Notes under the pieces: generated by a model
Seen by the model: the letters and a program-made list of their open reading frames with translations, nothing else
What the model was told of the DNA's origin: nothing
Database searches by the model: none
Part shown: positions 1-64,000 of the stretch, one piece after another
Layout: each line of letters begins with the position of its first letter
Numbering within the stretch: the stretch's first letter is position 1
Made by a program: the position numbers and the translations under genes
DNA from: Paenibacillus sp. FSL R5-0766
GTDB lineage: Bacteria; Bacillota; Bacilli; Paenibacillales; Paenibacillaceae
Length of the DNA stretch: 64,000 bases
Direction of reading: 5' to 3'
Assembly: GCF_037971845.1 (NCBI RefSeq)
Contig: NZ_CP150227.1
Coordinates: 2,418,001 to 2,482,000, forward strand

Positions 1-674
1 AACTTCAAATCAAATTTGACAACAGGCAGCTTTTAAAACAAGCGTTTACCCATGCTTCTTATGTAAACGAACACCGGTTCAGTCAGCATCAGGACAACGA
101 GCGTCTGGAGTTTCTGGGCGATGCCGTGCTGGAACTGACTGTATCGGAATACTTGTATCATTTGTATCCTAACCGTCCGGAAGGTGAATTAACTAAGCTG
201 CGGGCATCCATTGTCTGTGAGCCTTCCCTCGTCAAATTTGCTGAAGCGTTGGGTTTTGGGCAGTATGTACTTCTTGGTAAAGGTGAGGAACTAACTGGAG
301 GACGAACACGGCCGGCTCTGCTGGCAGATGTGTTTGAATCTTTCATTGGTGCATTGTATCTGGATCAGGGGCTTGCGCCTGTTCGGACATTTCTTGATCA
401 GCATGTCTTCCCATTAATTGTATTGGGCAGCAAGCTGCAAATGAGTGATTACAAAACGGAACTGCAGGAACTTACTCAGCATCACAATATGGGAGCTTTG
501 GAATACCGTATCGTTGAGGAACGGGGACCTGCCCATGAACGTGAGTTTGTCTCGGAGGTCCATATGGGTCAAGAAAGGCTTGGCAGAGGTACAGGACGTT
601 CCAAAAAGGAAGCGGAACAACAGGCTGCATCTGCAGCACTTGATCGACTGAAGCTTCCGGAAGCCGGAGCTTAA
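1..674 (+). CDS. rnc: Ribonuclease III, 3' part (start lies left of window)
   Basis: The open frame (first full codon at base 3) runs into the window without a start codon and gives 223 residues. It carries the RNase III signature [20 protein letters not shown] at about bases 99-158, with the acidic residues that bind catalytic Mg2+, then a C-terminal double-stranded RNA binding domain from about base 440 (the end motif [16 protein letters not shown]). RNase III cuts double-stranded RNA in rRNA precursors and mRNAs in the cytoplasm. The order rnc-smc-ftsY is that of B. subtilis. A strong terminator follows, so smc is probably transcribed at least partly on its own here. Confidence 0.97.
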
Positions 675-696
675 CCGATAGCGCATAGACAAACGA

Positions 697-768
697 AGAG
701 CAAAGAGCAGCCCGCGGGTCCGCCCCGGCGGAAGTAATCGGCCGGACTGCTTTTTGCTCTTTTTTTTG
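697..768 (+). terminator. Intrinsic terminator after rnc
   Basis: A long imperfect hairpin has outer arms AGAGCAAAGAGCAG and CTGCTTTTTGCTCT around a GC-rich middle, followed by an uninterrupted run of T. It begins 22 bases after the rnc stop codon. Confidence 0.85.
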
Positions 769-1082
769 TAAAGAGGTTCAGGGGGAGTTTGCCTGATCGT
801 TAACTCATAAGTTGAACCTTATTTTACACAAAACGAAGAGTGCAGAACCAATCTGAAGAAGCGAAGCTAAAAGCTTTCTGAAAAAAGCTACATCGGAAGC
901 ATATGCTCCGCATTTATCAACGGATTTTTCCCTTGGATAAGGGAATCAAGAAAATCTGGGGATAAGAGCGCTCGGAGGATGGTACTGCAATTGGAGTGAT
1001 CATGTGTAATGACAATTGTTCAATTTATTTAGCGCTTGAATGCAATACTTGAAATTTGCAAGAGGAGGTGACGAGAAACCCT
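769..1082 (+). other. smc leader region holding intergenic repeat copy 1
   Basis: No coding frame is seen. Bases 845-1000 hold a folded element that also occurs upstream of rimM (9330-9475). Its main stem is 914-928 paired with 951-965, with a nested hairpin CCCTT/AAGGG in the loop. The smc ribosome binding site AGGAGGTGA lies at about 1062-1070. Confidence 0.6.
845..1000 (+). repeat. Intergenic structured repeat, copy 1
   Basis: After a small hairpin (GGAAGC/GCTCC, 895-909) comes a 15-base arm at 914-928 that pairs with 951-965, then a tail GAGCGCTCGG...GTGATC. The same order of parts occurs at 9330-9475 with different bases but kept pairing: a G-C pair in this copy is a C-G pair in the other, and a G.T pair is a T-A pair. 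It lies on the same strand as smc and about 80 bases before its start. It could be a cis-acting RNA leader or a dispersed repeat; I believe similar sequences occur between genes of other Paenibacillus but cannot verify that here. Confidence 0.6.
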
Positions 1083-4000
1083 ATGTTTTTAAAACGGATT
1101 GAATTGGGTGGATTCAAGTCATTCGCCGACAAAACGGAGATGGAATTCGTTCGAGGCATTACGGCTGTTGTAGGTCCGAACGGAAGTGGCAAGAGTAATA
1201 TATCGGACGGAATTCGCTGGGTTCTGGGGGAACAAAGTGCCAAGTCGCTGCGTGGTGGCAAGATGGAAGATATCATCTTTGCAGGCAGTGACGCACGGAA
1301 AGCCGTTAATTTCGGTGAGGTGTCGCTAACACTCGATAACGAGGATCACGCACTTGCATTGGATTTTGGTGAGGTGACAGTGACTCGTCGTGTACATCGC
1401 AGCGGAGATAGTGAATATTTTATTAACAAGCAATCTTGTCGTTTAAAGGATATCACGGAGTTGTTTATGGATACCGGCATCGGTAAGGAAGCCTACTCGA
1501 TTATTGGACAGGGGCGAATCGAAGAGATTCTGAGTACCCGTTCAGAGGATCGCAGAGGTATCTTTGAAGAAGCTTCAGGTATCGTTAAATATAAATCCCG
1601 CAAGCGGGATGCGACGCGCAAACTGGATGAGACAGAGCAAAATTTGCTGCGGATTCATGATCTGGTGACTGAACTGGAAGATCAGATTGGACCACTAAAG
1701 GAACAATCGGAGAAAGCGATCCACTATAAGGAACTTCGTTCACAGCTCAAATCACAGGAAATTTCCATGTATGTGTACCAGATCGAACAGATCCATGCGT
1801 CCTGGAGTAAGGCAAATGAGCGCCTGCAATCGCTAAAACAGGAAGAGGTTGGACTGGCAGCGATTGTCTCTACGCATGATGCCAAGCTGGAAAATGATCG
1901 GAATGCGCTGCGTATCCTGGAAACAGAGACAGAGCAACTGCAAGCCGCTTTATTGCAGTTCAGTGAAGCGACAGAGAAAAGTGAAGGGCTTGGAGAATTG
2001 CTCAAGGAGCGCTCCCACCATCTGCAAACGAATCAGGAGCAGCTCAAAGTAACGCTTGCCGCCAGTGAAGAGAGACATCGCGAACGGGAAACCGAGCTGC
2101 TTGCACTGCGTGAGAAGTTTGGCAAACTTGAGCATGAACTGAATGATGTGAGAAATCAGTTGTCCCAAGAAGAAGCCAAACTCATCGGTGTTACAGGTGG
2201 CATTAGTCAACAGCAAGAGGAAAGCCTCAAAGGCAATTTGCTGGAACTGATGAATCAGATGGCTCAGACACGAAATGAAATTCGTTATGTGGATCAGCAG
2301 AAAGAAACGCTGGAGCGCAGGATGAATCGCGCGGCTGAAGAATCAGGCAAATGGGAAGATCAGAAAGAGACACTGGAAAGTCGCAAAGCGGACATTGAGA
2401 AAAAAGTTGTTCGTTTGGGCAAAGAAATCAGTGATCTACGTGGTGGATACATTACGGAAAGTGAACGACTTCAGTCGCTGCAGAAGCTGCTCGAAGAAAG
2501 TCGGGGTACGGTCCGTAAATGGGAACAGAAGCGTGAAGCTCAAGTTTCCCGCCGCGATACGATGAAAGAGATGCAGGATGATTTTGACGGATTCATGCTG
2601 GGTGTCAAGGAAGTCCTCAAGGCTTCGCGTAAAGGTACGCTGAGCGGTGTTCATGGAGCTGTGGCTGAACTCGTTAAAGTTCCCGAGAAGATCGAACTTG
2701 CCGTAGAGACAGCAATGGGAGCATCCTTGCAGCATGTGGTCATGGAAAATGAATCAGTTTCCAGACAGGCAATCGCTTTCCTGAAGCAACGCCAGTTGGG
2801 GCGTGCAACGTTCCTGCCTCTGGATGTCATTCGTCCTCGTGCCATTGGCGCGGCTGAACGTTCCATGATCGAAGGTATGGAGGGTTTTGTGGGGATCGGC
2901 GCTGATCTCGTACAATTCGAATCCAAATATGCTTCAATCATTGGCAGCTTGCTCGGTAATGTTATTATTGCCGAAACGTTGGAGGTTGCCAATAAAATTG
3001 CGGCTCGTTGCCAGTATCGTTTCCGGGTCGTGACACTTGAAGGTGATGTGGTCAATGCCGGTGGTTCCATGACGGGTGGTAGCCAGCACAAGAAAAATGT
3101 GAGTCTGCTCAGTCGGAAAAGGCAGCTGGACCAGCTCGACCAGGATATTTTGGATACCGAAAATCAGATCGTGAAACTGCATCGCAGTGTGGATGATGTA
3201 AAAGTTCAACTGGAGCAGTGTCAGGACAAACTGGATGAACTTCGTCAGTCCGGTGACGATACCCGAAATGCAGAACAGCAGGCTTCGATGGAAATGAAGC
3301 AGGTAGAGCATGAGCTTCGCCATGTGCTTGAACAGGTTGCCGTAGCTGGGCAGGAGAAGAGTGGCTTCACCGAAGAGATCAAAGAGTTGGATACGGCTCG
3401 TATCGTCGCTGTGAAGAAGCTGGAGCAGCTTGAAGAGGAAGAAAAAGCGACCCATCGTGCCATTCATGCAGCTGAGTTTGCTCGGAAAGCCAATGAATCC
3501 GCGAAGGAAGAATTGCAGAGCCAACTCACCGAATTGAAAGTGCGCGAAGGCAAGCTTGATCAGGAGCGATTCTCCAATGGAGAACAATTGCGACGTCTGG
3601 AGCGGGAAGTGGAGTCGCTGGTGAAAGATCTTCGTCAGAATCGCACGTTGCTGGCTTCGATGGAAGCAGATCTCAAGAAAACACAGACCGAGAGTGTCAA
3701 GCAGATTGAAGATCTGAACCAGTACAAGCTGAAAAAAGCGGAAGCTTCCCAGGAGCTGGACTTCAAACGAGCTGCCCGAAGTGAGTTGTCGAAAAAGCTT
3801 GAGCTTGCCGAGAGCGAAACAAAGGAACAGCGTACGCAGTTAAAAGCTGTGGAAGAGCAGATGCGACAGACGGAAATTTCCGTGAACCGGTTGGATGTTG
3901 AGCTGGAAAATATACTGCGAAAGCTGACGGATGAATACGAACTGGGCTATGAACTGGCCAAAGAGCGTTATCCTGTGCCGGAAGATGTGGAGCATACACA

Positions 4001-4652
4001 GGCAGAGGTACAGAAGCTGAAGCGCAGTATATCCGCCCTGGGTGATGTTAACCTGGGAGCGATTGAGGAGTTCCAGCGCGTCAATGAGCGATACGAGTTC
4101 CTGAGTGAACAGAAGAATGACCTGGTGGAAGCCAAAACAACGTTGTATCAGGTTATTCGGGAAATGGAAGACGAGATGGCGAAGCGATTCAAAATCACGT
4201 TTGATGCCATCCGCCGTGAGTTCGGTACCGTGTTTAGCAAGCTGTTTGGCGGGGGACGTGCTGACCTTGTTCTGATGGACCCGGAGCGTTTGCTTGAAAC
4301 GGGAATAGATATTGTGGCTCAGCCACCAGGTAAGAAACTGCAAAACCTGCAGTTGTTATCCGGTGGGGAGCGGGCATTGACGGCGATGGCTTTGTTATTT
4401 GCTATTCTGCATGTCAAACCTGTACCATTCTGCGTGCTGGATGAAGTAGAGGCAGCACTGGACGAAGCTAACGTGGTACGTTTTGCCCAGTACTTGCGTG
4501 AATTCTCCGAACAGACACAGTTTATCGTTGTTACCCATCGTAAAGGTACGATGGAAGAGGCAGATGTGCTGTACGGTGTTACAATGGAAGAGGGCGGAGT
4601 ATCCAAGCTTGTTTCGGTTAAACTGGAAGATGAGGAAGCAGTAATTGCCTGA
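1083..4652 (+). CDS. smc: Chromosome segregation ATPase SMC
   Basis: This is an SMC protein of 1189 residues, normal for the family. It forms a coiled-coil dimer that, with ScpA and ScpB, loads at the origin region and organises sister chromosomes. Residues 31-38 are the Walker A motif GPNGSGKS. Long heptad-rich coiled coils flank a hinge at about 520-670. The C-terminal head has the signature LSGGERAL near residue 1092 and Walker B CVLDEVEAALDEAN near 1117. An in-frame ATG at 1056 lies upstream of the Shine-Dalgarno AGGAGGTGA; the ATG at 1083, giving MFLKRIELGGFKSF, is correctly spaced and matches the family N-terminus. ftsY follows after about 110 bases. Confidence 0.98.
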   Translation: MFLKRIELGGFKSFADKTEMEFVRGITAVVGPNGSGKSNISDGIRWVLGEQSAKSLRGGKMEDIIFAGSDARKAVNFGEVSLTLDNEDHALALDFGEVTVTRRVHRSGDSEYFINKQSCRLKDITELFMDTGIGKEAYSIIGQGRIEEILSTRSEDRRGIFEEASGIVKYKSRKRDATRKLDETEQNLLRIHDLVTELEDQIGPLKEQSEKAIHYKELRSQLKSQEISMYVYQIEQIHASWSKANERLQSLKQEEVGLAAIVSTHDAKLENDRNALRILETETEQLQAALLQFSEATEKSEGLGELLKERSHHLQTNQEQLKVTLAASEERHRERETELLALREKFGKLEHELNDVRNQLSQEEAKLIGVTGGISQQQEESLKGNLLELMNQMAQTRNEIRYVDQQKETLERRMNRAAEESGKWEDQKETLESRKADIEKKVVRLGKEISDLRGGYITESERLQSLQKLLEESRGTVRKWEQKREAQVSRRDTMKEMQDDFDGFMLGVKEVLKASRKGTLSGVHGAVAELVKVPEKIELAVETAMGASLQHVVMENESVSRQAIAFLKQRQLGRATFLPLDVIRPRAIGAAERSMIEGMEGFVGIGADLVQFESKYASIIGSLLGNVIIAETLEVANKIAARCQYRFRVVTLEGDVVNAGGSMTGGSQHKKNVSLLSRKRQLDQLDQDILDTENQIVKLHRSVDDVKVQLEQCQDKLDELRQSGDDTRNAEQQASMEMKQVEHELRHVLEQVAVAGQEKSGFTEEIKELDTARIVAVKKLEQLEEEEKATHRAIHAAEFARKANESAKEELQSQLTELKVREGKLDQERFSNGEQLRRLEREVESLVKDLRQNRTLLASMEADLKKTQTESVKQIEDLNQYKLKKAEASQELDFKRAARSELSKKLELAESETKEQRTQLKAVEEQMRQTEISVNRLDVELENILRKLTDEYELGYELAKERYPVPEDVEHTQAEVQKLKRSISALGDVNLGAIEEFQRVNERYEFLSEQKNDLVEAKTTLYQVIREMEDEMAKRFKITFDAIRREFGTVFSKLFGGGRADLVLMDPERLLETGIDIVAQPPGKKLQNLQLLSGGERALTAMALLFAILHVKPVPFCVLDEVEAALDEANVVRFAQYLREFSEQTQFIVVTHRKGTMEEADVLYGVTMEEGGVSKLVSVKLEDEEAVIA

Positions 4653-4760
4653 TCTGATCCAAACCTGCGAGACAAACGAACTCATTGTAATCATTGAAAA
4701 TCATTCAGATTGAGCATTTTTGCAAAAGCGCTTAGATTATGGACACGATGGAGGGGCTTT

Positions 4761-5774
4761 ATGAGTTTTTTTAAAAAGCTGAGAGACAGCATTGCAAGCA
4801 AAACGGAGTCGGTCACCAAACAGTTCAAGGATGGATTGGAAAAGACACGTAAAGGGTTAGTGGAAAAAGTGTCGGATCTCGTAATCCGCCGCAAAAAAAT
4901 CGATGAAGAGTTCTATGAAGAACTGGAAGAGATTTTGATCGGAGCAGACGTTGGTGTGAATACAGTCATGAATCTGATCGAAGACCTGCGCGTTGAGGTG
5001 AAAAAACGCAAAATTGAGGACGCGGCTGAGCTGCAGCCTGTATTGTCCGAGAAACTGACGGATCTTCTTCGCGGTGAACAGAATAACGAATTGAAAATGA
5101 ACCCGGATGGCATTACCGTCATTTTGTTCGTTGGTGTTAACGGTGTTGGTAAAACAACAACGATTGGCAAGCTGGCACATCGATTTAAACAGCAAGGTAA
5201 AAAAGTCATCATGGCAGCTGGAGATACGTTCCGTGCCGGAGCCATTGAACAGCTGGAAGTATGGGGACAACGTGCCGGTGTCGATGTGATCAAACAGCAA
5301 TCTGGTTCTGATCCAGCAGCGGTTATGTATGATGCGGTACAAGCAGCGAAACAACGGGGTGCGGATGTTCTGCTCTGTGATACAGCAGGTCGTCTGCAAA
5401 ACAAATCGAACCTGATGGACGAGCTTAACAAGATCTATCGTGTCATTCAGCGTGAAATTCCGGATGCTCCGCATGAAGTACTGATGGTACTGGATGCAAC
5501 AACAGGTCAAAATGCCTTAAATCAGGCTAAACTTTTCGGTGAGAAAAGCGGTGTAACTGGCCTCGTACTGACGAAACTGGATGGAACAGCCAAAGGGGGG
5601 ATCGTTGTTGCGATCCGTCAGGAGCTGGACTTGCCAGTGAAACTCGTTGGACTTGGTGAGAAAATTGATGATCTGCAGCAGTTTGATTCAGAGCAATTTG
5701 TGCATGCTTTGTTCGCCGGATTGATCCAGGAACAGCCAGCGGAAAGTGCTGAAGAAGAGGAAGCTAATTCCTAG
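4761..5774 (+). CDS. ftsY: Signal recognition particle receptor FtsY
   Basis: FtsY is the membrane-associated SRP receptor GTPase that binds Ffh and delivers ribosomes making membrane proteins to the translocon. The 337 residues hold an N-domain helical bundle, then the G domain with G1 GVNGVGKTTT, the insertion-box motif DTFRAGAIEQL, G3 DTAGR and G4 TKLDG. The acidic A domain seen in Gram-negatives is missing, as usual in Bacillales. The start at 4761 (MSFFKKLRDS) follows GGAGGGGC at good spacing; an in-frame ATG at 4710 lacks such a site. Ffh is encoded 1.5 kb downstream. Confidence 0.97.
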   Translation: MSFFKKLRDSIASKTESVTKQFKDGLEKTRKGLVEKVSDLVIRRKKIDEEFYEELEEILIGADVGVNTVMNLIEDLRVEVKKRKIEDAAELQPVLSEKLTDLLRGEQNNELKMNPDGITVILFVGVNGVGKTTTIGKLAHRFKQQGKKVIMAAGDTFRAGAIEQLEVWGQRAGVDVIKQQSGSDPAAVMYDAVQAAKQRGADVLLCDTAGRLQNKSNLMDELNKIYRVIQREIPDAPHEVLMVLDATTGQNALNQAKLFGEKSGVTGLVLTKLDGTAKGGIVVAIRQELDLPVKLVGLGEKIDDLQQFDSEQFVHALFAGLIQEQPAESAEEEEANS

Positions 5775-5809
5775 AGTCATTAATAATAGGATGAATTAGT
5801 AATGTTAAC

Positions 5810-5864
5810 CGTATTGCCAGTGATATACGTGATAAGTGTCACGTGTAATGTCACTGGCAATACG
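5810..5864. promoter_or_regulatory. Large inverted repeat overlapping a promoter (possible operator)
   Basis: Bases 5810-5823 (CGTATTGCCAGTGA) and 5851-5864 are perfect 14-base inverted copies. Inside them CGTGA (5828-5832) pairs with TCACG (5839-5843). No T run follows, so it is a poor terminator for ftsY. The right arm ends two bases before a TATAAT box at 5867-5872, which suggests an operator or an RNA stem at the start of the next transcript. Confidence 0.55.
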
Positions 5865-5872
5865 TGTATAAT
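5844..5872 (+). promoter_or_regulatory. Probable promoter of the TrhA-type gene
   Basis: A perfect -10 box TATAAT lies at 5867-5872. The hexamer 17 bases upstream (TGTAAT, 5844-5849) is a weak -35, which is consistent with an activator or repressor acting through the inverted repeat that covers it. Confidence 0.5.
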
Positions 5873-5920
5873 GGAGGAATAAAGAAGGCAATGTTAAAGG
5901 GTTAGAAAGGACGGTTGAAA

Positions 5921-6568
5921 ATGGCCAATACGTATACCTATTCTCGCCGTGAAGAAGTCGCCAATGCGGTGACACATGGAATCGGCGCTGCACTCAGTGT
6001 AGCTGCACTGGTGATATTGATTGTATTTTCAAGTATGAAAGGCACGGCTTGGCATGTGGTCAGTTTCACGATCTACGGGATCACGATGCTGCTGCTCTAT
6101 ACAAGCTCTACACTCGTGCATGCATGGAAAGATGGAAAAGTGAAAGATTTATTTGAGATTTTCGACCATTCTTCCATATATTTGTTTATTGCCGGATCGT
6201 ACACTCCGCTTTTGTTTATTGCTGTTCGCGGTACACTTGGATGGACCCTGTTTGGTATAATCTGGGGAATCGCATTATTCGGCGTGATCTTTAAGGCATT
6301 TTTTACGAAAAAGTTTCTATTCATGTCCACGATTTTCTATATTGCGATGGGCTGGCTCATCGTTATTGCCTGGCAACCGCTTATGGCTGCCATTCCAACA
6401 GGCGGAATCGTGCTGCTGGTTGCTGGAGGCCTGATGTATACACTGGGTACGCTCTTTTATGTATGGCGTGGATTTCCGTACCACCATGCGATTTGGCATC
6501 TCTTTGTGTTAGCAGGCAGTATTCTTCATTTCTTTATGGTACTGCTGTACCTGACACCACTTCGTTAG
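5921..6568 (+). CDS. Hemolysin III / TrhA (PAQR-type) family membrane protein
   Basis: The 215-residue protein has about seven hydrophobic helices and the hemolysin III family layout: an N-terminal EEVANAVTHGIGA motif, IFDHSSIYLFIAGSYTP in the third helix region and a C-terminal HHAIWHLFVLAGSILHFF. The conserved His, Asp and Ser residues are those that in PAQR relatives bind a metal within the membrane. B. subtilis members (YplQ) have been tied to membrane energy and fluidity control; a role in lysing cells is doubtful. ATG 5921 follows AGAAAGGA; TTG 5915 in frame is possible. It is a single gene bounded by its own promoter and terminator. Confidence 0.9.
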   Translation: MANTYTYSRREEVANAVTHGIGAALSVAALVILIVFSSMKGTAWHVVSFTIYGITMLLLYTSSTLVHAWKDGKVKDLFEIFDHSSIYLFIAGSYTPLLFIAVRGTLGWTLFGIIWGIALFGVIFKAFFTKKFLFMSTIFYIAMGWLIVIAWQPLMAAIPTGGIVLLVAGGLMYTLGTLFYVWRGFPYHHAIWHLFVLAGSILHFFMVLLYLTPLR

Positions 6569-6577
6569 AACACCATA

Positions 6578-6618
6578 AACGGATGCATCTCCACGGACTG
6601 AGACGCATTCGTTTTTTC
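6578..6618 (+). terminator. Intrinsic terminator after the TrhA-type gene
   Basis: AACGGATGC pairs with GCATTCGTT (one G.T pair), with an inner TCTC/GAGA, then a run of six T. It starts 10 bases after the stop codon. Confidence 0.85.
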
Positions 6619-6746
6619 TTCTACATAGAGGTGGATCGCAGAGATACAGATCGGATTTGCTTGTAGTGAAAAAGGGTATAAACCACCCGTTAAACATCGA
6701 AATAACATATCATCAGAGCTGTTTTTATTGTGACAAGTATTTTTGC

Positions 6747-6775
6747 TTGACAACCTGATTTGTTTTAGGTATTAT
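6747..6775 (+). promoter_or_regulatory. SigA-type promoter of ylxM-ffh
   Basis: TTGACA (6747-6752), a spacer of 17 bases, and TATTAT (6770-6775). It lies 55 bases before the ylxM start. Confidence 0.8.
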
Positions 6776-6830
6776 TAGGAACGTTGCAAGAGTGTAAAGT
6801 GTTTTTCCTTGACGAAGGGAGTGCCCCGAT

Positions 6831-7181
6831 GTGAGTCAAGAAAATCGGCTTGAGAAGACAAACCGGATTAACTTGCTGTTTGCTTTTTATGAATTGTTAC
6901 TTACCGAGAAACAGCAGACTTTTCTAAAGTATTACTTTCATGACGATTTCTCACTTGGTGAAATTGCAGCCGAGTTTGAGATCAGCCGCCAGGCGGTATA
7001 CGAGCATATCAAGCGTGCCGAACAAGTGCTGGAAAATTACGAAAGCAAGCTGGGCTTGCTGGAAAAGCATGAACGGCGTAATCGCAATCTTGAAGATTTG
7101 CAAAATGCATTGGAACGCGCAGGCGTCTCCATTGATAACAACAAACAAATACACGATATCGTTGCTCAGCTTAGTGAATGA
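6831..7181 (+). CDS. ylxM: YlxM family DNA-binding protein (SRP-associated)
   Basis: The 116 residues belong to the YlxM/p13 family, which has a sigma-70 region 4-like helix-turn-helix: the segment LGEIAAEFEISRQAVYEHIK (about residues 42-61) is the helix-turn-helix. In Streptococcus mutans YlxM binds Ffh and modulates SRP GTPase activity, and the gene sits just before ffh here as in most Firmicutes. The start is GTG at 6831, overlapping an ATG whose next codon is TGA, so the ATG cannot be used. ffh follows after 62 bases. Confidence 0.92.
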   Translation: MSQENRLEKTNRINLLFAFYELLLTEKQQTFLKYYFHDDFSLGEIAAEFEISRQAVYEHIKRAEQVLENYESKLGLLEKHERRNRNLEDLQNALERAGVSIDNNKQIHDIVAQLSE

Positions 7182-7243
7182 AAATTGGCTGAACGGAACG
7201 TATCGGTCTTGAAAACAGTATTAAAGCTTAAGGAGGTGGGATC

Positions 7244-8620
7244 ATGGCATTTGAAGGATTAACGACCCGATTACAGAATGTGTTCAGCAAGCTGCGTGGC
7301 AAAGGCAAGGTGTCTGATGAAGATGTAGCCGAGGCTATGCGCGAGGTACGTCTGGCATTGCTCGAAGCGGATGTAAACTTCAAAGTGGTCAAGGAATTCA
7401 TCGCCAAGGTGAAAGAGAAGGCTGTTGGCAAAGAAGTGATGGAGAGCTTCACGCCAGGAATGGTCATCATCGACATCGTTAACAAGGAACTAACGGATTT
7501 GATGGGTGGAAGCCAAGCGAAACTGGCTAAAGCGAACAAACCGCCTACGGTGCTGATGATGGTTGGTTTGCAGGGTGCTGGTAAAACAACCACATCGGGT
7601 AAACTGGCTAAAATGCTGCAAAAGCAAAACAGTAGACCATTGCTTGTTGCAGGCGATATATATCGTCCGGCAGCGATCAAACAGTTGCAAGTACTTGGCG
7701 AGCAGATCAAAGCGCCGGTATTCACACTGGGAGATCAGACAAGCCCTGTTGAGATCGCACGTCAAGGTCTCCAACATGCCAAAGATAACGGTAATGACTA
7801 TGTCATTATCGATACAGCTGGACGTCTGCATGTTGATGAAGAACTGATGGAAGAACTTCGCCAGATTCACAGCGTAGTGAATCCGGATGAAGTACTGCTT
7901 GTCGTAGACAGCATGACAGGTCAGGATGCGGTTAACGTAGCAGAACACTTTAACCAGCAGCTTAATCTGACCGGGGTTGTCCTGACAAAGCTGGATGGAG
8001 ATACTCGTGGTGGTGCTGCGCTTTCCGTCAAAGCAGTTACGGGTTGTCCAATCAAGTTTGCTTCCCTTGGAGAGAAACTTGACGCTTTGGAGCCGTTCCA
8101 CCCGGAACGTATGGCTTCACGGATCCTCGGTATGGGTGATATGTTATCTCTGATTGAGAAAGCACAATTAAACATTGATACCGATAAAGCCAAGGAAATG
8201 GAACGGAAGATGCGTAATGCAGAATTCACGTTTGAAGATTTCCTGGAGCAGATGGATCAAGTGAAAAAGCTGGGACCAATCGATCAGATCATGGATATGA
8301 TTCCTGGCATGGGCAAGATGAAACAAGCCAAAGATCTGAAGGTTGATGATAAACAGATGGGCCGGATTGAAGCGATCGTTTACTCAATGACGACCGAGGA
8401 GAAACGCAACCCGGACATGATCAACCATAGCCGCCGTAAGCGTATTGCTACCGGAAGCGGAACATCTCTGGCTGAAGTAAATCGTCTGATCAAGCAATTT
8501 GATGAGATGCGCCGCATGATGAAACAGTTCTCGGATATGATGGGACCTAAAGGCGGCAAAAATAAAGCGATGAAGCAGCTTAAAGGCATGGGAAAAGGAA
8601 TGAAGTTTCCTTTCCGTTGA
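7244..8620 (+). CDS. ffh: Signal recognition particle protein Ffh
   Basis: Ffh binds the SRP RNA and hydrophobic signal sequences as they leave the ribosome, then docks to FtsY. The 458 residues hold the N domain (1-90), the G domain with G1 GLQGAGKTTTSGKLA, DTAGR and TKLDGDTRGGAA, and the Met-rich M domain from about residue 310 with the RNA-binding stretch SRRKRIATGSGTS and a methionine-rich tail. An AAGGAGGTG site precedes the ATG. It is the main gene of the ylxM-ffh-rpsP-khpA transcription unit. Confidence 0.98.
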   Translation: MAFEGLTTRLQNVFSKLRGKGKVSDEDVAEAMREVRLALLEADVNFKVVKEFIAKVKEKAVGKEVMESFTPGMVIIDIVNKELTDLMGGSQAKLAKANKPPTVLMMVGLQGAGKTTTSGKLAKMLQKQNSRPLLVAGDIYRPAAIKQLQVLGEQIKAPVFTLGDQTSPVEIARQGLQHAKDNGNDYVIIDTAGRLHVDEELMEELRQIHSVVNPDEVLLVVDSMTGQDAVNVAEHFNQQLNLTGVVLTKLDGDTRGGAALSVKAVTGCPIKFASLGEKLDALEPFHPERMASRILGMGDMLSLIEKAQLNIDTDKAKEMERKMRNAEFTFEDFLEQMDQVKKLGPIDQIMDMIPGMGKMKQAKDLKVDDKQMGRIEAIVYSMTTEEKRNPDMINHSRRKRIATGSGTSLAEVNRLIKQFDEMRRMMKQFSDMMGPKGGKNKAMKQLKGMGKGMKFPFR

Positions 8621-8673
8621 TTTAAACGAAGCTGGATCATATACAGATTTCATTGAAGGAGGTGAATTTTCAA

Positions 8674-8946
8674 ATGGCAGTTCGTATTCGTCTGAAACGT
8701 ATGGGTGCTCACAAAGCTCCTTTCTACCGCGTAGTGGTATCGGATTCCCGTTCCCCACGTGACGGTCGTTTTATCGAGGAGATCGGTTACTACAACCCGG
8801 TTGAACAACCGGCTGTTGTTAAGATCGATGAAGATAAAGCATTGGCATGGCTTCAAAACGGTGCACAAGCATCTGACACTGTCCGCAACTTGCTTAGCAA
8901 AGCGGGCGTGATGAAGAAGTTCCACGAGTCTAAATTATCTAAATAA
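8674..8946 (+). CDS. rpsP: 30S ribosomal protein S16
   Basis: The 90 residues start [19 protein letters not shown], the typical S16 N-terminus, and keep the family length. S16 stabilises the 5' domain of 16S rRNA during small-subunit assembly. The start at 8674 is set by AAGGAGGTG at 8656-8664; an in-frame ATG at 8653 lies before that site. It stands between ffh and khpA, as in B. subtilis. Confidence 0.98.
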
Positions 8947-8969
8947 AGTGCTGATTCGGAGGGTCATCT

Positions 8970-9200
8970 ATGGAAGAATTAGTAAGCATAATTGCTAAGG
9001 CTTTAGTCGATCATCCGGAAGATGTGACGGTTCGGACGGTTGAGAAAGACCGGCTTGTCGTTTATGAGTTAACCGTTCATCCTGACGATGTCGGGAAGGT
9101 AATTGGTAAACAGGGACGAATCGCGAAATCACTTCGTACGGTCGTCACATCAGCAGCAGTTAAGATGGATAAACGGGTTACCGTTGATATCATATCTTAA
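8970..9200 (+). CDS. khpA: KH-domain RNA-binding protein KhpA
   Basis: The 76 residues form one KH domain with the GKQGRIAK loop (variant GxxG) that contacts RNA. KhpA (YlqC) works with KhpB (Jag) in Gram-positives and affects cell elongation and small-RNA binding. It follows rpsP by 23 bases. The B. subtilis neighbour ylqD is missing, and a terminator and a repeat element separate khpA from rimM. Confidence 0.95.
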   Translation: MEELVSIIAKALVDHPEDVTVRTVEKDRLVVYELTVHPDDVGKVIGKQGRIAKSLRTVVTSAAVKMDKRVTVDIIS

Positions 9201-9207
9201 AGATATA

Positions 9208-9247
9208 CGAAAGGGGGTTAGGATGCATGTCCTAGCCCCTTTTCGTG
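9208..9247 (+). terminator. Terminator after khpA
   Basis: CGAAAGGGGGTTAGGA pairs with TCCTAGCCCCTTTTCG across a short loop. The T run is inside the stem, so termination may be partial and let transcription reach rimM. Confidence 0.65.
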
Positions 9248-9329
9248 CATGCTGAACTTAATATGTTGGATTAGATATTGAATTGAAATATTTTTGGGTA
9301 TGAGTGACTTCGGAGCAGTGTAGGGGACG

Positions 9330-9475
9330 GGATCGATTCTGGAGAAGCGTTAGCGTTCGCCTTTATCACCTCATTTTCACCTTTTAAATTAAGTTCGAAA
9401 AATGAGGGGGTAACAGCGATTGAAAGAACGAACCGTCGCCGGAACGACCATACGAGAGTCGAAGTAGCAGTTTAG
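9330..9475 (+). repeat. Intergenic structured repeat, copy 2
   Basis: A small GAAGC/GC-TTC hairpin (about 9342-9357) is followed by a 15-base arm 9363-9377 that pairs with 9399-9413, then a tail CAGCGATTGAAAGAACGAACC. Parts, order and spacing match copy 1 before smc (845-1000) and the tail aligns without gaps. The stem CCTCATTTT/AAAATGAGG has swapped base pairs relative to copy 1. It is 27 bases before the rimM start, on the same strand. Confidence 0.6.
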
Positions 9476-9501
9476 TCTGATTTAATTTCGTAGGAGGAAA
9501 T

Positions 9502-10014
9502 ATGGCAGAATTTATGAATGTAGGTAAAATCGTTAATACGCATGGAATTCGCGGTGAGGTAAGAATCATGCCTTTAACTGATTTCCCGGAAGTGCGTTTC
9601 GCGAAAAATGCAGAGTTGTTTTTCTTTACACCAGATAATCATCCCGTCATGGTTAACGTGGAGTCTTCACGTTTGCATAAAAATATGTATATTCTTCGTC
9701 TGAAAGAGTACGGGAATATTAATGAAGTAGAAAAGTTTAAAGGCGGCATGGCCAAAGTGTTAAAAGAAAACCTGGCTGAGCTGGACGAAGGTGAATACTA
9801 CTTCCATCAAATCGTTGGGTGTTCGGTCATCACCGAAGAGGGTGAGACGCTTGGAACCATCTCTGAAATTTTGACTCCGGGTGCCAATGATGTATGGGTT
9901 GTCAAAACGCCAGCAGGCAAAGAAGTGCTGATTCCCGTTATTGATGATGTAGTGCTTGATGTGGACATCGAACAGCAGCAAGTGAAGATTCACCTGATGG
10001 AAGGGCTGCTGTAA
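9502..10014 (+). CDS. rimM: 16S rRNA processing protein RimM
   Basis: RimM is an assembly factor that binds S19 and helps mature the 3' head domain of the 30S subunit. The 170 residues show the N-terminal beta-barrel with [16 protein letters not shown] and a C-terminal PRC-barrel domain containing [28 protein letters not shown] precedes the ATG. One base separates its stop from trmD, so the two are co-translated or co-transcribed. Confidence 0.97.
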
Positions 10015-10015
10015 C

Positions 10016-10783
10016 ATGAAAGTGGATGTATTAACGCTATTCCCGGAGATGTTTGAAGGTGTGTTCGGAGCAAGCATTCTGGGCAAAGCTCAAACGAAGG
10101 GGCTCGTATCCCTTGGTGCAACCAACTTCCGAAATTATGCGACCAATAAACATAACACAGTAGATGATGCTCCTTACGGTGGGGGCGGGGGCATGGTGCT
10201 AAAACCAGATCCGATCTTTGCTGCTGTAGAAGATGTGCTGGAGCAACGCGGAGAAGCCGCTGCAACCATGAAAGCTCCACGTATCATCCTAATGTGTCCG
10301 CAAGGTGAGACGTTTACACAGAAAAAAGCAGAAGAACTTGTACAGGAAGATCATCTGATTTTTATATGTGGACATTATGAAGGTTACGATGAGCGCATCC
10401 GCGAATTTCTCGTGACGGATGAACTATCCATTGGTGATTACGTACTCACGGGTGGGGAGTTACCTGCAATGGTTGCGATCGACAGCATCGTACGTCTTAT
10501 ACCCGGTGTGCTTGGCAATGAGACAAGTGCCGTGACGGATTCCTTCAGCACTGGACTTTTGGAATACCCACACTACACACGTCCACCCGAGTTTAGGGGG
10601 ATGAAAGTGCCGGACATGCTGTTGTCAGGACACCATCTGAACATTGAGGCGTGGCGCAGAGAGCAATCTTTGCTTCGTACGCTGGAGCGCAGACCAGAAA
10701 TGTTGGAAACGGCCGATTTGACGGATAAAGAGCGGGTTTGGCTGAAAAAGATCCGCTCAAATCGTGAAAATGGCACAGAGTAA
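10016..10783 (+). CDS. trmD: tRNA (guanine(37)-N1)-methyltransferase TrmD
   Basis: TrmD methylates G37 next to the anticodon using S-adenosylmethionine, which prevents frameshifting; it is usually essential. The 255-residue SPOUT protein has the N-terminal [15 protein letters not shown], the glycine-rich [17 protein letters not shown], and the trefoil-knot segment [15 protein letters not shown] that binds the cofactor. In B. subtilis rplS follows directly; here three accessory genes and about 3.2 kb separate them. Confidence 0.98.
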
Positions 10784-10829
10784 GTATATGTATCGTTGAA
10801 CACGTAAATATATCTTTTTAGAGAGTACG

Positions 10830-10866
10830 AAAAATCCAACCTTGATACCAAAGGTTGGATTTTTTT
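10830..10866 (+). terminator. Terminator after trmD
   Basis: AAAAATCCAACCTT and the matching AAGGTTGGATTTTT form a strong hairpin ending in seven T. The A run on the left also makes it work on the minus strand. Confidence 0.9.
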
Positions 10867-10886
10867 CGTGTGTTTTGTAAATAAAG

Positions 10887-10914
10887 TTGGATATTCATTG
10901 GGTTATTCTATAAA
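10887..10914 (+). promoter_or_regulatory. Possible promoter of the VOC gene
   Basis: TTGGAT (10887-10892), 16 bases, TATAAA (10909-10914), about 57 bases before the start codon. Confidence 0.45.
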
Positions 10915-10970
10915 ATGGAGTTATATTTCAAAACTTAGTTTCACTCAATGAAACAAAAGGAGGTGTATGA

Positions 10971-11342
10971 ATGTACAATATTATTGGTCTTGATCATATT
11001 CAGCTCGCAGCACCAGAAGGTTGTGAAGCGGAGGCACGTCATTTTTTCAATAAAGTACTGGGCTGGACGGAAATTCTTAAACCTGAAATTCTGAGAAAAC
11101 GGGGTGGTGTATGGTTCGAGTGTGGCAGACACCAAGTGCATATTGGAGTACAAAGAGATTTTATTCTCGCCACAAAAGCTCATCCGGCATTTCATGTACA
11201 ACATTTGGATCAGTTGCGTGAACATCTCATTCATAACCAAATTCATATTGTCGATGACGAAGCAAGGGCAGATGAAGGTGTAAGACGTTTCTATATAAAT
11301 GATCCTTTTGGCAATCGCCTTGAGTTTTTAGAGTGGGTTTAA
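10971..11342 (+). CDS. VOC (glyoxalase/bleomycin resistance fold) family protein
   Basis: The 123-residue protein is one vicinal-oxygen-chelate unit of two beta-alpha-beta-beta-beta modules. LDHIQLAAP at the start, HPAFHVQHL in the middle and NDPFGNRLEFLEW at the end supply the His and Glu positions that bind a metal in this superfamily. Close relatives are annotated as glyoxalases, but the substrate cannot be read from the sequence. AAAGGAGGTG precedes the ATG. It has its own promoter and sits in the insert between trmD and rplS. Confidence 0.85.
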   Translation: MYNIIGLDHIQLAAPEGCEAEARHFFNKVLGWTEILKPEILRKRGGVWFECGRHQVHIGVQRDFILATKAHPAFHVQHLDQLREHLIHNQIHIVDDEARADEGVRRFYINDPFGNRLEFLEWV

Positions 11343-11494
11343 AATCATTCGTTTAAATCGTTTAATTACATAGGCACTTTTTTGCAGCTTTGAACTTTTT
11401 TGCATGATTCTAAATAGGGTTGTAAAAGAAAGGGATTTTCTTTATGGTGAACTCAGCTGGAATTGAATAATAAAGATAGCTGAGGAGGAAGGTT

Positions 11495-12742
11495 ATGAAT
11501 CATCAGCCTTATGAAATCGCCAGAGTAGATATTAGCCAAGCCGGAGAACGCTGCAAAATGCTTTTGGGAGATCTTAATGGGGACGGTAGACTTGAAATGT
11601 TGCTGGTACAGGCAGATGGGGGCATAGACGATCGGTATGTTCCGCATCAGGTATGCTGTTTGACTGCATTTGATCTGGAAGGAACATTACTATGGCAGGT
11701 CGGAACTCCCGATCCCGATGCAGGTGGTCCGGGTTCAGACTATCCCGCTCAGGTCGCAGATTGGGATGGAGATGGCAATAATGAAGTATTGTGTGTCATG
11801 GACAAACAATTTCTCGTATTGGATGGCCGGACCGGAGAGATCAAAGAAACACGTGATCTGCCAGGTGATGAAGCACATGACTGCATTATTCTCGCCAACC
11901 TGACGGGTAACCAGCAGAGAATGGACATTTTACTGAAAGACCGCTATAAGACGTTATGGGCACTTGACCATGATTTTAATTTGTTATGGAAGCACGAAGG
12001 GAACCCAGGACATTTTCCATGGGTATATGATATCGATGGAGATGGGAAAGATGAAGTGATGGCCGGATATGACATGTTGGATCATGATGGGACGTTATTA
12101 TGGTCTTGTCATAATCTTGATGATCATGCTGACTGTATATGGTTTGGAGACGTTGACGGTGATGGGGAAGTTGAGGTTGTTATCGGTGGCAGTGTTACGG
12201 TCATGATGGACCGCTACGGTAATGAGAAGTGGCGTTATGAAGATTCGATTGAATCACAGCATATTGCGTTAGGTCATTTTTGTACTGGAATGGAAGGTTT
12301 ACAGACTGCAGGTCTGGACCGGATTGTCCGTGGGGATGAGCATGGTAAGGATGGAATGTTCATGCTGGATAGCGCAGGGAGAGAAATTTGGAAAGAAAAT
12401 CGCACGACTCGTGGTTGGTTAACCATTATAGAGCCTGTATGTAACTGGGATGAAGGTGAACCCGATTATATTTTGGCGTATCGCCGAGGTGGAGATGTGT
12501 TGCCTTCTTTGGTAGATGGAGATATGAAAACGGTTACTGAATTCCCGAAAGAGGGATATGTAGTACATGCAGATCTGGTCCAGACCGGACAGGAACAGAT
12601 CATCATCTATGACGCAGAGGAAGCAGTGATTTATTCCAGCTCTCCAATGACATTATCACTTACCGATGCAAAAAGAGCCAAGCCACAGCTTAAAAGGCTG
12701 TATAGCTCGACTCTGTATCCAGGCGGTGAAGTTAAACTCTAG
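11495..12742 (+). CDS. FG-GAP/VCBS-like beta-propeller protein with calcium-binding loops
   Basis: I recognise the fold but not a function. The 415 residues contain four calcium-loop motifs of the form DxDGDGxxE: DLNGDGRLE (about 27), DWDGDGNNE (about 90), DIDGDGKDE (about 180) and DVDGDGEVE (about 215), each ending a propeller blade with nearby LLW or W-rich strands. This resembles the propeller of rhamnogalacturonan lyases (PL11) and integrin-like FG-GAP proteins. There is no signal peptide or membrane segment, so it appears cytoplasmic, unusual for such a domain. GAGGAGG precedes ATG 11495. Its stop is three bases from the stop of the converging deacetylase gene. Confidence 0.75.
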   Translation: MNHQPYEIARVDISQAGERCKMLLGDLNGDGRLEMLLVQADGGIDDRYVPHQVCCLTAFDLEGTLLWQVGTPDPDAGGPGSDYPAQVADWDGDGNNEVLCVMDKQFLVLDGRTGEIKETRDLPGDEAHDCIILANLTGNQQRMDILLKDRYKTLWALDHDFNLLWKHEGNPGHFPWVYDIDGDGKDEVMAGYDMLDHDGTLLWSCHNLDDHADCIWFGDVDGDGEVEVVIGGSVTVMMDRYGNEKWRYEDSIESQHIALGHFCTGMEGLQTAGLDRIVRGDEHGKDGMFMLDSAGREIWKENRTTRGWLTIIEPVCNWDEGEPDYILAYRRGGDVLPSLVDGDMKTVTEFPKEGYVVHADLVQTGQEQIIIYDAEEAVIYSSSPMTLSLTDAKRAKPQLKRLYSSTLYPGGEVKL

Positions 12743-12745
12743 GTT

Positions 12746-13711
12746 TCACTGGTCATTCTCCGATGCAGGTAATTCGTTCTGCGGACTCGATTCGGGTTGA
12801 AGCAAGGACGCCAGATCAGTACCTGTCGTGACCGTCAAGCGAGGCAGCTTCATGGGATGATCTCCTGGATGCACAAATCCAGACTTTACGGTAAATGCCA
12901 TGCGATATCCATGTTGTTGTAACTTGTAGATCATCTGTGTACTGGTATAACCAAAAGGATAGGCCAGATAAGGTGTGTCTATTCCGGTTTGCTTCATATG
13001 CTGGATATCATCATCCAGAAGACTGGTGTCCAGACCGACAGGTACGCTGTTGCCACAGCGCATAAATCCCTTGTGATGCAAGTTATAGGTATGGCTGTTA
13101 AATTCAAATACGTCAGTTGCGGCCTGCATCTCTGGTCTGGAGATGAAACTTTTTTTGGCAGGGTCAAATTCCGAAGGCTGATCTTGAATTTTGCTGCCAA
13201 TGACAAACAATGAGGCGTGGAAATTATATTTTTGAAGCACAGGGTAAGCTAACGTATAATTGTTGTGGTATCCATCATCAAATGTAATCACAATAGATTT
13301 TTGTGGCAGGGAAATCTTCCCGCTAACATATTGTTCAAGCTGATCCAGTGTAATCGTGCGGTAGCCTTCATCATGCAGGTATTTCATATTTTGCTCGAAG
13401 TCCTCCAGATTAATGATGGATTTATTACCTGTCTCGTGATTGTTCAGTTTGGGTTCTATGTAATGATACATCAGTACAGGAACTTCTGTAGCGGTACCTC
13501 GTTCAACCCTGAAGGTAGAACGATCCAGCGCAGGTTGGTTAGAGAAGTCAGTGTGTGACAGCTCGAATGCTTTGCGTTTGACTATGTCCCAGGATGTGCA
13601 GGCTTTGTGTGACAGTGCATTCGTTGGATGAGTTACGGCATATGCATATAGTGTAATGGAGCATGTGAGCATGGCAAGTAGGGCAAGTGTGATCTTTTTC
13701 CAATATTTCAT
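12746..13711 (-). CDS. Secreted polysaccharide deacetylase (CE4 family)
   Basis: The 321-residue protein begins with a signal peptide or membrane anchor (KKITLALLAMLTCSITLYA) followed by the NodB domain. Motif 1 ITFDDGYHNN gives the catalytic base and metal-binding Asp, motif 2 NSHTYNLHH the zinc histidines, and motif 3 YLAYPFGYTS the substrate pocket. The VPVLMYHYIEP entry motif is that of IcaB/PgaB-like and YxkH-like deacetylases, which remove acetyl groups from cell-wall or exported N-acetylglucosamine polymers. The exact substrate is not known. It is convergent with the propeller gene, with no room for a terminator between them. Confidence 0.9.
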   Translation of the reverse strand: MKYWKKITLALLAMLTCSITLYAYAVTHPTNALSHKACTSWDIVKRKAFELSHTDFSNQPALDRSTFRVERGTATEVPVLMYHYIEPKLNNHETGNKSIINLEDFEQNMKYLHDEGYRTITLDQLEQYVSGKISLPQKSIVITFDDGYHNNYTLAYPVLQKYNFHASLFVIGSKIQDQPSEFDPAKKSFISRPEMQAATDVFEFNSHTYNLHHKGFMRCGNSVPVGLDTSLLDDDIQHMKQTGIDTPYLAYPFGYTSTQMIYKLQQHGYRMAFTVKSGFVHPGDHPMKLPRLTVTTGTDLASLLQPESSPQNELPASENDQ

Positions 13712-13930
13712 GAGTCTTGGGATTCTCCTTTTAAAGTGGTCAATAAGTTATATCATAGACGATATTACTACACGGGAAGTTACAGTATTTTTTCTTGCAT
13801 CAGGTTGACTTGCAGATGAGAACGTTGATTCATGATCCATATGAGAGAATGTATTTTAGAATGAAGTCAACATGAGATGGATGAGTATCAGCGTTGCTGA
13901 TTGAACAATAGGCATTCTGTTTAATTTCTC

Positions 13931-13959
13931 TTGTGTTTTGATATGCTGCGTGATACAAT
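13931..13959 (+). promoter_or_regulatory. Promoter of rplS
   Basis: TTGTGT (13931-13936), 17 bases, TACAAT (13954-13959). It makes rplS transcription independent of trmD. Confidence 0.7.
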
Positions 13960-13976
13960 AAGTCTGTTATGTGGAA

Positions 13977-14042
13977 TACGGCGGTCCTCTATGGATAATG
14001 AAGGAGACAAGGTGATCTCTGGAAGAAGTATGAACGCCTGTA
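13977..14042 (+). ncRNA. Possible L19 autoregulatory leader
   Basis: The stretch between the rplS promoter and its ribosome binding site folds into a domain closed by TACGGCG (13977-13983) and CGCC-T-GTA (14035-14042), with a short inner stem TCCT/AGGA competing with GGAGA/TCTCT. Firmicutes rplS genes are known to have an L19-binding leader (Rfam L19_leader), but I cannot confirm a match without a covariance-model search. Confidence 0.35.
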
Positions 14043-14061
14043 CGGAAGGAGGGAGTCATAG

Positions 14062-14403
14062 ATGAATATCGTTCAAGCGATTACACAAGAACAACTTCGT
14101 AAGGATATTCCGAGTTTTCGTCCTGGTGACACTTTGAAAGTGCACGTTAAGGTAATCGAGGGAACTCGTGAGCGTATCCAATTGTTCGAAGGTGTTGTGA
14201 TTAAACGCCGTGGTGGTGGAATCAGTGAGACTTTTACAGTTCGTAAAATTTCTTACGGTGTAGGTGTGGAAAGAGCTTTCCCGCTTCATTCCCCAAAAAT
14301 CGATAGAATCGAAGTGGCTCGCCGTGGTAAAGTTCGTCGTGCGAAGCTTTATTATCTTCGTGAACTACGCGGTAAAGCAGCGAGAATTAAAGAAATTCGT
14401 TAA
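14062..14403 (+). CDS. rplS: 50S ribosomal protein L19
   Basis: L19 lies at the subunit interface and contributes to bridges with 16S rRNA. The 113 residues carry the family signature [16 protein letters not shown] near the start, [20 protein letters not shown] in the middle and [16 protein letters not shown] at the end. GGAGGGAG precedes the ATG. It has its own promoter and terminator, so it forms a single-gene unit here instead of ending the rimM-trmD operon. Confidence 0.98.
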
Positions 14404-14417
14404 TATAACGGATACCG

Positions 14418-14450
14418 GGAAGGGCTTGGAGACAAGCCCTTTTCGTTTTT
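14418..14450 (+). terminator. Terminator after rplS
   Basis: AAGGGCTTG pairs perfectly with CAAGCCCTT around a GAGA loop, followed by TTCGTTTTT. Confidence 0.9.
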
Positions 14451-14553
14451 GTCCGGGAAAAGTTGAACCGGAGGTACACTTCCGAGTAAAATGGTATGGC
14501 AACGCATGCGGTGAATAGTCCGGGAGGCTTGTAAAATCAGTTATTGAAGTGCG

Positions 14554-14593
14554 TGTTCAAAAAGACCGGTTTTCAGTACCGACTTTTTGAACA
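14554..14593. repeat. Long hairpin, probably a dispersed intergenic repeat
   Basis: TGTTCAAAAAG (14554-14564) pairs perfectly with CTTTTTGAACA (14583-14593); an inner CGGT/ACCG stem caps it. No T run follows. The type of sequence looks like a repeat found between genes in related genomes, but only one copy is in this window. Confidence 0.45.
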
Positions 14594-14724
14594 ACCTCTT
14601 GAAGGCATTTGAATTGTGGATTAAATGTACTGTAATGCTTGGTGAAAGATTACATAACTGATGTGAATGTTTTGTATCCATCCATGGAGTTATTGGAACG
14701 ATACAGAATGCTGGATGTGTGTAC

Positions 14725-14733
14725 TGCTATAAA
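14725..14733 (+). promoter_or_regulatory. Extended -10 promoter element for lepB
   Basis: TGCTATAAA fits the TGnTATAAT extended -10 form and lies 30 bases before the lepB start. No clear -35 is seen. Confidence 0.4.
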
Positions 14734-14762
14734 CATGTACTGTGAAGAGAGGAAGATCTTGA

Positions 14763-15383
14763 ATGGAACAAGAAGTTCAACATGACCGGGGCAATCCTGC
14801 CGAAGAGAAAAACAGTCGATCCAAAAAAGCCAAAAATGAAATTGTTGAATGGCTTAAAGCCATTGTTATCGCATTAGTTCTCGTCATTCTGATTCGGTGG
14901 TTGCTCTTCAAACCGTTTGTTGTGGACGGTCCGTCCATGCAGCCGAACTTTGAAACGGGTGAACGTGTGATCGTCAACGAAATCTTATATGATATCAGAG
15001 AACCGAAGCGCGGTGAAGTTATCGTCTTCCACGTACCATCCGAAGGTCGAGATTTCATTAAACGTGTTATTGCTGTAGAAGGTGATACCGTTGAGGTTCA
15101 GGACGATACCGTGATGGTTAACGGTAAAAAGATTGATGAAACGTATATTCAAGGAGCCATTGATGCAGCTGAAGCAAATGGTGGAACCTATAACGTGAAG
15201 GATTTCCCGAATGAGCAGTTCCCTGATGGCAAAGTGCCTGCAGGTCATGTATTTGTCATGGGAGATAACCGTCCAAATAGTACAGACAGCCGTATGATCG
15301 GTTATGTTTCGTTAAAAGATATTATTGGTCGTGCAGATGTGATTTTCTGGCCGATTGGTGAGATCAAGTGGATCAACCACTGA
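14763..15383 (+). CDS. lepB: Type I signal peptidase
   Basis: The 206-residue enzyme removes signal peptides from exported proteins on the outer face of the membrane. A charged cytoplasmic N-terminus (1-29) precedes one membrane helix (about 30-49). The catalytic Ser58 is in DGPSMQP and Lys100 in DFIKRVIA; GDNRPNSTDSR is the conserved box E. This is a SipS-type Gram-positive enzyme. GAGAGGAAG lies before the ATG. rbgA follows after 30 bases, an arrangement common in Bacillales. Confidence 0.96.
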   Translation: MEQEVQHDRGNPAEEKNSRSKKAKNEIVEWLKAIVIALVLVILIRWLLFKPFVVDGPSMQPNFETGERVIVNEILYDIREPKRGEVIVFHVPSEGRDFIKRVIAVEGDTVEVQDDTVMVNGKKIDETYIQGAIDAAEANGGTYNVKDFPNEQFPDGKVPAGHVFVMGDNRPNSTDSRMIGYVSLKDIIGRADVIFWPIGEIKWINH

Positions 15384-15413
15384 AATTGAAGTAAATAATG
15401 AGGTGAAGACAAG

Positions 15414-16277
15414 TTGACGATACAATGGTTTCCAGGTCATATGACTCGAGCCAGACGCCAGATTCAGGATAAGTTAAAGCTCATCGACGTGGTCATCGAA
15501 CTATTGGATGCCCGTCTGCCTGTCTCCAGCCGTAATCCAATGATTGACGAAATATTGCTGGATAAACCCCGGATGATTTTGTTGAACAAATCGGATTTGG
15601 CAGATGCAAAAGTGACGCAAGAATGGATTGAATATTTCAAAAAAGAAGGAATTACCGCTTTCCCTGTAGATGCTTCGACGGGAACCAATGTTAAAGATAT
15701 TCCCGTGCAGGCCAAGCTTCTTCTTAAAGAAAAAATTGACCGTCAAATTGCTAAAGGGATTAATCCTCGTGCGGTTCGCGGGTTGATCGTAGGGATTCCC
15801 AATGTAGGTAAATCAACACTGATTAACCGACTGGCTGGACGGAGTATTGCGTTAACAGGAGATCGTCCTGGTGTGACGAAGGGGCAACAGTGGATCAAGG
15901 TAGGCAAAGAAATGGAGTTATTGGATACTCCGGGTATTCTTTGGCCCAAGTTCGAAGATCAAAATGTAGGTTATCGTCTTGCTGTAACTGGTGCGATCAA
16001 AGAGGAAATTCTGAATGCAGAGGATATCGCCTTTTTTGGAATCAGTTACCTGATGCGTTATTACTGGGACGCTTTGGAAGAGAGATACGGACTTCAGGAG
16101 TTCTCCAAGGATGCAGATGATTCAGACAGTGTTATTGCGATTATGGAACAAGTCGGCCGTATCCGTGGATGTGTTGTAAGCGGTGGACGCATTGATCTGG
16201 AAAAGGCATCACGAGCATTTCTGCGTGAACTGCGAGCGGGTAAAATGGGACGTTTCTCTATGGAAGCTCCTTATTAA
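15414..16277 (+). CDS. rbgA: Ribosome biogenesis GTPase RbgA (YlqF)
   Basis: RbgA is needed for late 50S assembly, notably uptake of L16. The motif order is circularly permuted, which is diagnostic: G4 NKSD at residues 58-61, then G1 GIPNVGKST at about 127 and G3 DTPG at about 175. The N-terminus IQWFPGHM is conserved. The C-terminal domain ends with the basic stretch [12 protein letters not shown]. The start is TTG 15414, preceded by GAGGTGA. Length, 287 residues, is normal. A terminator follows. Confidence 0.97.
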
Positions 16278-16347
16278 AAAAATGGACTCTACACGATGAA
16301 GATCATTATCTTTATCTGTTCATTTCATATATACAAGTGCCGAAAGA

Positions 16348-16386
16348 AGCGGCCGTTACCGGATTACCGGGAGCGGTCGTTTTTTG
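16348..16386 (+). terminator. Terminator after rbgA
   Basis: CGGCCG and CGGTCG enclose an inner CCGG/CCGG stem, followed by seven T. Confidence 0.88.
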
Positions 16387-16739
16387 TGTATACAAACGCG
16401 GAAGTAGAGCTGGAACATACGTTGAAAACGATAAAATGGAAGAGGATTGAAGAACAGTATGCTTTATGGAATTGGCTGGCCTATATATCAGGTGCATCTA
16501 AATCGTGCTATGATGAATGGTGGTGCAATTTAAATTACACGAGGTCTGATATATTCAATTTAAACCATCAAATACCGATAAATGAAGACATCACTATCTT
16601 TATATTGTGAACCTCAAGGAAAAGTTTTGCTGAGAGAGACAGGTTGTACAGAACAAAAGACAGAGGATCTACGTCTATATTATAAAAAGTTGTAAGTGAT
16701 ACGCATGCTGAAAAAGCGTGGGTAGAGGAGATGAGCGTT
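16387..16739. other. 353-base non-coding stretch before rnhB
   Basis: I see no convincing gene. A frame at 16296-16610 crosses the terminator and lacks a ribosome binding site. The sequence is AT-rich with a short palindrome AATTTAAATT near 16530. A promoter for rnhB must lie here but I cannot place it with confidence. Confidence 0.5.
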
Positions 16740-17441
16740 ATGGTTGAAAATAATGAAGAGATCGGGTTGAATCTACTGGATACCCCGATTGGACCAAAGA
16801 AGAAAAAAGAAGCGAGTGAACCTCGAGATCTGTTGCTCTATGAGCGGGAGTATTGGGACAGTGGGTTTGAACGTATTGCTGGTATTGATGAGGTAGGACG
16901 GGGATGTTTGTTTGGGGATGTTGTCGCAGCGGCAGTTATTTTACCGAAGGATCTCATCCTGGAAGGTGTGAATGACTCCAAGAAATTAACGGAGAAAAAA
17001 CGTGATGCATTATATGACGTCATTATGGAAAAAGCGCTGGCGGTAGGTATCGGGTACGCGGATGCAGAGACAATTGATCGGCTTAATATCAAGCAGGCTG
17101 CGAGACTTGCGATGAAAAGAGCTGTTGAAGCATTGGGAGAAACTCCTGATTATATGCTGGTGGATGCCGAGAAGGTGGATGTGAATGTACCTCAACTGTC
17201 TATTATTAAAGGTGACGCCAACAGTCAATCGATCGCAGCAGCATCTATTATTGCCAAGGTAACGCGAGATCGGCTGTGCAAGGAAGAATGGGATACGTTA
17301 TATCCGGAATATGGTTTGTCGATACATAAAGGATATGCAACAAAAGTTCATCGGGAGCAGATTATGGCATTGGGGGCAACCCCGATGCATCGGCGCAGTT
17401 TTCTGGGCAACCTGCTTGGAGAGCAGCAATCTTTGTTTTAA
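16740..17441 (+). CDS. rnhB: Ribonuclease HII
   Basis: RNase HII removes RNA from RNA-DNA hybrids and single ribonucleotides from DNA. The sequence has the acidic active-site motifs GIDEVGRG, MLVDAEKV and the ASIIAKVTRDR segment. The residues before IAGIDEVGRG form a loosely conserved extension. Two in-frame ATG codons exist; GAGGAG touches the one at 16731 and is nine bases from 16740, so I choose 16740 (233 residues). The following gene starts 30 bases later and is probably in the same transcript. Confidence 0.95.
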   Translation: MVENNEEIGLNLLDTPIGPKKKKEASEPRDLLLYEREYWDSGFERIAGIDEVGRGCLFGDVVAAAVILPKDLILEGVNDSKKLTEKKRDALYDVIMEKALAVGIGYADAETIDRLNIKQAARLAMKRAVEALGETPDYMLVDAEKVDVNVPQLSIIKGDANSQSIAAASIIAKVTRDRLCKEEWDTLYPEYGLSIHKGYATKVHREQIMALGATPMHRRSFLGNLLGEQQSLF

Positions 17442-17471
17442 CATAGGTTTGAAGGAAGGAGGGGGAGAGAT

Positions 17472-19529
17472 TTGAATATCGGTTCCATGATAAAGGGGTT
17501 AATGGGAGACAGTAAGCCCGGCAATGCCAAACCGCTTGAATTAAAGGAAGGTCAGGTGGTTCGTGGCTCCGTCGTTAGTGTATCCGATGATGGGGGAGAA
17601 GCAGTTCTGCAGATTCAAGGTGTGCAGGTGCGCGCCAAGTTGGAGACTCCACTCCGTCCGGGTGAGACCACGTTGCTTCAAGTGCAACCTCCAGGTGAAA
17701 ATGGCATAACGGTAATGAAACCTATGACGGGTACACTTGCTGAGCTGCCACAAGCTTCGCTGAACAACCTGCTTAAGGATGTAGGACTGCCGGATACAAA
17801 AGGGAACCGGGAACTGTTACTTGCCATGCAGCGTAGCGGATTGCCGCTAACGAAGGGTAATGTGGCTATGGTCCAGAATATGATGACTGCCAAACCCGCA
17901 CAGGTCCCTGTGGAAGAATGGGTGCAGGCGACAGGGATTGCTTTTCAGCGTGGCCTTCCGGTTACGGCGGAAACAGTAAAAGGATTACACCAGACGGTGT
18001 TTGGCCCCCCTCTGCACCAGTTGTTAAGCGGGTTGGCTGATCAGTTGGAAACGATGCTGACTCAAACAACAGGTAAACCGCTATTGCCTGGAGAACAATC
18101 TGCTACGTTGAAACCAGCAGTCGTGGCTGGCGCACCTGTATTACCCAATACATCACAGACGGAAGAAGGATTGGCTGCATCAGGCAATGGTCGTCAGGTG
18201 ACTGGAACCGGAACACCTGCTTTGTCAACGCAACAAGGACAAGCGGCATTGGCAGGATCTATATCCATGACGGATGGCGGGGCAGACGATGCAGGTACTG
18301 CGGTGAAAGGAAACATGCAGGCCGGCGGAGGCACAGGAAATGCTGAAGCCGGGGCCAAGGCAGTTGCCAGCAACGTTGAAACGGCTGGCAAAGGGGGCGC
18401 AGGTATTCCGTCTGGAACCGGAATACCTGGAGAGGGCCTGCGCGGGGCTGACGCGGGGCAAGCTGGGAGCCGCCCGGGTACACCAGGGGCGGCAGCTGAA
18501 TCTGTGGCTGGCCGTGCAAGTGCAGGCCAGCCTGAAGCAGGCGCGGCCGGGCGGACTGACGGCCGCGCTGAAACGCCTGCTGCTGCGGGGACGCCGTCCG
18601 CAGCAGGCCAGGCGGCGCCAGCAGCGCCTACGGCAGCGCAGCTGGCGCCCAAGCTGCTGGCGCTGCTGGACGCCCTGCGCAGCGCGTCCACTGCCGCACC
18701 GGCACAGCCTGGTGCGGCAGCACAGGCCGCCCCTGCATCGCAGGGCGGCCAGGCGGCTGCGGCTGCCGGAGGCGTGCCGCAGCCGTTGCCAGCCGGCGCT
18801 GATGCGCCGCCGGCTGGCGGTAGTGCCGCAGCACCTGCGGGAGCTGCGGCAGTGCTCGCGCCTGTCACCCACGAGGGGGACCCGTGGGTGGGGCGCGTGC
18901 TGAAGCTGCTCGGTGCAGAGCACGAGCAGCAGGCCGTTCACGGCGCGGCTGCGCAGCCGCGCGTGGGGGATGCGGCGAGTCCGGCAAATGCGGACACGCT
19001 GAAGGGCTTGCTGCTGCAGCTTGCCAGCAGCGAAGGTGCACCGGCGGCGCTTAAGGATGCCGCCGGACAGGCCGTGCAATATCTGACAGGTCAGCAGTTA
19101 TTGCTGACGACAGATCGCAGTGCTACTTTTGCACAGATGCACTGGTTTATTCCGATCACTGGACCGGACGGGGAAGAAACGGCGTCTGTTCAGATTCAAT
19201 CACGTCGTGGATCTCGTGGAGAGCTGGATGCGTCCAACTGCCGTCTATGGTTTGATCTGGACATGAAAAGTCTTGGGCCAACTCTGGTAGATGTACATGT
19301 GGTTAATAACATTGTCAGTCTGCGTGTATTAAATGATCGCGAAGGCATGGGATCGCTCCTGGAGAGCGGACGAGAGGTAATCCATCAGGCATTGGACAAG
19401 CTGGGCTATCAACTGCTGACCTTCAAGGCAGAACCGTGGCCTGTGGGGCAGGAACCGGGCGCGGAACGAAAAACGAGGGCCTCGGACTATAGTCCAGAAC
19501 GATACAAAGGGGTGGACTTGAAGGTATGA
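17472..19529 (+). CDS. FliK C-terminal-domain-like protein with long Ala/Gly/Pro-rich linker
   Basis: This is a 685-residue homologue of B. subtilis YlqG, of unknown function. The N-terminal part (about 1-200) is ordered in appearance (RGSVVSVSDDGGEAVLQIQG). Residues about 275-535 are a low-complexity Ala/Gly/Pro/Gln linker coded by strikingly GC-rich DNA. The C-terminal 130 residues, with SRRGSRGELDASNCRLWFD and VVNNIVSLRVLNDREG, resemble the hook-length control domain of FliK. The start is TTG 17472 after GAAGGAGGGGGA. It overlaps the next gene by four bases. A FlhB-like partner is directly downstream, so an export or specificity-switch role is an inference. Confidence 0.8.
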   Translation: MNIGSMIKGLMGDSKPGNAKPLELKEGQVVRGSVVSVSDDGGEAVLQIQGVQVRAKLETPLRPGETTLLQVQPPGENGITVMKPMTGTLAELPQASLNNLLKDVGLPDTKGNRELLLAMQRSGLPLTKGNVAMVQNMMTAKPAQVPVEEWVQATGIAFQRGLPVTAETVKGLHQTVFGPPLHQLLSGLADQLETMLTQTTGKPLLPGEQSATLKPAVVAGAPVLPNTSQTEEGLAASGNGRQVTGTGTPALSTQQGQAALAGSISMTDGGADDAGTAVKGNMQAGGGTGNAEAGAKAVASNVETAGKGGAGIPSGTGIPGEGLRGADAGQAGSRPGTPGAAAESVAGRASAGQPEAGAAGRTDGRAETPAAAGTPSAAGQAAPAAPTAAQLAPKLLALLDALRSASTAAPAQPGAAAQAAPASQGGQAAAAAGGVPQPLPAGADAPPAGGSAAAPAGAAAVLAPVTHEGDPWVGRVLKLLGAEHEQQAVHGAAAQPRVGDAASPANADTLKGLLLQLASSEGAPAALKDAAGQAVQYLTGQQLLLTTDRSATFAQMHWFIPITGPDGEETASVQIQSRRGSRGELDASNCRLWFDLDMKSLGPTLVDVHVVNNIVSLRVLNDREGMGSLLESGREVIHQALDKLGYQLLTFKAEPWPVGQEPGAERKTRASDYSPERYKGVDLKV

Positions 19530-19837
19530 AAGACGAGTCGTCACAACCCGATCTGCTCTCCAAAAAGGCGGTTGCCCTAAAATACGTCCCTGGAGAGAGC
19601 GAAGCACCTGTTGTTGTAGCCAAGGGCCGTGGCAAAGTGGCAGAAGCCATTCTGGATAAAGCCAGAGAAAACGGCGTGGCTGTTCAGGAGGATGCAGCAC
19701 TTGTGGAGGTGCTCTCCAAGTTGGATCTGGATGAACAGATTCCAGCTGAACTGTATCAACTGGTCGCAGAGGTGCTAACATATGTCTACCGTGCAGATCG
19801 AATGGCCTCAGGACGTGAGGAAGACGAGTCATGGTAG
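19526..19837 (+). CDS. FlhB C-terminal-domain-like protein (FhlB/FlhX type)
   Basis: The 103 residues align with the C-terminal cytoplasmic piece of FlhB. AVALKYVPGESEAP here matches AVALKYEGSEMEAP in the window's own FlhB, and IPAELYQLVAEVLTYVY matches IPADLFQAVAEVLAYVY. It begins just after where the NPTH self-cleavage site would be and lacks that site and all membrane helices. Such proteins (YlqH, FhlB) can stand in for the cleaved FlhB tail in some bacteria. It overlaps the FliK-like gene by ATGA and the next gene by seven bases, so the three are translationally linked. Confidence 0.88.
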   Translation: MKDESSQPDLLSKKAVALKYVPGESEAPVVVAKGRGKVAEAILDKARENGVAVQEDAALVEVLSKLDLDEQIPAELYQLVAEVLTYVYRADRMASGREEDESW

Positions 19838-20229
19838 AACATAGATCAGGCAAGGAGCCGGGACTGAAGCTTACACGACAGCAGAAGGGTCGATTAGGTG
19901 AAGAGGCTGCCTGTCAATGGTTGCGAGAGAACGATTATCGGATCATTAGACAGAACTGGCGTTGCCGTAGCGGTGAGATTGACATCATTGCTTCCTGCGA
20001 GGGCCTGATTGTCTTTGTGGAAGTAAGAAGCAGAAGTGGAGCCGCTCAGTACGGTACACCTCAGGAATCGGTTGATATGCGTAAAATGCAGCAGGTACGT
20101 TCAACCGCATCCGTATATTTGCAAATGACGGGAGAGACGGAACTTCAGATCCGTTTTGATGTAATTGCCGTAATGCTTGATCAAGCAGGAGAAATCGTCT
20201 CTTTGAATCATATTGTTAATGCTTTTTAA
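19831..20229 (+). CDS. UPF0102 (YraN) family nuclease-fold protein
   Basis: The 132-residue protein has the YraN layout: GRLGEEAACQWL near the start, then SGEIDIIA and VFVEVRSRSG, which hold the Asp and Glu positions of the PD-(D/E)XK nuclease fold. Most members have Lys after EV (EVK); here it is Arg, which could weaken catalysis. The biochemical role of the family is unproven. It overlaps the FhlB-like gene by seven bases, the usual position of yraN-like genes after rnhB in Bacillales. Confidence 0.9.
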   Translation: MVEHRSGKEPGLKLTRQQKGRLGEEAACQWLRENDYRIIRQNWRCRSGEIDIIASCEGLIVFVEVRSRSGAAQYGTPQESVDMRKMQQVRSTASVYLQMTGETELQIRFDVIAVMLDQAGEIVSLNHIVNAF

Positions 20230-20261
20230 GAATTACACTCGAAGTTATTGCCACTTTAATT

Positions 20262-20276
20262 GATACGAATTGTATC
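20262..20276. promoter_or_regulatory. GATAC palindrome, copy 1
   Basis: GATACGAATTGTATC is a near-perfect palindrome that matches the site at 20484-20498 at 13 of 15 bases. It lies 33 bases after yraN. A T run follows, so a weak terminator is an alternative reading. Confidence 0.4.
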
Positions 20277-20370
20277 TTTTTAATGTGAGTTGGTCAGTTA
20301 TTTCGAAGTACAAGTTTAATTATGTCTTATCTTTGCATTCGTTTTAGTTATAAAATTAGTTAATATACTA

Positions 20371-20411
20371 AAGCCGTAGTTCCTCTTTATACAGGAGCTG
20401 CGGCTTTTTTT
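20371..20411 (+). terminator. Terminator between yraN and the RiPP-like gene
   Basis: AAGCCGTAGTTCCT and AGGAGCTGCGGCTT form a 14-pair stem with two G.T pairs, followed by seven T. Confidence 0.9.
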
Positions 20412-20483
20412 GATTTAACTATGAAATCACTAAACAGAGGATAGAGCATCGATAATAAAATCATTGTATTTCAGAAATTTATA

Positions 20484-20498
20484 GATACAAAATGTATC
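20484..20498. promoter_or_regulatory. GATAC palindrome, copy 2
   Basis: GATACAAAATGTATC lies 52 bases before the start of the RiPP-precursor-like gene, where a dimeric repressor could act. The form resembles MarR/OhrR-type operators, but the assignment is a guess. Confidence 0.45.
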
Positions 20499-20549
20499 AT
20501 TTGTAATAAACTAAGAAAGTTGAAATTTAAAGAGAGGTTGGTGGGATGT

Positions 20550-20711
20550 ATGAAAGAGCTTCAGAATACTTCGAACAACACAGTAAAACAAGTATGGGAG
20601 TGCCCTCGGATGGAAGTGCTGGATATCAGCGAGACCATGAACGGTGGACAGGGGATTTGGCAATATGTTTGGGACGGAGAATTCTGGAAGCTTGAACTTA
20701 TGGTCAGTTAA
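20550..20711 (+). CDS. Small RiPP-precursor-like peptide (paeninodin/lasso-type leader)
   Basis: The peptide has 53 residues. Residues 16-34, WECPRMEVLDISETMNGG, match the leader pattern of paeninodin-family lasso peptide precursors (aromatic-x2-P-x-L-EVLDV-x2-TM-x-G). By that alignment cleavage after TM would release a 23-residue core rich in Trp that ends FWKLELMVS. The core has no Asp or Glu at positions 7-9, the usual ring-closing residue; the first acid is at 12. No lasso cyclase, protease or recognition protein is nearby, so it may be an orphan precursor, a relic, or served by enzymes elsewhere. ATG 20550 follows AGAGAGG; GTG 20541 is an alternative. Confidence 0.6.
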   Translation: MKELQNTSNNTVKQVWECPRMEVLDISETMNGGQGIWQYVWDGEFWKLELMVS

Positions 20712-20771
20712 TTTAAGAGGTTAAAGAGGAATGTTTGATCAATAAAATAAATGGTGAGGTGTAGTGAGAAG

Positions 20772-21968
20772 ATGCAGACAAGTATCAAATGGATCATTCG
20801 ACTAAGTACACTATCTTTATGTTTCATTTTGTTTGGAATCATGTATTCCGGAGTTTCTTATGCAGCCGATCCGTCTACACAGGCAAGTGTATCAGGTAAA
20901 GTTATTGATCGTCAGGGATTACCTGTCCAGAACGCTACTGTCAAGTATTGGCTTAATTATCGTGGGGATACGTCAGAGAAAAGTGTGAAGACGGATGGGA
21001 ATGGACGGTATCATATTATAGAGTCCGTTGAAGACAATACGGACATTACTTTTGTAGTTGATGCAGAGGGTTATGTGACGTACAGACACTATAGCTCCTA
21101 CGGATTGTCCGGTGGAGAGCAAATACAGCTTGATTTTCATATTTATGAGCCATCCACGATTGTAGGAACAGTCAAAGATCAGGCAGGCAGACCTGTTCCA
21201 GATGCTCGTATAAAAGTAACAAGTGTCTTTGATCGTATAGTGAAAACTGATCAGCAAGGTCGATATGCGGTTACAGGAATTGATTACGCCTATAATTCGA
21301 ACATTGCAATATGGGTAGATGCCGATGATTATATGTTATATGAACAGGATCGCTTGGGTGTCCGGGAGGGAGGAACCTTGAGAATGGATGTTGTTTTGGC
21401 AGAGGCGGCACACGTGCGGGGAAAAGTTGTAGATGAGTCGGGCAATCCAGTAAGTGGGGCTAAAGTTAATGCTGGAGGTTCGGCAACAACAGATGCTCAA
21501 GGCAACTATTTAATAAAGCGCGTACCAACAGGGGCCAGAACGATAACGGGAGAAGCAGCAGGATATTTAAAAACGAGCCTAAGCGTTACTCTTGTAAAAG
21601 GAGATCATAATACGTTTAATATCGTACTTAAGAAGGATGCAGATATTACACCTCCAGTAACCAAGTACAGATTAGTTCCTATTACAGATACTGTGAACGG
21701 GAAAATATACATCAAAGGATTTACATTCAGACTTCAGGCAACAGACGAAGTCAAAGGTTCGGGCGTAAAAACAACGCAATATCGAATCAATGGGGGAGAA
21801 TGGAAAAACTATGAAGGACCCGTCAAGTTTTATGCCCCAGATGTCAAGGTGGTAGAGTACTATAGTACAGATGTTGCAGGTAACCAGGAGAAGTACAACA
21901 AAATGGATTTTGTTAATGGCACATTTGAAGGGAATGGCGCGTTTGAAGGGGCGAGTTACGACGATTGA
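20772..21968 (+). CDS. Secreted protein with carboxypeptidase-regulatory-like repeats and OmpL47-type domain
   Basis: The 398-residue product begins with a signal peptide (hydrophobic TLSLCFILFGIMYSGVSYA, likely cut before ADPS). Three similar beta-sandwich repeats follow: VSGKVIDRQGLPVQNATVKY (about 38), VGTVKDQAGRPVPDARIKV (about 130) and VRGKVVDESGNPVSGAKVN (about 216), each with a DxxGxY motif (TDGNGRYHI, TDQQGRYAV, TDAQGNYLI). The C-terminus (DITPPVTKYRL to DVAGNQEKY) looks like an OmpL47-type domain. These are surface or adhesion-type modules without catalytic residues. ATG 20772 follows GAGGTG; it comes 60 bases after the small peptide gene and could be co-transcribed. Confidence 0.8.
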   Translation: MQTSIKWIIRLSTLSLCFILFGIMYSGVSYAADPSTQASVSGKVIDRQGLPVQNATVKYWLNYRGDTSEKSVKTDGNGRYHIIESVEDNTDITFVVDAEGYVTYRHYSSYGLSGGEQIQLDFHIYEPSTIVGTVKDQAGRPVPDARIKVTSVFDRIVKTDQQGRYAVTGIDYAYNSNIAIWVDADDYMLYEQDRLGVREGGTLRMDVVLAEAAHVRGKVVDESGNPVSGAKVNAGGSATTDAQGNYLIKRVPTGARTITGEAAGYLKTSLSVTLVKGDHNTFNIVLKKDADITPPVTKYRLVPITDTVNGKIYIKGFTFRLQATDEVKGSGVKTTQYRINGGEWKNYEGPVKFYAPDVKVVEYYSTDVAGNQEKYNKMDFVNGTFEGNGAFEGASYDD

Positions 21969-22008
21969 TTACTCGTTGATATGATATGTGAATCAATAAC
22001 ATGAGAAT

Positions 22009-22067
22009 AAAAGACGGTTCTGACTTGAGATCCCTCGCGGTGAATCAAGATTCAGAGTCGTCTTTTC
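22009..22067. terminator. Terminator after the secreted repeat protein
   Basis: AAAAGACG and CGTCTTTT enclose further pairing (TTCTGA/TCAGAG, CTTGA/TCAAG). A and T runs flank both sides, so it may work in both directions. Confidence 0.8.
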
Positions 22068-22108
22068 TGTTCGTAATGACCTTAACGATAATGACCTCTG
22101 CCGCCCCT

Positions 22109-22138
22109 TTGAATCTCGTGATAAGATGGGTGTATAAT
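22109..22138 (+). promoter_or_regulatory. Promoter of the nitroreductase gene
   Basis: TTGAAT (22109-22114), 18 bases, TATAAT (22133-22138). Confidence 0.65.
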
Positions 22139-22249
22139 CAAGAAGGTAAACTGGTATTTTATTATGTCATAAAGAAATTATATTGAATGTACAAGGCCGC
22201 GAATCACTATTGCGGTTGCAAATGATTTTATAAACAGGAGGTACGGCCG

Positions 22250-22801
22250 ATGAGTAAAGCTACGAAAACAACAAATGAAGTCAGAAACGCGATTCAAAAC
22301 CGTCGTACGGTGAAAAAATTTAAAAAAGAAGCTGTTCCTACACAGCAGATTATAGAATTGCTGGACACCGCAGTCTGGGCTCCTAACCATAAACTGCGTG
22401 AACCTTGGAGATTTTTGTTGTTTACCGGAAATGGACGGAAGAAACTGGCGGAGGCTATTGATGCAGAAATGGGGGAAGACAACAAATTTTCACCCAATAT
22501 TATGCAAGTTCCATCCGTTATGCTTGTCGTGCTGGAAGAAGATCCAAGACAGAATATCTGGGACGAAGACTTTGCTGCGGTCAGTGCATTGGTTCAGAAC
22601 TTTATGCTTGCAGCCTGGAGTGAAGACATTGGAACATTCTGGGTGACCAAGCCATTTTTGTACGCTCCCAAATTCCGCAAACCGCTTGGAATAGAGGCGG
22701 GAGAGAAGATTGTAGGTATGATTTATATGGGATACCCCGATGTTATTCCTTCTGCCAAAGAACGTACACCAGCCAAGGACAAACTGACTCTTTTCGAATA
22801 A
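22250..22801 (+). CDS. Nitroreductase family protein (YdjA-like)
   Basis: The 183-residue flavoprotein has the family N-terminus NRRTVKKFKKE with the FMN-phosphate-binding arginines, WAPNHKLREPWRF in the flavin pocket and the C-terminal GMIYMGYPD. Members reduce nitro compounds, quinones or enones with NAD(P)H through FMN; the natural substrate is unknown. AGGAGGTACGGCCG leads to ATG 22250. It is a single gene with its own promoter and terminator. Confidence 0.92.
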   Translation: MSKATKTTNEVRNAIQNRRTVKKFKKEAVPTQQIIELLDTAVWAPNHKLREPWRFLLFTGNGRKKLAEAIDAEMGEDNKFSPNIMQVPSVMLVVLEEDPRQNIWDEDFAAVSALVQNFMLAAWSEDIGTFWVTKPFLYAPKFRKPLGIEAGEKIVGMIYMGYPDVIPSAKERTPAKDKLTLFE

Positions 22802-22855
22802 TATAATATGGTAAAACGCAGCTGCACAAGAGCTCTATATGTTTCAGGGAAACCT

Positions 22856-22906
22856 ACGTACAAGCACCTTTCTTCACAGAAGAGAGGGGCTTGTACGTTT
22901 TTTTTT
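22856..22906 (+). terminator. Terminator after the nitroreductase gene
   Basis: ACGTACAAGC pairs with GCTTGTACGT, with an inner CCTTTCTTC/GAAGAGAGG, then nine T. Confidence 0.92.
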
Positions 22907-23041
22907 GTTATGTTGGCGGATCTGTCTGTAGAATCTGCATGAAATATCCTTACATCCTTCTCGACTTTTCATCTGAAGTCTATAGGTTTGTGCGTATTTC
23001 ACTGCCTTTCGGCAACCTGGACTGTTCTTCACCCATAAGCT

Positions 23042-24652
23042 TCAAAATAAATTAAGATCCAGTTGACGATACTGGATGGCTTCAGCCACATGAGCTGTTA
23101 CAATTTCACCTTCATGGTCCAGATCGGCAATTGTCTGTGCCATCTTGATAATCCGATCATGTGCACGCATGCTCAGGTTTAACGTTTGCAGTGTTTGCTC
23201 TAACAGCTGCTCTGCCTCTTGAGGGAGTTGGATTGTACGTCGCAAAAGCGTGCCGGAAAGCTGGCTATTCCAACGGACCGAACTTTGAGCATAACGTGTA
23301 GCCTGAATTTGATGAGCGTGGATCACTTTTGCCTGTATTTCTTCAGAGGAAGGGGAAGCAGCAGACTTGCGCCACTCGCCTGGTGGAGGAACCTCAACCT
23401 GAAGATCGATGCGGTCCAGCAGTGGTCCTGAAATTTTGGCTCGGTACGCGGCAACACGGGCTGGACTACATATGCAGCGTTGTTCCTCGGAATGAGCGGA
23501 CAAATATCCGCAGGGACAGGGATTCATGGAACATGCAAGCATAAACTGGGCCGGAAAGGTGAAAGCAGCCCGTGCCCGACTAATTGTCACTGTGCGATCC
23601 TCTAACGGCTGCCTTAATACCTCCAGCACTTGACGCTGGAATTCAGGTAATTCATCCAGAAACAATATGCCCCGATGGGCAAGGCTCACTTCACCCGGTT
23701 TCGGGATACCACCGCCTCCAATCAGACCAGAGGTGGATATCGTGTGGTGAGGGGAGCGAAACGGTCTATCTGCAATCAGGCCTTGAGGCGCTTCTTTTAA
23801 TTTGCCTGCAGCACTTAATACTTTGGTGACTTCCAACGCTTCATCTTCTGACAAAGGCGGAAGGATGGAGGGCAGACGTTTGATTAACATCGTTTTGCCC
23901 GTGCCTGGCGGTCCAACGAGAAGTATATTATGCATGCCTGCTGCAGCAATCATAAGCGCGCGTTTTACATGGTGCTGCCCCAGAACATCGCTATAGTCGT
24001 CTGCAAATATTGGTGTTTGTCTCGGCTTGCTATCTGCCATCATATGTGTCTTATCCGTTATAGGCACAGCGAGATGTGCATAATTTTTTAACACGACAGG
24101 TCCTGCATTTGAATGATTTGGTATTCCCACTGAACTAGCGGGTTGATCTGGGTTTTCCGGAGCAATATCCTGTAAATGACGAATGCCAAACACCTGGATA
24201 CCTCGGATCAGTGACGCTTCCTCTACGTTATCCAAAGGCAGGAGCACGGAAGTAAAGCCTTGTCGTTTGGCCAGATCCACCATGGATAAAATGCCGGGCA
24301 CGGACCTGATCGAACCGTCCAACGCCAGCTCGCCAACCACTAGTGTCCGTTCCTCGGGAGGAAGTACAAGCTGGCCGCTTGTCATGAGTAAACCAATAGC
24401 AATGGCCAGATCAAAGGAAGATCCTTCCTTGCGCAGATCAGCGGGGGCCAGATTGATTGTGATTCGCTGTAACGGATACTGATATCCGCAGTTTTTAATC
24501 GCTGCACGGACACGTTCAACGGCCTCACGAATGGCTGAATCCGGTAAACCGATGATGGATGTCTGCGGCAGACCATTGGATAAATCGGTCTCCACCTCGA
24601 TCAGAACACCATCAATTCCGTACAAACACGCACTGTGCAATTTTCCGTACAT
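23042..24652 (-). CDS. comM: YifB/ComM family Mg-chelatase-like AAA+ ATPase
   Basis: The 536-residue protein has an N-terminal Lon-protease-like domain (LYGIDGVLIEVETDLSNGLP), a Mg-chelatase AAA+ core with Walker A GPPGTGKT and Walker B GILFLDELPEF, a four-cysteine segment (CSMNPCPCG) and the C-terminal helical domain with LNLSMRAHDRIIKMAQTIAD. In Vibrio and Haemophilus ComM is a helicase that drives branch migration during natural transformation; the Firmicutes role is inferred. The start at 24652 (MYGKLHSA) follows GAGGTG; an in-frame ATG six codons upstream lacks a site. dprA, another transformation gene, is 3.6 kb away. Confidence 0.93.
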   Translation of the reverse strand: MYGKLHSACLYGIDGVLIEVETDLSNGLPQTSIIGLPDSAIREAVERVRAAIKNCGYQYPLQRITINLAPADLRKEGSSFDLAIAIGLLMTSGQLVLPPEERTLVVGELALDGSIRSVPGILSMVDLAKRQGFTSVLLPLDNVEEASLIRGIQVFGIRHLQDIAPENPDQPASSVGIPNHSNAGPVVLKNYAHLAVPITDKTHMMADSKPRQTPIFADDYSDVLGQHHVKRALMIAAAGMHNILLVGPPGTGKTMLIKRLPSILPPLSEDEALEVTKVLSAAGKLKEAPQGLIADRPFRSPHHTISTSGLIGGGGIPKPGEVSLAHRGILFLDELPEFQRQVLEVLRQPLEDRTVTISRARAAFTFPAQFMLACSMNPCPCGYLSAHSEEQRCICSPARVAAYRAKISGPLLDRIDLQVEVPPPGEWRKSAASPSSEEIQAKVIHAHQIQATRYAQSSVRWNSQLSGTLLRRTIQLPQEAEQLLEQTLQTLNLSMRAHDRIIKMAQTIADLDHEGEIVTAHVAEAIQYRQLDLNLF

Positions 24653-24738
24653 GACAAAGAAACACCTCACTCGATTCTTGACTCCGCATAATACGGGCCA
24701 GTCTACGAATTAAGGTGCTTCCTCAGCTTCTATTAAGC

Positions 24739-24767
24739 ATTTTATATAAAAGGAATCATGGAGTCAA
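24739..24767 (-). promoter_or_regulatory. Promoter of comM
   Basis: Read on the minus strand: TTGACT (24767-24762), 17 bases, TAAAAT (24744-24739), about 87 bases before the start codon. Confidence 0.65.
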
Positions 24768-25013
24768 CCTGTCATTCTCATTGCTGTAGTCATCTTTCCT
24801 GATCCCTGAATTTTATTTTTGGAAGGAAATCATTAAATAGCTTTGGCGAAAATGGTTACGTATTAAACTTTCATTATGATTATCAAATTTGGCCTGAGAA
24901 AACGCGAATGTATTCCATGGACCTTATGTAATATTTTTATCGAATTATGAGATGTACTTACGGGTCATCTATTCGTTTTTATATTTTACACAATCTAATT
25001 TATCATAATTAAA

Positions 25014-25028
25014 TTGAATAGTAAAATC
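25014..25028. promoter_or_regulatory. Possible OhrR operator
   Basis: CATAATTAAATTGAA matches the remembered B. subtilis OhrR box TACAATTAAATTGTA at 12 of 15 bases and lies 105 bases before ohrR. Autoregulation is an inference. Confidence 0.35.
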
Positions 25029-25132
25029 ATTTGTGCTCAATTATTCTGTTTTTTTTCTAATTTGTGATAAGATAGATTTATAGTTCCTTTTTATAAGGAA
25101 TAGAATGCACAATAGGCAGGTGAGAAAGACAT

Positions 25133-25588
25133 ATGCAGACTGACAGTTTGAAGCTGGATAACCAATTATGCTTTGCCATATATGCTTGTTCACGTGAAAT
25201 TACGAAGATGTACCAGCCTTATCTCGAGGTGCTCGGCGTAACGTATTCACAGTATCTGGTTCTGATGGTATTGTGGGAACGTGAAGAATGTACGGTTAAG
25301 GAGATCGGGGAGGCACTTTATCTCGATTCGGGAACGTTGACACCACTTCTCAAACGGTTGCAGTCAGCAGGACTTATTAATCGCGAACGCTCTGCTCAGG
25401 ATGAACGAAAAGTGTTAATTACATTAACCGACTCCGGCCGTGAGCTGCGGAACAAGGCATTGTCCATCCCTGAATCCATTCAGGGAGATGCGTGTTTGAA
25501 CAGTACAGAGTTTGAAGCTTTGCTGGGTCAGTTCAAAGGGTTGCTGGAGAAAGTTCACCAAACCAACACGAACGCAGCCAAAAAATAA
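25133..25588 (+). CDS. ohrR: OhrR-type MarR family peroxide-sensing repressor
   Basis: The 151 residues closely follow B. subtilis OhrR: DNQLCFAIYACSREITKMY near the start, YLDSGTLTPLLKRL in the recognition helix and the wing motif DERKVLITLT. OhrR represses organic hydroperoxide reductase (ohr) until its N-terminal cysteine is oxidised; that cysteine is Cys13 here, with a second at 19. No ohr gene is in the window, so the target is elsewhere or only itself. GGCAGGTGAG precedes the ATG. It is transcribed away from comM. Confidence 0.88.
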   Translation: MQTDSLKLDNQLCFAIYACSREITKMYQPYLEVLGVTYSQYLVLMVLWEREECTVKEIGEALYLDSGTLTPLLKRLQSAGLINRERSAQDERKVLITLTDSGRELRNKALSIPESIQGDACLNSTEFEALLGQFKGLLEKVHQTNTNAAKK

Positions 25589-25605
25589 AATGTAGTTTTA
25601 GATCA

Positions 25606-25637
25606 AGGAAACCTTAGCTTTTAGCTGAGGTTTTTTT
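25606..25637 (+). terminator. Terminator after ohrR
   Basis: AACCTTAGC pairs with GCTGAGGTT (one G.T), followed by seven T. Confidence 0.88.
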
Positions 25638-25713
25638 CCATTTATACCCAAGCATTCACAATATGGGATCATACTCATATCAAAATACTGTCTATTAACC
25701 ATTAATTTTTTAA

Positions 25714-25727
25714 GGAAAGCGTTTTAA
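25714..25727. promoter_or_regulatory. cre-like site before sucC (CcpA)
   Basis: GGAAAGCGTTTTAA matches the catabolite-responsive element TGNAARCGNWWNCA with two mismatches. It covers the -35 region of the sucC promoter, where CcpA would repress. Succinyl-CoA synthetase is a known catabolite-controlled step in Bacillales. Confidence 0.45.
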
Positions 25728-25732
25728 AAACG

Positions 25733-25741
25733 TGTTACAAT
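25733..25741 (+). promoter_or_regulatory. Extended -10 promoter of sucCD
   Basis: TGTTACAAT fits the extended -10 form; no -35 box is visible upstream. It is 92 bases before the sucC start. Confidence 0.55.
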
Positions 25742-25832
25742 GAATTGGGTTTAAGTGAAAATAGTCAACATTTGTCTTTTGTTAGTCTACCAACCCGCCT
25801 TGTTGCAGTCATGTTGATAGGAGGATTCGAGA

Positions 25833-26993
25833 ATGAATATCCATGAATATCAAGGAAAAGAAGTACTGAAACAGTATGGAGTTACCGTTCCAAATGGAAA
25901 GGTTGCTTATACAGTCGATGAAGCGGTTGCGGCCGCAGAGGCACTGGGCAGTCCGGTGACTGTTGTTAAAGCGCAAATTCACGCAGGTGGCCGGGGTAAA
26001 GCCGGCGGCGTAAAAGTGGCGAAGAGTACGGATGAAGTTCGTGCCTATGCTTCCGAAATTCTGGGCAAAGTATTGGTAACACACCAGACTGGACCAGAAG
26101 GCAAAGAAGTGAAACGTCTTCTGATTGAAGAAGGATGCGATATCCGCAAAGAGTATTATGTTGGTGTTGTTGTGGACCGTGCCACAGGCCGTGTAGTTAT
26201 GATGGCTTCCGAAGAAGGCGGTACTGAGATTGAAGAAGTAGCTGAAGCTACACCTGAGAAAATTTTCAAAGAAATTATTGACCCTGCCATTGGATTGCAA
26301 GTGTTCCAGGCCCGTAAACTGGCTTACAGCATTAAGATTCCTAATGAACTGGTGAACAAAGCTGTTAAGTTCATGCTTGCGCTGTACACTGCATTTGTCG
26401 AAAAAGATTGCTCTATTGCCGAGATCAATCCTCTCGTTGTTACCGGAGATGGAAACGTTATCGCGCTAGATGCGAAATTGAACTTTGACTCCAACGCCTT
26501 GTTCCGTCACAAAGAGATTTTGGAACTGCGTGACCTGGATGAAGAGGATGAAAAAGAAATCGAAGCTTCCAAATACGACCTCAGCTACATAGCACTGGAT
26601 GGCAACATCGGCTGTATGGTCAATGGTGCGGGACTTGCGATGGCAACGATGGACATTATCAAATACTACGGTGGAGACCCGGCCAACTTCCTTGACGTTG
26701 GGGGCGGTGCAACAACGGAGAAGGTGACTGAAGCATTTAAGATCATCTTGTCCGATGCCAAAGTAGCTGGGATCTTTGTTAACATTTTCGGTGGCATCAT
26801 GCGCTGTGATGTTATCGCCAATGGTGTTGTTGAAGCCGCGAAGCAACTTGGCCTGACCAAACCGCTGGTTGTTCGTCTTGAAGGAACTAACGTGGAGCTT
26901 GGCAAACGTATTCTGGGTGAATCTGGCCTTAATATCGTTCCTGCTGATTCCATGGCCGATGGTGCACAGAAAATTGTTGCCCTCGTAAAATAA
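25833..26993 (+). CDS. sucC: Succinyl-CoA synthetase (ADP-forming), beta subunit
   Basis: With SucD it converts succinyl-CoA to succinate and makes ATP in the TCA cycle. The 386 residues begin [17 protein letters not shown], followed by the ATP-grasp domain with [13 protein letters not shown] and [15 protein letters not shown], and the CoA-ligase domain with [17 protein letters not shown] and [23 protein letters not shown] precedes the ATG. sucD follows after 63 bases in one operon. Confidence 0.98.
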
Positions 26994-27056
26994 GTTCATT
27001 CCTTAGTACCGGAGCTGTCCGGGAATTGAAAAATAACCGTAAGGATGTGAAGCAAC

Positions 27057-27986
27057 GTGAGTATTTTGATCGATAAAAATACAAAAGTCATTACGCAAGG
27101 CATTACGGGTTCAACGGGAATGTTCCACACGAAGGGCGCATTGGACTACGGAACCCAGATGGTAGGCGGAGTTACACCGGGTAAAGGCGGAACTAATGTG
27201 GATATCACGTTGGAAGATGGTACAGTAGCTAGTCTGCCGGTGTTCAACACTGTGCAGGAAGCGAAGGAAGCTACAGGCGCAACAGCGAGCGTCATTTACG
27301 TTCCTCCTGCATTTGCAGCAGATTCCATTATGGAAGCTGTTGATGCTGAGCTGGACCTCGTAATCTGTATTACAGAAGGTATTCCGGTTCTTGACATGAT
27401 CAAGGTTGACCGCTTCATGGAAGGTAAAAATACCGTCCTGATCGGACCAAACTGTCCAGGTGTCATTACACCAGGCGAATGTAAAATCGGTATCATGCCT
27501 GGTTATATCCATATGGCAGGGCACGTAGGCGTTGTTTCCCGTAGTGGAACACTTACCTATGAAGCCGTTCATCAACTGACGACGCGTGGCATTGGACAAT
27601 CTTCTGCTGTAGGAATCGGGGGAGACCCTGTAAAAGGCTCCGAGTTCATTGATATCCTCAAACGGTTCAATGAAGATCCACAGACTCATGCGGTCATCAT
27701 GATTGGTGAGATTGGTGGTACAGCTGAAGAGGATGCTGCAGATTGGGTACGTGAAAACATGACCAAACCGGTTGTTGGCTTTATCGGTGGCGTAACAGCG
27801 CCTCCAGGCAAACGGATGGGCCATGCTGGCGCTATTATCTCTGGCGGTAAAGGTACAGCCAAAGAGAAAATTGCGAAACTGGAATCATGTGGAATCAAAG
27901 TAGCACCAACTCCTGCTGAGATGGGTTCGACTTTGGTGAGTGTACTTGAGGAACGCGGTATTTTGAATTTGTGCACGACACATTAA
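27057..27986 (+). CDS. sucD: Succinyl-CoA synthetase, alpha subunit
   Basis: SucD carries the active-site histidine that is phosphorylated during catalysis, in [14 protein letters not shown] near the C-terminus. The 309 residues open with the CoA-binding Rossmann fold ([19 protein letters not shown]) and include [20 protein letters not shown] and [13 protein letters not shown]. The start is GTG 27057 after AAGGATGTGA. A promoter-like element overlaps its 3' end and a terminator lies 81 bases after the stop. Confidence 0.98.
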
Positions 27987-28003
27987 TTCTTTTTCGTTAT
28001 AAT
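27975..28003 (+). promoter_or_regulatory. Promoter-like element at the end of sucD
   Basis: ACGACA (27975-27980), 17 bases, TATAAT (27998-28003). Any transcript would reach the terminator at 28067-28110 after about 100 bases without crossing a gene. Confidence 0.45.
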
Positions 28004-28009
28004 AGAAGA

Positions 28010-28110
28010 AACGGCACGGAAATGATCTATTTCTGGTAGACCGACTATTATGGTTACGGAAAAGGTAAGCAACCTTTTGTCCTTAAACAGGGCGAAGGGT
28101 TGCTTTTTTG
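28010..28110 (+). ncRNA. Candidate short RNA or attenuated leader between sucD and dprA
   Basis: A promoter-like element upstream and a strong terminator downstream bound about 100 bases without an open frame. An internal GAAAT/ATTTC hairpin is seen. It may instead simply be the sucCD 3' end. Confidence 0.3.
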
Positions 28111-28111
28111 C
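28067..28111 (+). terminator. Terminator after sucCD
   Basis: AGCAACC pairs with GGTTGCT and the inner TTTTGTCCT with AGGGCGAAG, followed by six T. Confidence 0.88.
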
Positions 28112-28152
28112 GTTTTTTTACGGCAAAAAGGGGAGGATTTGTCTCCCACCTG

Positions 28153-28166
28153 CGTAAACGCTTGCA
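28153..28166. promoter_or_regulatory. cre-like site over the dprA promoter
   Basis: CGTAAACGCTTGCA matches TGNAARCGNWWNCA with one mismatch. It overlaps the -35 box of the dprA promoter, so CcpA binding would repress dprA. Confidence 0.4.
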
Positions 28167-28190
28167 TTCCGTGGTCACTTAACACACAAT
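28162..28190 (+). promoter_or_regulatory. Promoter of dprA
   Basis: TTGCAT (28162-28167), 17 bases, CACAAT (28185-28190). Transcription would start near 28197, which supports the dprA start at 28230 over an ATG at 28191. Confidence 0.5.
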
Positions 28191-28229
28191 ATGAGGGAAG
28201 ATCTCTTCCCACTTTGGGAGGTTTATGGT

Positions 28230-29360
28230 ATGGAAGAAAGATGGATCTTGTTTGGGTTACATGAGATGGAGGGCATTGGTAAAAAAACAATCTCGAAACT
28301 GATTCTGGGACAACATGAATTACCCGATCTATTGAATTATGGGGAAAGCGACTGGGTCGCAGCAGGCTTGCGCAAAGATCAGGCTGCCCGTTTGGCTAGC
28401 CAATTTACTATCGACTGGATTGAGAGTAAAAGAGAACACGTTTACAATCAGGGGATAGAGGTTATTACTTATCTGGATCAGAATTATCCCATATTAATGA
28501 AGGAAACCGTTCAGCCTCCCTGGGTAATGTATGCTCGAGGGGATGTTAGTTTGCTACACAATTCGTCTATTGCCATGGTGGGAACTCGTATGCCAACCGT
28601 GTATGGGCGCAAAGTTGGAGAAAAGCTGGCAGAGCAATTATGCAATGCAGGACTGACGATTGTAAGCGGGCTTGCCCGCGGTATTGATAGCGTATGTCAT
28701 GAGGCAGTACTGCGTGCTAAAGGAAAAACGATTGCCGTATTCGGAACAGGGATTGATCATATATACCCACCCGAAAATACAAGCCTCGCTGAGCGAATCG
28801 CGGAGACTGGGCTGCTTTTGTCGGAATATCCACCAGGTACAAGAGCGCGCCAGGGATTATTTCCGGAACGGAATCGAATCATTGCCGGTCTGACACTGGG
28901 AACAGTGGTTGTTGAGGCTGACATTCGCAGTGGTTCACTCATTACAGCAGATGCTGCACTTGAAGCAGGCAGGGATGTATTTGCAGTCCCTGGACCTATT
29001 ACATCGCCGAAAAGTCGAGGAGCACACAATCTTATCCGTCAGGGGGCCAAATTGGTCACTTGTGCAGCAGATGTATTGGAAGAGTATCGATTGGGCTTGC
29101 CAAATACAGAACAACTTCCTTACAATAGAGGACGTTCGACCGAAACAACCGAGCCTTCCTGGCGAGGGATATTCGCTGAGGTTAAGCTCTCTCCAGATGA
29201 ACAACGCGTGATTTATCTGTTGGAACAGGGAGAACAATCATTGGATCAACTGGTTGAGCTGCTTGGTTGGGATTTTGGACATTTGCATTCAGTTCTGTTA
29301 TCTTTAATCATAAAAAAGCAGATTAGCCAATTACCAGGCACTAAATACGCGAGGGTATGA
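28230..29360 (+). CDS. dprA: DNA-processing protein DprA (Smf)
   Basis: DprA binds incoming single-stranded DNA and loads RecA during natural transformation. The 376 residues have an N-terminal helix-hairpin-helix-like region (LHEMEGIGKKTISKLI), the Rossmann-like core with VGTRMPTVYGRKV, IVSGLARGIDSVCHEAVL and FPERNRIIAGL, and a C-terminal winged helix. GGGAGG is eight bases before ATG 28230. It lies between sucD and topA as in B. subtilis. Confidence 0.96.
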   Translation: MEERWILFGLHEMEGIGKKTISKLILGQHELPDLLNYGESDWVAAGLRKDQAARLASQFTIDWIESKREHVYNQGIEVITYLDQNYPILMKETVQPPWVMYARGDVSLLHNSSIAMVGTRMPTVYGRKVGEKLAEQLCNAGLTIVSGLARGIDSVCHEAVLRAKGKTIAVFGTGIDHIYPPENTSLAERIAETGLLLSEYPPGTRARQGLFPERNRIIAGLTLGTVVVEADIRSGSLITADAALEAGRDVFAVPGPITSPKSRGAHNLIRQGAKLVTCAADVLEEYRLGLPNTEQLPYNRGRSTETTEPSWRGIFAEVKLSPDEQRVIYLLEQGEQSLDQLVELLGWDFGHLHSVLLSLIIKKQISQLPGTKYARV

Positions 29361-29465
29361 CGAAGCTACAACCTACGTGGTGCGTGGAAATATATAATTA
29401 GCAGAAGTTATTAACTATGCATAAGCTTACAGAAACAGTTTCATGACTGAGAGGAGGATGGACCT

Positions 29466-31565
29466 ATGGCGGATGCACTCGTAATCGTGGAGTCGCCCTC
29501 AAAGGCGAAGACGATAGGCAAATATTTAGGCAGCAAGTTCATCGTAAAAGCTTCGATGGGGCATGTTCGCGATTTGCCAAAGAGTCAGATCGGCGTTGAG
29601 GTAGAGAATGATTTTAATCCGAAATATATTACGATCCGCGGCAAAGGTTCAATTTTGAAAGAACTGAAGGATGCACGGAAGAAAGTGAAAAAAGTGTATC
29701 TCGCAGCTGACCCGGATCGCGAAGGTGAGGCTATCGCATGGCATTTGGCCCATGCCCTTGAACTGGACGATACGGCAGATTGCCGGGTTGTATTTAATGA
29801 AATTACAAAACAGGCGGTCAAAGATGCGTTCAAAACGCCGCGGAAAATCAATATGGATTTGGTTAACGCGCAGCAGGCAAGACGTATTTTGGATCGACTC
29901 GTTGGATATAAAATTAGTCCGTTATTATGGAAGAAAGTGAAAAAAGGTTTGTCTGCAGGCCGGGTTCAGTCCGTGGCTGTTAAAATCATTTTAGATCGTG
30001 AAAATGAAATTGATGATTTTGAGCCGGAAGAATACTGGAGCATTACCGCCAAACTGACAGCAGACGGCAATCCGTTTGAAGCCAAGTTTCATAAACTGAA
30101 CGGGGCCAAAACAGAGCTGGGCAGTGAAGCGGAAGTGCAAGCGATCTTGAAACAGATCGAAGGAGCCGACTTTACGATCAAGGAAGTTAAAGAGAAAGAA
30201 CGGAGCCGTAACCCTTCCGCCCCGTTTACGACGAGTTCTTTGCAACAGGAAGCAGCGCGTAAATTGAATTTCAGAGCTTCCAAGACGATGTCGGTCGCCC
30301 AACAACTATATGAAGGTGTAGACCTTGGAAAAGAAGGCACAGTAGGTCTCATCACGTATATGCGTACGGACTCCACACGAATTGCAGCATCTGCACAAGA
30401 AGAAGCCAAAGAATATATCGTTGGTAAGTATGGTGAGCCATTTGCACCTGAGACTCCACGAAACTATTCCAAAAAAGCAACTAATGCTCAGGATGCGCAT
30501 GAAGCAATTCGTCCAACTTCAATTCTGCGTGACCCTGACTCAATCAAGTCATTCATGAGTCGCGATCAGTTCCGGTTGTATAAACTGGTATGGGAACGTT
30601 TTGTAGCGAGCCAGATGTCTTCGGCTATCCTGGATACACTCTCTGTAGATATTGCTGCGGGTGACACCATTTTCCGTGCAGCAGGTTCGAAGGTGCGGTT
30701 CCAAGGTTTCATGAAGGTATATGTTGAAGGAAACGACGATGGTACAACCGATGAAGATCGTCTGCTGCCTCCGTTGAAAAGTGGAGATGTGCTTGATAAG
30801 CAGGAGATTGAGCCAAAACAGCATTTTACACAACCGCCACCCCGATATACGGAGGCAAGGTTGGTTAAGACGCTTGAGGAATTGGGTATAGGGCGTCCGA
30901 GTACATATGCGCCAACACTGGAGACCATTCAGAAGCGCGGATATGTTGCGATAGAGGAAAAGAAATTCATGCCAACCGAGCTTGGTGAACTGGTCATCGA
31001 ACAGATGGAAGAGTTTTTCCCGGAAATCCTGAATGTAGAGTTTACCGCAAACATGGAAGGCGATCTTGACCATGTGGAGGAAGGTTCCGAGGATTGGGTC
31101 AAAGTACTCGCAGAATTCTATGAATCTTTTGAGAAACGCCTTGAGTTTGCGGAAGAAGAAATGAAAGAAATCGAGATTGAAGACGAAGTATCGGATGAGA
31201 TCTGTGAGAAGTGCGGCAAACCGCTGGTTTATAAACTCGGACGTTTTGGCAAGTTTCTTGCGTGCTCTGGCTTCCCTGATTGCCGGAATACCAAACCGAT
31301 TATCAAGGATATCGGCGTGACTTGTCCGAAGTGTAAGGAAGGTCATGTTGTTGAGCGTCGTAGCAAAAAAGGACGTATTTTCTACGGTTGTGACAAATAT
31401 CCTGAATGTGATTTTGTCTCATGGGACAGACCTTCAGCCAAACCATGTCCAAGTTGCGGATCGCTAATGATTGAGAAGCGGAACAAAAAGGGAGCACGAC
31501 TGCAGTGTACTTCATGTGATCATCAGGAGCCAGTGGATGAACCGGATGACGAATCAGCAGATTAG
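29466..31565 (+). CDS. topA: DNA topoisomerase I
   Basis: The 699-residue type IA enzyme relaxes negative supercoils. The TOPRIM domain starts at residue 4 ([17 protein letters not shown]) and includes [14 protein letters not shown]; the active-site tyrosine is in [12 protein letters not shown]. Three zinc ribbons follow at the C-terminus: [38 protein letters not shown] and [17 protein letters not shown]. The N-terminus, MADALVIVE, follows GAGGAGG. The gene is followed by trmFO. Confidence 0.98.
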
Positions 31566-31627
31566 TATATATGTGAATCAATTCAATTATAGTGAAATAT
31601 GAAATTGCTTTATGGGGGTAAATGATT

Positions 31628-32965
31628 TTGACAAATGAACAACAAGTAACCGTTATTGGTGCCGGGCTGGCAGGAACAGAAGCGGCCTGGCAGATTGCAA
31701 GTCGCGGCGTACGCGTAAAATTATACGAGATGAGACCTGTTGTGAAAACGCCAGCTCATCATACGGATAAATTTGCAGAACTGGTATGTAGCAACTCGCT
31801 GCGTGCGAATGGATTGACCAATGCAGTGGGTGTGTTAAAAGAAGAAATGAGAATGCTCAATTCTCTTGTATTGTCAGCAGCAGACAAACATGCAGTTCCT
31901 GCAGGTGGGGCACTTGCTGTGGACCGGGATGGATTTTCAGGTGAGATTACATCCACGTTGCACCAGCATCCACTCATCGAAGTAGTGAATGAAGAACTCA
32001 CTTCCCTGCCGGAAGATGGCATCGTTGTTGTGGCAACGGGTCCGTTGACTTCACCGGCATTGTCTGAGCAGATCAAGGCACTAATGGGTGAAGAATATTT
32101 CTACTTCTATGATGCAGCTGCACCGATCATCGAAAAAGATTCAATTGATATGAACAAGGTGTATCTGGCTTCCCGTTATGATAAGGGTGAGGCGGCATAT
32201 CTGAACTGTCCGATGACAGAAGAAGAGTTTGATGTCTTCTATGAAGCTCTCATTACTGCTGAAGTCGCTCAATTGAAAGAGTTTGAGAAAGAAATCTACT
32301 TTGAAGGCTGTATGCCAATCGAAGTGATGATGAAACGCGGAAAACAGACGGCTCTGTTTGGTCCAATGAAACCGGTAGGTCTGGTTAACCCTCATACAGG
32401 AGAGTTGCCACATGCGGTTGTTCAGCTTAGACAGGATAATGCAGCTGGAACCCTGTATAACTTGGTTGGCTTCCAAACGCATCTGAAATGGGGAGAACAG
32501 AAACGAGTCTTTTCCCTTATTCCTGGACTTGAAAATGCAGAGTTCGTTCGTTATGGCGTAATGCACCGTAATACATTTATTAATTCTCCTAAACTGCTTC
32601 TTCCGACGTATCAGTTTAAAGAGCGTCCAAACCTGTTCTTTGCAGGTCAGATGACGGGTGTAGAAGGATATGTGGAATCTGCTGCATCAGGGCTGATTGC
32701 CGGCATGAACGCAGCCAAAGCAGCACTTGGGCAGGAACTGGTGGTATTGCCGGTAGAAACAACACTTGGCAGTATGGCTCAGTATATTACAACTGCTGAC
32801 TTCAAGCACTTCCAACCAATGAACGCAAACTTTGGTTTGTTGCCCAAGCTTGAAACGAAGATTCGTAACAAAAAGGAAAAAAATGAAGCTCTTGCACAGC
32901 GTGCACTGGATGGCATCACGAGTTTTGCTGAGGCAGAAGGTCTAACTGTTCCGGAACGCGTATAA
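31628..32965 (+). CDS. trmFO: Methylenetetrahydrofolate-tRNA-(uracil-5-)-methyltransferase TrmFO
   Basis: TrmFO makes 5-methyluridine at position 54 of tRNA using folate and FADH2. The [11 protein letters not shown] motif near the start binds FAD, with further signatures [11 protein letters not shown] and [19 protein letters not shown] choose TTG 31628 (445 residues): GGGGG ends nine bases before it but only three before the ATG at 31622. In B. subtilis xerC/codV lies between trmFO and hslV; here it is absent and hslV follows after 26 bases. Confidence 0.96.
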
Positions 32966-32991
32966 ATTATTCGTGGGAGGATGCTGATATC

Positions 32992-33534
32992 ATGGATATG
33001 TCATTTCATGCTACAACGATCTGTGCTGTTCGTCATAATGGTAAGGCTGCAATCGCAGGAGATGGTCAGGTGACCATGGGCCAAAGTGTTGTGATGAAGA
33101 ATACAGCCAAGAAGGTAAGACGTTTGTACCGCGGCCAGGTTGTTGCTGGCTTTGCTGGTTCTGTGGCGGATGCGATTACCCTGTTTGAGAAATTCGAAGG
33201 TAAGCTGGAGGAGCACCATGGTAACTTGCAGCGTGCTGCTGTAGAGCTTGCCAAGGATTGGCGTCAGGATCGGATCTTGCGTAAGCTTGAGGCACTCTTG
33301 ATTGTGATGGACAAATCAGGTATGTTGCTCATTTCAGGCGGCGGGGAGATTATTGAACCGGATGATGACGTGATCGCTATCGGATCAGGTGGAAACTTTG
33401 CCTTATCTGCTGCGCGTGCGTTGAAACGTCATGCAGTAAACCTGGAAGCAAAAGATATTGCGCGTGAATCGCTTCAGATTGCCTCAGAGCTATGTGTATA
33501 TACCAACAGTAATATTATTGTAGAAGAGTTATAA
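32992..33534 (+). CDS. hslV: ATP-dependent protease subunit HslV (ClpQ)
   Basis: HslV is the proteolytic double ring that works with HslU. The 180 residues show [17 protein letters not shown] and [17 protein letters not shown]. In E. coli the N-terminal Thr is the nucleophile; in B. subtilis the protein has a short extension ending in a Ser. Here the N-terminus reads [13 protein letters not shown], so the nucleophile depends on which ATG is used: 32992, best spaced from GGAGG, or 32998, which would expose Ser after Met removal. hslU follows after 116 bases. Confidence 0.96.
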
Positions 33535-33650
33535 GCCAAAGAAATCTCCCGTAGTGGAGCATGATTCTGTAATCTGCTCCAGGACGTCTAGGGGATTCTT
33601 TGTCCTTGTTAGGTAAAATAAATTCAACATACTGGTAGGAGGGAAGCAAT

Positions 33651-35051
33651 ATGAATACTCAAGCGTTAACACCGAGACAGATTGTTGCAGAGCTTGACAA
33701 GTATATTGTAGGTCAAAAGAAAGCTAAAAAATCGGTAGCCGTAGCCCTTCGTAATCGTTATCGTCGTAGTCTTTTGCCTGAGCACACCCAGGACGACATT
33801 GTGCCTAAAAATATCTTGATGATTGGACCTACCGGTGTGGGTAAAACGGAGATCGCCCGTCGCCTTGCTAAACTGGTAGGTGCGCCATTTGTGAAAGTGG
33901 AAGCTACCAAGTTCACTGAAGTAGGTTACGTTGGCCGTGACGTTGAATCGATGGTGCGTGATCTGATTGAGACATCACTGCGGATGGTGAAGCTGGAGCG
34001 GACTGAAAAAGTGAAGGACAAAGCTGAAGAAGCGGCCAATGAGCGAATTGTACATATTTTGGCTCCTTCACAGTCTAAGTCCAAGAATCAGCGTAATCCC
34101 TTTGAGATGATCTTTGGTAATAATGGCAACAACGTTCAGGAACAGGATGAGCCAGAACCGGATACCGGGGTTGCCGAACGCCGCCGTAAGATCAAGTTTG
34201 ATCTGTTATCTGGCAAGTTGGAGGATGACATCATTGAAATTGATGTCGAAGACACTGCGCCTAACATGATGGACATGTTTGCTGGTCAAGGTAATGATCA
34301 GATGGGCATGAACATGCAGGAGATGTTTGGTAGCTTGTTGCCTCGTCGTACAAAAAAACGTAAACTCGCTATTAAAGAAGCGCGTAAAGTGTTGATTCAG
34401 GAAGAAGCAGGGAAATTGATCGACATGGATGATGTTACCCAGGAGTCCATTCGCCGGGCGGAGCAGACAGGTATCATTTTCATCGATGAAATCGACAAGG
34501 TTGCCAGTCAAGGACGCGGTAGTGGACCCGATGTATCCCGTGAGGGTGTGCAACGTGACATTCTGCCTATCGTAGAGGGCTCTACAGTAATGACGAAATA
34601 TGGCCCTGTCAAAACGGATTATATTCTGTTTATGGCAGCTGGCGCATTCCATGTCGCTAAACCCTCTGATCTGATTCCCGAGCTTCAGGGACGCTTCCCA
34701 ATTCGTGTGGAGCTAAGCAGTCTAACATTGGAGGAGTTTGTATCCATTCTGACTGAACCCCAAAATGCACTGACCAAACAGTATGTGGATCTGTTGCGCA
34801 CCGAGAATATTGAGATTGAGTTCTCGGATGAGGCTATTCGCGAGATTGCCAAATTGGCTGAATCCGTCAATCAAAATACAGAAAATATAGGTGCTCGTCG
34901 ATTGCATACAATTCTTGAAAAGCTTTTGGAGGATTTATCTTTTGAGGCACCTGAGCTTACACTTGAACGTATGGTGATCACGCCGGAGTATGTCCGGGAG
35001 AAATTAAATGATATTGCGCTTGATCGTGATTTGAGTCAGTATATCCTGTAA
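33651..35051 (+). CDS. hslU: ATP-dependent protease ATPase subunit HslU (ClpY)
   Basis: HslU unfolds substrates and feeds them to HslV. The 466-residue AAA+ protein has Walker [18 protein letters not shown], Walker [13 protein letters not shown], a middle I domain (about 110-240) with a Met-rich acidic loop, and the C-terminal [12 protein letters not shown] and DLSQYIL, whose tail docks into HslV. TAGGAGGGAAG precedes the ATG. After it comes a long non-coding region instead of codY. Confidence 0.97.
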
Positions 35052-35093
35052 CATGGAACTAGCAATGTAGTTGTTAAAATGATGTTATAAATG

Positions 35094-35309
35094 AACGGTA
35101 TGCACGAGAGTAGAGAGCATTTGCGAGATCGACAAAGGGTAGCAATCCTTTAGCGATTCATAAAGGCCCTCTTGCTTGACGCATATCGTTTATTTTTGTT
35201 TCTATCTAAAGGATTTCGATGAGATAGCCGATAAAAGATGTGTGGTTGTTGTCTGGATCGACAAAACCTAGGACTTGTGCCGCATGCAAAGCGTGTTAAA
35301 ACCTATCGG
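35094..35309 (+). ncRNA. Candidate structured RNA (two stem-closed segments)
   Basis: AACGGTATGC (35094-35103) pairs with GCATATCGTT (35182-35191) in ten base pairs, one of them G.T. CCGATA (35228-35233) pairs with TATCGG (35304-35309). Each enclosed segment contains GATCGACAAA (35127-35136 and 35256-35265). Between them CTATCT (35202-35207) can pair with AGATAG (35222-35227), which could instead pair with CTATC at 35303-35307. I could not match it to a known riboswitch family. Confidence 0.4.
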
Positions 35310-35816
35310 AGTGGTAGTTATTTATAATTTTTATATCCAGTAATTCCCATTAAAAGAATGTTTCTTATTCCAAGTCTGGGCATCGGTTTAGTTGACAGAT
35401 TGGTAAATGTTGCGTAAATGCGCAAAATGATGAATTGTAGAAAAGTGTGAAGTCACTAATTGTTTTCTTAAAATTAAAATATATAGACTCCACTTAATTG
35501 TTAAGAAAGTGTTGTGTAGGAAGGACGAGTTTTCTTCATTCTTGAATGATAACTTGTCAATTGATTAATATACAGCTTTGTATGTATACCTATCATACTG
35601 TCCGTAAACCCTTAGTATGACGGCAAAAATTTCTAACATTATCAACTATGAAATATTCGGGAATATACATAATTACGGGCGTTATAAGCTCATGTTGAGA
35701 CTCGAAAGTTCTTTTTTATTTTAAGAATGTTTAAGAACAATAAGGGAGAGTATTAACATACTTTTGTTTTGGGCCCGAACATTTACGAAAAAATTCATAA
35801 TTTGCAGAAAATACAC

Positions 35817-35853
35817 AAAAAGCCCTGTCTTTCAGAAAAGATAGGGCTTTTTT
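35817..35853 (+). terminator. Terminator upstream of the flagellar operon
   Basis: AAAAAGCCCTGTCTTT and AAAGATAGGGCTTTTTT form a strong hairpin with flanking A and T runs. It separates hslU-side transcription from flgB. Confidence 0.9.
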
Positions 35854-36032
35854 CTTATTGTAATAAATCCCAAACTCGAAGAAACTTATGTTATACGACA
35901 ACATCAGAGTTAATTCTACTTAAGTCCTAGAAAACCGTGTAAAGACGAATGTTTTTGTCGAAAAAAACATAAGAATTTTCAAGGGAAAAGATTCAATCTT
36001 TTTCCATTACTTCTAAAGAGAGGAGGGGGATT

Positions 36033-36440
36033 GTGAATCTTTTAAACGATATCAGTTTTAAAAGATTGCAAGGTGCACTCGATGCGTCCAATATCAGACA
36101 ACGAACGATTGCTGACAACATCGCGAACGCCGATACCCCGTATTTCAAGCGCTCGAACGTTTCTTTTGAAGAAATGTTGCAAGGGCAAATGAATGGAGAT
36201 ATGCCTGTTCTTAAGGGTAAAGTAACTGATGCAAGGCATTTTGTCATAGGTCCTTCCTCTTCCGTACCAACGCCAGTAGTTAATATGGACCAGTCAACCT
36301 CCATGAATAACAACGAAAACAATGTCGATATAGACAGAGAAATGAGTCTTCTGGCGGAGAATCAGTTGCGTTATAACGCTTATATTCAGCAAGTGAACGA
36401 ACAAATTAAAATCATGCGTGTTGGCGTGGAAGGGAGATAA
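36033..36440 (+). CDS. flgB: Flagellar basal-body rod protein FlgB
   Basis: FlgB is a proximal rod subunit exported through the flagellar secretion system. The 135 residues include the rod-protein signature RQRTIADNIANADTPYFKR near the N-terminus and end in a helix that packs in the rod. The start is GTG 36033 after GAGGAGGGGGA. It is the first gene of the fla/che operon; flgC begins six bases after its stop. Confidence 0.95.
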   Translation: MNLLNDISFKRLQGALDASNIRQRTIADNIANADTPYFKRSNVSFEEMLQGQMNGDMPVLKGKVTDARHFVIGPSSSVPTPVVNMDQSTSMNNNENNVDIDREMSLLAENQLRYNAYIQQVNEQIKIMRVGVEGR

Positions 36441-36446
36441 CCTAAA

Positions 36447-36896
36447 TTGAACATTAGTAATAGTTTTAGTATCAGTAGCTCAGCTCTGACAGCCCAACGG
36501 TTGCGGATGGACGTTATATCTTCCAACATTGCCAACGCAGAGACGACGCGCGCGAGCGTATCCAATGGTGAAGCGGTCCCTTACAAACGTAAAATGGTTG
36601 TGCTTGAGCCGAATAAAACGTCATTTGGTACGATGCTGCAAAATCAGATGAGAGGTAGCGGTTCAGGAGATGGCGTAAGAGTAACGGAGATTCGCGAGGA
36701 TCAGTCACCTTTGAAGCCTGTGTATGACCCTTCTCATCCGGATGCCAATGCAGAAGGATATGTATTTATGCCTAATGTGGATATTGCGAAAGAAATGGTC
36801 GACATGATCTCTGCTTCGCGTTCCTATGAAGCAAACGTAACAGCACTGAATTCAACCAAAGCGATGATCTCCAAAGCTTTGGAGATTGGAAGATAA
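36447..36896 (+). CDS. flgC: Flagellar basal-body rod protein FlgC
   Basis: FlgC is the second proximal rod protein. The 149 residues hold the N-terminal rod motif MDVISSNIANAETTRA and the C-terminal motif VDIAKEMVDMISASRSYEAN shared by rod and hook proteins. The start is TTG 36447 with GGGAG upstream. Confidence 0.96.
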   Translation: MNISNSFSISSSALTAQRLRMDVISSNIANAETTRASVSNGEAVPYKRKMVVLEPNKTSFGTMLQNQMRGSGSGDGVRVTEIREDQSPLKPVYDPSHPDANAEGYVFMPNVDIAKEMVDMISASRSYEANVTALNSTKAMISKALEIGR

Positions 36897-36954
36897 GTTG
36901 CTTTGAAATGAAAATAGGAAAAATACAAACCAGGGATGAAGGGGAGGGACATTA

Positions 36955-37266
36955 ATGATTCAGAACAACATGTTTAGCACACAGGGGATACAACCGCTAC
37001 AGATGAAGAGTGTAACCGAAAGTAAGCCTTCTACACCAGCCGAAACCATTCAGAGCTTCGGTACATACTTACAAAATGCATTAGGGTCCGTTGCAGCACA
37101 GGAGGCTCAATCGCATGAAATGTCGAATCAATTTTTGGTCGGCAAAGCGAATGTGGATCAAGTGATGATTGCTTCAGAACAGGCCTTGTTAAGCCTACAA
37201 CTCACAACTCAAGTCCGAAACAAAGTGGTCGAAGCTTACCAGGAAATTATGCGAACGCAGTTATAA
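36955..37266 (+). CDS. fliE: Flagellar hook-basal body protein FliE
   Basis: FliE joins the MS ring to the rod and is among the first proteins exported. The 103 residues show the family C-terminal half, VDQVMIASEQALLSLQLTTQ and VRNKVVEAYQEIMRTQL. GGGGAGGGACATT leads to the ATG. The 137 bases before fliF hold an AGCAGC/GCTGCT hairpin near 37307-37328 and no gene. Confidence 0.94.
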   Translation: MIQNNMFSTQGIQPLQMKSVTESKPSTPAETIQSFGTYLQNALGSVAAQEAQSHEMSNQFLVGKANVDQVMIASEQALLSLQLTTQVRNKVVEAYQEIMRTQL

Positions 37267-37403
37267 AATAACCTACTTGCGCTTCGATAATAGCGCTGAT
37301 CATTACAACAAAGCAGCTGCGATGCTGCTCCTGATCGTCAACCTATGAAACGGCTAGGGTTGAGTAAGGACAGACTAAGCAAAGTTTCGGATGGGGTGAC
37401 AGA

Positions 37404-38987
37404 GTGAATGAGAGAATCGCCCAGTACAGGGATAAGGCATCCCAGTATTGGAATAGTTTTAGCAAAAAGCAAAAAGTATTATTTATATCTACCTTCCTGT
37501 TTCTGATTTTGGCTGCAGTTGTGCTCACGATGCAGTTGTCCAAGACGGAATATGAAGTTGCTTTTACAGATTTGAATGCAAGTGATTCAGCGGGCGTGAT
37601 CAGTTATCTAGATTCATCTAGCATTCCATACAAATTAAGTTCAGATGGCAAGACCATATCCGTACCGAGTACAAGTGTTGCAATCGCAAAGGTGAATGTT
37701 GGATCTCAAGGGATTATTCAGAATGGTTCATTAGGGTATAAGTCATTCGAGGAGTCATCATCCCCCATCGGGATGACGGATAAAGAGTTTGATGTAAAGT
37801 ACAACAACGCTATAAACGGAGAAGTTGAACAGTTACTTCAGCGGATGCAAGGGATACAGGACGCTAAAGTACTCGTTAATATGCCGAAAGATAACATTTT
37901 TGCTGGTTTAGAAGAACAAGACAAAGCATCAGCATCGGTAGCTCTCCAATTCAAACCGGGTTATCACCCAAATCAGGCAGCGGTAGATGGCTACTTTAAC
38001 TTGGTTAAAACTGCAATTCCTAATCTGCCTGTTGAGAACATCACGATTACGAACACAGATGAAGCAGAATTGATTCCAACTGCCCGAGGTGGCAGTGGCG
38101 GGTTGTCTTCCGAAGTTCAAGAGAACATGGCACTACAGAAAAAGTTTGAAAACGATGTCCGTAATAATGTAAAGCAATTCCTTTCCCAGATTGTAGGCGA
38201 AGACAAAGTTAATGTTTTGGTAGCCTCCAAGCTTAATTTTGACAAAGAAACACGTAAGGAAAATCTGGTCACACCTGTTGATGTAGATAATATGAAAGGC
38301 ATCGAGATCAGTGTGCAGGAGATTCAAAAGAGCTACACTGGTGCAAGCAACCCAACAGGTGGTGTTGCTGGCACAGGACAAGAGGAAGTTCCGGGTTACC
38401 CATCATCTGATGCAACCGGTAATTCTACCTCCGAAGAATCATCAAGCACTATAAACTACGATGTTAATCGAATCGCCAAGGATATCATTTCCAGTCCGTA
38501 TACTGTAAAAGACTTAACCATTAACGTTGCAGTTGAACCACCGAATGGAGAAACAGAATTACAGGGACCGGTTCAGGATGCAATTGAGAACATTTTGGTT
38601 AACATTGTTCGTGCTTCACTGGCAGACTCAGGCACTGTAATAAGTGACGCCGATCTGACAAAGAAAGTTTCAGTCATGTCACAAGGATTCCAGTCTGCCT
38701 CTGCAGACAATACAGGTTTCCAGCTTTCCTCAACGATGATGTGGGGTGGGGGCGCACTCATAGCGGCATTGATCGCAGCGGTAGTTATTTTGTTAGTACG
38801 CCGTCGCCGCAAACAAAACGAAGTCGAAGAAGAAGAGATTCCTCTTCCAATAGCAACAGAGTTCCCGTCCATTACGCTGGACAGTGTAACGAACGAAAGT
38901 CAGGTGCGCAAACAATTGGAGAGTTTGGCCAAGAAAAAGCCAGACGAATTCGTCAATCTGCTGCGTACATGGCTGGCTGACGAATAG
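37404..38987 (+). CDS. fliF: Flagellar MS-ring protein FliF
   Basis: FliF forms the membrane ring on which the flagellum is built. The 527 residues have a first membrane helix (about 26-44, VLFISTFLFLILAAVVLTM), ring-building motifs such as LLQRMQGIQDAKVLVNMP, a flexible Ser/Gly/Thr region around 310-345 and a second helix (about 447-467) followed by an RRRRKQ stretch. The cytoplasmic tail ends KKKPDEFVNLLRTWLADE, the FliG-binding segment. GTG 37404 is the start, after GGGGTGACA. Confidence 0.97.
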   Translation: MNERIAQYRDKASQYWNSFSKKQKVLFISTFLFLILAAVVLTMQLSKTEYEVAFTDLNASDSAGVISYLDSSSIPYKLSSDGKTISVPSTSVAIAKVNVGSQGIIQNGSLGYKSFEESSSPIGMTDKEFDVKYNNAINGEVEQLLQRMQGIQDAKVLVNMPKDNIFAGLEEQDKASASVALQFKPGYHPNQAAVDGYFNLVKTAIPNLPVENITITNTDEAELIPTARGGSGGLSSEVQENMALQKKFENDVRNNVKQFLSQIVGEDKVNVLVASKLNFDKETRKENLVTPVDVDNMKGIEISVQEIQKSYTGASNPTGGVAGTGQEEVPGYPSSDATGNSTSEESSSTINYDVNRIAKDIISSPYTVKDLTINVAVEPPNGETELQGPVQDAIENILVNIVRASLADSGTVISDADLTKKVSVMSQGFQSASADNTGFQLSSTMMWGGGALIAALIAAVVILLVRRRRKQNEVEEEEIPLPIATEFPSITLDSVTNESQVRKQLESLAKKKPDEFVNLLRTWLADE

Positions 38988-38998
38988 AGGTGAACGCA

Positions 38999-40015
38999 TT
39001 GGCAAAGGCAAGCAGTCAAGGTTTGACTGGCAGACAAAAAGCAGCAATTTTGTTGATTACATTAGGTCCGGAAGTATCGGCTCAGATCTTCAAACATCTG
39101 CGTGATGAGGAGATTGAGCAACTTACGTTGGAGATTGCCAACGTTCGCAAGGTTGATTCTTCCGAAAAGGACATGATCATGGCCGAGTTTCACCAGATCT
39201 GTCTCGCGCAGGAATATATCTCTCAGGGCGGTATCAACTATGCGAGAGAAATCCTGGAGAAAGCTCTGGGTTCATCAAAAGCACTTGAAGTCATTAATCG
39301 TTTGACAGCTACGCTGCAAGTCAGACCATTTGACTTTGCGCGCAAAGCAGATCCGAATCAAATTTTGAACTTTATTCAGAATGAAAGCCCGCAAACGATT
39401 GCCCTGGTTCTGTCTTACCTGCAATTCGAACAGGCAGCAGCGATTCTATCATCCTTGCCACAAGAGAAACAGGCAGATGTCGCTCGCCGAGTGGCTGTTA
39501 TGGATAGTACTTCGCCAGAAGTTATCTCTCAAGTGGAGCGGGTTCTGGAACAGAAACTATCTTCTACCGTAACGCAGGATTACACGAATGCGGGTGGTAT
39601 CGAATCGATCGTTCAGATTTTGAACGGAGTCGATCGGGGGACAGAGCGTACCATTTTGGACTCGCTCGAGATTCAGGATCCAGAGCTTGCAGAGGAAATC
39701 AAAAAACGCATGTTTGTATTCGAAGATATCGTCAATGTGGATGATCGTTCGATCCAGCGCATTATTCGGGATATCGACAACGCAGATCTGCAACTCGCAC
39801 TCAAGGTGGCAAGCGAAGAAGTTCGGGATGCCGTGTTCCGGAATATGTCGAAACGGATGTCCGAGACATTCAAAGAAGAGATGGAATTCATGGGACCTGT
39901 GCGATTGCGTGATGTTGAGGAAGCTCAGACTCGTATCGTAGGAACGATACGCAGATTGGAAGAAGCCGGTGAGATCATTATCGCACGCGGTGGAGGAGAT
40001 GATATCATTGTCTAA
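38999..40015 (+). CDS. fliG: Flagellar motor switch protein FliG
   Basis: FliG links the MS ring to the C-ring and meets the stators to make torque. The 338 residues include LTGRQKAAILLITLGPEVSA, the EHPQ-like linker segment NESPQTIALVLSYL and the C-terminal torque helix region MFVFEDIVNVDDRSIQRIIR. The end, IIARGGGDDIIV, equals that of B. subtilis. I place the start at TTG 38999 since GAGGTG (38987-38992) covers the GTG at 38990. Confidence 0.97.
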   Translation: MAKASSQGLTGRQKAAILLITLGPEVSAQIFKHLRDEEIEQLTLEIANVRKVDSSEKDMIMAEFHQICLAQEYISQGGINYAREILEKALGSSKALEVINRLTATLQVRPFDFARKADPNQILNFIQNESPQTIALVLSYLQFEQAAAILSSLPQEKQADVARRVAVMDSTSPEVISQVERVLEQKLSSTVTQDYTNAGGIESIVQILNGVDRGTERTILDSLEIQDPELAEEIKKRMFVFEDIVNVDDRSIQRIIRDIDNADLQLALKVASEEVRDAVFRNMSKRMSETFKEEMEFMGPVRLRDVEEAQTRIVGTIRRLEEAGEIIIARGGGDDIIV

Positions 40016-40871
40016 TTTGATTAAGTCTTTCCAGTATGTACCCGTTGATGACCGCAAAAAACTTGAAAATCATCATCATTATGGTGGTGCTGAGGAGTCT
40101 GAAGCGGAATTATACGGTGATAGTGCTGAAGGTTCTGAAGCAGAAACGCTTCAAGCACGCGTGGACGAAGAAACACAACGTCTTACCGCAGAGATGCTGG
40201 AAGATGCCAAGGAGTTTGCAGAAAAGCAAGTACGTGAAGCTTCAGAAGAGGCAGAGCGCATGCTTCAAGAAGCCCGTGAACAGATCGACAGCTGGTGGCA
40301 GGAACAACGACAACAGGATGAACATCTGACCGAAGCACTACGTTCACAAGGTTTCCAACAGGGTTTTGAAGAAGGCAAAGTACAAGCTGAACTGGATCTC
40401 CAGGTGCAGATCGAAAAGATGATGATTGAAGCCCAGGAAGTGCTCAAGGAAGCTTATGTAGCTAAAGATCAGATCATTCAGGAAGCCGAACCGTTCCTCG
40501 TGGAGCTCGCTTGCGGGATCGCTGAGAAAGTCATTGATAAGCAACTTACCATTGAACCCGATCATACATTGGAACTGATTCGTCAGAGTTTGTCACGTAA
40601 ACGGGAACAGGGTTTGATCACACTCTGTGTGGCACCTGATCAGTTTACATTTGTACAGGCAGCTCGTGAAGAATTGTCTCTGTCTATTGACTCTCAGGCA
40701 GAATTGCAGATTTTGCCTGATTCAACGGTCAAAGATAAGGGATGTGTCATTCGTTCTTCGTTCGGAAGTGTAGATGCGAGAATTGATACACAGCTTGCTG
40801 AGATTAAAAAAGAACTGGTCCGCATAGCACTTGAGGATGAGGAGCGAAAAATTCAACATGAAGGTTCTTAG
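40008..40871 (+). CDS. fliH: Flagellar assembly protein FliH
   Basis: FliH regulates the export ATPase FliI. The 287 residues begin SNLIKSFQYVPVDD, followed by an acidic Glu-rich segment, a long coiled coil (about 45-170) with FQQGFEEGKVQAEL, and a globular C-terminus containing LACGIAEKVIDKQLTIEP. The start TTG 40008 is nine bases from GGAGGAG and lies within the end of fliG (8-base overlap). It overlaps fliI by 14 bases. Confidence 0.92.
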   Translation: MSNLIKSFQYVPVDDRKKLENHHHYGGAEESEAELYGDSAEGSEAETLQARVDEETQRLTAEMLEDAKEFAEKQVREASEEAERMLQEAREQIDSWWQEQRQQDEHLTEALRSQGFQQGFEEGKVQAELDLQVQIEKMMIEAQEVLKEAYVAKDQIIQEAEPFLVELACGIAEKVIDKQLTIEPDHTLELIRQSLSRKREQGLITLCVAPDQFTFVQAAREELSLSIDSQAELQILPDSTVKDKGCVIRSSFGSVDARIDTQLAEIKKELVRIALEDEERKIQHEGS

Positions 40872-42177
40872 TTCACAGCGATACATGGAACATTTGCGCC
40901 AATTCGATCCTGTTCGTATTAACGGCAAAGTTACTCAGGTCATTGGTCTTATGGTGGAGTCAGAAGGGCCAGATGCAAGTATCGGTGACGTATGTTATAT
41001 CTATCCTGGTAAATCTGCCAAGCCTCTTCAAGCCGAAGTTGTTGGGTTTCGAGATAACAAAGTGCTGCTTATGCCACTGGGTGAACTTCAATCCATCGGC
41101 CCTGGTTGTGATGTAGTAGGTACGGGTAAACCACTCGGTGTTCAGGTAGGCTCTGAATTGCTCGGTAAAGTATTGGACGGACTTGGGCAGCCGCTAGACG
41201 GTTCCCTTCTCCCATCCAGAATGCCGATGTACTCTACCTCCAATACTCCGGTTAATCCAATGGATCGTCCACGTGTACTTGAAACGATGGGTGTTGGTGT
41301 AAGAGCTATCGACGGATTGCTGACCGTAGGTAAGGGACAGCGTGTAGGTATTTTTGCCGGTTCTGGTGTTGGTAAGAGTACTTTGATGGGCATGATCGCT
41401 CGTAATACAGCAGCAGATGTCAATGTCATCGCGCTTGTAGGTGAGCGTGGACGTGAGGTACGTGACTTTATTGAACGGGATCTGGGTCCGGAAGGATTGG
41501 AACGTTCCGTAGTCATTGTTGCAACATCAGATCAGCCTGCCCTGATTCGGATTAAGGGAGCAGTTATTGCAACCACCATTGCAGAGTATTTCCGAGATCG
41601 TGGAATGAACGTGATGCTTATGATGGATTCGGTTACCCGATATGCGATGGCTCAAAGGGAAGTCGGTTTGGCCGTAGGTGAACCTCCGGCAATGAGAGGA
41701 TATACGCCATCGGTTTTTGCGAGTTTGCCCAAACTGCTTGAACGAGCGGGTACAGGACCTACCGGTTCGATTACAGCCTTTTACACCGTTCTGGTTGATG
41801 GGGATGACATGAACGAACCGATCGCCGATGCGGTGAGGGGTATATTGGATGGCCACATTGTGTTAAACCGATCCATTGCGAACAAAGGTCATTTTCCAGC
41901 GATCGATGTGTTAGCCAGCATAAGTCGTGTTATGAAGGATATTGCTCCGGAAGAGCAGTTGGAAGCCGTTAATAATATGAAACGTTTGATGGCTGTGTAC
42001 AAAGAATCTGAGGATTTGATCAATATTGGAGCTTACCAGCGGGGATCAAATGCAGCCATAGATGAATCCATAGACCAGATTGATAGTATATGGAACTTTA
42101 CCAAGCAGAAAGTCGACGAGAAAGTCACCTTAAGTGAAGTGCAGGAACGTTTGATTCTTGAATTTGCAAGGAGATGA
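40858..42177 (+). CDS. fliI: Flagellum-specific ATP synthase FliI
   Basis: FliI is the hexameric ATPase at the base of the export gate. The 439 residues, related to F1-beta, have Walker A GIFAGSGVGKSTLMGMIAR, GERGREVRDFIERDLGPEG, Walker B NVMLMMDSVTRYAMAQREVG and the end SEVQERLILEFARR. ATG 40858 lies inside the end of fliH; GAGGAGCG is upstream. The N-terminus aligns with other FliI proteins from about MEHLRQFDPV. Confidence 0.97.
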   Translation: MKVLSSQRYMEHLRQFDPVRINGKVTQVIGLMVESEGPDASIGDVCYIYPGKSAKPLQAEVVGFRDNKVLLMPLGELQSIGPGCDVVGTGKPLGVQVGSELLGKVLDGLGQPLDGSLLPSRMPMYSTSNTPVNPMDRPRVLETMGVGVRAIDGLLTVGKGQRVGIFAGSGVGKSTLMGMIARNTAADVNVIALVGERGREVRDFIERDLGPEGLERSVVIVATSDQPALIRIKGAVIATTIAEYFRDRGMNVMLMMDSVTRYAMAQREVGLAVGEPPAMRGYTPSVFASLPKLLERAGTGPTGSITAFYTVLVDGDDMNEPIADAVRGILDGHIVLNRSIANKGHFPAIDVLASISRVMKDIAPEEQLEAVNNMKRLMAVYKESEDLINIGAYQRGSNAAIDESIDQIDSIWNFTKQKVDEKVTLSEVQERLILEFARR

Positions 42178-42188
42178 ATGGTTAAGCG

Positions 42189-42641
42189 ATGAAATTTCGA
42201 TATCATTTCCAGAAAGTTGTTGACCTGAAGAGTAATGAAAAAACACAGGCAGAGTGGATGTTATCCACAGCGATCGGTAAACTTCAGACGGAGGAAGAAC
42301 ATCTGATACAACTTCTGAACGATAGAAATAATCTGGTCGGGATTATCCAATCTGCTACGGAAAATACAGCGTCTGTAAACAGTCTGCAGGAGATGCAGCG
42401 ATATGTACATCATCTTGACGAGTGCATTTCACGTAAAAACAATGATGTTAAACATGCTCAGGTCAATGTGCAGCGGAATCAGACGTTTCTGAACGGTAAG
42501 ATGGTTGATGAAAAAGTATGGCTTGGAGCGAGAGACAAGGCCAAGATCAAATTTCAGCAGGATATGCTCCTCCGGGAACAGAACGATCTGGACGAGATGG
42601 CTACTGTACGCTTCGCTGCCAAAGCCGGACGCGCGAATTGA
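42189..42641 (+). CDS. fliJ: Flagellar export chaperone FliJ
   Basis: FliJ is a coiled-coil stalk protein that fits the FliI ring, like the gamma subunit of F1. The 150 residues begin FRYHFQKVVDLKSNEKTQAE and are helical and charged throughout. AAGGAG lies before ATG 42189 within the end of fliI. Length and position match B. subtilis FliJ. Confidence 0.93.
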   Translation: MKFRYHFQKVVDLKSNEKTQAEWMLSTAIGKLQTEEEHLIQLLNDRNNLVGIIQSATENTASVNSLQEMQRYVHHLDECISRKNNDVKHAQVNVQRNQTFLNGKMVDEKVWLGARDKAKIKFQQDMLLREQNDLDEMATVRFAAKAGRAN

Positions 42642-42684
42642 TGTGAGCCGGACGCGAAGTTGTCTCGTGAAGGAGGAATGAACG

Positions 42685-43626
42685 ATGGCTGTTAAAGACG
42701 ATAGTGACATGGAAAAAGAATCGGGAGGCGGCTGGGAAAAATTTCTCATGATTTCCATCCCGATTGTATTCACCGTAGTATTGCTGGGCGTATTGCTTAC
42801 GCTTTTTAATGTAGATATTCGTAATAATTTGTTCGAATTCGCCAACAAGATCCCGGTAGTTAAGGAATGGGTACCTGATCCTGTGCTGGACCCTGAGAAA
42901 GAGAAGCTGGAGAAAAGTGAGCAGCAGGTTGAAAGTGCTGAAGCGACAATCGAAAAGCTGAAGTCCCAAGTTACGGCAAAAGAAACAGAGCTTAAGGCAG
43001 CACAGGAAGCGACAACAACTGAAGCGAAGAAAGCAACAGATCTTCAGAAGAAGTTGGATGATGCGGAGAAAGCCGCTGAAACGGCTACAGCAGCAACGCC
43101 GGAAACAGAATCCGATTATCAAAAGCAAATCAAAGATTTGGCTAAAATGTATGCGGACATGAGTCCAAGCAAAGCTGCACCGATTTTGCAAAATATGACG
43201 AATGAGGAAATGGTATTGTTGTTGAATGCCATGCAGTCATCTGCTCGGACCAAGGTGCTTGAAAAGATGGACCCGAAAACAGCAGCCGATGTCACCATGA
43301 TGATGAAGGATGCCAAACCGTCCGGGGATCTGGCACTGGATGCGCTGCAATCCAGATTGAAGAAAGAAACCGCAGCAACTTCAACTGCATCCACAACCAC
43401 AAGCAAAAACCTGGATAAAAACCAGCTTAGTCAAACATTTGCTTCGATGTCTGCTTCAAGTGGTGCCAAGTTATTATTGGAAACATACAAGTTAAGTCCT
43501 GACAAAACATTGACCATTCTGAACTCAGTAGATGATGCAACACGCTCTCAATTGCTTGAGAACATGTCTTCAGAGGACTCGGTTGAAACTGCAAAAATTT
43601 TGAACAAATTAATGGGCAACAAGTAA
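42685..43626 (+). CDS. YlxF/MotE-like membrane protein with MgtE N-like domains
   Basis: The 313 residues have one membrane helix (about 22-46), an extracytoplasmic coiled coil (about 70-145) and two MgtE N-domain-like helical repeats: LAKMYADMSPSKAAPILQNM and FASMSASSGAKLLLETYKL. This is the layout of MotE-type proteins, periplasmic or external chaperones of the stator, and of B. subtilis YlxF, encoded at this place in the operon. The stator role is inferred from the family. Confidence 0.82.
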   Translation: MAVKDDSDMEKESGGGWEKFLMISIPIVFTVVLLGVLLTLFNVDIRNNLFEFANKIPVVKEWVPDPVLDPEKEKLEKSEQQVESAEATIEKLKSQVTAKETELKAAQEATTTEAKKATDLQKKLDDAEKAAETATAATPETESDYQKQIKDLAKMYADMSPSKAAPILQNMTNEEMVLLLNAMQSSARTKVLEKMDPKTAADVTMMMKDAKPSGDLALDALQSRLKKETAATSTASTTTSKNLDKNQLSQTFASMSASSGAKLLLETYKLSPDKTLTILNSVDDATRSQLLENMSSEDSVETAKILNKLMGNK

Positions 43627-43665
43627 AGCTGATTACACTGTATAACCGAGAGGAGGTGAAAATAA

Positions 43666-45054
43666 ATGTCGATTGTATATCAAATGGCATCCACAGCAAC
43701 TGCAAAAGCAACAGGAGCAGGTCAGACAACCGGAGCACAATCTAAAGGTTCAGCTGCAGGTGCCAGCGGTGAATTTCTCCAAACTCTTGCACAATCGTTA
43801 TCTGGAGGAAATACAGAAGGTGATAGTTCAAGCGCTACTGGAAGCTTAACTGCCAATCCGTTGGTGTTTTCCTTTGCTACAAGTGAAGAAGGAGAAGCGG
43901 CATCAATCACAGCTATACTGAATTCGTTGTTCACGGACTTGGATTCACTTGACGAAGCTTTGGAAAATGACCCAGCTCTACTTGCAGGTTTGCAAACTCT
44001 GATTCAACAGCTGTATACACAATTAAGTAATCCTTCAGGTACTAACACAGAAGGTTCCGACGAGTCTTCGAACGGAGCGGAAAGCGTAAATACAGTACCC
44101 GCAATTGAACTGTCGCAGCATCCGGCAGCAGTACGTTTTGTTCTGCAAGATGTGCTTACACAATTAGTGGCTGGAATGAATGATCCAGAGAGTAACGTTG
44201 CAAAGAACGCTCCTGAATTCAAACATTTGTTACAATCTCTGCAGAGTCAGCTTCAAGAGGCTGGAGTGGATACCGCGAGTAACAAAGGATGGACTGAACT
44301 GAAATCCATACTGGATACATTGACTGCAGTTAAGGATCAGTCTGCACAAGTCGCTCCAAATACTTCGCTTCAATCATCCAAACAGGATTCTGTTGTACCA
44401 CAAGTTCTTGTTGCGGCAGTGGCGAATTCTGGAACCCAGGTGAAAGATGAGGCTGTTACCACATCTGCTTCAAATGCAGGTGGAGAAGTGGAACACTCAA
44501 CCATCATTACTGCAGGAGAGCTGTCCTTGCGTTCATCAGGTACAACAGCAGGAAAACCGGCTGAACCAGTAATGCAAACATCACAGTTTGCCAAAGAAAT
44601 GACACAGTTTGTTGTTAACAAGCTGGATATTGTCCAGCAAAAAGGATTTTCCGAGGCGACTATCTCACTTCGGCCTGAGCATCTAGGGAAGTTGGATGTT
44701 CAAATTACCTTGCAGAACGGGCAGTTGGTTGCACGGTTTATGACTGAGCACACGATGGCTAAAGACATGCTTGAACAACAAATGACGCAGCTGCGTTCTT
44801 CACTTCAAGCCCAGGGAATTCAAGTGGAACGACTTGAGGTTACACAGAACAGTTCAATCGGATCACAGATGTATCAGGACGGAGGCCGTCAGCCGGGAAG
44901 TAACTCTCAGCAACAACGCCGTTCGCGTGAGCGTGAAGAACAATCGGATGATGCTATAGCTACAGCAGGGATTCAAGAAGAATTGCGTAACTGGCGTAGC
45001 GAGCAAGTCGAAGGAAACGAATTACAGAGAGATACGTTTAGTGCTAAGGCTTAA
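43666..45054 (+). CDS. fliK: Flagellar hook-length control protein FliK
   Basis: FliK measures hook length and signals FlhB to switch export from hook to filament. The 462 residues are mostly a flexible Ser/Thr/Ala-rich chain, with the C-terminal domain at about 300-400: KGFSEATISLRPEHLGKLDV, LQNGQLVARFMTE and LRSSLQAQGIQVERLEV. A basic, Gln/Arg-rich tail follows. GAGGAGGTGAAA precedes the ATG. A second, longer FliK-like protein is encoded at 17472. Confidence 0.93.
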   Translation: MSIVYQMASTATAKATGAGQTTGAQSKGSAAGASGEFLQTLAQSLSGGNTEGDSSSATGSLTANPLVFSFATSEEGEAASITAILNSLFTDLDSLDEALENDPALLAGLQTLIQQLYTQLSNPSGTNTEGSDESSNGAESVNTVPAIELSQHPAAVRFVLQDVLTQLVAGMNDPESNVAKNAPEFKHLLQSLQSQLQEAGVDTASNKGWTELKSILDTLTAVKDQSAQVAPNTSLQSSKQDSVVPQVLVAAVANSGTQVKDEAVTTSASNAGGEVEHSTIITAGELSLRSSGTTAGKPAEPVMQTSQFAKEMTQFVVNKLDIVQQKGFSEATISLRPEHLGKLDVQITLQNGQLVARFMTEHTMAKDMLEQQMTQLRSSLQAQGIQVERLEVTQNSSIGSQMYQDGGRQPGSNSQQQRRSREREEQSDDAIATAGIQEELRNWRSEQVEGNELQRDTFSAKA

Positions 45055-45073
45055 ACAGAAATGAGGTGAGCAA

Positions 45074-45631
45074 ATGGCTAATGAAATTGTTTCAACGAAT
45101 AATACCTGGCCGAACTATTCGGCAGCCAATAAAGCAACTACAAGTGCTGCAACAAAAGAATTGGGTAAAGATCAGTTTCTAAAAATCCTGATTACCCAGC
45201 TGCAAAATCAAGACCCGATGCAGCCGATGGAGGATAAGGAATTTATCGCTCAAATGGCACAGTTCAGCTCAGTGGAACAACTGGTCAATATTTCTACCCA
45301 GCTTAAAACATTGAACCAGTCCCTTGGTGCTGTATCCGGTATGATTGGCATGGAGGTAAGTTGGCTTTCTTCTAATAAAGATGATAACGGAACTCTTCGT
45401 CAGGGTATTGTAGATTCCATCATTGTAAGAGATAGCGTTCAATACGCAAAAGTGGGCAACGACGAGATTAAGCTGGATGAGATCATTCAGGTGAATTATC
45501 CAAACCAGGCAGAAGAGAGTCAAACTCCAGTAGAGAATGTTCAGGATGTAACTCCTGAAACGAACGAGAGCCAGGAAGTTGAATCATCCGCTGAAACGGG
45601 TGATACGGAAGATAGCGGGAAAACGATATGA
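45074..45631 (+). CDS. flgD: Flagellar hook capping protein FlgD
   Basis: FlgD is the scaffold that caps the growing hook. The 185 residues have the conserved N-terminal region LGKDQFLKILITQLQNQDPM, MEDKEFIAQMAQFSSVEQL, followed by GMEVSWLSSNKDDNGTLRQG and a Glu-rich tail. ATGAGGTGAGCAA places the ribosome site. It overlaps the next gene by ATGA. Confidence 0.95.
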   Translation: MANEIVSTNNTWPNYSAANKATTSAATKELGKDQFLKILITQLQNQDPMQPMEDKEFIAQMAQFSSVEQLVNISTQLKTLNQSLGAVSGMIGMEVSWLSSNKDDNGTLRQGIVDSIIVRDSVQYAKVGNDEIKLDEIIQVNYPNQAEESQTPVENVQDVTPETNESQEVESSAETGDTEDSGKTI

Positions 45632-46011
45632 GTGATCGCATAACGGTTGGACAATTATACGCAGGCCCGATTACACCGAATATGCTTCAAAGACCCAAAA
45701 CGGGAGAAGCTTCGGCTATACCCGAAAAACCTTTTGCAAAGGTGCTGGAAGATAATCTTCTGAAATTGAGCAATCATGCTGCCAAACGATTGGAACAGCG
45801 TGGTATTGAACTCAAGACCGAGCAAATGGAACAGATTGGTTCTGCTTTGGACAAAGCTGCTGCTAAAGGAGCCAAAGAGTCATTGATTTTAATGCAGGAT
45901 ATGGCTTTTATCGTCAATGTCAAAAATCGTACTGTGGTTACAGCTATGGATAGTGAGAGCATGAAGGATAATGTGTTCACTCAGATTGATAGTGCCGTAA
46001 TCATTTCTTAA
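45628..46011 (+). CDS. Flagellar operon protein (TIGR02530 family)
   Basis: The 127 residues belong to a small family found between flgD and the hook gene in Firmicutes and spirochaetes, with the conserved FAKVLEDNLLKLSNHAAKRL and RTVVTAMDSESMKDNVFTQI. The biochemical role is not established; position suggests hook assembly. Translation is coupled to flgD by a four-base overlap. A T-less hairpin starts just after its stop codon. Confidence 0.88.
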   Translation: MSDRITVGQLYAGPITPNMLQRPKTGEASAIPEKPFAKVLEDNLLKLSNHAAKRLEQRGIELKTEQMEQIGSALDKAAAKGAKESLILMQDMAFIVNVKNRTVVTAMDSESMKDNVFTQIDSAVIIS

Positions 46012-46036
46012 CCGGCTGGCCCTTCTCGGGAGCCGG
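46012..46036 (+). other. Hairpin without T run before the hook gene
   Basis: CCGGCT (46012-46017) pairs with AGCCGG (46031-46036) and an inner CCC/GGG stem extends it. It starts right after the stop of the upstream gene and is not followed by T. It is one of two such hairpins that flank flgE, and may mark mRNA processing or protect the hook message. Confidence 0.55.
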
Positions 46037-46092
46037 AATGCCGCTGACCGACTGATGCGGTAACCAAATGAAGACTGGGAGGATTTTTTAAA

Positions 46093-46908
46093 ATGATAAA
46101 ATCAATGTACTCAGGCGTTTCCGGGATGCGGGGTTTCCAAACAAAACTCGACGTAATTGGTAACAATATTGCGAACGTAAACACGGTTGGCTTCAAAGGC
46201 AGTCGGGTTATGTTCAAAGATATTATGAGCCAAACAACGGCAGGGGTAACTGCCCCTGGCGATGCAAGTGGTGGTGTCAATGCGAAACAAATCGGTCTTG
46301 GTGTAACGGTAGGTTCAATTGATACGCTGCATCTGGCAGGTAGCCCAATGACAACGAATAATCCAACAGATCTTCGGATTAATGGAGATGGATTCTTCTT
46401 GGTACGTTTGAGTGAAGATCAGGAAATACCTTACCTGACTCGTGCAGGGGATTTCCATGTGGATGCTGCACGTAACCTTTTGACTTCGGATGGATTGTTT
46501 GTTCTGGATAATGGTGGTGGAAATATTACGATACCGGATGATGTGGTTTCCTTCACGATAGGTCAGGATGGAACAATTAACCAAACCATGGCAGACGGAA
46601 CCATCGAAGCGGGTCCACAGCTTGGAATAGGTAAAGTTGTCAATCCAGAAGGCCTTGAGAAAATTGGGGGCAACTTGTACCGTATGACAGCAAACGCGAA
46701 TCCGGATGGGGCGCTGGAACCATTAACAGCGAACAGTGCTGAGGACGGAACAGGAGCAATCATTGCTGGACAGCTCGAGATGTCTAACGTGGATCTGACA
46801 GGAGAGTTTACTGAGATGATTGTAGCTCAACGTGGATTCCAGGCAAACTCCCGGATCATTACAACGTCGGATGAAATACTTCAGGAAGTTGTTAACCTGA
46901 AACGTTAA
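46093..46908 (+). CDS. flgE: Flagellar hook protein FlgE (formerly called FlgG in Bacillus)
   Basis: FlgE builds the universal joint between rod and filament. The 271 residues start MIKSMYSGVSGMRGFQTKLD, followed by IGNNIANVNTVGFKGSR, and end with LEMSNVDLTGEFTEMIVAQR and ITTSDEILQEVVNLKR, close to B. subtilis FlgE. Database names vary between FlgE and FlgG for this gene. GGGAGGATTTTTT precedes the ATG. Confidence 0.93.
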   Translation: MIKSMYSGVSGMRGFQTKLDVIGNNIANVNTVGFKGSRVMFKDIMSQTTAGVTAPGDASGGVNAKQIGLGVTVGSIDTLHLAGSPMTTNNPTDLRINGDGFFLVRLSEDQEIPYLTRAGDFHVDAARNLLTSDGLFVLDNGGGNITIPDDVVSFTIGQDGTINQTMADGTIEAGPQLGIGKVVNPEGLEKIGGNLYRMTANANPDGALEPLTANSAEDGTGAIIAGQLEMSNVDLTGEFTEMIVAQRGFQANSRIITTSDEILQEVVNLKR

Positions 46909-46933
46909 TAGCTGATTAATGAATTTTTAAAAC

Positions 46934-46956
46934 GTGGGGGAGCTTGCTCCTCCCAC
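46934..46956 (+). other. Hairpin without T run after the hook gene
   Basis: GTGGGGGAGC pairs with GCTCCTCCCAC with one bulged T and a two-base loop. No T run follows and swrD starts 20 bases later. With 46012-46036 it brackets flgE. Confidence 0.55.
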
Positions 46957-46976
46957 TCTGATCAAGGGGGCTTAGC

Positions 46977-47198
46977 ATGATTTCGGTTACGCGGTTAAAT
47001 GGTTCTCCCATGTGGTTAAATGCGCTGATGGTTGAAATTGTGGAAGAGACGCCGGATACGTATATTACTCTGGTAACTGGAAAGAGACTGATTGTGCTTG
47101 AAAAAGCCGATGACGTTATTTCCAAGATTAAAGATTACAACCGTGAAATCGGGGTTCAGGCAGCCACTATTAAAGTGCAGCAAACGGAGGAATCCTGA
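46977..47198 (+). CDS. swrD: Flagellar protein SwrD (FlbD family)
   Basis: The 73-residue protein is of the FlbD/SwrD family; in B. subtilis SwrD raises stator power for swarming. It starts MISVTRLNGSPMWLNALMVE and carries the conserved TPDTYITLVTGKRLIVLE. AAGGGGGCTTAGC lies before the ATG. Its stop overlaps the fliL start by one base (TGATG). Confidence 0.92.
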   Translation: MISVTRLNGSPMWLNALMVEIVEETPDTYITLVTGKRLIVLEKADDVISKIKDYNREIGVQAATIKVQQTEES

Positions 47199-47659
47199 TG
47201 AAAAAAATGATGCCCTGGCTTGCAACGATGTTGCTGGCGATAACACTCATTGTGGTGGTTGTGTTTGTATTTATGCAAGGACAGAACGGGAATAAGGACG
47301 ACACACATACGGCGGCAGCTTCAGAAGCCAAGAAGATGACTGCGGATGAGATTGTAGAGGTTTCTTCTGAGCTTGGAGAAATTAAAACCAATTTGGCTGA
47401 TACGGATCATGTTGTAGTTGTCAGCTTCTCATTCAAGTTGTCAGACAAGACAGCCAAAGAAGATTTCGAGAAAATCAAAGAAATTACAGTGAAGCCTATT
47501 ATCATTCAGACGTTTGCGGATACAAAGTCTGAGGAGCTGGCTACAGCGAAGGGCCGCGTACAATTTAATGAGAGATTGACGGGACTAATTAATGAAGCTT
47601 TACCTGAAGGTAAGTTGAGCAGCACCAGTTTTTCAGCTTTTGTAATGGCGCCAATGTAA
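47198..47659 (+). CDS. fliL: Flagellar basal body-associated protein FliL
   Basis: FliL surrounds and supports the stator. The 153 residues have a short cytoplasmic start, one membrane helix (about 7-25, TMLLAITLIVVVVFVFM) and an external stomatin-like domain ending RLTGLINEALPEGKLSSTSF and FSAFVMAPM. It is translationally linked to swrD. Confidence 0.94.
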   Translation: MKKMMPWLATMLLAITLIVVVVFVFMQGQNGNKDDTHTAAASEAKKMTADEIVEVSSELGEIKTNLADTDHVVVVSFSFKLSDKTAKEDFEKIKEITVKPIIIQTFADTKSEELATAKGRVQFNERLTGLINEALPEGKLSSTSFSAFVMAPM

Positions 47660-47698
47660 TGAACAGAACACGCTGTAGACCTGTAAGGGGGTGAGAAC

Positions 47699-48697
47699 AT
47701 GGTGGATGTATTATCACAAAATGAGATTGACGCCCTATTAGCAGCCCTTTCTTCTGGTGAAATGGACGCAGAAGAATTGAAGAAGGAAGAAACTCAGAAG
47801 AAAATCAGATCGTACGATTTTAAGCGGGCAGTGCGTTTTTCCAAAGACCATATCAGAAGCTTGACTCGTATTCACGAAAACTTTGCACGCTTTCTCACCA
47901 CTTATTTTTCAGCCCAACTGCGGACGTTCGTTCAAATCAATGTCGTTCAGGTCGAACAGTTGCCTTATGATGAGTTTATCCGTTCTATTCCTAAGATGAC
48001 GATATTGAACATTTTTGAAGCGGAGCCACTACAGGGACGAATGGTGATGGAAGTCCATCCAAACGTGGGATATGCGATGTTGGATCGCCTGCTTGGTGGA
48101 ACCGGAATTGCTCCAACCAAGATCGCATCCATGACGGAGATTGAGACGACCATCATGGAGCGGATATTCAGCCGAGCATTTGAAAGTTTGCAGGAAGCAT
48201 GGAAGACTGTGTTGGATATTTCCCCAAGGATGGAAGCGCTCGAGACCAATCCGCAATTTATGCAGATTGTATCTCCCAATGAGACCATTGCTCTGATCTC
48301 GCTCAGTACCAAAATTGGTGACACGACAGGCATGATCAATCTATGTATACCGCATGTCGTTCTTGAACCTATTATGTCACGGTTGTCAACTCATCAGTGG
48401 TTTGTTTCGGAGAAGAAAACGAGAGCTCCGGAGGAGTATGATGCTCTAAAAGAGCGTGTAAACAAAGCCAAGTTACCAATCGTTGCGGAATTGGGAGAAT
48501 CGAGAATTTCAATTGCAGAATTTCTGGGTCTGTCCGTTGGTGATGTCATTACATTGAACAAACCAGTTGATGAGGGACTTTCCATTAAAGTGGGTGACAA
48601 ACTGAAATACATGGGCAGTCCGGGGACAATCAAAGACCGTGTGGCTGTGCAAATAGACAAGATTGTCACCGAAGGAGTTGAAGAATTTGACGAGTAA
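47699..48697 (+). CDS. fliM: Flagellar motor switch protein FliM
   Basis: FliM forms most of the C-ring wall and binds CheY-P through its N-terminal motif LSQNEIDALLAAL. The 332 residues continue with the CheC-like middle domain (EIETTIMERIFSRAFESLQE) and the SpoA domain (GESRISIAEFLGLSVGDVIT) that pairs with FliY. GGGGGTGAGAAC precedes the ATG. It overlaps fliY by 11 bases. Confidence 0.97.
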   Translation: MVDVLSQNEIDALLAALSSGEMDAEELKKEETQKKIRSYDFKRAVRFSKDHIRSLTRIHENFARFLTTYFSAQLRTFVQINVVQVEQLPYDEFIRSIPKMTILNIFEAEPLQGRMVMEVHPNVGYAMLDRLLGGTGIAPTKIASMTEIETTIMERIFSRAFESLQEAWKTVLDISPRMEALETNPQFMQIVSPNETIALISLSTKIGDTTGMINLCIPHVVLEPIMSRLSTHQWFVSEKKTRAPEEYDALKERVNKAKLPIVAELGESRISIAEFLGLSVGDVITLNKPVDEGLSIKVGDKLKYMGSPGTIKDRVAVQIDKIVTEGVEEFDE

Positions 48698-49961
48698 GGA
48701 TTATTTATCCCAAGAAGAAATCGATGCTTTGCTCAGGCAATCGGAATCGATAAACAGCTCGGAACCCGCTGAAAAGACGGTTGATGATTTTTTGACCGAG
48801 CTGGAGCAGGATGCCTTGGGGGAGATTGGTAACATTACATTTGGTAGCGCGGCAACAGCCTTGTCCACGCTATTAGGCCTCAAAGTAGATATTACAACAC
48901 CTAAAGTTTCTATCATTAGTCGAACGCAGTTTGAAGAAGCTTTTCCTAAGCCGCATGTTGCCGTTCATGTGAACTACGTGGATGGATTCGAAGGCATTAA
49001 CTCACTTGTTATCAAGAAGAGAGATGCTCAAGTCATCGCTGATTTGATGCTGGGTGGCGAAGGAAATCCGGTCGATGAAGAACTGAATGAAATCCATATT
49101 AGTGCAGTACAGGAAGCGATGAACCAGATGATGGGTTCCTCTGCAACCTCAATGTCCACGATTTTTAATCGTTTTGTGAATATTTCCCCTCCGGGAATCG
49201 ATATTCTCAATCTGGAGAGTGGAGAGGGTGTAAGTAATCTTCCAGCAGATGAGACCCTTATCCAAGTTTCATTTCGTTTGTTAATCGGGGATTTGATCGA
49301 TTCCAATCTGATGCAGTTGCTTCCAGTACATTTTGCCAAAAGCATGGTAGATATGCTGATTGGAGGCGCTCAGGAGTCAACTGCCAGCGCACCAGTGGCA
49401 TCAACACCTGAACCTGCGCCAGCAGCTGTACCAGCAACGCCGCCACCGGTTGCGGAGCAGCCGCCCGTTCAGCACCAACAGGCTCCACAGGCTCCACAAC
49501 AGCCTGCTCAGGACTATAACGGATATGGACAGGCCCCGATGGGTATGCCTCAAGGAATGCCGCCACAGCAGCCGTATGGCATGCCACCGCAGCAACCTTA
49601 TGGTGCACCTCAACATTACGGTGGAATGCCAAATAGGAATGTTAACGTACAACCAGTTCAATTCGCCAATTTGCAAAATGGGGCGTATGGTCAGGTAGAC
49701 GAAAACAATTTGAATTTATTGATGGACATTCCCCTTAAGGTCACCGTAGAATTAGGAAGGACCCAGAAGCAAATTAAAGATATTTTGGAACTGTCACAGG
49801 GTTCGATTGTCGAACTGGATAAGTTAGCCGGGGAACCTGTCGATATTTTGGTGAATAACAAACTGATCGCCAAGGGAGAAGTTGTCGTTATTGACGAAAA
49901 CTTTGGTGTTCGTGTTATAGATATCGTTAGCCAATGGGACCGAATTCAGAAATTACAATAA
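48687..49961 (+). CDS. fliY: Flagellar motor switch phosphatase FliY
   Basis: FliY replaces FliN in Bacillales and dephosphorylates CheY-P. The 424 residues have a FliM-like N-terminal CheY-binding motif (LSQEEIDALLRQ), a CheC-type phosphatase domain with two active sites (LGEIGNITFGSAATALS and VQEAMNQMMGSSATSMS), a Pro/Gln/Tyr-rich linker (about 240-330) with repeats of GMPPQQPY, and a C-terminal FliN/SpoA domain (VELGRTQKQIKDILELSQGS). The start TTG 48687 is nine bases from GAAGGAG and lies inside fliM. Confidence 0.95.
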   Translation: MTSKDYLSQEEIDALLRQSESINSSEPAEKTVDDFLTELEQDALGEIGNITFGSAATALSTLLGLKVDITTPKVSIISRTQFEEAFPKPHVAVHVNYVDGFEGINSLVIKKRDAQVIADLMLGGEGNPVDEELNEIHISAVQEAMNQMMGSSATSMSTIFNRFVNISPPGIDILNLESGEGVSNLPADETLIQVSFRLLIGDLIDSNLMQLLPVHFAKSMVDMLIGGAQESTASAPVASTPEPAPAAVPATPPPVAEQPPVQHQQAPQAPQQPAQDYNGYGQAPMGMPQGMPPQQPYGMPPQQPYGAPQHYGGMPNRNVNVQPVQFANLQNGAYGQVDENNLNLLMDIPLKVTVELGRTQKQIKDILELSQGSIVELDKLAGEPVDILVNNKLIAKGEVVVIDENFGVRVIDIVSQWDRIQKLQ

Positions 49962-49989
49962 GCACAATTTAGGGAGGACTTGAATCAAG

Positions 49990-50355
49990 ATGGCAAACCG
50001 AATTTTAGTCGTAGACGACGCTGCATTTATGAGAATGATGATCCGGGACATTTTGTCCAAAAATGGATATGAGGTTGTTGGTGAGGCACAGGATGGCTCA
50101 CAAGCAATTGAGAAATTTAAAGAGCTTCGTCCGGATCTGATCACAATGGATATTACGATGCCTGAGATGGACGGCATTGCAGCTTTGAAAGAAATCAAGA
50201 AGATTGATGCTAACGCTAAAGTAATTATGTGCTCCGCGATGGGTCAACAAGCGATGGTAATCGACGCTATTCAAGCAGGTGCTAAAGACTTTATCGTTAA
50301 ACCGTTCCAATCTGACCGGGTTATCGAAGCGATCAGCAAGACACTGGGCGTTTAA
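49990..50355 (+). CDS. cheY: Chemotaxis response regulator CheY
   Basis: CheY carries the phosphate signal from CheA to the motor. The 121-residue receiver domain has the acidic pair at 9-10 (LVVDDAAFMR), the phosphorylation site Asp54 (LITMDITMPEMDG), the conserved Ser/Thr region (IMCSAMGQQ) and Lys near 105 (DFIVKPFQ). GGGAGGACTTGAATCAAG leads to the ATG. Confidence 0.97.
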   Translation: MANRILVVDDAAFMRMMIRDILSKNGYEVVGEAQDGSQAIEKFKELRPDLITMDITMPEMDGIAALKEIKKIDANAKVIMCSAMGQQAMVIDAIQAGAKDFIVKPFQSDRVIEAISKTLGV

Positions 50356-50360
50356 GAGAC

Positions 50361-50903
50361 ATGATGATGGCTCAGGGTGATATTCCAGGAGGAGCTGGCG
50401 TGGGAACCAATTATTATTTACAGCTTGTATGGGTGATTGTTGTCCTGGCCGTCATCCTGGCCCTTATTGTTTATCTGATCCGGTTCTTAAACAAACGGAA
50501 TCAGCAAATGTTCCGGCACGGCACAATTCGTACCCTGGGCGGGGTTGGACTGGGGCAAAACAAGTCGCTGCAAATTATTGAAATTGGTGGAAGTGTATAT
50601 CTGCTTGGTGTAGGTGAAGACATTCAGTTGGTAGATAAGGTTTCAGATCTGGAAGAGGCGCAAAGAATCATTGATTCCTTCGAAAGAGATGCTGCTGCAC
50701 AACAAGGGAATCTCTCACCTCTCATTGCCAAGCTCACAAAACGTTTCCGTAGAGAAGAACCGCCGCGGGAAATGGAACTAGAGGACACAACTTCTTTTCA
50801 CGAAATGTTTGAATCCAAACTTCGGCAGATGCCTAACCGTAAAGAGAAGATGGAAAAGCTCCTGGATAAAGACAATACTACAGATCGGTCGAGGGATTCA
50901 TGA
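50361..50903 (+). CDS. fliO: Flagellar biosynthetic protein FliO (FliZ in Bacillus)
   Basis: FliO helps assemble the FliP ring of the export gate. The 180 residues have one membrane helix (about 22-43, LVWVIVVLAVILALIVYLI), the FliO motif FRHGTIRTLGGVGLGQNKSL, and a charged cytoplasmic tail. Three ATG codons in a row mark the start with no strong ribosome site, which suggests coupling to cheY, five bases upstream. Its end overlaps fliP by four bases. Confidence 0.88.
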   Translation: MMMAQGDIPGGAGVGTNYYLQLVWVIVVLAVILALIVYLIRFLNKRNQQMFRHGTIRTLGGVGLGQNKSLQIIEIGGSVYLLGVGEDIQLVDKVSDLEEAQRIIDSFERDAAAQQGNLSPLIAKLTKRFRREEPPREMELEDTTSFHEMFESKLRQMPNRKEKMEKLLDKDNTTDRSRDS

Positions 50904-51655
50904 AGAAAAAGATTTGGTTAGCGTGTTGTTTATTAGGACTTATCAGTCTGGCATCTGTAACGGTTGCCTTTGCCGAACCCATTCCGAATATTGATATTCA
51001 GATTGGAAACGGTGATGGAGGGACACCAAGCACGAGTTCACTGTCCATCATTCTGTTAATTACGGTGCTTAGTATTGCTCCAGCGATGCTTGTACTGATG
51101 ACCAGTTTTACTCGGATTGTGATTGTGCTCGGTTTTATACGTACATCTTTGGGTACACAACAAATGCCACCCAATCAGGTGCTGGTCGGTTTGGCGCTAT
51201 TTCTGACACTTTTCATTATGTCGCCGACATTGTCTTCCATAAATCAGGTAGCGCTTCAGCCCTATCTCCAGGGAGAGCTTACGCAAACCGAGGCACTTGA
51301 AAAAGCAGCGGATCCCATGAAGAAATTTATGTTTAGTCACACCAGAGAAAAAGATCTGTTACTGTTTATGAAGTACAATCAGACTGAACAACCAAAGACC
51401 TATCAGGATATCCCAATTACTGTTATGGTGCCGGCATATGTAATCAGTGAGTTGAAGACAGCATTCCAGATGGGGTTTATGATTTTTATTCCGTTTCTGG
51501 TTATAGACATTGTTGTCGCGAGTACACTCATGGCAATGGGGATGATGATGCTTCCGCCGGTCATGATCTCATTACCTTTCAAAATACTGCTCTTTGTCCT
51601 TGTGGACGGGTGGTACCTGGTTGTCAAGTCACTGTTACTGAGTTTTAACACTTGA
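50900..51655 (+). CDS. fliP: Flagellar export gate protein FliP
   Basis: FliP forms the core pore of the export gate. The 251 residues begin with a cleavable signal peptide (KKKIWLACCLLGLISLASVT, likely cut after AFA), then membrane helices with the family signatures MLVLMTSFTRIVIVLGFIRT, GTQQMPPNQVLVGLALFLT and FQMGFMIFIPFLVIDIVVAS. Order fliOPQR is preserved. Confidence 0.97.
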   Translation: MKKKIWLACCLLGLISLASVTVAFAEPIPNIDIQIGNGDGGTPSTSSLSIILLITVLSIAPAMLVLMTSFTRIVIVLGFIRTSLGTQQMPPNQVLVGLALFLTLFIMSPTLSSINQVALQPYLQGELTQTEALEKAADPMKKFMFSHTREKDLLLFMKYNQTEQPKTYQDIPITVMVPAYVISELKTAFQMGFMIFIPFLVIDIVVASTLMAMGMMMLPPVMISLPFKILLFVLVDGWYLVVKSLLLSFNT

Positions 51656-51680
51656 TCCGGAAAGTTAAAGGAGGACGGTC

Positions 51681-51950
51681 ATGACTTCGGAATTTATTAT
51701 CGGTCTGGCCGGGAAAGCGGTATACACGTCATTGCTGGCCAGCGCACCCATGCTTATACTAGCTCTGGTTGTAGGACTTGCAATCAGTATTTTTCAAGCG
51801 ACAACTCAAATTCAGGAACAAACATTAGCTTTTGTGCCCAAGATTGTTGCCGTACTTCTGGCGGTACTTTTGTTTGGACCTTGGATCTTAAATATCTTGG
51901 TCGATTTTACGTTTAACATTCTCGATAATCTATACAGATACATAGGGTAG
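51681..51950 (+). CDS. fliQ: Flagellar export gate protein FliQ
   Basis: FliQ is a two-helix gate subunit. The 89 residues show TSLLASAPMLILALVVGLAI, the conserved ISIFQATTQIQEQTLAFVPK, and VLLFGPWILNILVDFT. AAAGGAGGACGGTC precedes the ATG. Confidence 0.96.
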   Translation: MTSEFIIGLAGKAVYTSLLASAPMLILALVVGLAISIFQATTQIQEQTLAFVPKIVAVLLAVLLFGPWILNILVDFTFNILDNLYRYIG

Positions 51951-51960
51951 GCTTTAGCAG

Positions 51961-52749
51961 ATGGAGACATTGTTGCAAAGTTTCCCTGTCGCTCTGCTTA
52001 TGTTTTGTCGAATCACATCATTTTTTGTAACTGCACCAGTTTTTTCGGCGCGAAATGTGCCGGCTTCAGTTAAAATTGGTATCTCTGCATTTGTCACATT
52101 ATCTGTCTATCTGATCTATGGAATAGACCAGACCGTGCCCACAGACCTGAGCTATGTCTTATTGATCATCAGAGAGATTTTAATTGGCCTGCTTTTAGGT
52201 TTTGTGGCTTATCTGTTGATGACGGCTGTTCAGACTGCAGGGACCTTTATCGATCTACAGATCGGTTTTGGTATGGCTAATGTATATGATCCAATGACAG
52301 GTGCTTCAGCTCCACTTACGGGTAACTTGAAGTATGCATTTGCAATGCTTCTGTTTCTGACGATGAATGGACACCATTATTTGCTGGATGCGATAGTTTA
52401 CAGTTACCGGTGGGTACCATTATCGAATATGTTTTTCCTACGGTTGGCAGATGGAAGTATTGCTGAATTTTTGATACAGACCTTAGGTCAATCATTTATG
52501 CTGGCTTTTCAGATGTCGGCTCCAATTGTAGTTGCGCTGTTTTTGACGGATGTTGGATTGGGTTTTTTGGCCAAAACTGCTCCTCAATTTAATGTATTTG
52601 CAGTTGGGTTGCCGCTTAAGTTACTCGTTGGTCTTGCTATTTTGCTTTTGCTGGTTCCCAGTTTCTCCTTTGTATTTAGTCAATTGTTCGAAGCGATATT
52701 CAGATCGATGGAAAAATTGCTTGGAACCATTGGACAAAGGCCCGGCTGA
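51961..52749 (+). CDS. fliR: Flagellar export gate protein FliR
   Basis: FliR is a single gate subunit that joins the FliP ring. The 262 residues contain about six membrane helices, with EILIGLLLGFVAYLLMTAVQ, AGTFIDLQIGFGMANVYDPM and APIVVALFLTDVGLGFLAKT as family signatures. It starts ten bases after fliQ. Confidence 0.96.
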   Translation: METLLQSFPVALLMFCRITSFFVTAPVFSARNVPASVKIGISAFVTLSVYLIYGIDQTVPTDLSYVLLIIREILIGLLLGFVAYLLMTAVQTAGTFIDLQIGFGMANVYDPMTGASAPLTGNLKYAFAMLLFLTMNGHHYLLDAIVYSYRWVPLSNMFFLRLADGSIAEFLIQTLGQSFMLAFQMSAPIVVALFLTDVGLGFLAKTAPQFNVFAVGLPLKLLVGLAILLLLVPSFSFVFSQLFEAIFRSMEKLLGTIGQRPG

Positions 52750-52772
52750 GTGAAACGGAGGAAAAGACACGG

Positions 52773-53855
52773 ATGAAACTTCAACTCGACCTCCAGTTAT
52801 TTTCAGGGGAGAAGACGGAGAAAGCTACCCCGAAAAAGAGACAGGATACACGAAAAAAAGGACAGGTTGTAAAAAGTGCTGAACTATCTGGCGCATCCAT
52901 TCTCCTAATCGCGTTTTTGATCATGATGGTATTCAGCAATTTTTATAAAGAACGTATAGTTCGTCTGTTTACAGATATCTTCATCAATCGATTGAGTATG
53001 GATATCACCGGAGAGAATGTGATGGCGCTTATGATGCGCTATGGCATTGAAGTTTTGTTATTGATCGCTCCCGTTTTGCTGGGTGCGTTATTGGTTGCTT
53101 TGATCGTTAACTACATGCAAGTTGGTTTTCTTCTTGTAGGGGAAGGTCTGAAGCCAAAACTTGAGAAACTGGACCCGATTAAAGGTTTCAAAAATATATT
53201 CTCTCTCCGCTCATTAGTGGAATTTGCTAAATCCATTTTGAAAATGTCGATTATCGGTTATCTCGTTTACAGTACAATTAAGGGCTACCAGTCAGATATT
53301 GCTTCACTTTCTCATTTTTCATTGGATGCTATTTTACATTTCGCTGCGTCGATCACTTTAAGTCTTGGTATCAAGATTGCAGTGGCATTAATGATACTTG
53401 CGATATTTGATTACATGTATCAGAAGTATGACCATGAGAAGAAGATTCGTATGTCCAAGCAAGACATTAAGGATGAGTACAAGAAAATGGAAGGTGATCC
53501 GCTGATCAAAGGTAAAATCCGGGAACGTCAGCGTCGTATGGCTATGCAGCGTATGATGCAGGAAGTGCCGAATGCGGATGTAATCATCACGAACCCGACC
53601 CACTTTGCGGTTGCGCTAAAGTATGAAGGTTCCGAGATGGAGGCACCGCAGATTATTGCCAAAGGTCAGGATTATGTCGCCTTGCGTATTAAGGAAATTG
53701 CCAAAGAAAACGGTGTTATTACCATGGAAAACAAGCCGTTAGCACGAGCATTGTTCCAGAGAGCCGAGATTGGTGACGCTATACCGGCCGATTTGTTTCA
53801 AGCGGTAGCCGAAGTGCTGGCTTATGTATATAAACTAAAGGGCAGAACGAAATAA
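52773..53855 (+). CDS. flhB: Flagellar export switch protein FlhB
   Basis: FlhB controls which substrates are exported and cleaves itself between Asn and Pro of NPTH. The 360 residues have an N-terminal stretch (EKTEKATPKKRQDTRKKGQV), four membrane helices (about 35-215) and the cytoplasmic domain with the site VIITNPTHFAVAL, ending IPADLFQAVAEVLAYVYKL. The part after the cut is mirrored by the small protein at 19526. Confidence 0.97.
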   Translation: MKLQLDLQLFSGEKTEKATPKKRQDTRKKGQVVKSAELSGASILLIAFLIMMVFSNFYKERIVRLFTDIFINRLSMDITGENVMALMMRYGIEVLLLIAPVLLGALLVALIVNYMQVGFLLVGEGLKPKLEKLDPIKGFKNIFSLRSLVEFAKSILKMSIIGYLVYSTIKGYQSDIASLSHFSLDAILHFAASITLSLGIKIAVALMILAIFDYMYQKYDHEKKIRMSKQDIKDEYKKMEGDPLIKGKIRERQRRMAMQRMMQEVPNADVIITNPTHFAVALKYEGSEMEAPQIIAKGQDYVALRIKEIAKENGVITMENKPLARALFQRAEIGDAIPADLFQAVAEVLAYVYKLKGRTK

Positions 53856-53880
53856 AAGGGGATCGGAGGCCGTACATTCA

Positions 53881-55914
53881 TTGAAGATTAAAGATATAGC
53901 TGTCCTTGCGGGTATCATTGGCATTGTGTTGATGATGATTCTCCCGATCCCGCCCTGGCTGTTGGACTTGTTGCTGGTCGTGAATATTTCAATTGCTCTG
54001 ATGATACTCCTTGTTGCCATGAACAGCAAAGAAGCGTTGCAGTTTTCTATTTTTCCAGCTTTGCTGTTGATCACTACACTATTCCGACTTGCACTGAACA
54101 TTTCGACAACCAAGCTAATCCTTGGTGGCGGGGATGCGGGAGCCGTTGTTGCTACCTTTGGTAGCTGGATTGCCGGAGGGCAAATTGCGATTGGATTTAT
54201 CGTGTTTTTGATCCTCGTTGTTGTTCAGTTTATCGTTATTACAAAGGGGTCTGAGCGCGTAGCTGAAGTTGCTGCCCGATTCACCCTCGATGCGATGCCT
54301 GGTAAACAAATGAGTATTGATGCGGATCTGAATGCGGGTCTGATCAACGAGCAACAAGCTCGTGAGCGTCGTTCCAAAATTGAACGTGAAGCCGATTTCT
54401 ATGGAGCGATGGATGGAGCAAGTAAATTCGTAAAAGGTGACGCAATTGCAAGTATTATCATCCTCCTGATCAACCTCATTGGTGGATTTATTATCGGTAT
54501 GACTGTGCATGGGATGGCTTTTGCAGATGCAATGGCAACGTACTCTGTATTGACTATTGGAGATGGATTAGTAAGCCAAATCCCTGCTCTGCTTATTTCT
54601 ACAGCAGCAGGACTTATCGTCACCAGAGCGTCATCAGAAGGAAACTTGGCAGATGATATTACGGGGCAACTGTTTACATATCCAATACTTATTTATATCG
54701 TAGCTTTCGTTATTGCCATGCTCGGTTTCTTCACACCCATTCATGTTATTACTACGCTTCCGTTGGCAGGTGTGTTGGCATATGCCGCGTGGCGTATGCA
54801 GAATAATCTGAATTTGAAACAAGTAGCGGAAGAACAGTTGGAAGAAGAACAGCAGATTGAAGAGGTTAGAAGTCCTGAAAGTGTAATTAACCTGCTTCAG
54901 GTTGACCCTATTGAGTTTGAATTTGGTTATGGTTTAATCCCGCTTGCTGATAATCAGCAGGGTGGGGACTTATTGGATCGGATCATTATGATTCGGAGGC
55001 AGTGTGCTCTTGAACTGGGGTTGGTCGTTCCCGTCATACGGATTCGAGATAATATTCAGCTCAGACCCAATGAGTATGTTATCAAAATCAAGGGTAATGT
55101 GGTAGGCGGGGGAGAACTGTTGTTGAATCATTACCTTGCCATGAGTCCTGGCTATGATGAGGAGTCTGTGACAGGTATTGAAACGACGGAGCCTGCTTTT
55201 GGACTTCCGGCACTATGGATTGATGAAGTCACCAAAGACAGAGCGGAACTTGCAGGATATACGGTCGTTGATCCGCCTTCCGTTGTGGCTACACATCTGA
55301 CGGAACTGATTAAGAAACATGCGCATGAGTTACTTGGAAGACAAGAGACAAAAGCACTTGTGGATAATCTCAGAGAGAACTATTCTGCCCTTGTGGATGA
55401 ACTGATCCCATCGCTACTTTCTATTGGTGATGTACAGAAAGTGCTTGCCAAGTTATTGCGTGAGAAAATATCTATTCGGGATATGGTTACCATCTTCGAG
55501 ACACTGGCGGACTATGGTACGTATACGAAGGATCCTGATGTGCTGACTGAATACGTCAGACAATCCCTCTCACGTCAGATTACTCAGCAGTTCTCTCAAA
55601 AAGGTGAGACACTTCGAGTGATCACGGTTGGACCTGGTCTTGAGAAGAAAATTGCTGAAAGTGTGCAACAATCGGATCAAGGCAGTTATCTTGCGCTGGA
55701 CCCTGTATCTACACAAAGTGTATATCAGAAGCTCAGTGAACAAGTGAACCGTTTGATTCAATCAGGTCAGCAACCTGTTGTATTAACTTCTCCAACCATT
55801 CGGATGTATCTGCGTCAGGTTATTGAACGTACTATGCAGGACATTCCTGTGCTTTCCTACAGCGAGTTGGAGCCGAATGTTGAAATTCAAAGTATCGGGG
55901 TGGTGAACTTATGA
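53881..55914 (+). CDS. flhA: Flagellar export gate protein FlhA
   Basis: FlhA forms the nonameric ring that receives chaperone-substrate complexes and uses the proton gradient. The 677 residues have eight membrane helices (about 1-310), the FHIPEP signature region (LFRLALNISTTKLILGG) and the large cytoplasmic domain with FGLPALWIDEVTKDRAELAG and HAHELLGRQETKALVDNLRE. TTG 53881 is the start; GGAGG is 12 bases upstream. It overlaps flhF by four bases. Confidence 0.97.
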   Translation: MKIKDIAVLAGIIGIVLMMILPIPPWLLDLLLVVNISIALMILLVAMNSKEALQFSIFPALLLITTLFRLALNISTTKLILGGGDAGAVVATFGSWIAGGQIAIGFIVFLILVVVQFIVITKGSERVAEVAARFTLDAMPGKQMSIDADLNAGLINEQQARERRSKIEREADFYGAMDGASKFVKGDAIASIIILLINLIGGFIIGMTVHGMAFADAMATYSVLTIGDGLVSQIPALLISTAAGLIVTRASSEGNLADDITGQLFTYPILIYIVAFVIAMLGFFTPIHVITTLPLAGVLAYAAWRMQNNLNLKQVAEEQLEEEQQIEEVRSPESVINLLQVDPIEFEFGYGLIPLADNQQGGDLLDRIIMIRRQCALELGLVVPVIRIRDNIQLRPNEYVIKIKGNVVGGGELLLNHYLAMSPGYDEESVTGIETTEPAFGLPALWIDEVTKDRAELAGYTVVDPPSVVATHLTELIKKHAHELLGRQETKALVDNLRENYSALVDELIPSLLSIGDVQKVLAKLLREKISIRDMVTIFETLADYGTYTKDPDVLTEYVRQSLSRQITQQFSQKGETLRVITVGPGLEKKIAESVQQSDQGSYLALDPVSTQSVYQKLSEQVNRLIQSGQQPVVLTSPTIRMYLRQVIERTMQDIPVLSYSELEPNVEIQSIGVVNL

Positions 55915-57263
55915 GAGTAAAACAATACGTTGTTGAGACCATGCCCGAAGCTATGCTTCAAATTCGCAAAGACCTGGGAAGTGATGCCGTTATTCTGTCC
56001 ACCAAAGAGATTAAGGTGGGTGGTGTAATGGGAATGTTTCGCAAAAAACGGATCGAAGTTGTAGCTGCAGTGGATAAGGAAGAAAACAAGCAAATAACAA
56101 AGCCAGTACAAAATCAATTCACACCTGTACCTCGTGCATTTGTACCTGAGGCTTATCGGCAAACAGCTCGTTCGTTTGTTGCGGCTTCTGATGAGTCGGC
56201 GACAATGAGTGCAGCTGATCAAAGTGTACAGGATCAATCTGCGGCTGCGTCGTCTGTGTTTGAATCGCGTAATATCGGTTCAGACATAGACAGCGGCTCT
56301 GGTTCTTCGAGCATGGATCATAAACCGCGACCGCAAGGGGCGGATTTTTCGGGTTCAACAACTGGTCCGAAGCCAACAGGTTCAGACCTGCAGCAGGACA
56401 AGTTGATGACTGAATTGCAGGATCTTAAACAGATGGTGACCAGGCTTTCAAAGCAAGGTACTTCTGCGGACCCTGTACCAGAGGAACTGCATACGATCCG
56501 AGAACGTTTGACAGAACAAGATGTTTGGCCTGAAGTATGGGAATCCTGGTTTGATTCAATTCAAGCAAAATGGTCTGAGAATGGATTGAAAGAACAGGAT
56601 GTAGAACAAATAGTGAAGCTTGAGGTTATGCACTTTTTGGAGCAACGTATTGAAGAAGGCATTCTTCCTACCACGCGAATCGTCTATGTAGCTGGACCAA
56701 CCGGTGTAGGGAAAACAACGACAATTGCAAAATTGGCTGCTGAACAAATGTTCAAAAAACAGCGTAAAGTTGGATTCATTACATCAGATACGTATCGGAT
56801 CTCGGCGGTAGAACAGCTTAGAACATATGCATCTATACTGAATGTTCCACTTGAGGTGGTGCAATCGCCCGGTGATACACAACGTGCCATTTCTCGATTA
56901 GAGAATTGTGATTTGATCTTTATGGATACAGCGGGTAGAAACTACAGAAATGAATTACTTGTTTCGGAACTGCAAAGTTTGCTTGCTCCTGTAGAGAATA
57001 GCGAAACCTTTCTGGTCATGAGTATGACTTCCAAAAGTGCTGATATGGTTCAGATCACGGAACATTTCAGTAAATATGGTCTGGATAAGGTGATTTTCAC
57101 CAAAATGGATGAGACTGGGAGTTGCGGTCCGTTATTTAACTTGTTACACCGTTTTCCACTCAAGCTCGCATATGTGGCAAATGGTCAAAATGTTCCGGAC
57201 GATTTGTTGAAGCCGGATGCAGATTTGTTGTCTAAACAGTTGCTGGGAGAATGGTCACAATGA
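55911..57263 (+). CDS. flhF: Flagellar placement GTPase FlhF
   Basis: FlhF is an SRP-type GTPase that sets where the basal body forms. The 450 residues open with the FlhF B domain (KQYVVETMPEAMLQIRKDLG), then a low-complexity linker (about 65-185), and the NG domain with Walker [46 protein letters not shown] and TKMDETGSCG. It overlaps both flhA and flhG by ATGA. Confidence 0.96.
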   Translation: MRVKQYVVETMPEAMLQIRKDLGSDAVILSTKEIKVGGVMGMFRKKRIEVVAAVDKEENKQITKPVQNQFTPVPRAFVPEAYRQTARSFVAASDESATMSAADQSVQDQSAAASSVFESRNIGSDIDSGSGSSSMDHKPRPQGADFSGSTTGPKPTGSDLQQDKLMTELQDLKQMVTRLSKQGTSADPVPEELHTIRERLTEQDVWPEVWESWFDSIQAKWSENGLKEQDVEQIVKLEVMHFLEQRIEEGILPTTRIVYVAGPTGVGKTTTIAKLAAEQMFKKQRKVGFITSDTYRISAVEQLRTYASILNVPLEVVQSPGDTQRAISRLENCDLIFMDTAGRNYRNELLVSELQSLLAPVENSETFLVMSMTSKSADMVQITEHFSKYGLDKVIFTKMDETGSCGPLFNLLHRFPLKLAYVANGQNVPDDLLKPDADLLSKQLLGEWSQ

Positions 57264-58147
57264 AGGATCAGGCAGCTGCACTTCGAAGTATGGTCTCCGC
57301 GCCATTGGAATTGGAAGGCATTGAGCGAGATATTCGATCCTCGAAAATCATTACTGTGGCCAGTGGTAAGGGAGGTGTTGGTAAATCCAATTTTACACTG
57401 AACTTTGCCTTGGCATTGCAGGCTTTGGGGCAAAAGGTACTTGTATTTGATGCTGATATTGGAATGGCTAATATTGATGTTCTTATGGGTACGTCTTCTT
57501 CCTATAATCTTTACCACCTGTTGTACCGACATAAATCCATAAGGGAAATCATACAACTGGGTGCCAGTGGCTTGCCTTACATTGCTGGGGGATCAGGCAT
57601 GAAAGAGTTGTTCTCATTGTCTGATCGTGATCTGGAGTTCTTCGCCAGTCAAGTCGAGGATATTGCCCAGGAAATGGATTATGTCATCTTTGACACTGGG
57701 GCAGGACTCTCCAGAGAGAATATGAAGTTCATCGGTGCTGCTGATGAATGCCTGATTATAACTACACCTGAACCGACTTCAATAACCGATGCTTATGCTT
57801 TAGTCAAAGTTATGCACGGCCAGGAAAATGCTACGCCCTTTCGGATGATCGTTAACCGGGTGGAAGACGAACGAGAAGCGGAACGGGTGGCAGATAAAAT
57901 AGCTGGAGTGGCGAGGCGGTTTTTGCAGACGGATATTCCGCTGCTTGGGTATATTTCAGAAGACGCCCAGGTAGTCAAGGCGGTTAAAAGGCAAATGCCC
58001 TATAGTCTGGCTTATCCCAATGCCAAAGCCTCCAAAGATATTGAGAAACTTGCTCTTCGTTATCTGGCTGTACCTGCAACTCCGGGATCCGGAACCTTGA
58101 CAGGAATCAGGGGATTTATGAATAAGTGGCTTAAACGGACAACATGA
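57260..58147 (+). CDS. flhG: Flagellar number regulator FlhG (YlxH)
   Basis: FlhG is a MinD-like ATPase that limits flagellar number and activates FlhF. The 295 residues start with KDQAAALRSMV, which contains the DQAxxLR activation motif for FlhF, followed by the deviant Walker A ASGKGGVGKSNFTLNFALAL, FDADIGMANIDVLMG and DTGAGLSRENMKF. ATG 57260 overlaps the flhF stop; GGGAG is about ten bases upstream, whereas an ATG at 57251 touches it. Confidence 0.95.
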   Translation: MKDQAAALRSMVSAPLELEGIERDIRSSKIITVASGKGGVGKSNFTLNFALALQALGQKVLVFDADIGMANIDVLMGTSSSYNLYHLLYRHKSIREIIQLGASGLPYIAGGSGMKELFSLSDRDLEFFASQVEDIAQEMDYVIFDTGAGLSRENMKFIGAADECLIITTPEPTSITDAYALVKVMHGQENATPFRMIVNRVEDEREAERVADKIAGVARRFLQTDIPLLGYISEDAQVVKAVKRQMPYSLAYPNAKASKDIEKLALRYLAVPATPGSGTLTGIRGFMNKWLKRTT

Positions 58148-58179
58148 TTTCTGAATAAAGGAAACAGGGGTGACACAAC

Positions 58180-59622
58180 ATGGCGGCGTATCAAGTATTG
58201 GTTGTCGATGATTCCGCTTTTATGCGTAAGATTGTTACGGATTTGATCCAAGCGGATCCGGAATTCAAGGTTACGGCAACGGCATCAAACGGTAGAGAAG
58301 CGATTCAAAAATCACTAGAATTGAAACCCGATATTATTACAATGGACGTTGAGATGCCCGAAATGAATGGTTTGGATGCTTTAAAATCAATTATGAAGGA
58401 ATCTTTCGTTCCTGTGATTATGCTCTCTGGTATCAATGAACAAGGTATGAAAGAAACCATTATGGCGCTTGAAGCAGGGGCATTTGACTTCATTCGCAAA
58501 CCATCTATTTCACATGACCAGGATATTGCTCAAGTCGGTAAAGCCTTGGTTGAGCGCATGCGTGCTGCGATGAATGAGATCAAAAGAAAAGCTGATCGTG
58601 AGTTATCCATGAAAAATAGAGACATGTTGCGAGGAGCAGTTGCTCCCCCAACTCAGCCAGTGCAGAAAGAACTGCCGGCTAGGGATCGAGCGGAACCTGT
58701 GAAAAAAACGATCGAACCTGTCCAGACGAGTCAACGCTCTCTTCGAGAGCGGACTGAAGCTTTTCAGGCCAAGTCAAAGAAACCAATTGAACCATTGTCA
58801 CCTTCAAAACCAGGTCGCGTAGAGAACAAACCAGAGCCTTTGCCGAAGGCTGAGCGTAATTTGGGGACGAAGGCAGAACAAGCAGTGAGGTCAGCTAATC
58901 CAGTACAGACTCCAAAGGAAGTTCGACTACCTAATGCAGCTAGAGTGGCAGCTGATCAAATAGCGGCAACTTCTGCCTCTGCAAAAGCCAAGGATGTAAT
59001 CAAGCCTAATCCTGTCCCCAAAGGTGGAGGGGGGCTGGAAGGACCATTCAACAAACTTGTGGCAATAGGTTGTTCTACGGGTGGACCGAGGGCTCTCAAA
59101 ACATTGCTTGAGCAGTTGCCTGCTGATTTGCCTGCACCGGTCATTATTGTGCAGCATATGCCGCCCAACTTCACACGTTCTCTGGCTCAACGATTGAATA
59201 CATTCAGTCCACTGCATGTGGTTGAAGCTGAAGAGGGCATGGTTCTGAAAAAAGGAACCGCTTATATAGCACCCGGCGGGTTCCATGTGAAAATTAACAA
59301 AACAGCAGACGGGAAGTTTATCGTGAAGTTGACTGAAGATCAACCAGTGAATGGCCATAGACCTTCAGTGGATACGATGTTTGAGTCACTTCTGCCGTTT
59401 ACATCTTTACAAAGGCATCTTGTTTTGCTCACGGGAATGGGAAGTGATGGAGCACGTATGATGAAGAGATTATACGAAGCCGGAGTTACATCAACCTTTG
59501 CCGAGAATGAAGAAACATGTGTTGTATATGGTATGCCGCGTTCTGCTGTAGAGCTGCAATGCGTTCGTCATCTTCTGCCATTGCAGGAGATTGCGTCTAA
59601 ACTTGTTCAAGCAGTGAAATAA
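58180..59622 (+). CDS. cheB: Chemotaxis protein-glutamate methylesterase CheB
   Basis: CheB removes methyl groups from chemoreceptors when phosphorylated by CheA. The receiver domain has Asp56 in IITMDVEMPEMNG. The methylesterase domain starts near residue 289 (KLVAIGCSTGGPRALK), with its catalytic Ser in GCSTGG, His in VQHMPPNF and Asp in GMGSDGARM. At 480 residues it is longer than usual because the linker (about 140-285) is a Lys/Pro/Ala/Glu-rich chain. Confidence 0.95.
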   Translation: MAAYQVLVVDDSAFMRKIVTDLIQADPEFKVTATASNGREAIQKSLELKPDIITMDVEMPEMNGLDALKSIMKESFVPVIMLSGINEQGMKETIMALEAGAFDFIRKPSISHDQDIAQVGKALVERMRAAMNEIKRKADRELSMKNRDMLRGAVAPPTQPVQKELPARDRAEPVKKTIEPVQTSQRSLRERTEAFQAKSKKPIEPLSPSKPGRVENKPEPLPKAERNLGTKAEQAVRSANPVQTPKEVRLPNAARVAADQIAATSASAKAKDVIKPNPVPKGGGGLEGPFNKLVAIGCSTGGPRALKTLLEQLPADLPAPVIIVQHMPPNFTRSLAQRLNTFSPLHVVEAEEGMVLKKGTAYIAPGGFHVKINKTADGKFIVKLTEDQPVNGHRPSVDTMFESLLPFTSLQRHLVLLTGMGSDGARMMKRLYEAGVTSTFAENEETCVVYGMPRSAVELQCVRHLLPLQEIASKLVQAVK

Positions 59623-59654
59623 CGGAGTGTAACTCACGGAGGAGGTGCCTCACA

Positions 59655-61727
59655 ATGGACATGAACCAATATTTATCCATGTTTATTGATGAGTCTAATG
59701 ATCATCTGCAATCGCTTAACGAAAACATGCTTCAACTTGAAGGCAATCCGGAAGACCTGGGCATAGTTCAGGTTATATTCCGCTCTGCTCATACCTTGAA
59801 GGGTATGGCAGCAACTATGGGCTTTGAAGATTTGGCATCACTGACACATAAAATGGAAAATGTGTTGGATCTGGTTCGTAATGAGAAGTTGAAAATGCAG
59901 GATTACATTTTTGATACTATGTTCAAGAGTCTGGACGCTTTGGAAACCATGGTTCAGGATATTACCGAAGGTGGACAAGGTAAAGCAGATGTGTCGGCAA
60001 TCGTAGCTTCACTTCAGGCCATTGAAAATGGTGAAATGACAAACGGAGACGGACCTGCTACAGAAACAAACAAGAAGGCTAACGCTTCAATCTCTTCGGC
60101 TGTGGAGCTGGATGAATTCCAATATTCAGTGCTGGATCAGTCGATCGCCGAAGGTCATCGTGTGTTCTACGTGGATGTGCTTGTTAGCGAGCATAGCCAG
60201 TTAAAAGGTGTACGGGCTTATATGGTCTTTGATATGCTGGAACGTTCAGGTGAAGTCGTTAAGGCTTACCCATCCGTTCAGGATATTGAGCAGGAGAAGT
60301 TTGAGCGCAGTTTCTCGTTGTATTACATAACAACTAAAGAGGCGCACGAACTGGAAGAAGGCATCATGAGTATCTCTGAAATTGAAAGTGCGAAGCTCAT
60401 TCAACTGGATCAGGAGACTCTTCAGCAGATGGCCAATCAGGTAGCAGCTACAGTTGAAGCGCCACCCGCACCAACAGCTGTAGCTGAGGTTGCTTCGCCG
60501 GATAAGAATTCTGTACCCAAAGAAGAAGCCACAACGGCACCAGCTAAAACAGCTGCGCCGAAGCAAGCTGCTGCACCTTCGCGTACCATTCGTGTGGATA
60601 TTGAACGTCTCGACGTATTGATGAACCTGTTCAGTGAATTGTTGATCGACCGTTCACGTCTGGAGCAACTGGCCAGTGAAACAGGCAACAATGATTTATC
60701 TGATACAGTAGCTCATTTAAGTCGAGTTAGCACAGATTTGCAAAATATTGTACTGAAATTGCGGATGGTTCCTGTAGATACTGTATTTAATCGATTCCCG
60801 CGCATGATCCGTGATCTGGCTAAGACACTTGATAAAAAAATCGATCTGGTGATTACAGGTGCTGAGACGGAACTGGATCGTACGGTAATTGATGAGATTG
60901 GTGATCCGCTTGTGCATTTACTGCGTAACGCGGTTGACCATGGTGTGGAATCCATTGCAGAGCGTGTAGCTGCAGGTAAACCAGAGATGGGTACAGTAAA
61001 CCTGCGTGCCTTCCACAGTGGAAATCACGTATTTATCGAGATTGAAGATGATGGTAAAGGTATCTATCGCGACAAGCTTTTGAAAACCGCGATCAAACGT
61101 GGTGTTGTAACCGAAGAACAAGGTGCCAAGATGAGTGACGATGAAGTAAATCAACTGTTGTTCGCACCTGGTTTTAGTACTGCTGATATTATCTCGGATA
61201 TCTCTGGCCGGGGCGTTGGCTTGGATGTAGTAAAATCGAAGATCACTTCGCTTGGCGGTAATGTAACCATTCATTCAACTCCAGGCAAAGGCACAAACTT
61301 CTCTGTTCAGCTTCCGTTGACTCTATCCATTATTGCTGCAATGCTTGTACGACTTGGTTCAGAGAAATACGCTGTTCCGTTGTCCTCCATTGTAGAGACG
61401 GCCATTGTACAACGTGAGCAAGTTCGTAATATTCACGGCAATAAAATGATCACGTTCCGTGAGTCACTGATTCCGTATTTGTCCTTGAGCGAAGTTTTCT
61501 CCGTACCGGATTTCAATGACGCTGATGAGCAGGAAACAGAAATTGTCGTGATTCGCAAAGGCGACCGTCTTGCAGCCGTAGCTGTTGAAGAATTTATTGG
61601 ACAAAGTGAGATTGTTCTCAAATCAATGGGAACCTATCTTCCTGCTATTGAAGGAATCTCTGGAGCAACCATTCTCGGAGATGGACAAGTAGCCCTGATT
61701 CTTGATCCTAATGCATTTATTAAATAA
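59655..61727 (+). CDS. cheA: Chemotaxis sensor histidine kinase CheA
   Basis: CheA phosphorylates CheY and CheB in response to receptors. The 690 residues show P1 with the phosphorylated His46 (FRSAHTLKGMAATMGF), a P2 domain (about 150-260), an Ala/Pro-rich linker, the P3 dimerisation domain, the P4 kinase with N box DPLVHLLRNAVDHGVE and G boxes IEDDGKGI and GRGVGLDVVKSKI, and the P5 CheW-like domain. GGAGGAGGTGCC precedes the ATG. Confidence 0.97.
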   Translation: MDMNQYLSMFIDESNDHLQSLNENMLQLEGNPEDLGIVQVIFRSAHTLKGMAATMGFEDLASLTHKMENVLDLVRNEKLKMQDYIFDTMFKSLDALETMVQDITEGGQGKADVSAIVASLQAIENGEMTNGDGPATETNKKANASISSAVELDEFQYSVLDQSIAEGHRVFYVDVLVSEHSQLKGVRAYMVFDMLERSGEVVKAYPSVQDIEQEKFERSFSLYYITTKEAHELEEGIMSISEIESAKLIQLDQETLQQMANQVAATVEAPPAPTAVAEVASPDKNSVPKEEATTAPAKTAAPKQAAAPSRTIRVDIERLDVLMNLFSELLIDRSRLEQLASETGNNDLSDTVAHLSRVSTDLQNIVLKLRMVPVDTVFNRFPRMIRDLAKTLDKKIDLVITGAETELDRTVIDEIGDPLVHLLRNAVDHGVESIAERVAAGKPEMGTVNLRAFHSGNHVFIEIEDDGKGIYRDKLLKTAIKRGVVTEEQGAKMSDDEVNQLLFAPGFSTADIISDISGRGVGLDVVKSKITSLGGNVTIHSTPGKGTNFSVQLPLTLSIIAAMLVRLGSEKYAVPLSSIVETAIVQREQVRNIHGNKMITFRESLIPYLSLSEVFSVPDFNDADEQETEIVVIRKGDRLAAVAVEEFIGQSEIVLKSMGTYLPAIEGISGATILGDGQVALILDPNAFIK

Positions 61728-61768
61728 GCATAGAGCTAAGTCTTACATTTAATAGGGAGGTTTTTTAC

Positions 61769-62230
61769 ATGGAAGAAGAGTTGAAAGTCATCGTCTTTAA
61801 ATTGGGTTCCGAAGAGTATGGTATTGAGGTAGATAAGGTTCAGACGATTGAGCGCATGATGCCAATTACCCGTGTTCCCAAGACACTTTCCTTTGTAAAA
61901 GGAGTTATTAATCTACGCGGTGTTGTAATTCCGGTCATTGATCTACGCGGTCGTTTCTCCCTTCCGGAAACGGAATACACGGATCAGACTCGTATTGTTA
62001 TCGTAGGTGTAGACGACATGCAAGTTGGCTTTATCGTAGATTCTGCCAATGATGTTATTGATATCAAGAGCAGTGCAATCGATAGCCCACCAGAAGTGGT
62101 TGGTGGCGTCAAAGCAAGATACCTGCGAGGTGTTGCTAAATTGGAGGATTCACGCTTGTTGATTATGCTCAACCTAAACGAAGTATTAAATAAAAGCGAG
62201 ATTGTACAGCTGGAAAGTGTTGAGGGCTAG
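61769..62230 (+). CDS. cheW: Chemotaxis coupling protein CheW
   Basis: CheW couples receptors to CheA. The 153 residues form one CheW domain with FKLGSEEYGIEVDKVQTIER, VINLRGVVIPVIDLRGRF and the end LLIMLNLNEVL. GGGAGGTTTTTTAC precedes the ATG. It follows cheA by 41 bases. Confidence 0.97.
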   Translation: MEEELKVIVFKLGSEEYGIEVDKVQTIERMMPITRVPKTLSFVKGVINLRGVVIPVIDLRGRFSLPETEYTDQTRIVIVGVDDMQVGFIVDSANDVIDIKSSAIDSPPEVVGGVKARYLRGVAKLEDSRLLIMLNLNEVLNKSEIVQLESVEG

Positions 62231-62234
62231 TACC

Positions 62235-62861
62235 GTGGAGATGTTCAACCGATTTGAGGTATTCCAGATGGATGTGCTCAAAGAGGTCGGTAACATTGGA
62301 GCAGGCAACGCCGCAACGGCGTTGTCTCAACTCCTCAACAGACCGATTGACATGGGTGTACCTACAGTACAAATGCTCCCTTTTGAAGAAGTTGCCGAAA
62401 AAGTGGGCGGAGATGAACGCATCGTGGTTACCGTGTTTCTTCGTGTAGAAGGCGAAGCACCGGGAAATCTTTTCTTTATGATGACACCAGAGGCTGCTAA
62501 AATGTTGTTGAATAGACTTGCCGGGTTTGATCTGAAAGAAGGACTGGCTTTTACAGATATGGAACAATCAGCGCTTTCCGAGATTGGAAATATTTTGGCT
62601 GGATCTTATCTTTCTTCTTTGGCAGATTTCACGAAGTTGTCTATGTATCCAACTGTTCCTGGACTTGCCATCGACATGGCAGGTGCCATTCTAAGTTATG
62701 GCTTGCTGCAATTTGGCGAGATGGGTGACGCTGCATTGTTGATTGACACATCTTTCTTTGAAGGTGAAGATCAAGTTGAGGGTCAGTTTTTCCTCATTCC
62801 GGATCCACCATCCTTTGCAAAGATATTTGAATCGCTAGGGGTGCCACTGAGCCATGATTGA
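62235..62861 (+). CDS. cheC: CheY-P phosphatase CheC
   Basis: CheC dephosphorylates CheY-P and binds CheD. The 208 residues have two active-site motifs, DVLKEVGNIGAGNAATALSQ and SALSEIGNILAGSYLSSLAD, each with the Glu and Asn that position water. The start GTG 62235 is eight bases from GAGGG; the ATG at 62241 is an alternative. Its end overlaps cheD by eight bases, consistent with the CheC-CheD complex. Confidence 0.95.
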   Translation: MEMFNRFEVFQMDVLKEVGNIGAGNAATALSQLLNRPIDMGVPTVQMLPFEEVAEKVGGDERIVVTVFLRVEGEAPGNLFFMMTPEAAKMLLNRLAGFDLKEGLAFTDMEQSALSEIGNILAGSYLSSLADFTKLSMYPTVPGLAIDMAGAILSYGLLQFGEMGDAALLIDTSFFEGEDQVEGQFFLIPDPPSFAKIFESLGVPLSHD

Positions 62862-63351
62862 GGACAAAAGCGTCGTTAAAGTCGGTATGGCGGATTTAAA
62901 CATCGCTCATCTTCCTGGTGTAATCCGTACGACAGGCTTGGGCTCGTGTGTGGGATTAACAATGTATGACCCACATTTGAAGCTGGCTGGAATGGCGCAT
63001 GTCATGCTTCCTACTTCAGAGATCGCCCGTGAAGGGAAACTGAACACTGCGAAATATGCGGATACGGCGTTGCCTGAGCTTTTGGAAAAGATGATAAAAC
63101 TAGGCGCTTCTCACTCACGTATTGTGTCTAAAATGGCCGGGGGCTCTCAGATGTTTGCCTTTGCTGGCGCTGGAGATACAATGCGCATTGGACCAAGGAA
63201 TGCAGATTCTTGTCGAGAGTGGCTTCAAAAACTCAATATCCCTCTTCTAGCAGAAGATACGGGTGGGAATTATGGACGAACGATTGAGATGGACTGTGAA
63301 ACTGGACTTTTGACTATTCGAAGTGTACAAATGGGTGTAAAGGAACTATAA
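62854..63351 (+). CDS. cheD: Chemoreceptor glutamine deamidase CheD
   Basis: CheD deamidates receptor glutamines and stimulates CheC. The 165 residues show the catalytic Cys in TTGLGSCVGLTMYD and His in GMAHVMLP, and the signature KMAGGSQMFAFAGAG. It starts inside cheC. Confidence 0.96.
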   Translation: MIEDKSVVKVGMADLNIAHLPGVIRTTGLGSCVGLTMYDPHLKLAGMAHVMLPTSEIAREGKLNTAKYADTALPELLEKMIKLGASHSRIVSKMAGGSQMFAFAGAGDTMRIGPRNADSCREWLQKLNIPLLAEDTGGNYGRTIEMDCETGLLTIRSVQMGVKEL

Positions 63352-63355
63352 GACT

Positions 63356-63799
63356 ATGATAGGAAACTACCGCATTAATCTTGGAGCAGGCATCGTTGGG
63401 TTTATTCTTACTTTTTTTGTAGCATACAGCAGCAATGTGCTGATGACCAGTTTAATTCGCGGATTGATCGGATTCGTAGCCTGGTTTGTCCTTGCATATG
63501 GTTTACGCTGGGGATTGGGATTGCTGCTGAACCCTCAGATCGAGGGAAATGGGTATGGTTATGATTCACCAAATGCTCAAGATCAAAGAGGTTCACAGGT
63601 GGACATTAAAATCGAAGACGATGGACAAGAGCTGAATGATTTGCTCAAGAGTGGACAGAACGCTTCATCTGGGGACGATCTTCCGCCATCTGAGACGAAA
63701 GCTCCAACGGGATTCGCCCCTTTGGATCCGCCTAAACTTGTCCGGACCAAGGATCCGGAGGAATTGGCGCAGGCCGTTCGTCACCTGACAGACAAATAA
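63356..63799 (+). CDS. Hypothetical membrane protein between cheD and sigD
   Basis: I do not recognise a named family. The 147 residues start with two hydrophobic helices (about 8-26 and 32-57), followed by a hydrophilic acidic tail of about 85 residues ending KDPEELAQAVRHLTDK. The ATG is five bases after the cheD stop and no strong ribosome site is seen, so translation is probably coupled. In B. subtilis ylxL and swrB lie after sigD, not before it. A role in motility control is only suggested by position. Confidence 0.75.
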   Translation: MIGNYRINLGAGIVGFILTFFVAYSSNVLMTSLIRGLIGFVAWFVLAYGLRWGLGLLLNPQIEGNGYGYDSPNAQDQRGSQVDIKIEDDGQELNDLLKSGQNASSGDDLPPSETKAPTGFAPLDPPKLVRTKDPEELAQAVRHLTDK

Positions 63800-63814
63800 G
63801 GAGGGTGAAAGCAA

Positions 63815-64000
63815 TTGAACGAGCGTAAAGCTTCACATTTGAACCATTCTGATCTGTGGGAAAAGTGGAAAGAACATGGAGATCTTGAAGCCAAGAAAAC
63901 GTTGATTGAAAAGTATCTTCATATTGTAAATTATGTATCCGGTCGACTGGCTGTCGGTCTGCCTAAAAATGTTCCCAAGGATGACTTGGAGAGCAATGGC
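63815..64000 (+). CDS. sigD: Flagellar sigma factor SigD (FliA), 5' part
   Basis: The frame runs off the right edge after 62 residues: it starts MNERKASHLNHSDLWEKWKE and continues with VNYVSGRLAVGLPKNVPKDD, typical of region 1.2-2.1 of SigD/WhiG-type factors. SigD directs transcription of late flagellar, autolysin and chemotaxis genes. TTG 63815 is the start, after AAGGAGGGTGAAAG. Confidence 0.93.
   Translation, partial: MNERKASHLNHSDLWEKWKEHGDLEAKKTLIEKYLHIVNYVSGRLAVGLPKNVPKDDLESNG

Follow-up and report, generated by a model that had tools for sequence, protein, structure and literature searches.

A 53-residue open reading frame (ORF) of Paenibacillus sp. FSL R5-0766 is probably a functional second precursor of the paeninodin-type lasso peptide machinery, co-regulated with the lasso cluster, served by its enzymes in trans and giving a product that is probably linear. 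The ORF is conserved and under selection, its leader has the register of a lasso precursor, its operator sequence recurs at the lasso cluster, it is linked to a partner gene, and one relative was found together with a lasso cluster.

The window, that is, the whole 64-kb stretch of DNA that was analysed (G000:C1:2418001-2482000), lies within a one-contig genome of 7.0 Mb. The features of interest are the following.

19831-20229, plus strand: yraN, the upstream boundary gene; a GEIDI-bearing frame lies upstream in 31/31 orthologues
20262-20276, no strand: a further operator-like site, GATACGAATTGTATC, with one mismatch; it lies 3' of yraN and 5' of the terminator
20370-20407, plus strand: intrinsic terminator between yraN and the peptide operon (terminator scan, folding)
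20484-20498, no strand: operator-like palindrome GATACAAAATGTATC, 51 nt 5' of the start codon
20550-20711, plus strand: precursor peptide gene, 53 aa (ORF list and translation, NF033524 match, orthologues)
20550-20639, plus strand: leader of the precursor, residues 1-30
20640-20708, plus strand: core of the precursor, NGGQGIWQYVWDGEFWKLELMVS, the C-terminal end of the 53-aa ORF; stop codon 20709-20711
20751-21968, plus strand: partner gene, 405 aa; an alternative start is possible at 20772

The name yraN was adopted from an earlier note on this DNA, and we take the GEIDI motif to be the mark of this gene. The strong terminator that had been placed between yraN and the peptide gene was recovered (15 pairs, -24.1 kcal/mol, z -5.7). 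A sigma-70 scan showed no plus-strand promoter near the ORF.

A conserved, probable precursor with a paeninodin-type leader

The ATG start of the peptide is backed by a second clade, in which an in-frame stop lies one codon upstream. The earlier note had recognised a paeninodin-type leader, and the NCBIfam model NF033524 ('paeninodin family lasso peptide') indeed matched residues 13-34 with 30.1 bits (curated cut-off 27 bits), while a Pfam scan of the peptide gave no match. With T29-M30 taken as the leader end, the register is W16 = -15, P19 = -12, M21 = -10, E22 = -9, V23 = -8, L24 = -7 and T29 = -2. This is the register of the PbaA leader in the crystal structure of its complex with the RRE PbaB1 (PMC13381572). 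The RRE motif of NF033524 (W-15, P-12, L-10, T-2) is present throughout 25 distinct orthologous genes, with W, P and T invariant and L or M at -10.

The core has 23 residues and is rich in Trp. As had been predicted from this one sequence, it has no acid at positions 7-9, where NF033524 lasso peptides have their ring acid; D or E was found there in 0/31 orthologues, and these positions read W-Q/H-Y in the genus. Residue 1 is N in the window's peptide (N in 27/31 and S in 4/31 orthologues), which does not count among the small residues (G, A, S, C) looked for at this position; it should be noted that, counted in the same way, L stands there in 2/13 canonical controls. These 13 control precursors, hand-picked from the lasso regions read, have A at core 1 in 11 cases and D9 in all 13. 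With W-Q/H-Y at core 7-9 and Asn or Ser in first place, closure of the usual macrolactam seems impossible for the genus peptide, in agreement with the earlier note, and the Trp-rich product therefore probably stays linear. Outside the genus, residue 1 is H, A, D, N, E or G, and 4 of 18 distant members, including L152 and its near-twin L158, combine Ala at 1 with an acid at core 7 or 8. A ring is therefore possible for some of them, which makes linearity a less general rule within this class. The C-terminal Ser is present in 31/31 orthologues, in 18/18 relatives of the family and in three more in a second family, and T-2 is kept in 31/31 orthologues and in 21/21 relatives outside the genus.

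A search of the genus found the peptide in 31 of 75 genomes (own included), which are related genomes and not independent counts. All 31 copies adjoin yraN, and near-identical peptides occur in Paenibacillus amylolyticus (100%) and P. xylanexedens (98%). The earlier note had named beforehand, as the outcome that would speak against it, homologues that are mostly frameshifted or lack a common leader and start; what was found is a conserved leader and an intact start in 29/31 copies. In the other two, G057 (L034) and G033 (L028), the start region was lost, apparently via short deletions between operator and leader, so that the site lies 51 and 81 bp closer to the core than in relatives; core and operator are intact.

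Selection was quantified in the 25 distinct genes, a set without G033 and G057 (start lost), G037 (core one residue shorter) and three duplicates. The dN/dS values were 0.47 for residues 1-15, 0.22 for residues 16-30 and 0.07 for the core, which is the most constrained part of the peptide. Invariant positions in this set are K-18, W-15, P-12, V-8 and T-2 in the leader, and G2, G3, W7, Y9, V10, W11, G13, E14, F15, W16, L18, E19 and S23 in the core.

The genus profile also gave distant matches in other genera (394 genomes searched). Ten of them were taken into a wider profile of 13 members, which those ten match by construction. Counting a locus when the match reaches profile position 49 or beyond, the wider profile found, among the matches listed, at least 18 loci in other genera, spread over 16 genomes of the family; eight of these loci are new. 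A second family in the order (392 genomes, overlapping the 394) contributed three further loci, which brings the loci in other genera to at least 21. At E 0.01, which is an E threshold and not the bit cut-off, NF033524 matches every one of the 13 sequences in the wide alignment. The remaining matches of the wider profile cover mainly the leader, and those read at lasso clusters are ordinary precursors.

Remote lasso enzymes and a constant neighbour

The earlier note had seen no maturation enzyme near the ORF, and this holds for the entire 64-kb window, in which no homologue of AsnB, HprK, B1, B2, NTase or ABC was found. The genome-wide check that it proposed for PqqD-like, transglutaminase-like and asparagine-synthetase-like genes led to a full paeninodin-type cluster at C1:2,038-2,047 kb, 397 kb from the ORF. 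This cluster encodes a sulfotransferase, the AsnB cyclase, a precursor, an HprK-like kinase (below the Pfam cut-off), PqqD/B1, Transglut_core3/B2, NTP_transf_5 and an ABC transporter (named by eye). Its canonical lasso core (L003:7550-7687; G000:C1:2041.55 kb) is highly conserved in the genus, which is unusual for an antibiotic, and the pattern AG-G-[YW]..IDW...DADLY/M...S was seen in most regions in which a precursor was read. Four genomes (G003, G033, G067, G068) carry tandem precursor pairs.

A second lasso-like set (L004:7470-14082; G000:C1:942-949 kb) comprises B1, B2, an AsnB-like gene and two ABC transporters, the latter three named by eye; no precursor was recognised and no kinase was seen in it. 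The genome has only two PqqD matches, both in clusters with B2. Service by the L004 cluster was rejected, because 24/31 carriers hold a single B2 match. B2 itself is present in 72/75 genomes of the genus (31/31 carriers and 41/44 non-carriers), so that its co-occurrence with the peptide is uninformative: the three genomes without B2 also lack the peptide, and 41 keep B2 without it. In other genera of the family, B2 was found in 9/9 of those tested among the 16 carrier genomes.

The B1 of the canonical cluster aligned without gaps to PbaB1 (PDB 9x90; E 3.5e-24). Twelve contact residues, those named in PMC13381572, were checked by hand on this alignment. Nine are identical (Y39, L41, I48, L65, Y69, Q79, F83, L87, L92) and three are changed (V71 to I, I44 to T, E75 to V); of the two polar contacts to W-15, Q79 alone is kept. 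According to the same paper, paeninodin-type RREs prefer WxxP over YxxP. Since the canonical B1 fits, the separate lasso-like recognition protein considered in the earlier note is not needed.

Another 35 peptide loci were scanned (14 genus records, 18 from the family and 3 from the second family, with 16/31 genus carriers outside the scan), and 34 of them have no AsnB, HprK, B1, B2 or NTase homologue; at L158 the scan covered a contig of just 4 kb. Co-encoding with B1, B2 and C, as NF033524 describes it, is absent in the window and was seen at L152 (G184) alone. The gene order there is AsnB, precursor, HprK, B1, B2, NTase, ABC, OmpL47 protein and peptide, all on one strand, and one gene, whose OmpL47 product carries S-layer-like repeats (by eye), separates the lasso cluster from the peptide.

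The most constant neighbour outside the genus is the partner gene, which the earlier note did not mention. In the window it starts 39 nt 3' of the peptide gene. Its product begins with a hydrophobic segment that resembles a signal sequence (by eye), contains CarboxypepD_reg in three stretches and has an OmpL47-type domain at the C-terminus. An OmpL47-domain profile built from three seeds, two of which (L064, L067) are tested loci and match by construction, detected a same-strand partner beside the peptide in 18/18 family loci and 3/3 second-family loci. The same profile found none in 74 control regions (71 lasso regions plus L003, L004 and L118). The N-terminal parts of the partners vary and consist of CarboxypepD_reg, T6SS_HCP-like or S-layer-like repeats. 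Within the genus, 28/31 copies have a single long partner frame; G033, G037 and G040 are the copies in which this frame is interrupted or split.

At ten loci (L064, L067, L069, L070, L071, L153-L156, L159) T6SS_HCP-like secreted-looking proteins flank the peptide on both sides, with a PF05638 match at L064 and L067 and an assignment by eye at the remaining ones. In Paenibacillaceae, no type VI system was evident by eye near these flanking genes.

A palindromic site at peptide and lasso loci

A palindrome just upstream of the peptide gene had been pointed out in the earlier note; it is the proximal site of the feature list, although an inverted-repeat search at default settings missed it. In the window alone, four sites with at most two mismatches were counted against a shuffle mean of 2.2, and 19/100 shuffles reached four. 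As this count is not above chance, the case for the site was built on the genome and its relatives. Genome-wide, GATACANNNTGTATC has six perfect sites in 7.0 Mb, and with at most one mismatch 33 sites were found, compared to 7 for the reversed pattern. One perfect site lies 5' of the peptide ORF. Another is part of the lasso promoter (assigned by eye), where it is flanked by TTGACA and TAGAGT, and 31 bp further on there is a copy with one mismatch. The other four are at L073, L074, L077 and L078 (G000:C1:539.5, 1496.5, 2988.6 and 6674.2 kb). The genes near them, named by eye, are in this order an acetyltransferase-like gene together with a PAS-domain-like one, a gene for an ABC transporter, one for a 443-aa protein that looks secreted, and a pair of sugar epimerase-like and cupin-like genes; they are possible further members of the regulon.

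The proximal site was found in 31/31 orthologues, perfect in 27 and with one mismatch in 4, and a second site (at most two mismatches) in 25/31. When counted with controls, the site accompanied 30/31 peptide genes compared to 0 for 40 permuted half-sites; the count is 30 because one shortened copy has its site outside the stretch used. Lasso regions from 60 of the 72 genomes with B2 were analysed in the same way. The site (at most one mismatch) is present in 59/60, perfect in 55, whereas each of the 40 permuted half-sites was seen in 1.3 regions on average and in 15 at most. In 58/60 regions it lies 5' of the AsnB frame; G014 is the region without the site, and in G024 AsnB was not found in the stretch.

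In other genera, 8/10, 5/8 and 3/3 peptide loci (16/21) have a site with no more than one mismatch at the head of the operon, often before the partner gene and not before the peptide. It was not found at 5/21 loci, including L152 and L158, the latter a 4-kb contig. Of 12 lasso regions from other genera, seven have the site before the AsnB frame or at its start, and in five it is missing there; in the lasso region of L169 it is present, not upstream.

A pair of sites, each with one mismatch, was also observed before an exopolysaccharide operon (L118:5219-19312; G000:C1:1475-1489 kb; genes named by eye), beside a divergent HTH_3/XRE-type gene (C1:1475.2-1475.6 kb). This gene is a candidate regulator of the lasso and peptide loci. 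With its protein as query, XRE homologues were located in viral contigs, and the palindrome lies within 600 bp of such a homologue in 47 of the 120 stretches listed, which are partly redundant, compared to 10.3 expected from random places. We infer that the regulator of these sites may be the XRE protein of the exopolysaccharide locus. Bacillus prophages carry Xre-type repressor operators, as in the case of PBSX Xre. The identical palindrome beside XRE homologues in viral contigs resembles this arrangement, but the sites described here belong to the host chromosome, where they accompany lasso, peptide and exopolysaccharide genes.

Proposed processing, alternative explanations and implications

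The remote enzymes, the shared control site and the surface-protein neighbour suggest that the lasso enzymes treat the peptide at a distance. A regulator binding GATACANNNTGTATC, probably an XRE-type repressor, would switch the peptide and lasso loci together. The discrete RRE B1 would then bind the leader (WxxP, T-2), and B2 would cleave the precursor after Thr-Met; PMC10368454 describes Thr -2 as a critical recognition residue for leader removal from lasso precursors. For the HprK-like kinase, the C-terminal Ser, which is invariant, would be a possible target. Indeed, PadeK phosphorylates the C-terminal Ser of a linear precursor, and PadeK-related kinases accept precursors of low identity that share this Ser (both PMC9266682). 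The mature product would leave the cell via the ABC exporter of the lasso cluster and function on the surface together with the OmpL47-domain protein that its own operon provides for secretion; as this neighbour looks secreted, the peptide must be exported to meet it. Judged from the sequence, the simplest product is probably a linear aromatic peptide, perhaps phosphorylated. The mass calculated for the linear core is 2741.295, with [M+2H]2+ at 1371.655; the doubly charged values become 1411.638 if one phosphate is added and 1362.649 if water is lost.

Three readings had been offered in the earlier note: a new RiPP class, service in trans and a decayed remnant. Service in trans is the best supported, based on the complete cluster in the own genome, the shared operator, the RRE register, the C-terminal Ser and the arrangement at L152. 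The remnant, here of a lasso cluster, has the absence of enzymes nearby and the missing start in 2/31 copies on its side, but it is scarcely credible and was rejected by the selection analysis (core dN/dS 0.07); 29/31 starts are intact, and operator and partner are conserved across genera. It is also unlikely that a true lasso or another macrolactam is made in trans by the same cyclase, with residue 1 closing onto the acid of [DE]-F-W at core 13-14. Such an acid exists: G-E-F-W places it at core 14 in 30/31 orthologues and at 13 in G037, 14/18 relatives outside the genus have an acid at core 11-13, and the lone B2, and so the lone lasso set seen, is the canonical one in 24/31 carriers. However, the genus has N or S as residue 1 and the other genera a mixture, unlike the Ala that prevails in the canonical controls with their constant D9, and L152 and L158 have G-G-F-W with no acid in that motif. 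To our knowledge, rings of 12-14 residues are not among the known lasso rings.

We consider it quite unlikely that the peptide is no substrate but a binding partner, whose leader would hold B1 and tune or titrate the lasso pathway while the core serves as a docking segment. The leader register and the co-regulation would fit this idea, but every copy keeps T-2, which PMC10368454 reports as a recognition residue for leader removal, the Ser at the C-terminus never varies, selection is stricter on the core than on the leader, and the neighbour that is always present looks like a secreted protein. It is very unlikely that the ORF encodes an unrelated small protein that belongs to the partner operon, such as one that regulates the secreted protein or acts as its chaperone, and that its likeness to paeninodin is convergent. 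Such a protein would explain why the constant neighbour is the partner gene (21/21) and not the enzymes. Yet all 13 members of the wide alignment match NF033524, the leader positions, the T-2 spacing and the lasso-cluster operator would all need convergence, and L152 sits behind a lasso cluster.

A second precursor served in trans can be compared with several known systems. With the paeninodin-type (HprK-containing) lasso peptides of Bacillota it shares the WxxPx[L/M]EVL...T-x leader register, the C-terminal Ser, the operator (in the genus) and the presence of the enzymes in the genome. In contrast to them, its core has no ring acid at 7-9 and, in the genus, no Ala/Gly at 1, it carries W-x-[FY]...[DE]F[WY], and it is encoded away from the cluster, next to the gene of a secreted protein. 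Linear polyphosphorylated peptides (LPP; PMC13381572, 2026) also have a lasso-like leader motif and no macrolactam, and often occur in genomes that also hold lasso clusters; their phosphorylation was demonstrated, whereas that of our peptide is proposed. LPP have a YxxPxVLxHQxIxFET leader, an own RRE, an SpI-type peptidase (LppS) and a kinase in the cluster, to which an NTase and a transporter also belong, and variable C-termini; unlike them, the peptide has the WxxP form, its core is conserved, and no enzymes are dedicated to it. The LPP motif YxxPxVLxHQxIxFETxxS does not occur in its leader, which reads WECPRMEVLDISETM, no RRE, kinase or NTase homologue lies near the ORF, and the PqqD matches of the genome are the two B1s. 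Membership in the LPP was rejected, as leader form and enzyme content differ. In the case of prochlorosins, one lanthipeptide synthetase serves many scattered precursors with hypervariable cores. Precursors away from the enzyme and treatment in trans via leader recognition (here proposed) are common to both systems, but the chemistry is another one, and the core of our peptide is its most conserved part.

Genome mining commonly seeks lasso precursors beside their enzymes and with a ring acid. The peptides described here slip past both filters, and it is the leader alone that matches a lasso family. In titles and abstract openings of the best-ranked papers, a scope that leaves aside preprints and most subscription journals, we found neither a description of such an orphan class nor an account of the GATACANNNTGTATC operator. 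If the peptide is served in trans, the product range of lasso clusters would be larger than counted, and their protease and kinase would act on ring-less substrates.

One 15-bp site is found at the lasso cluster, at the operon of peptide and surface protein and, with one mismatch, at the exopolysaccharide operon, and this shared site is a first hint at the purpose of the very conserved lasso pathways of Bacillota. Tentatively, we propose a new dispersed class of RiPPs, a possibility we put forward without favouring it: the lasso enzymes of Paenibacillaceae and the neighbouring family may also make a Trp-rich peptide, linear and with a phosphate at its C-terminus, whose operon lies far away and which would be held at the surface by a dedicated secreted OmpL47 protein (in one genome with S-layer-like repeats), with one XRE-type operator throughout, the exopolysaccharide operon included. 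If this holds true, the conserved role of these 'antibiotic' pathways would lie at the cell's own surface or matrix.
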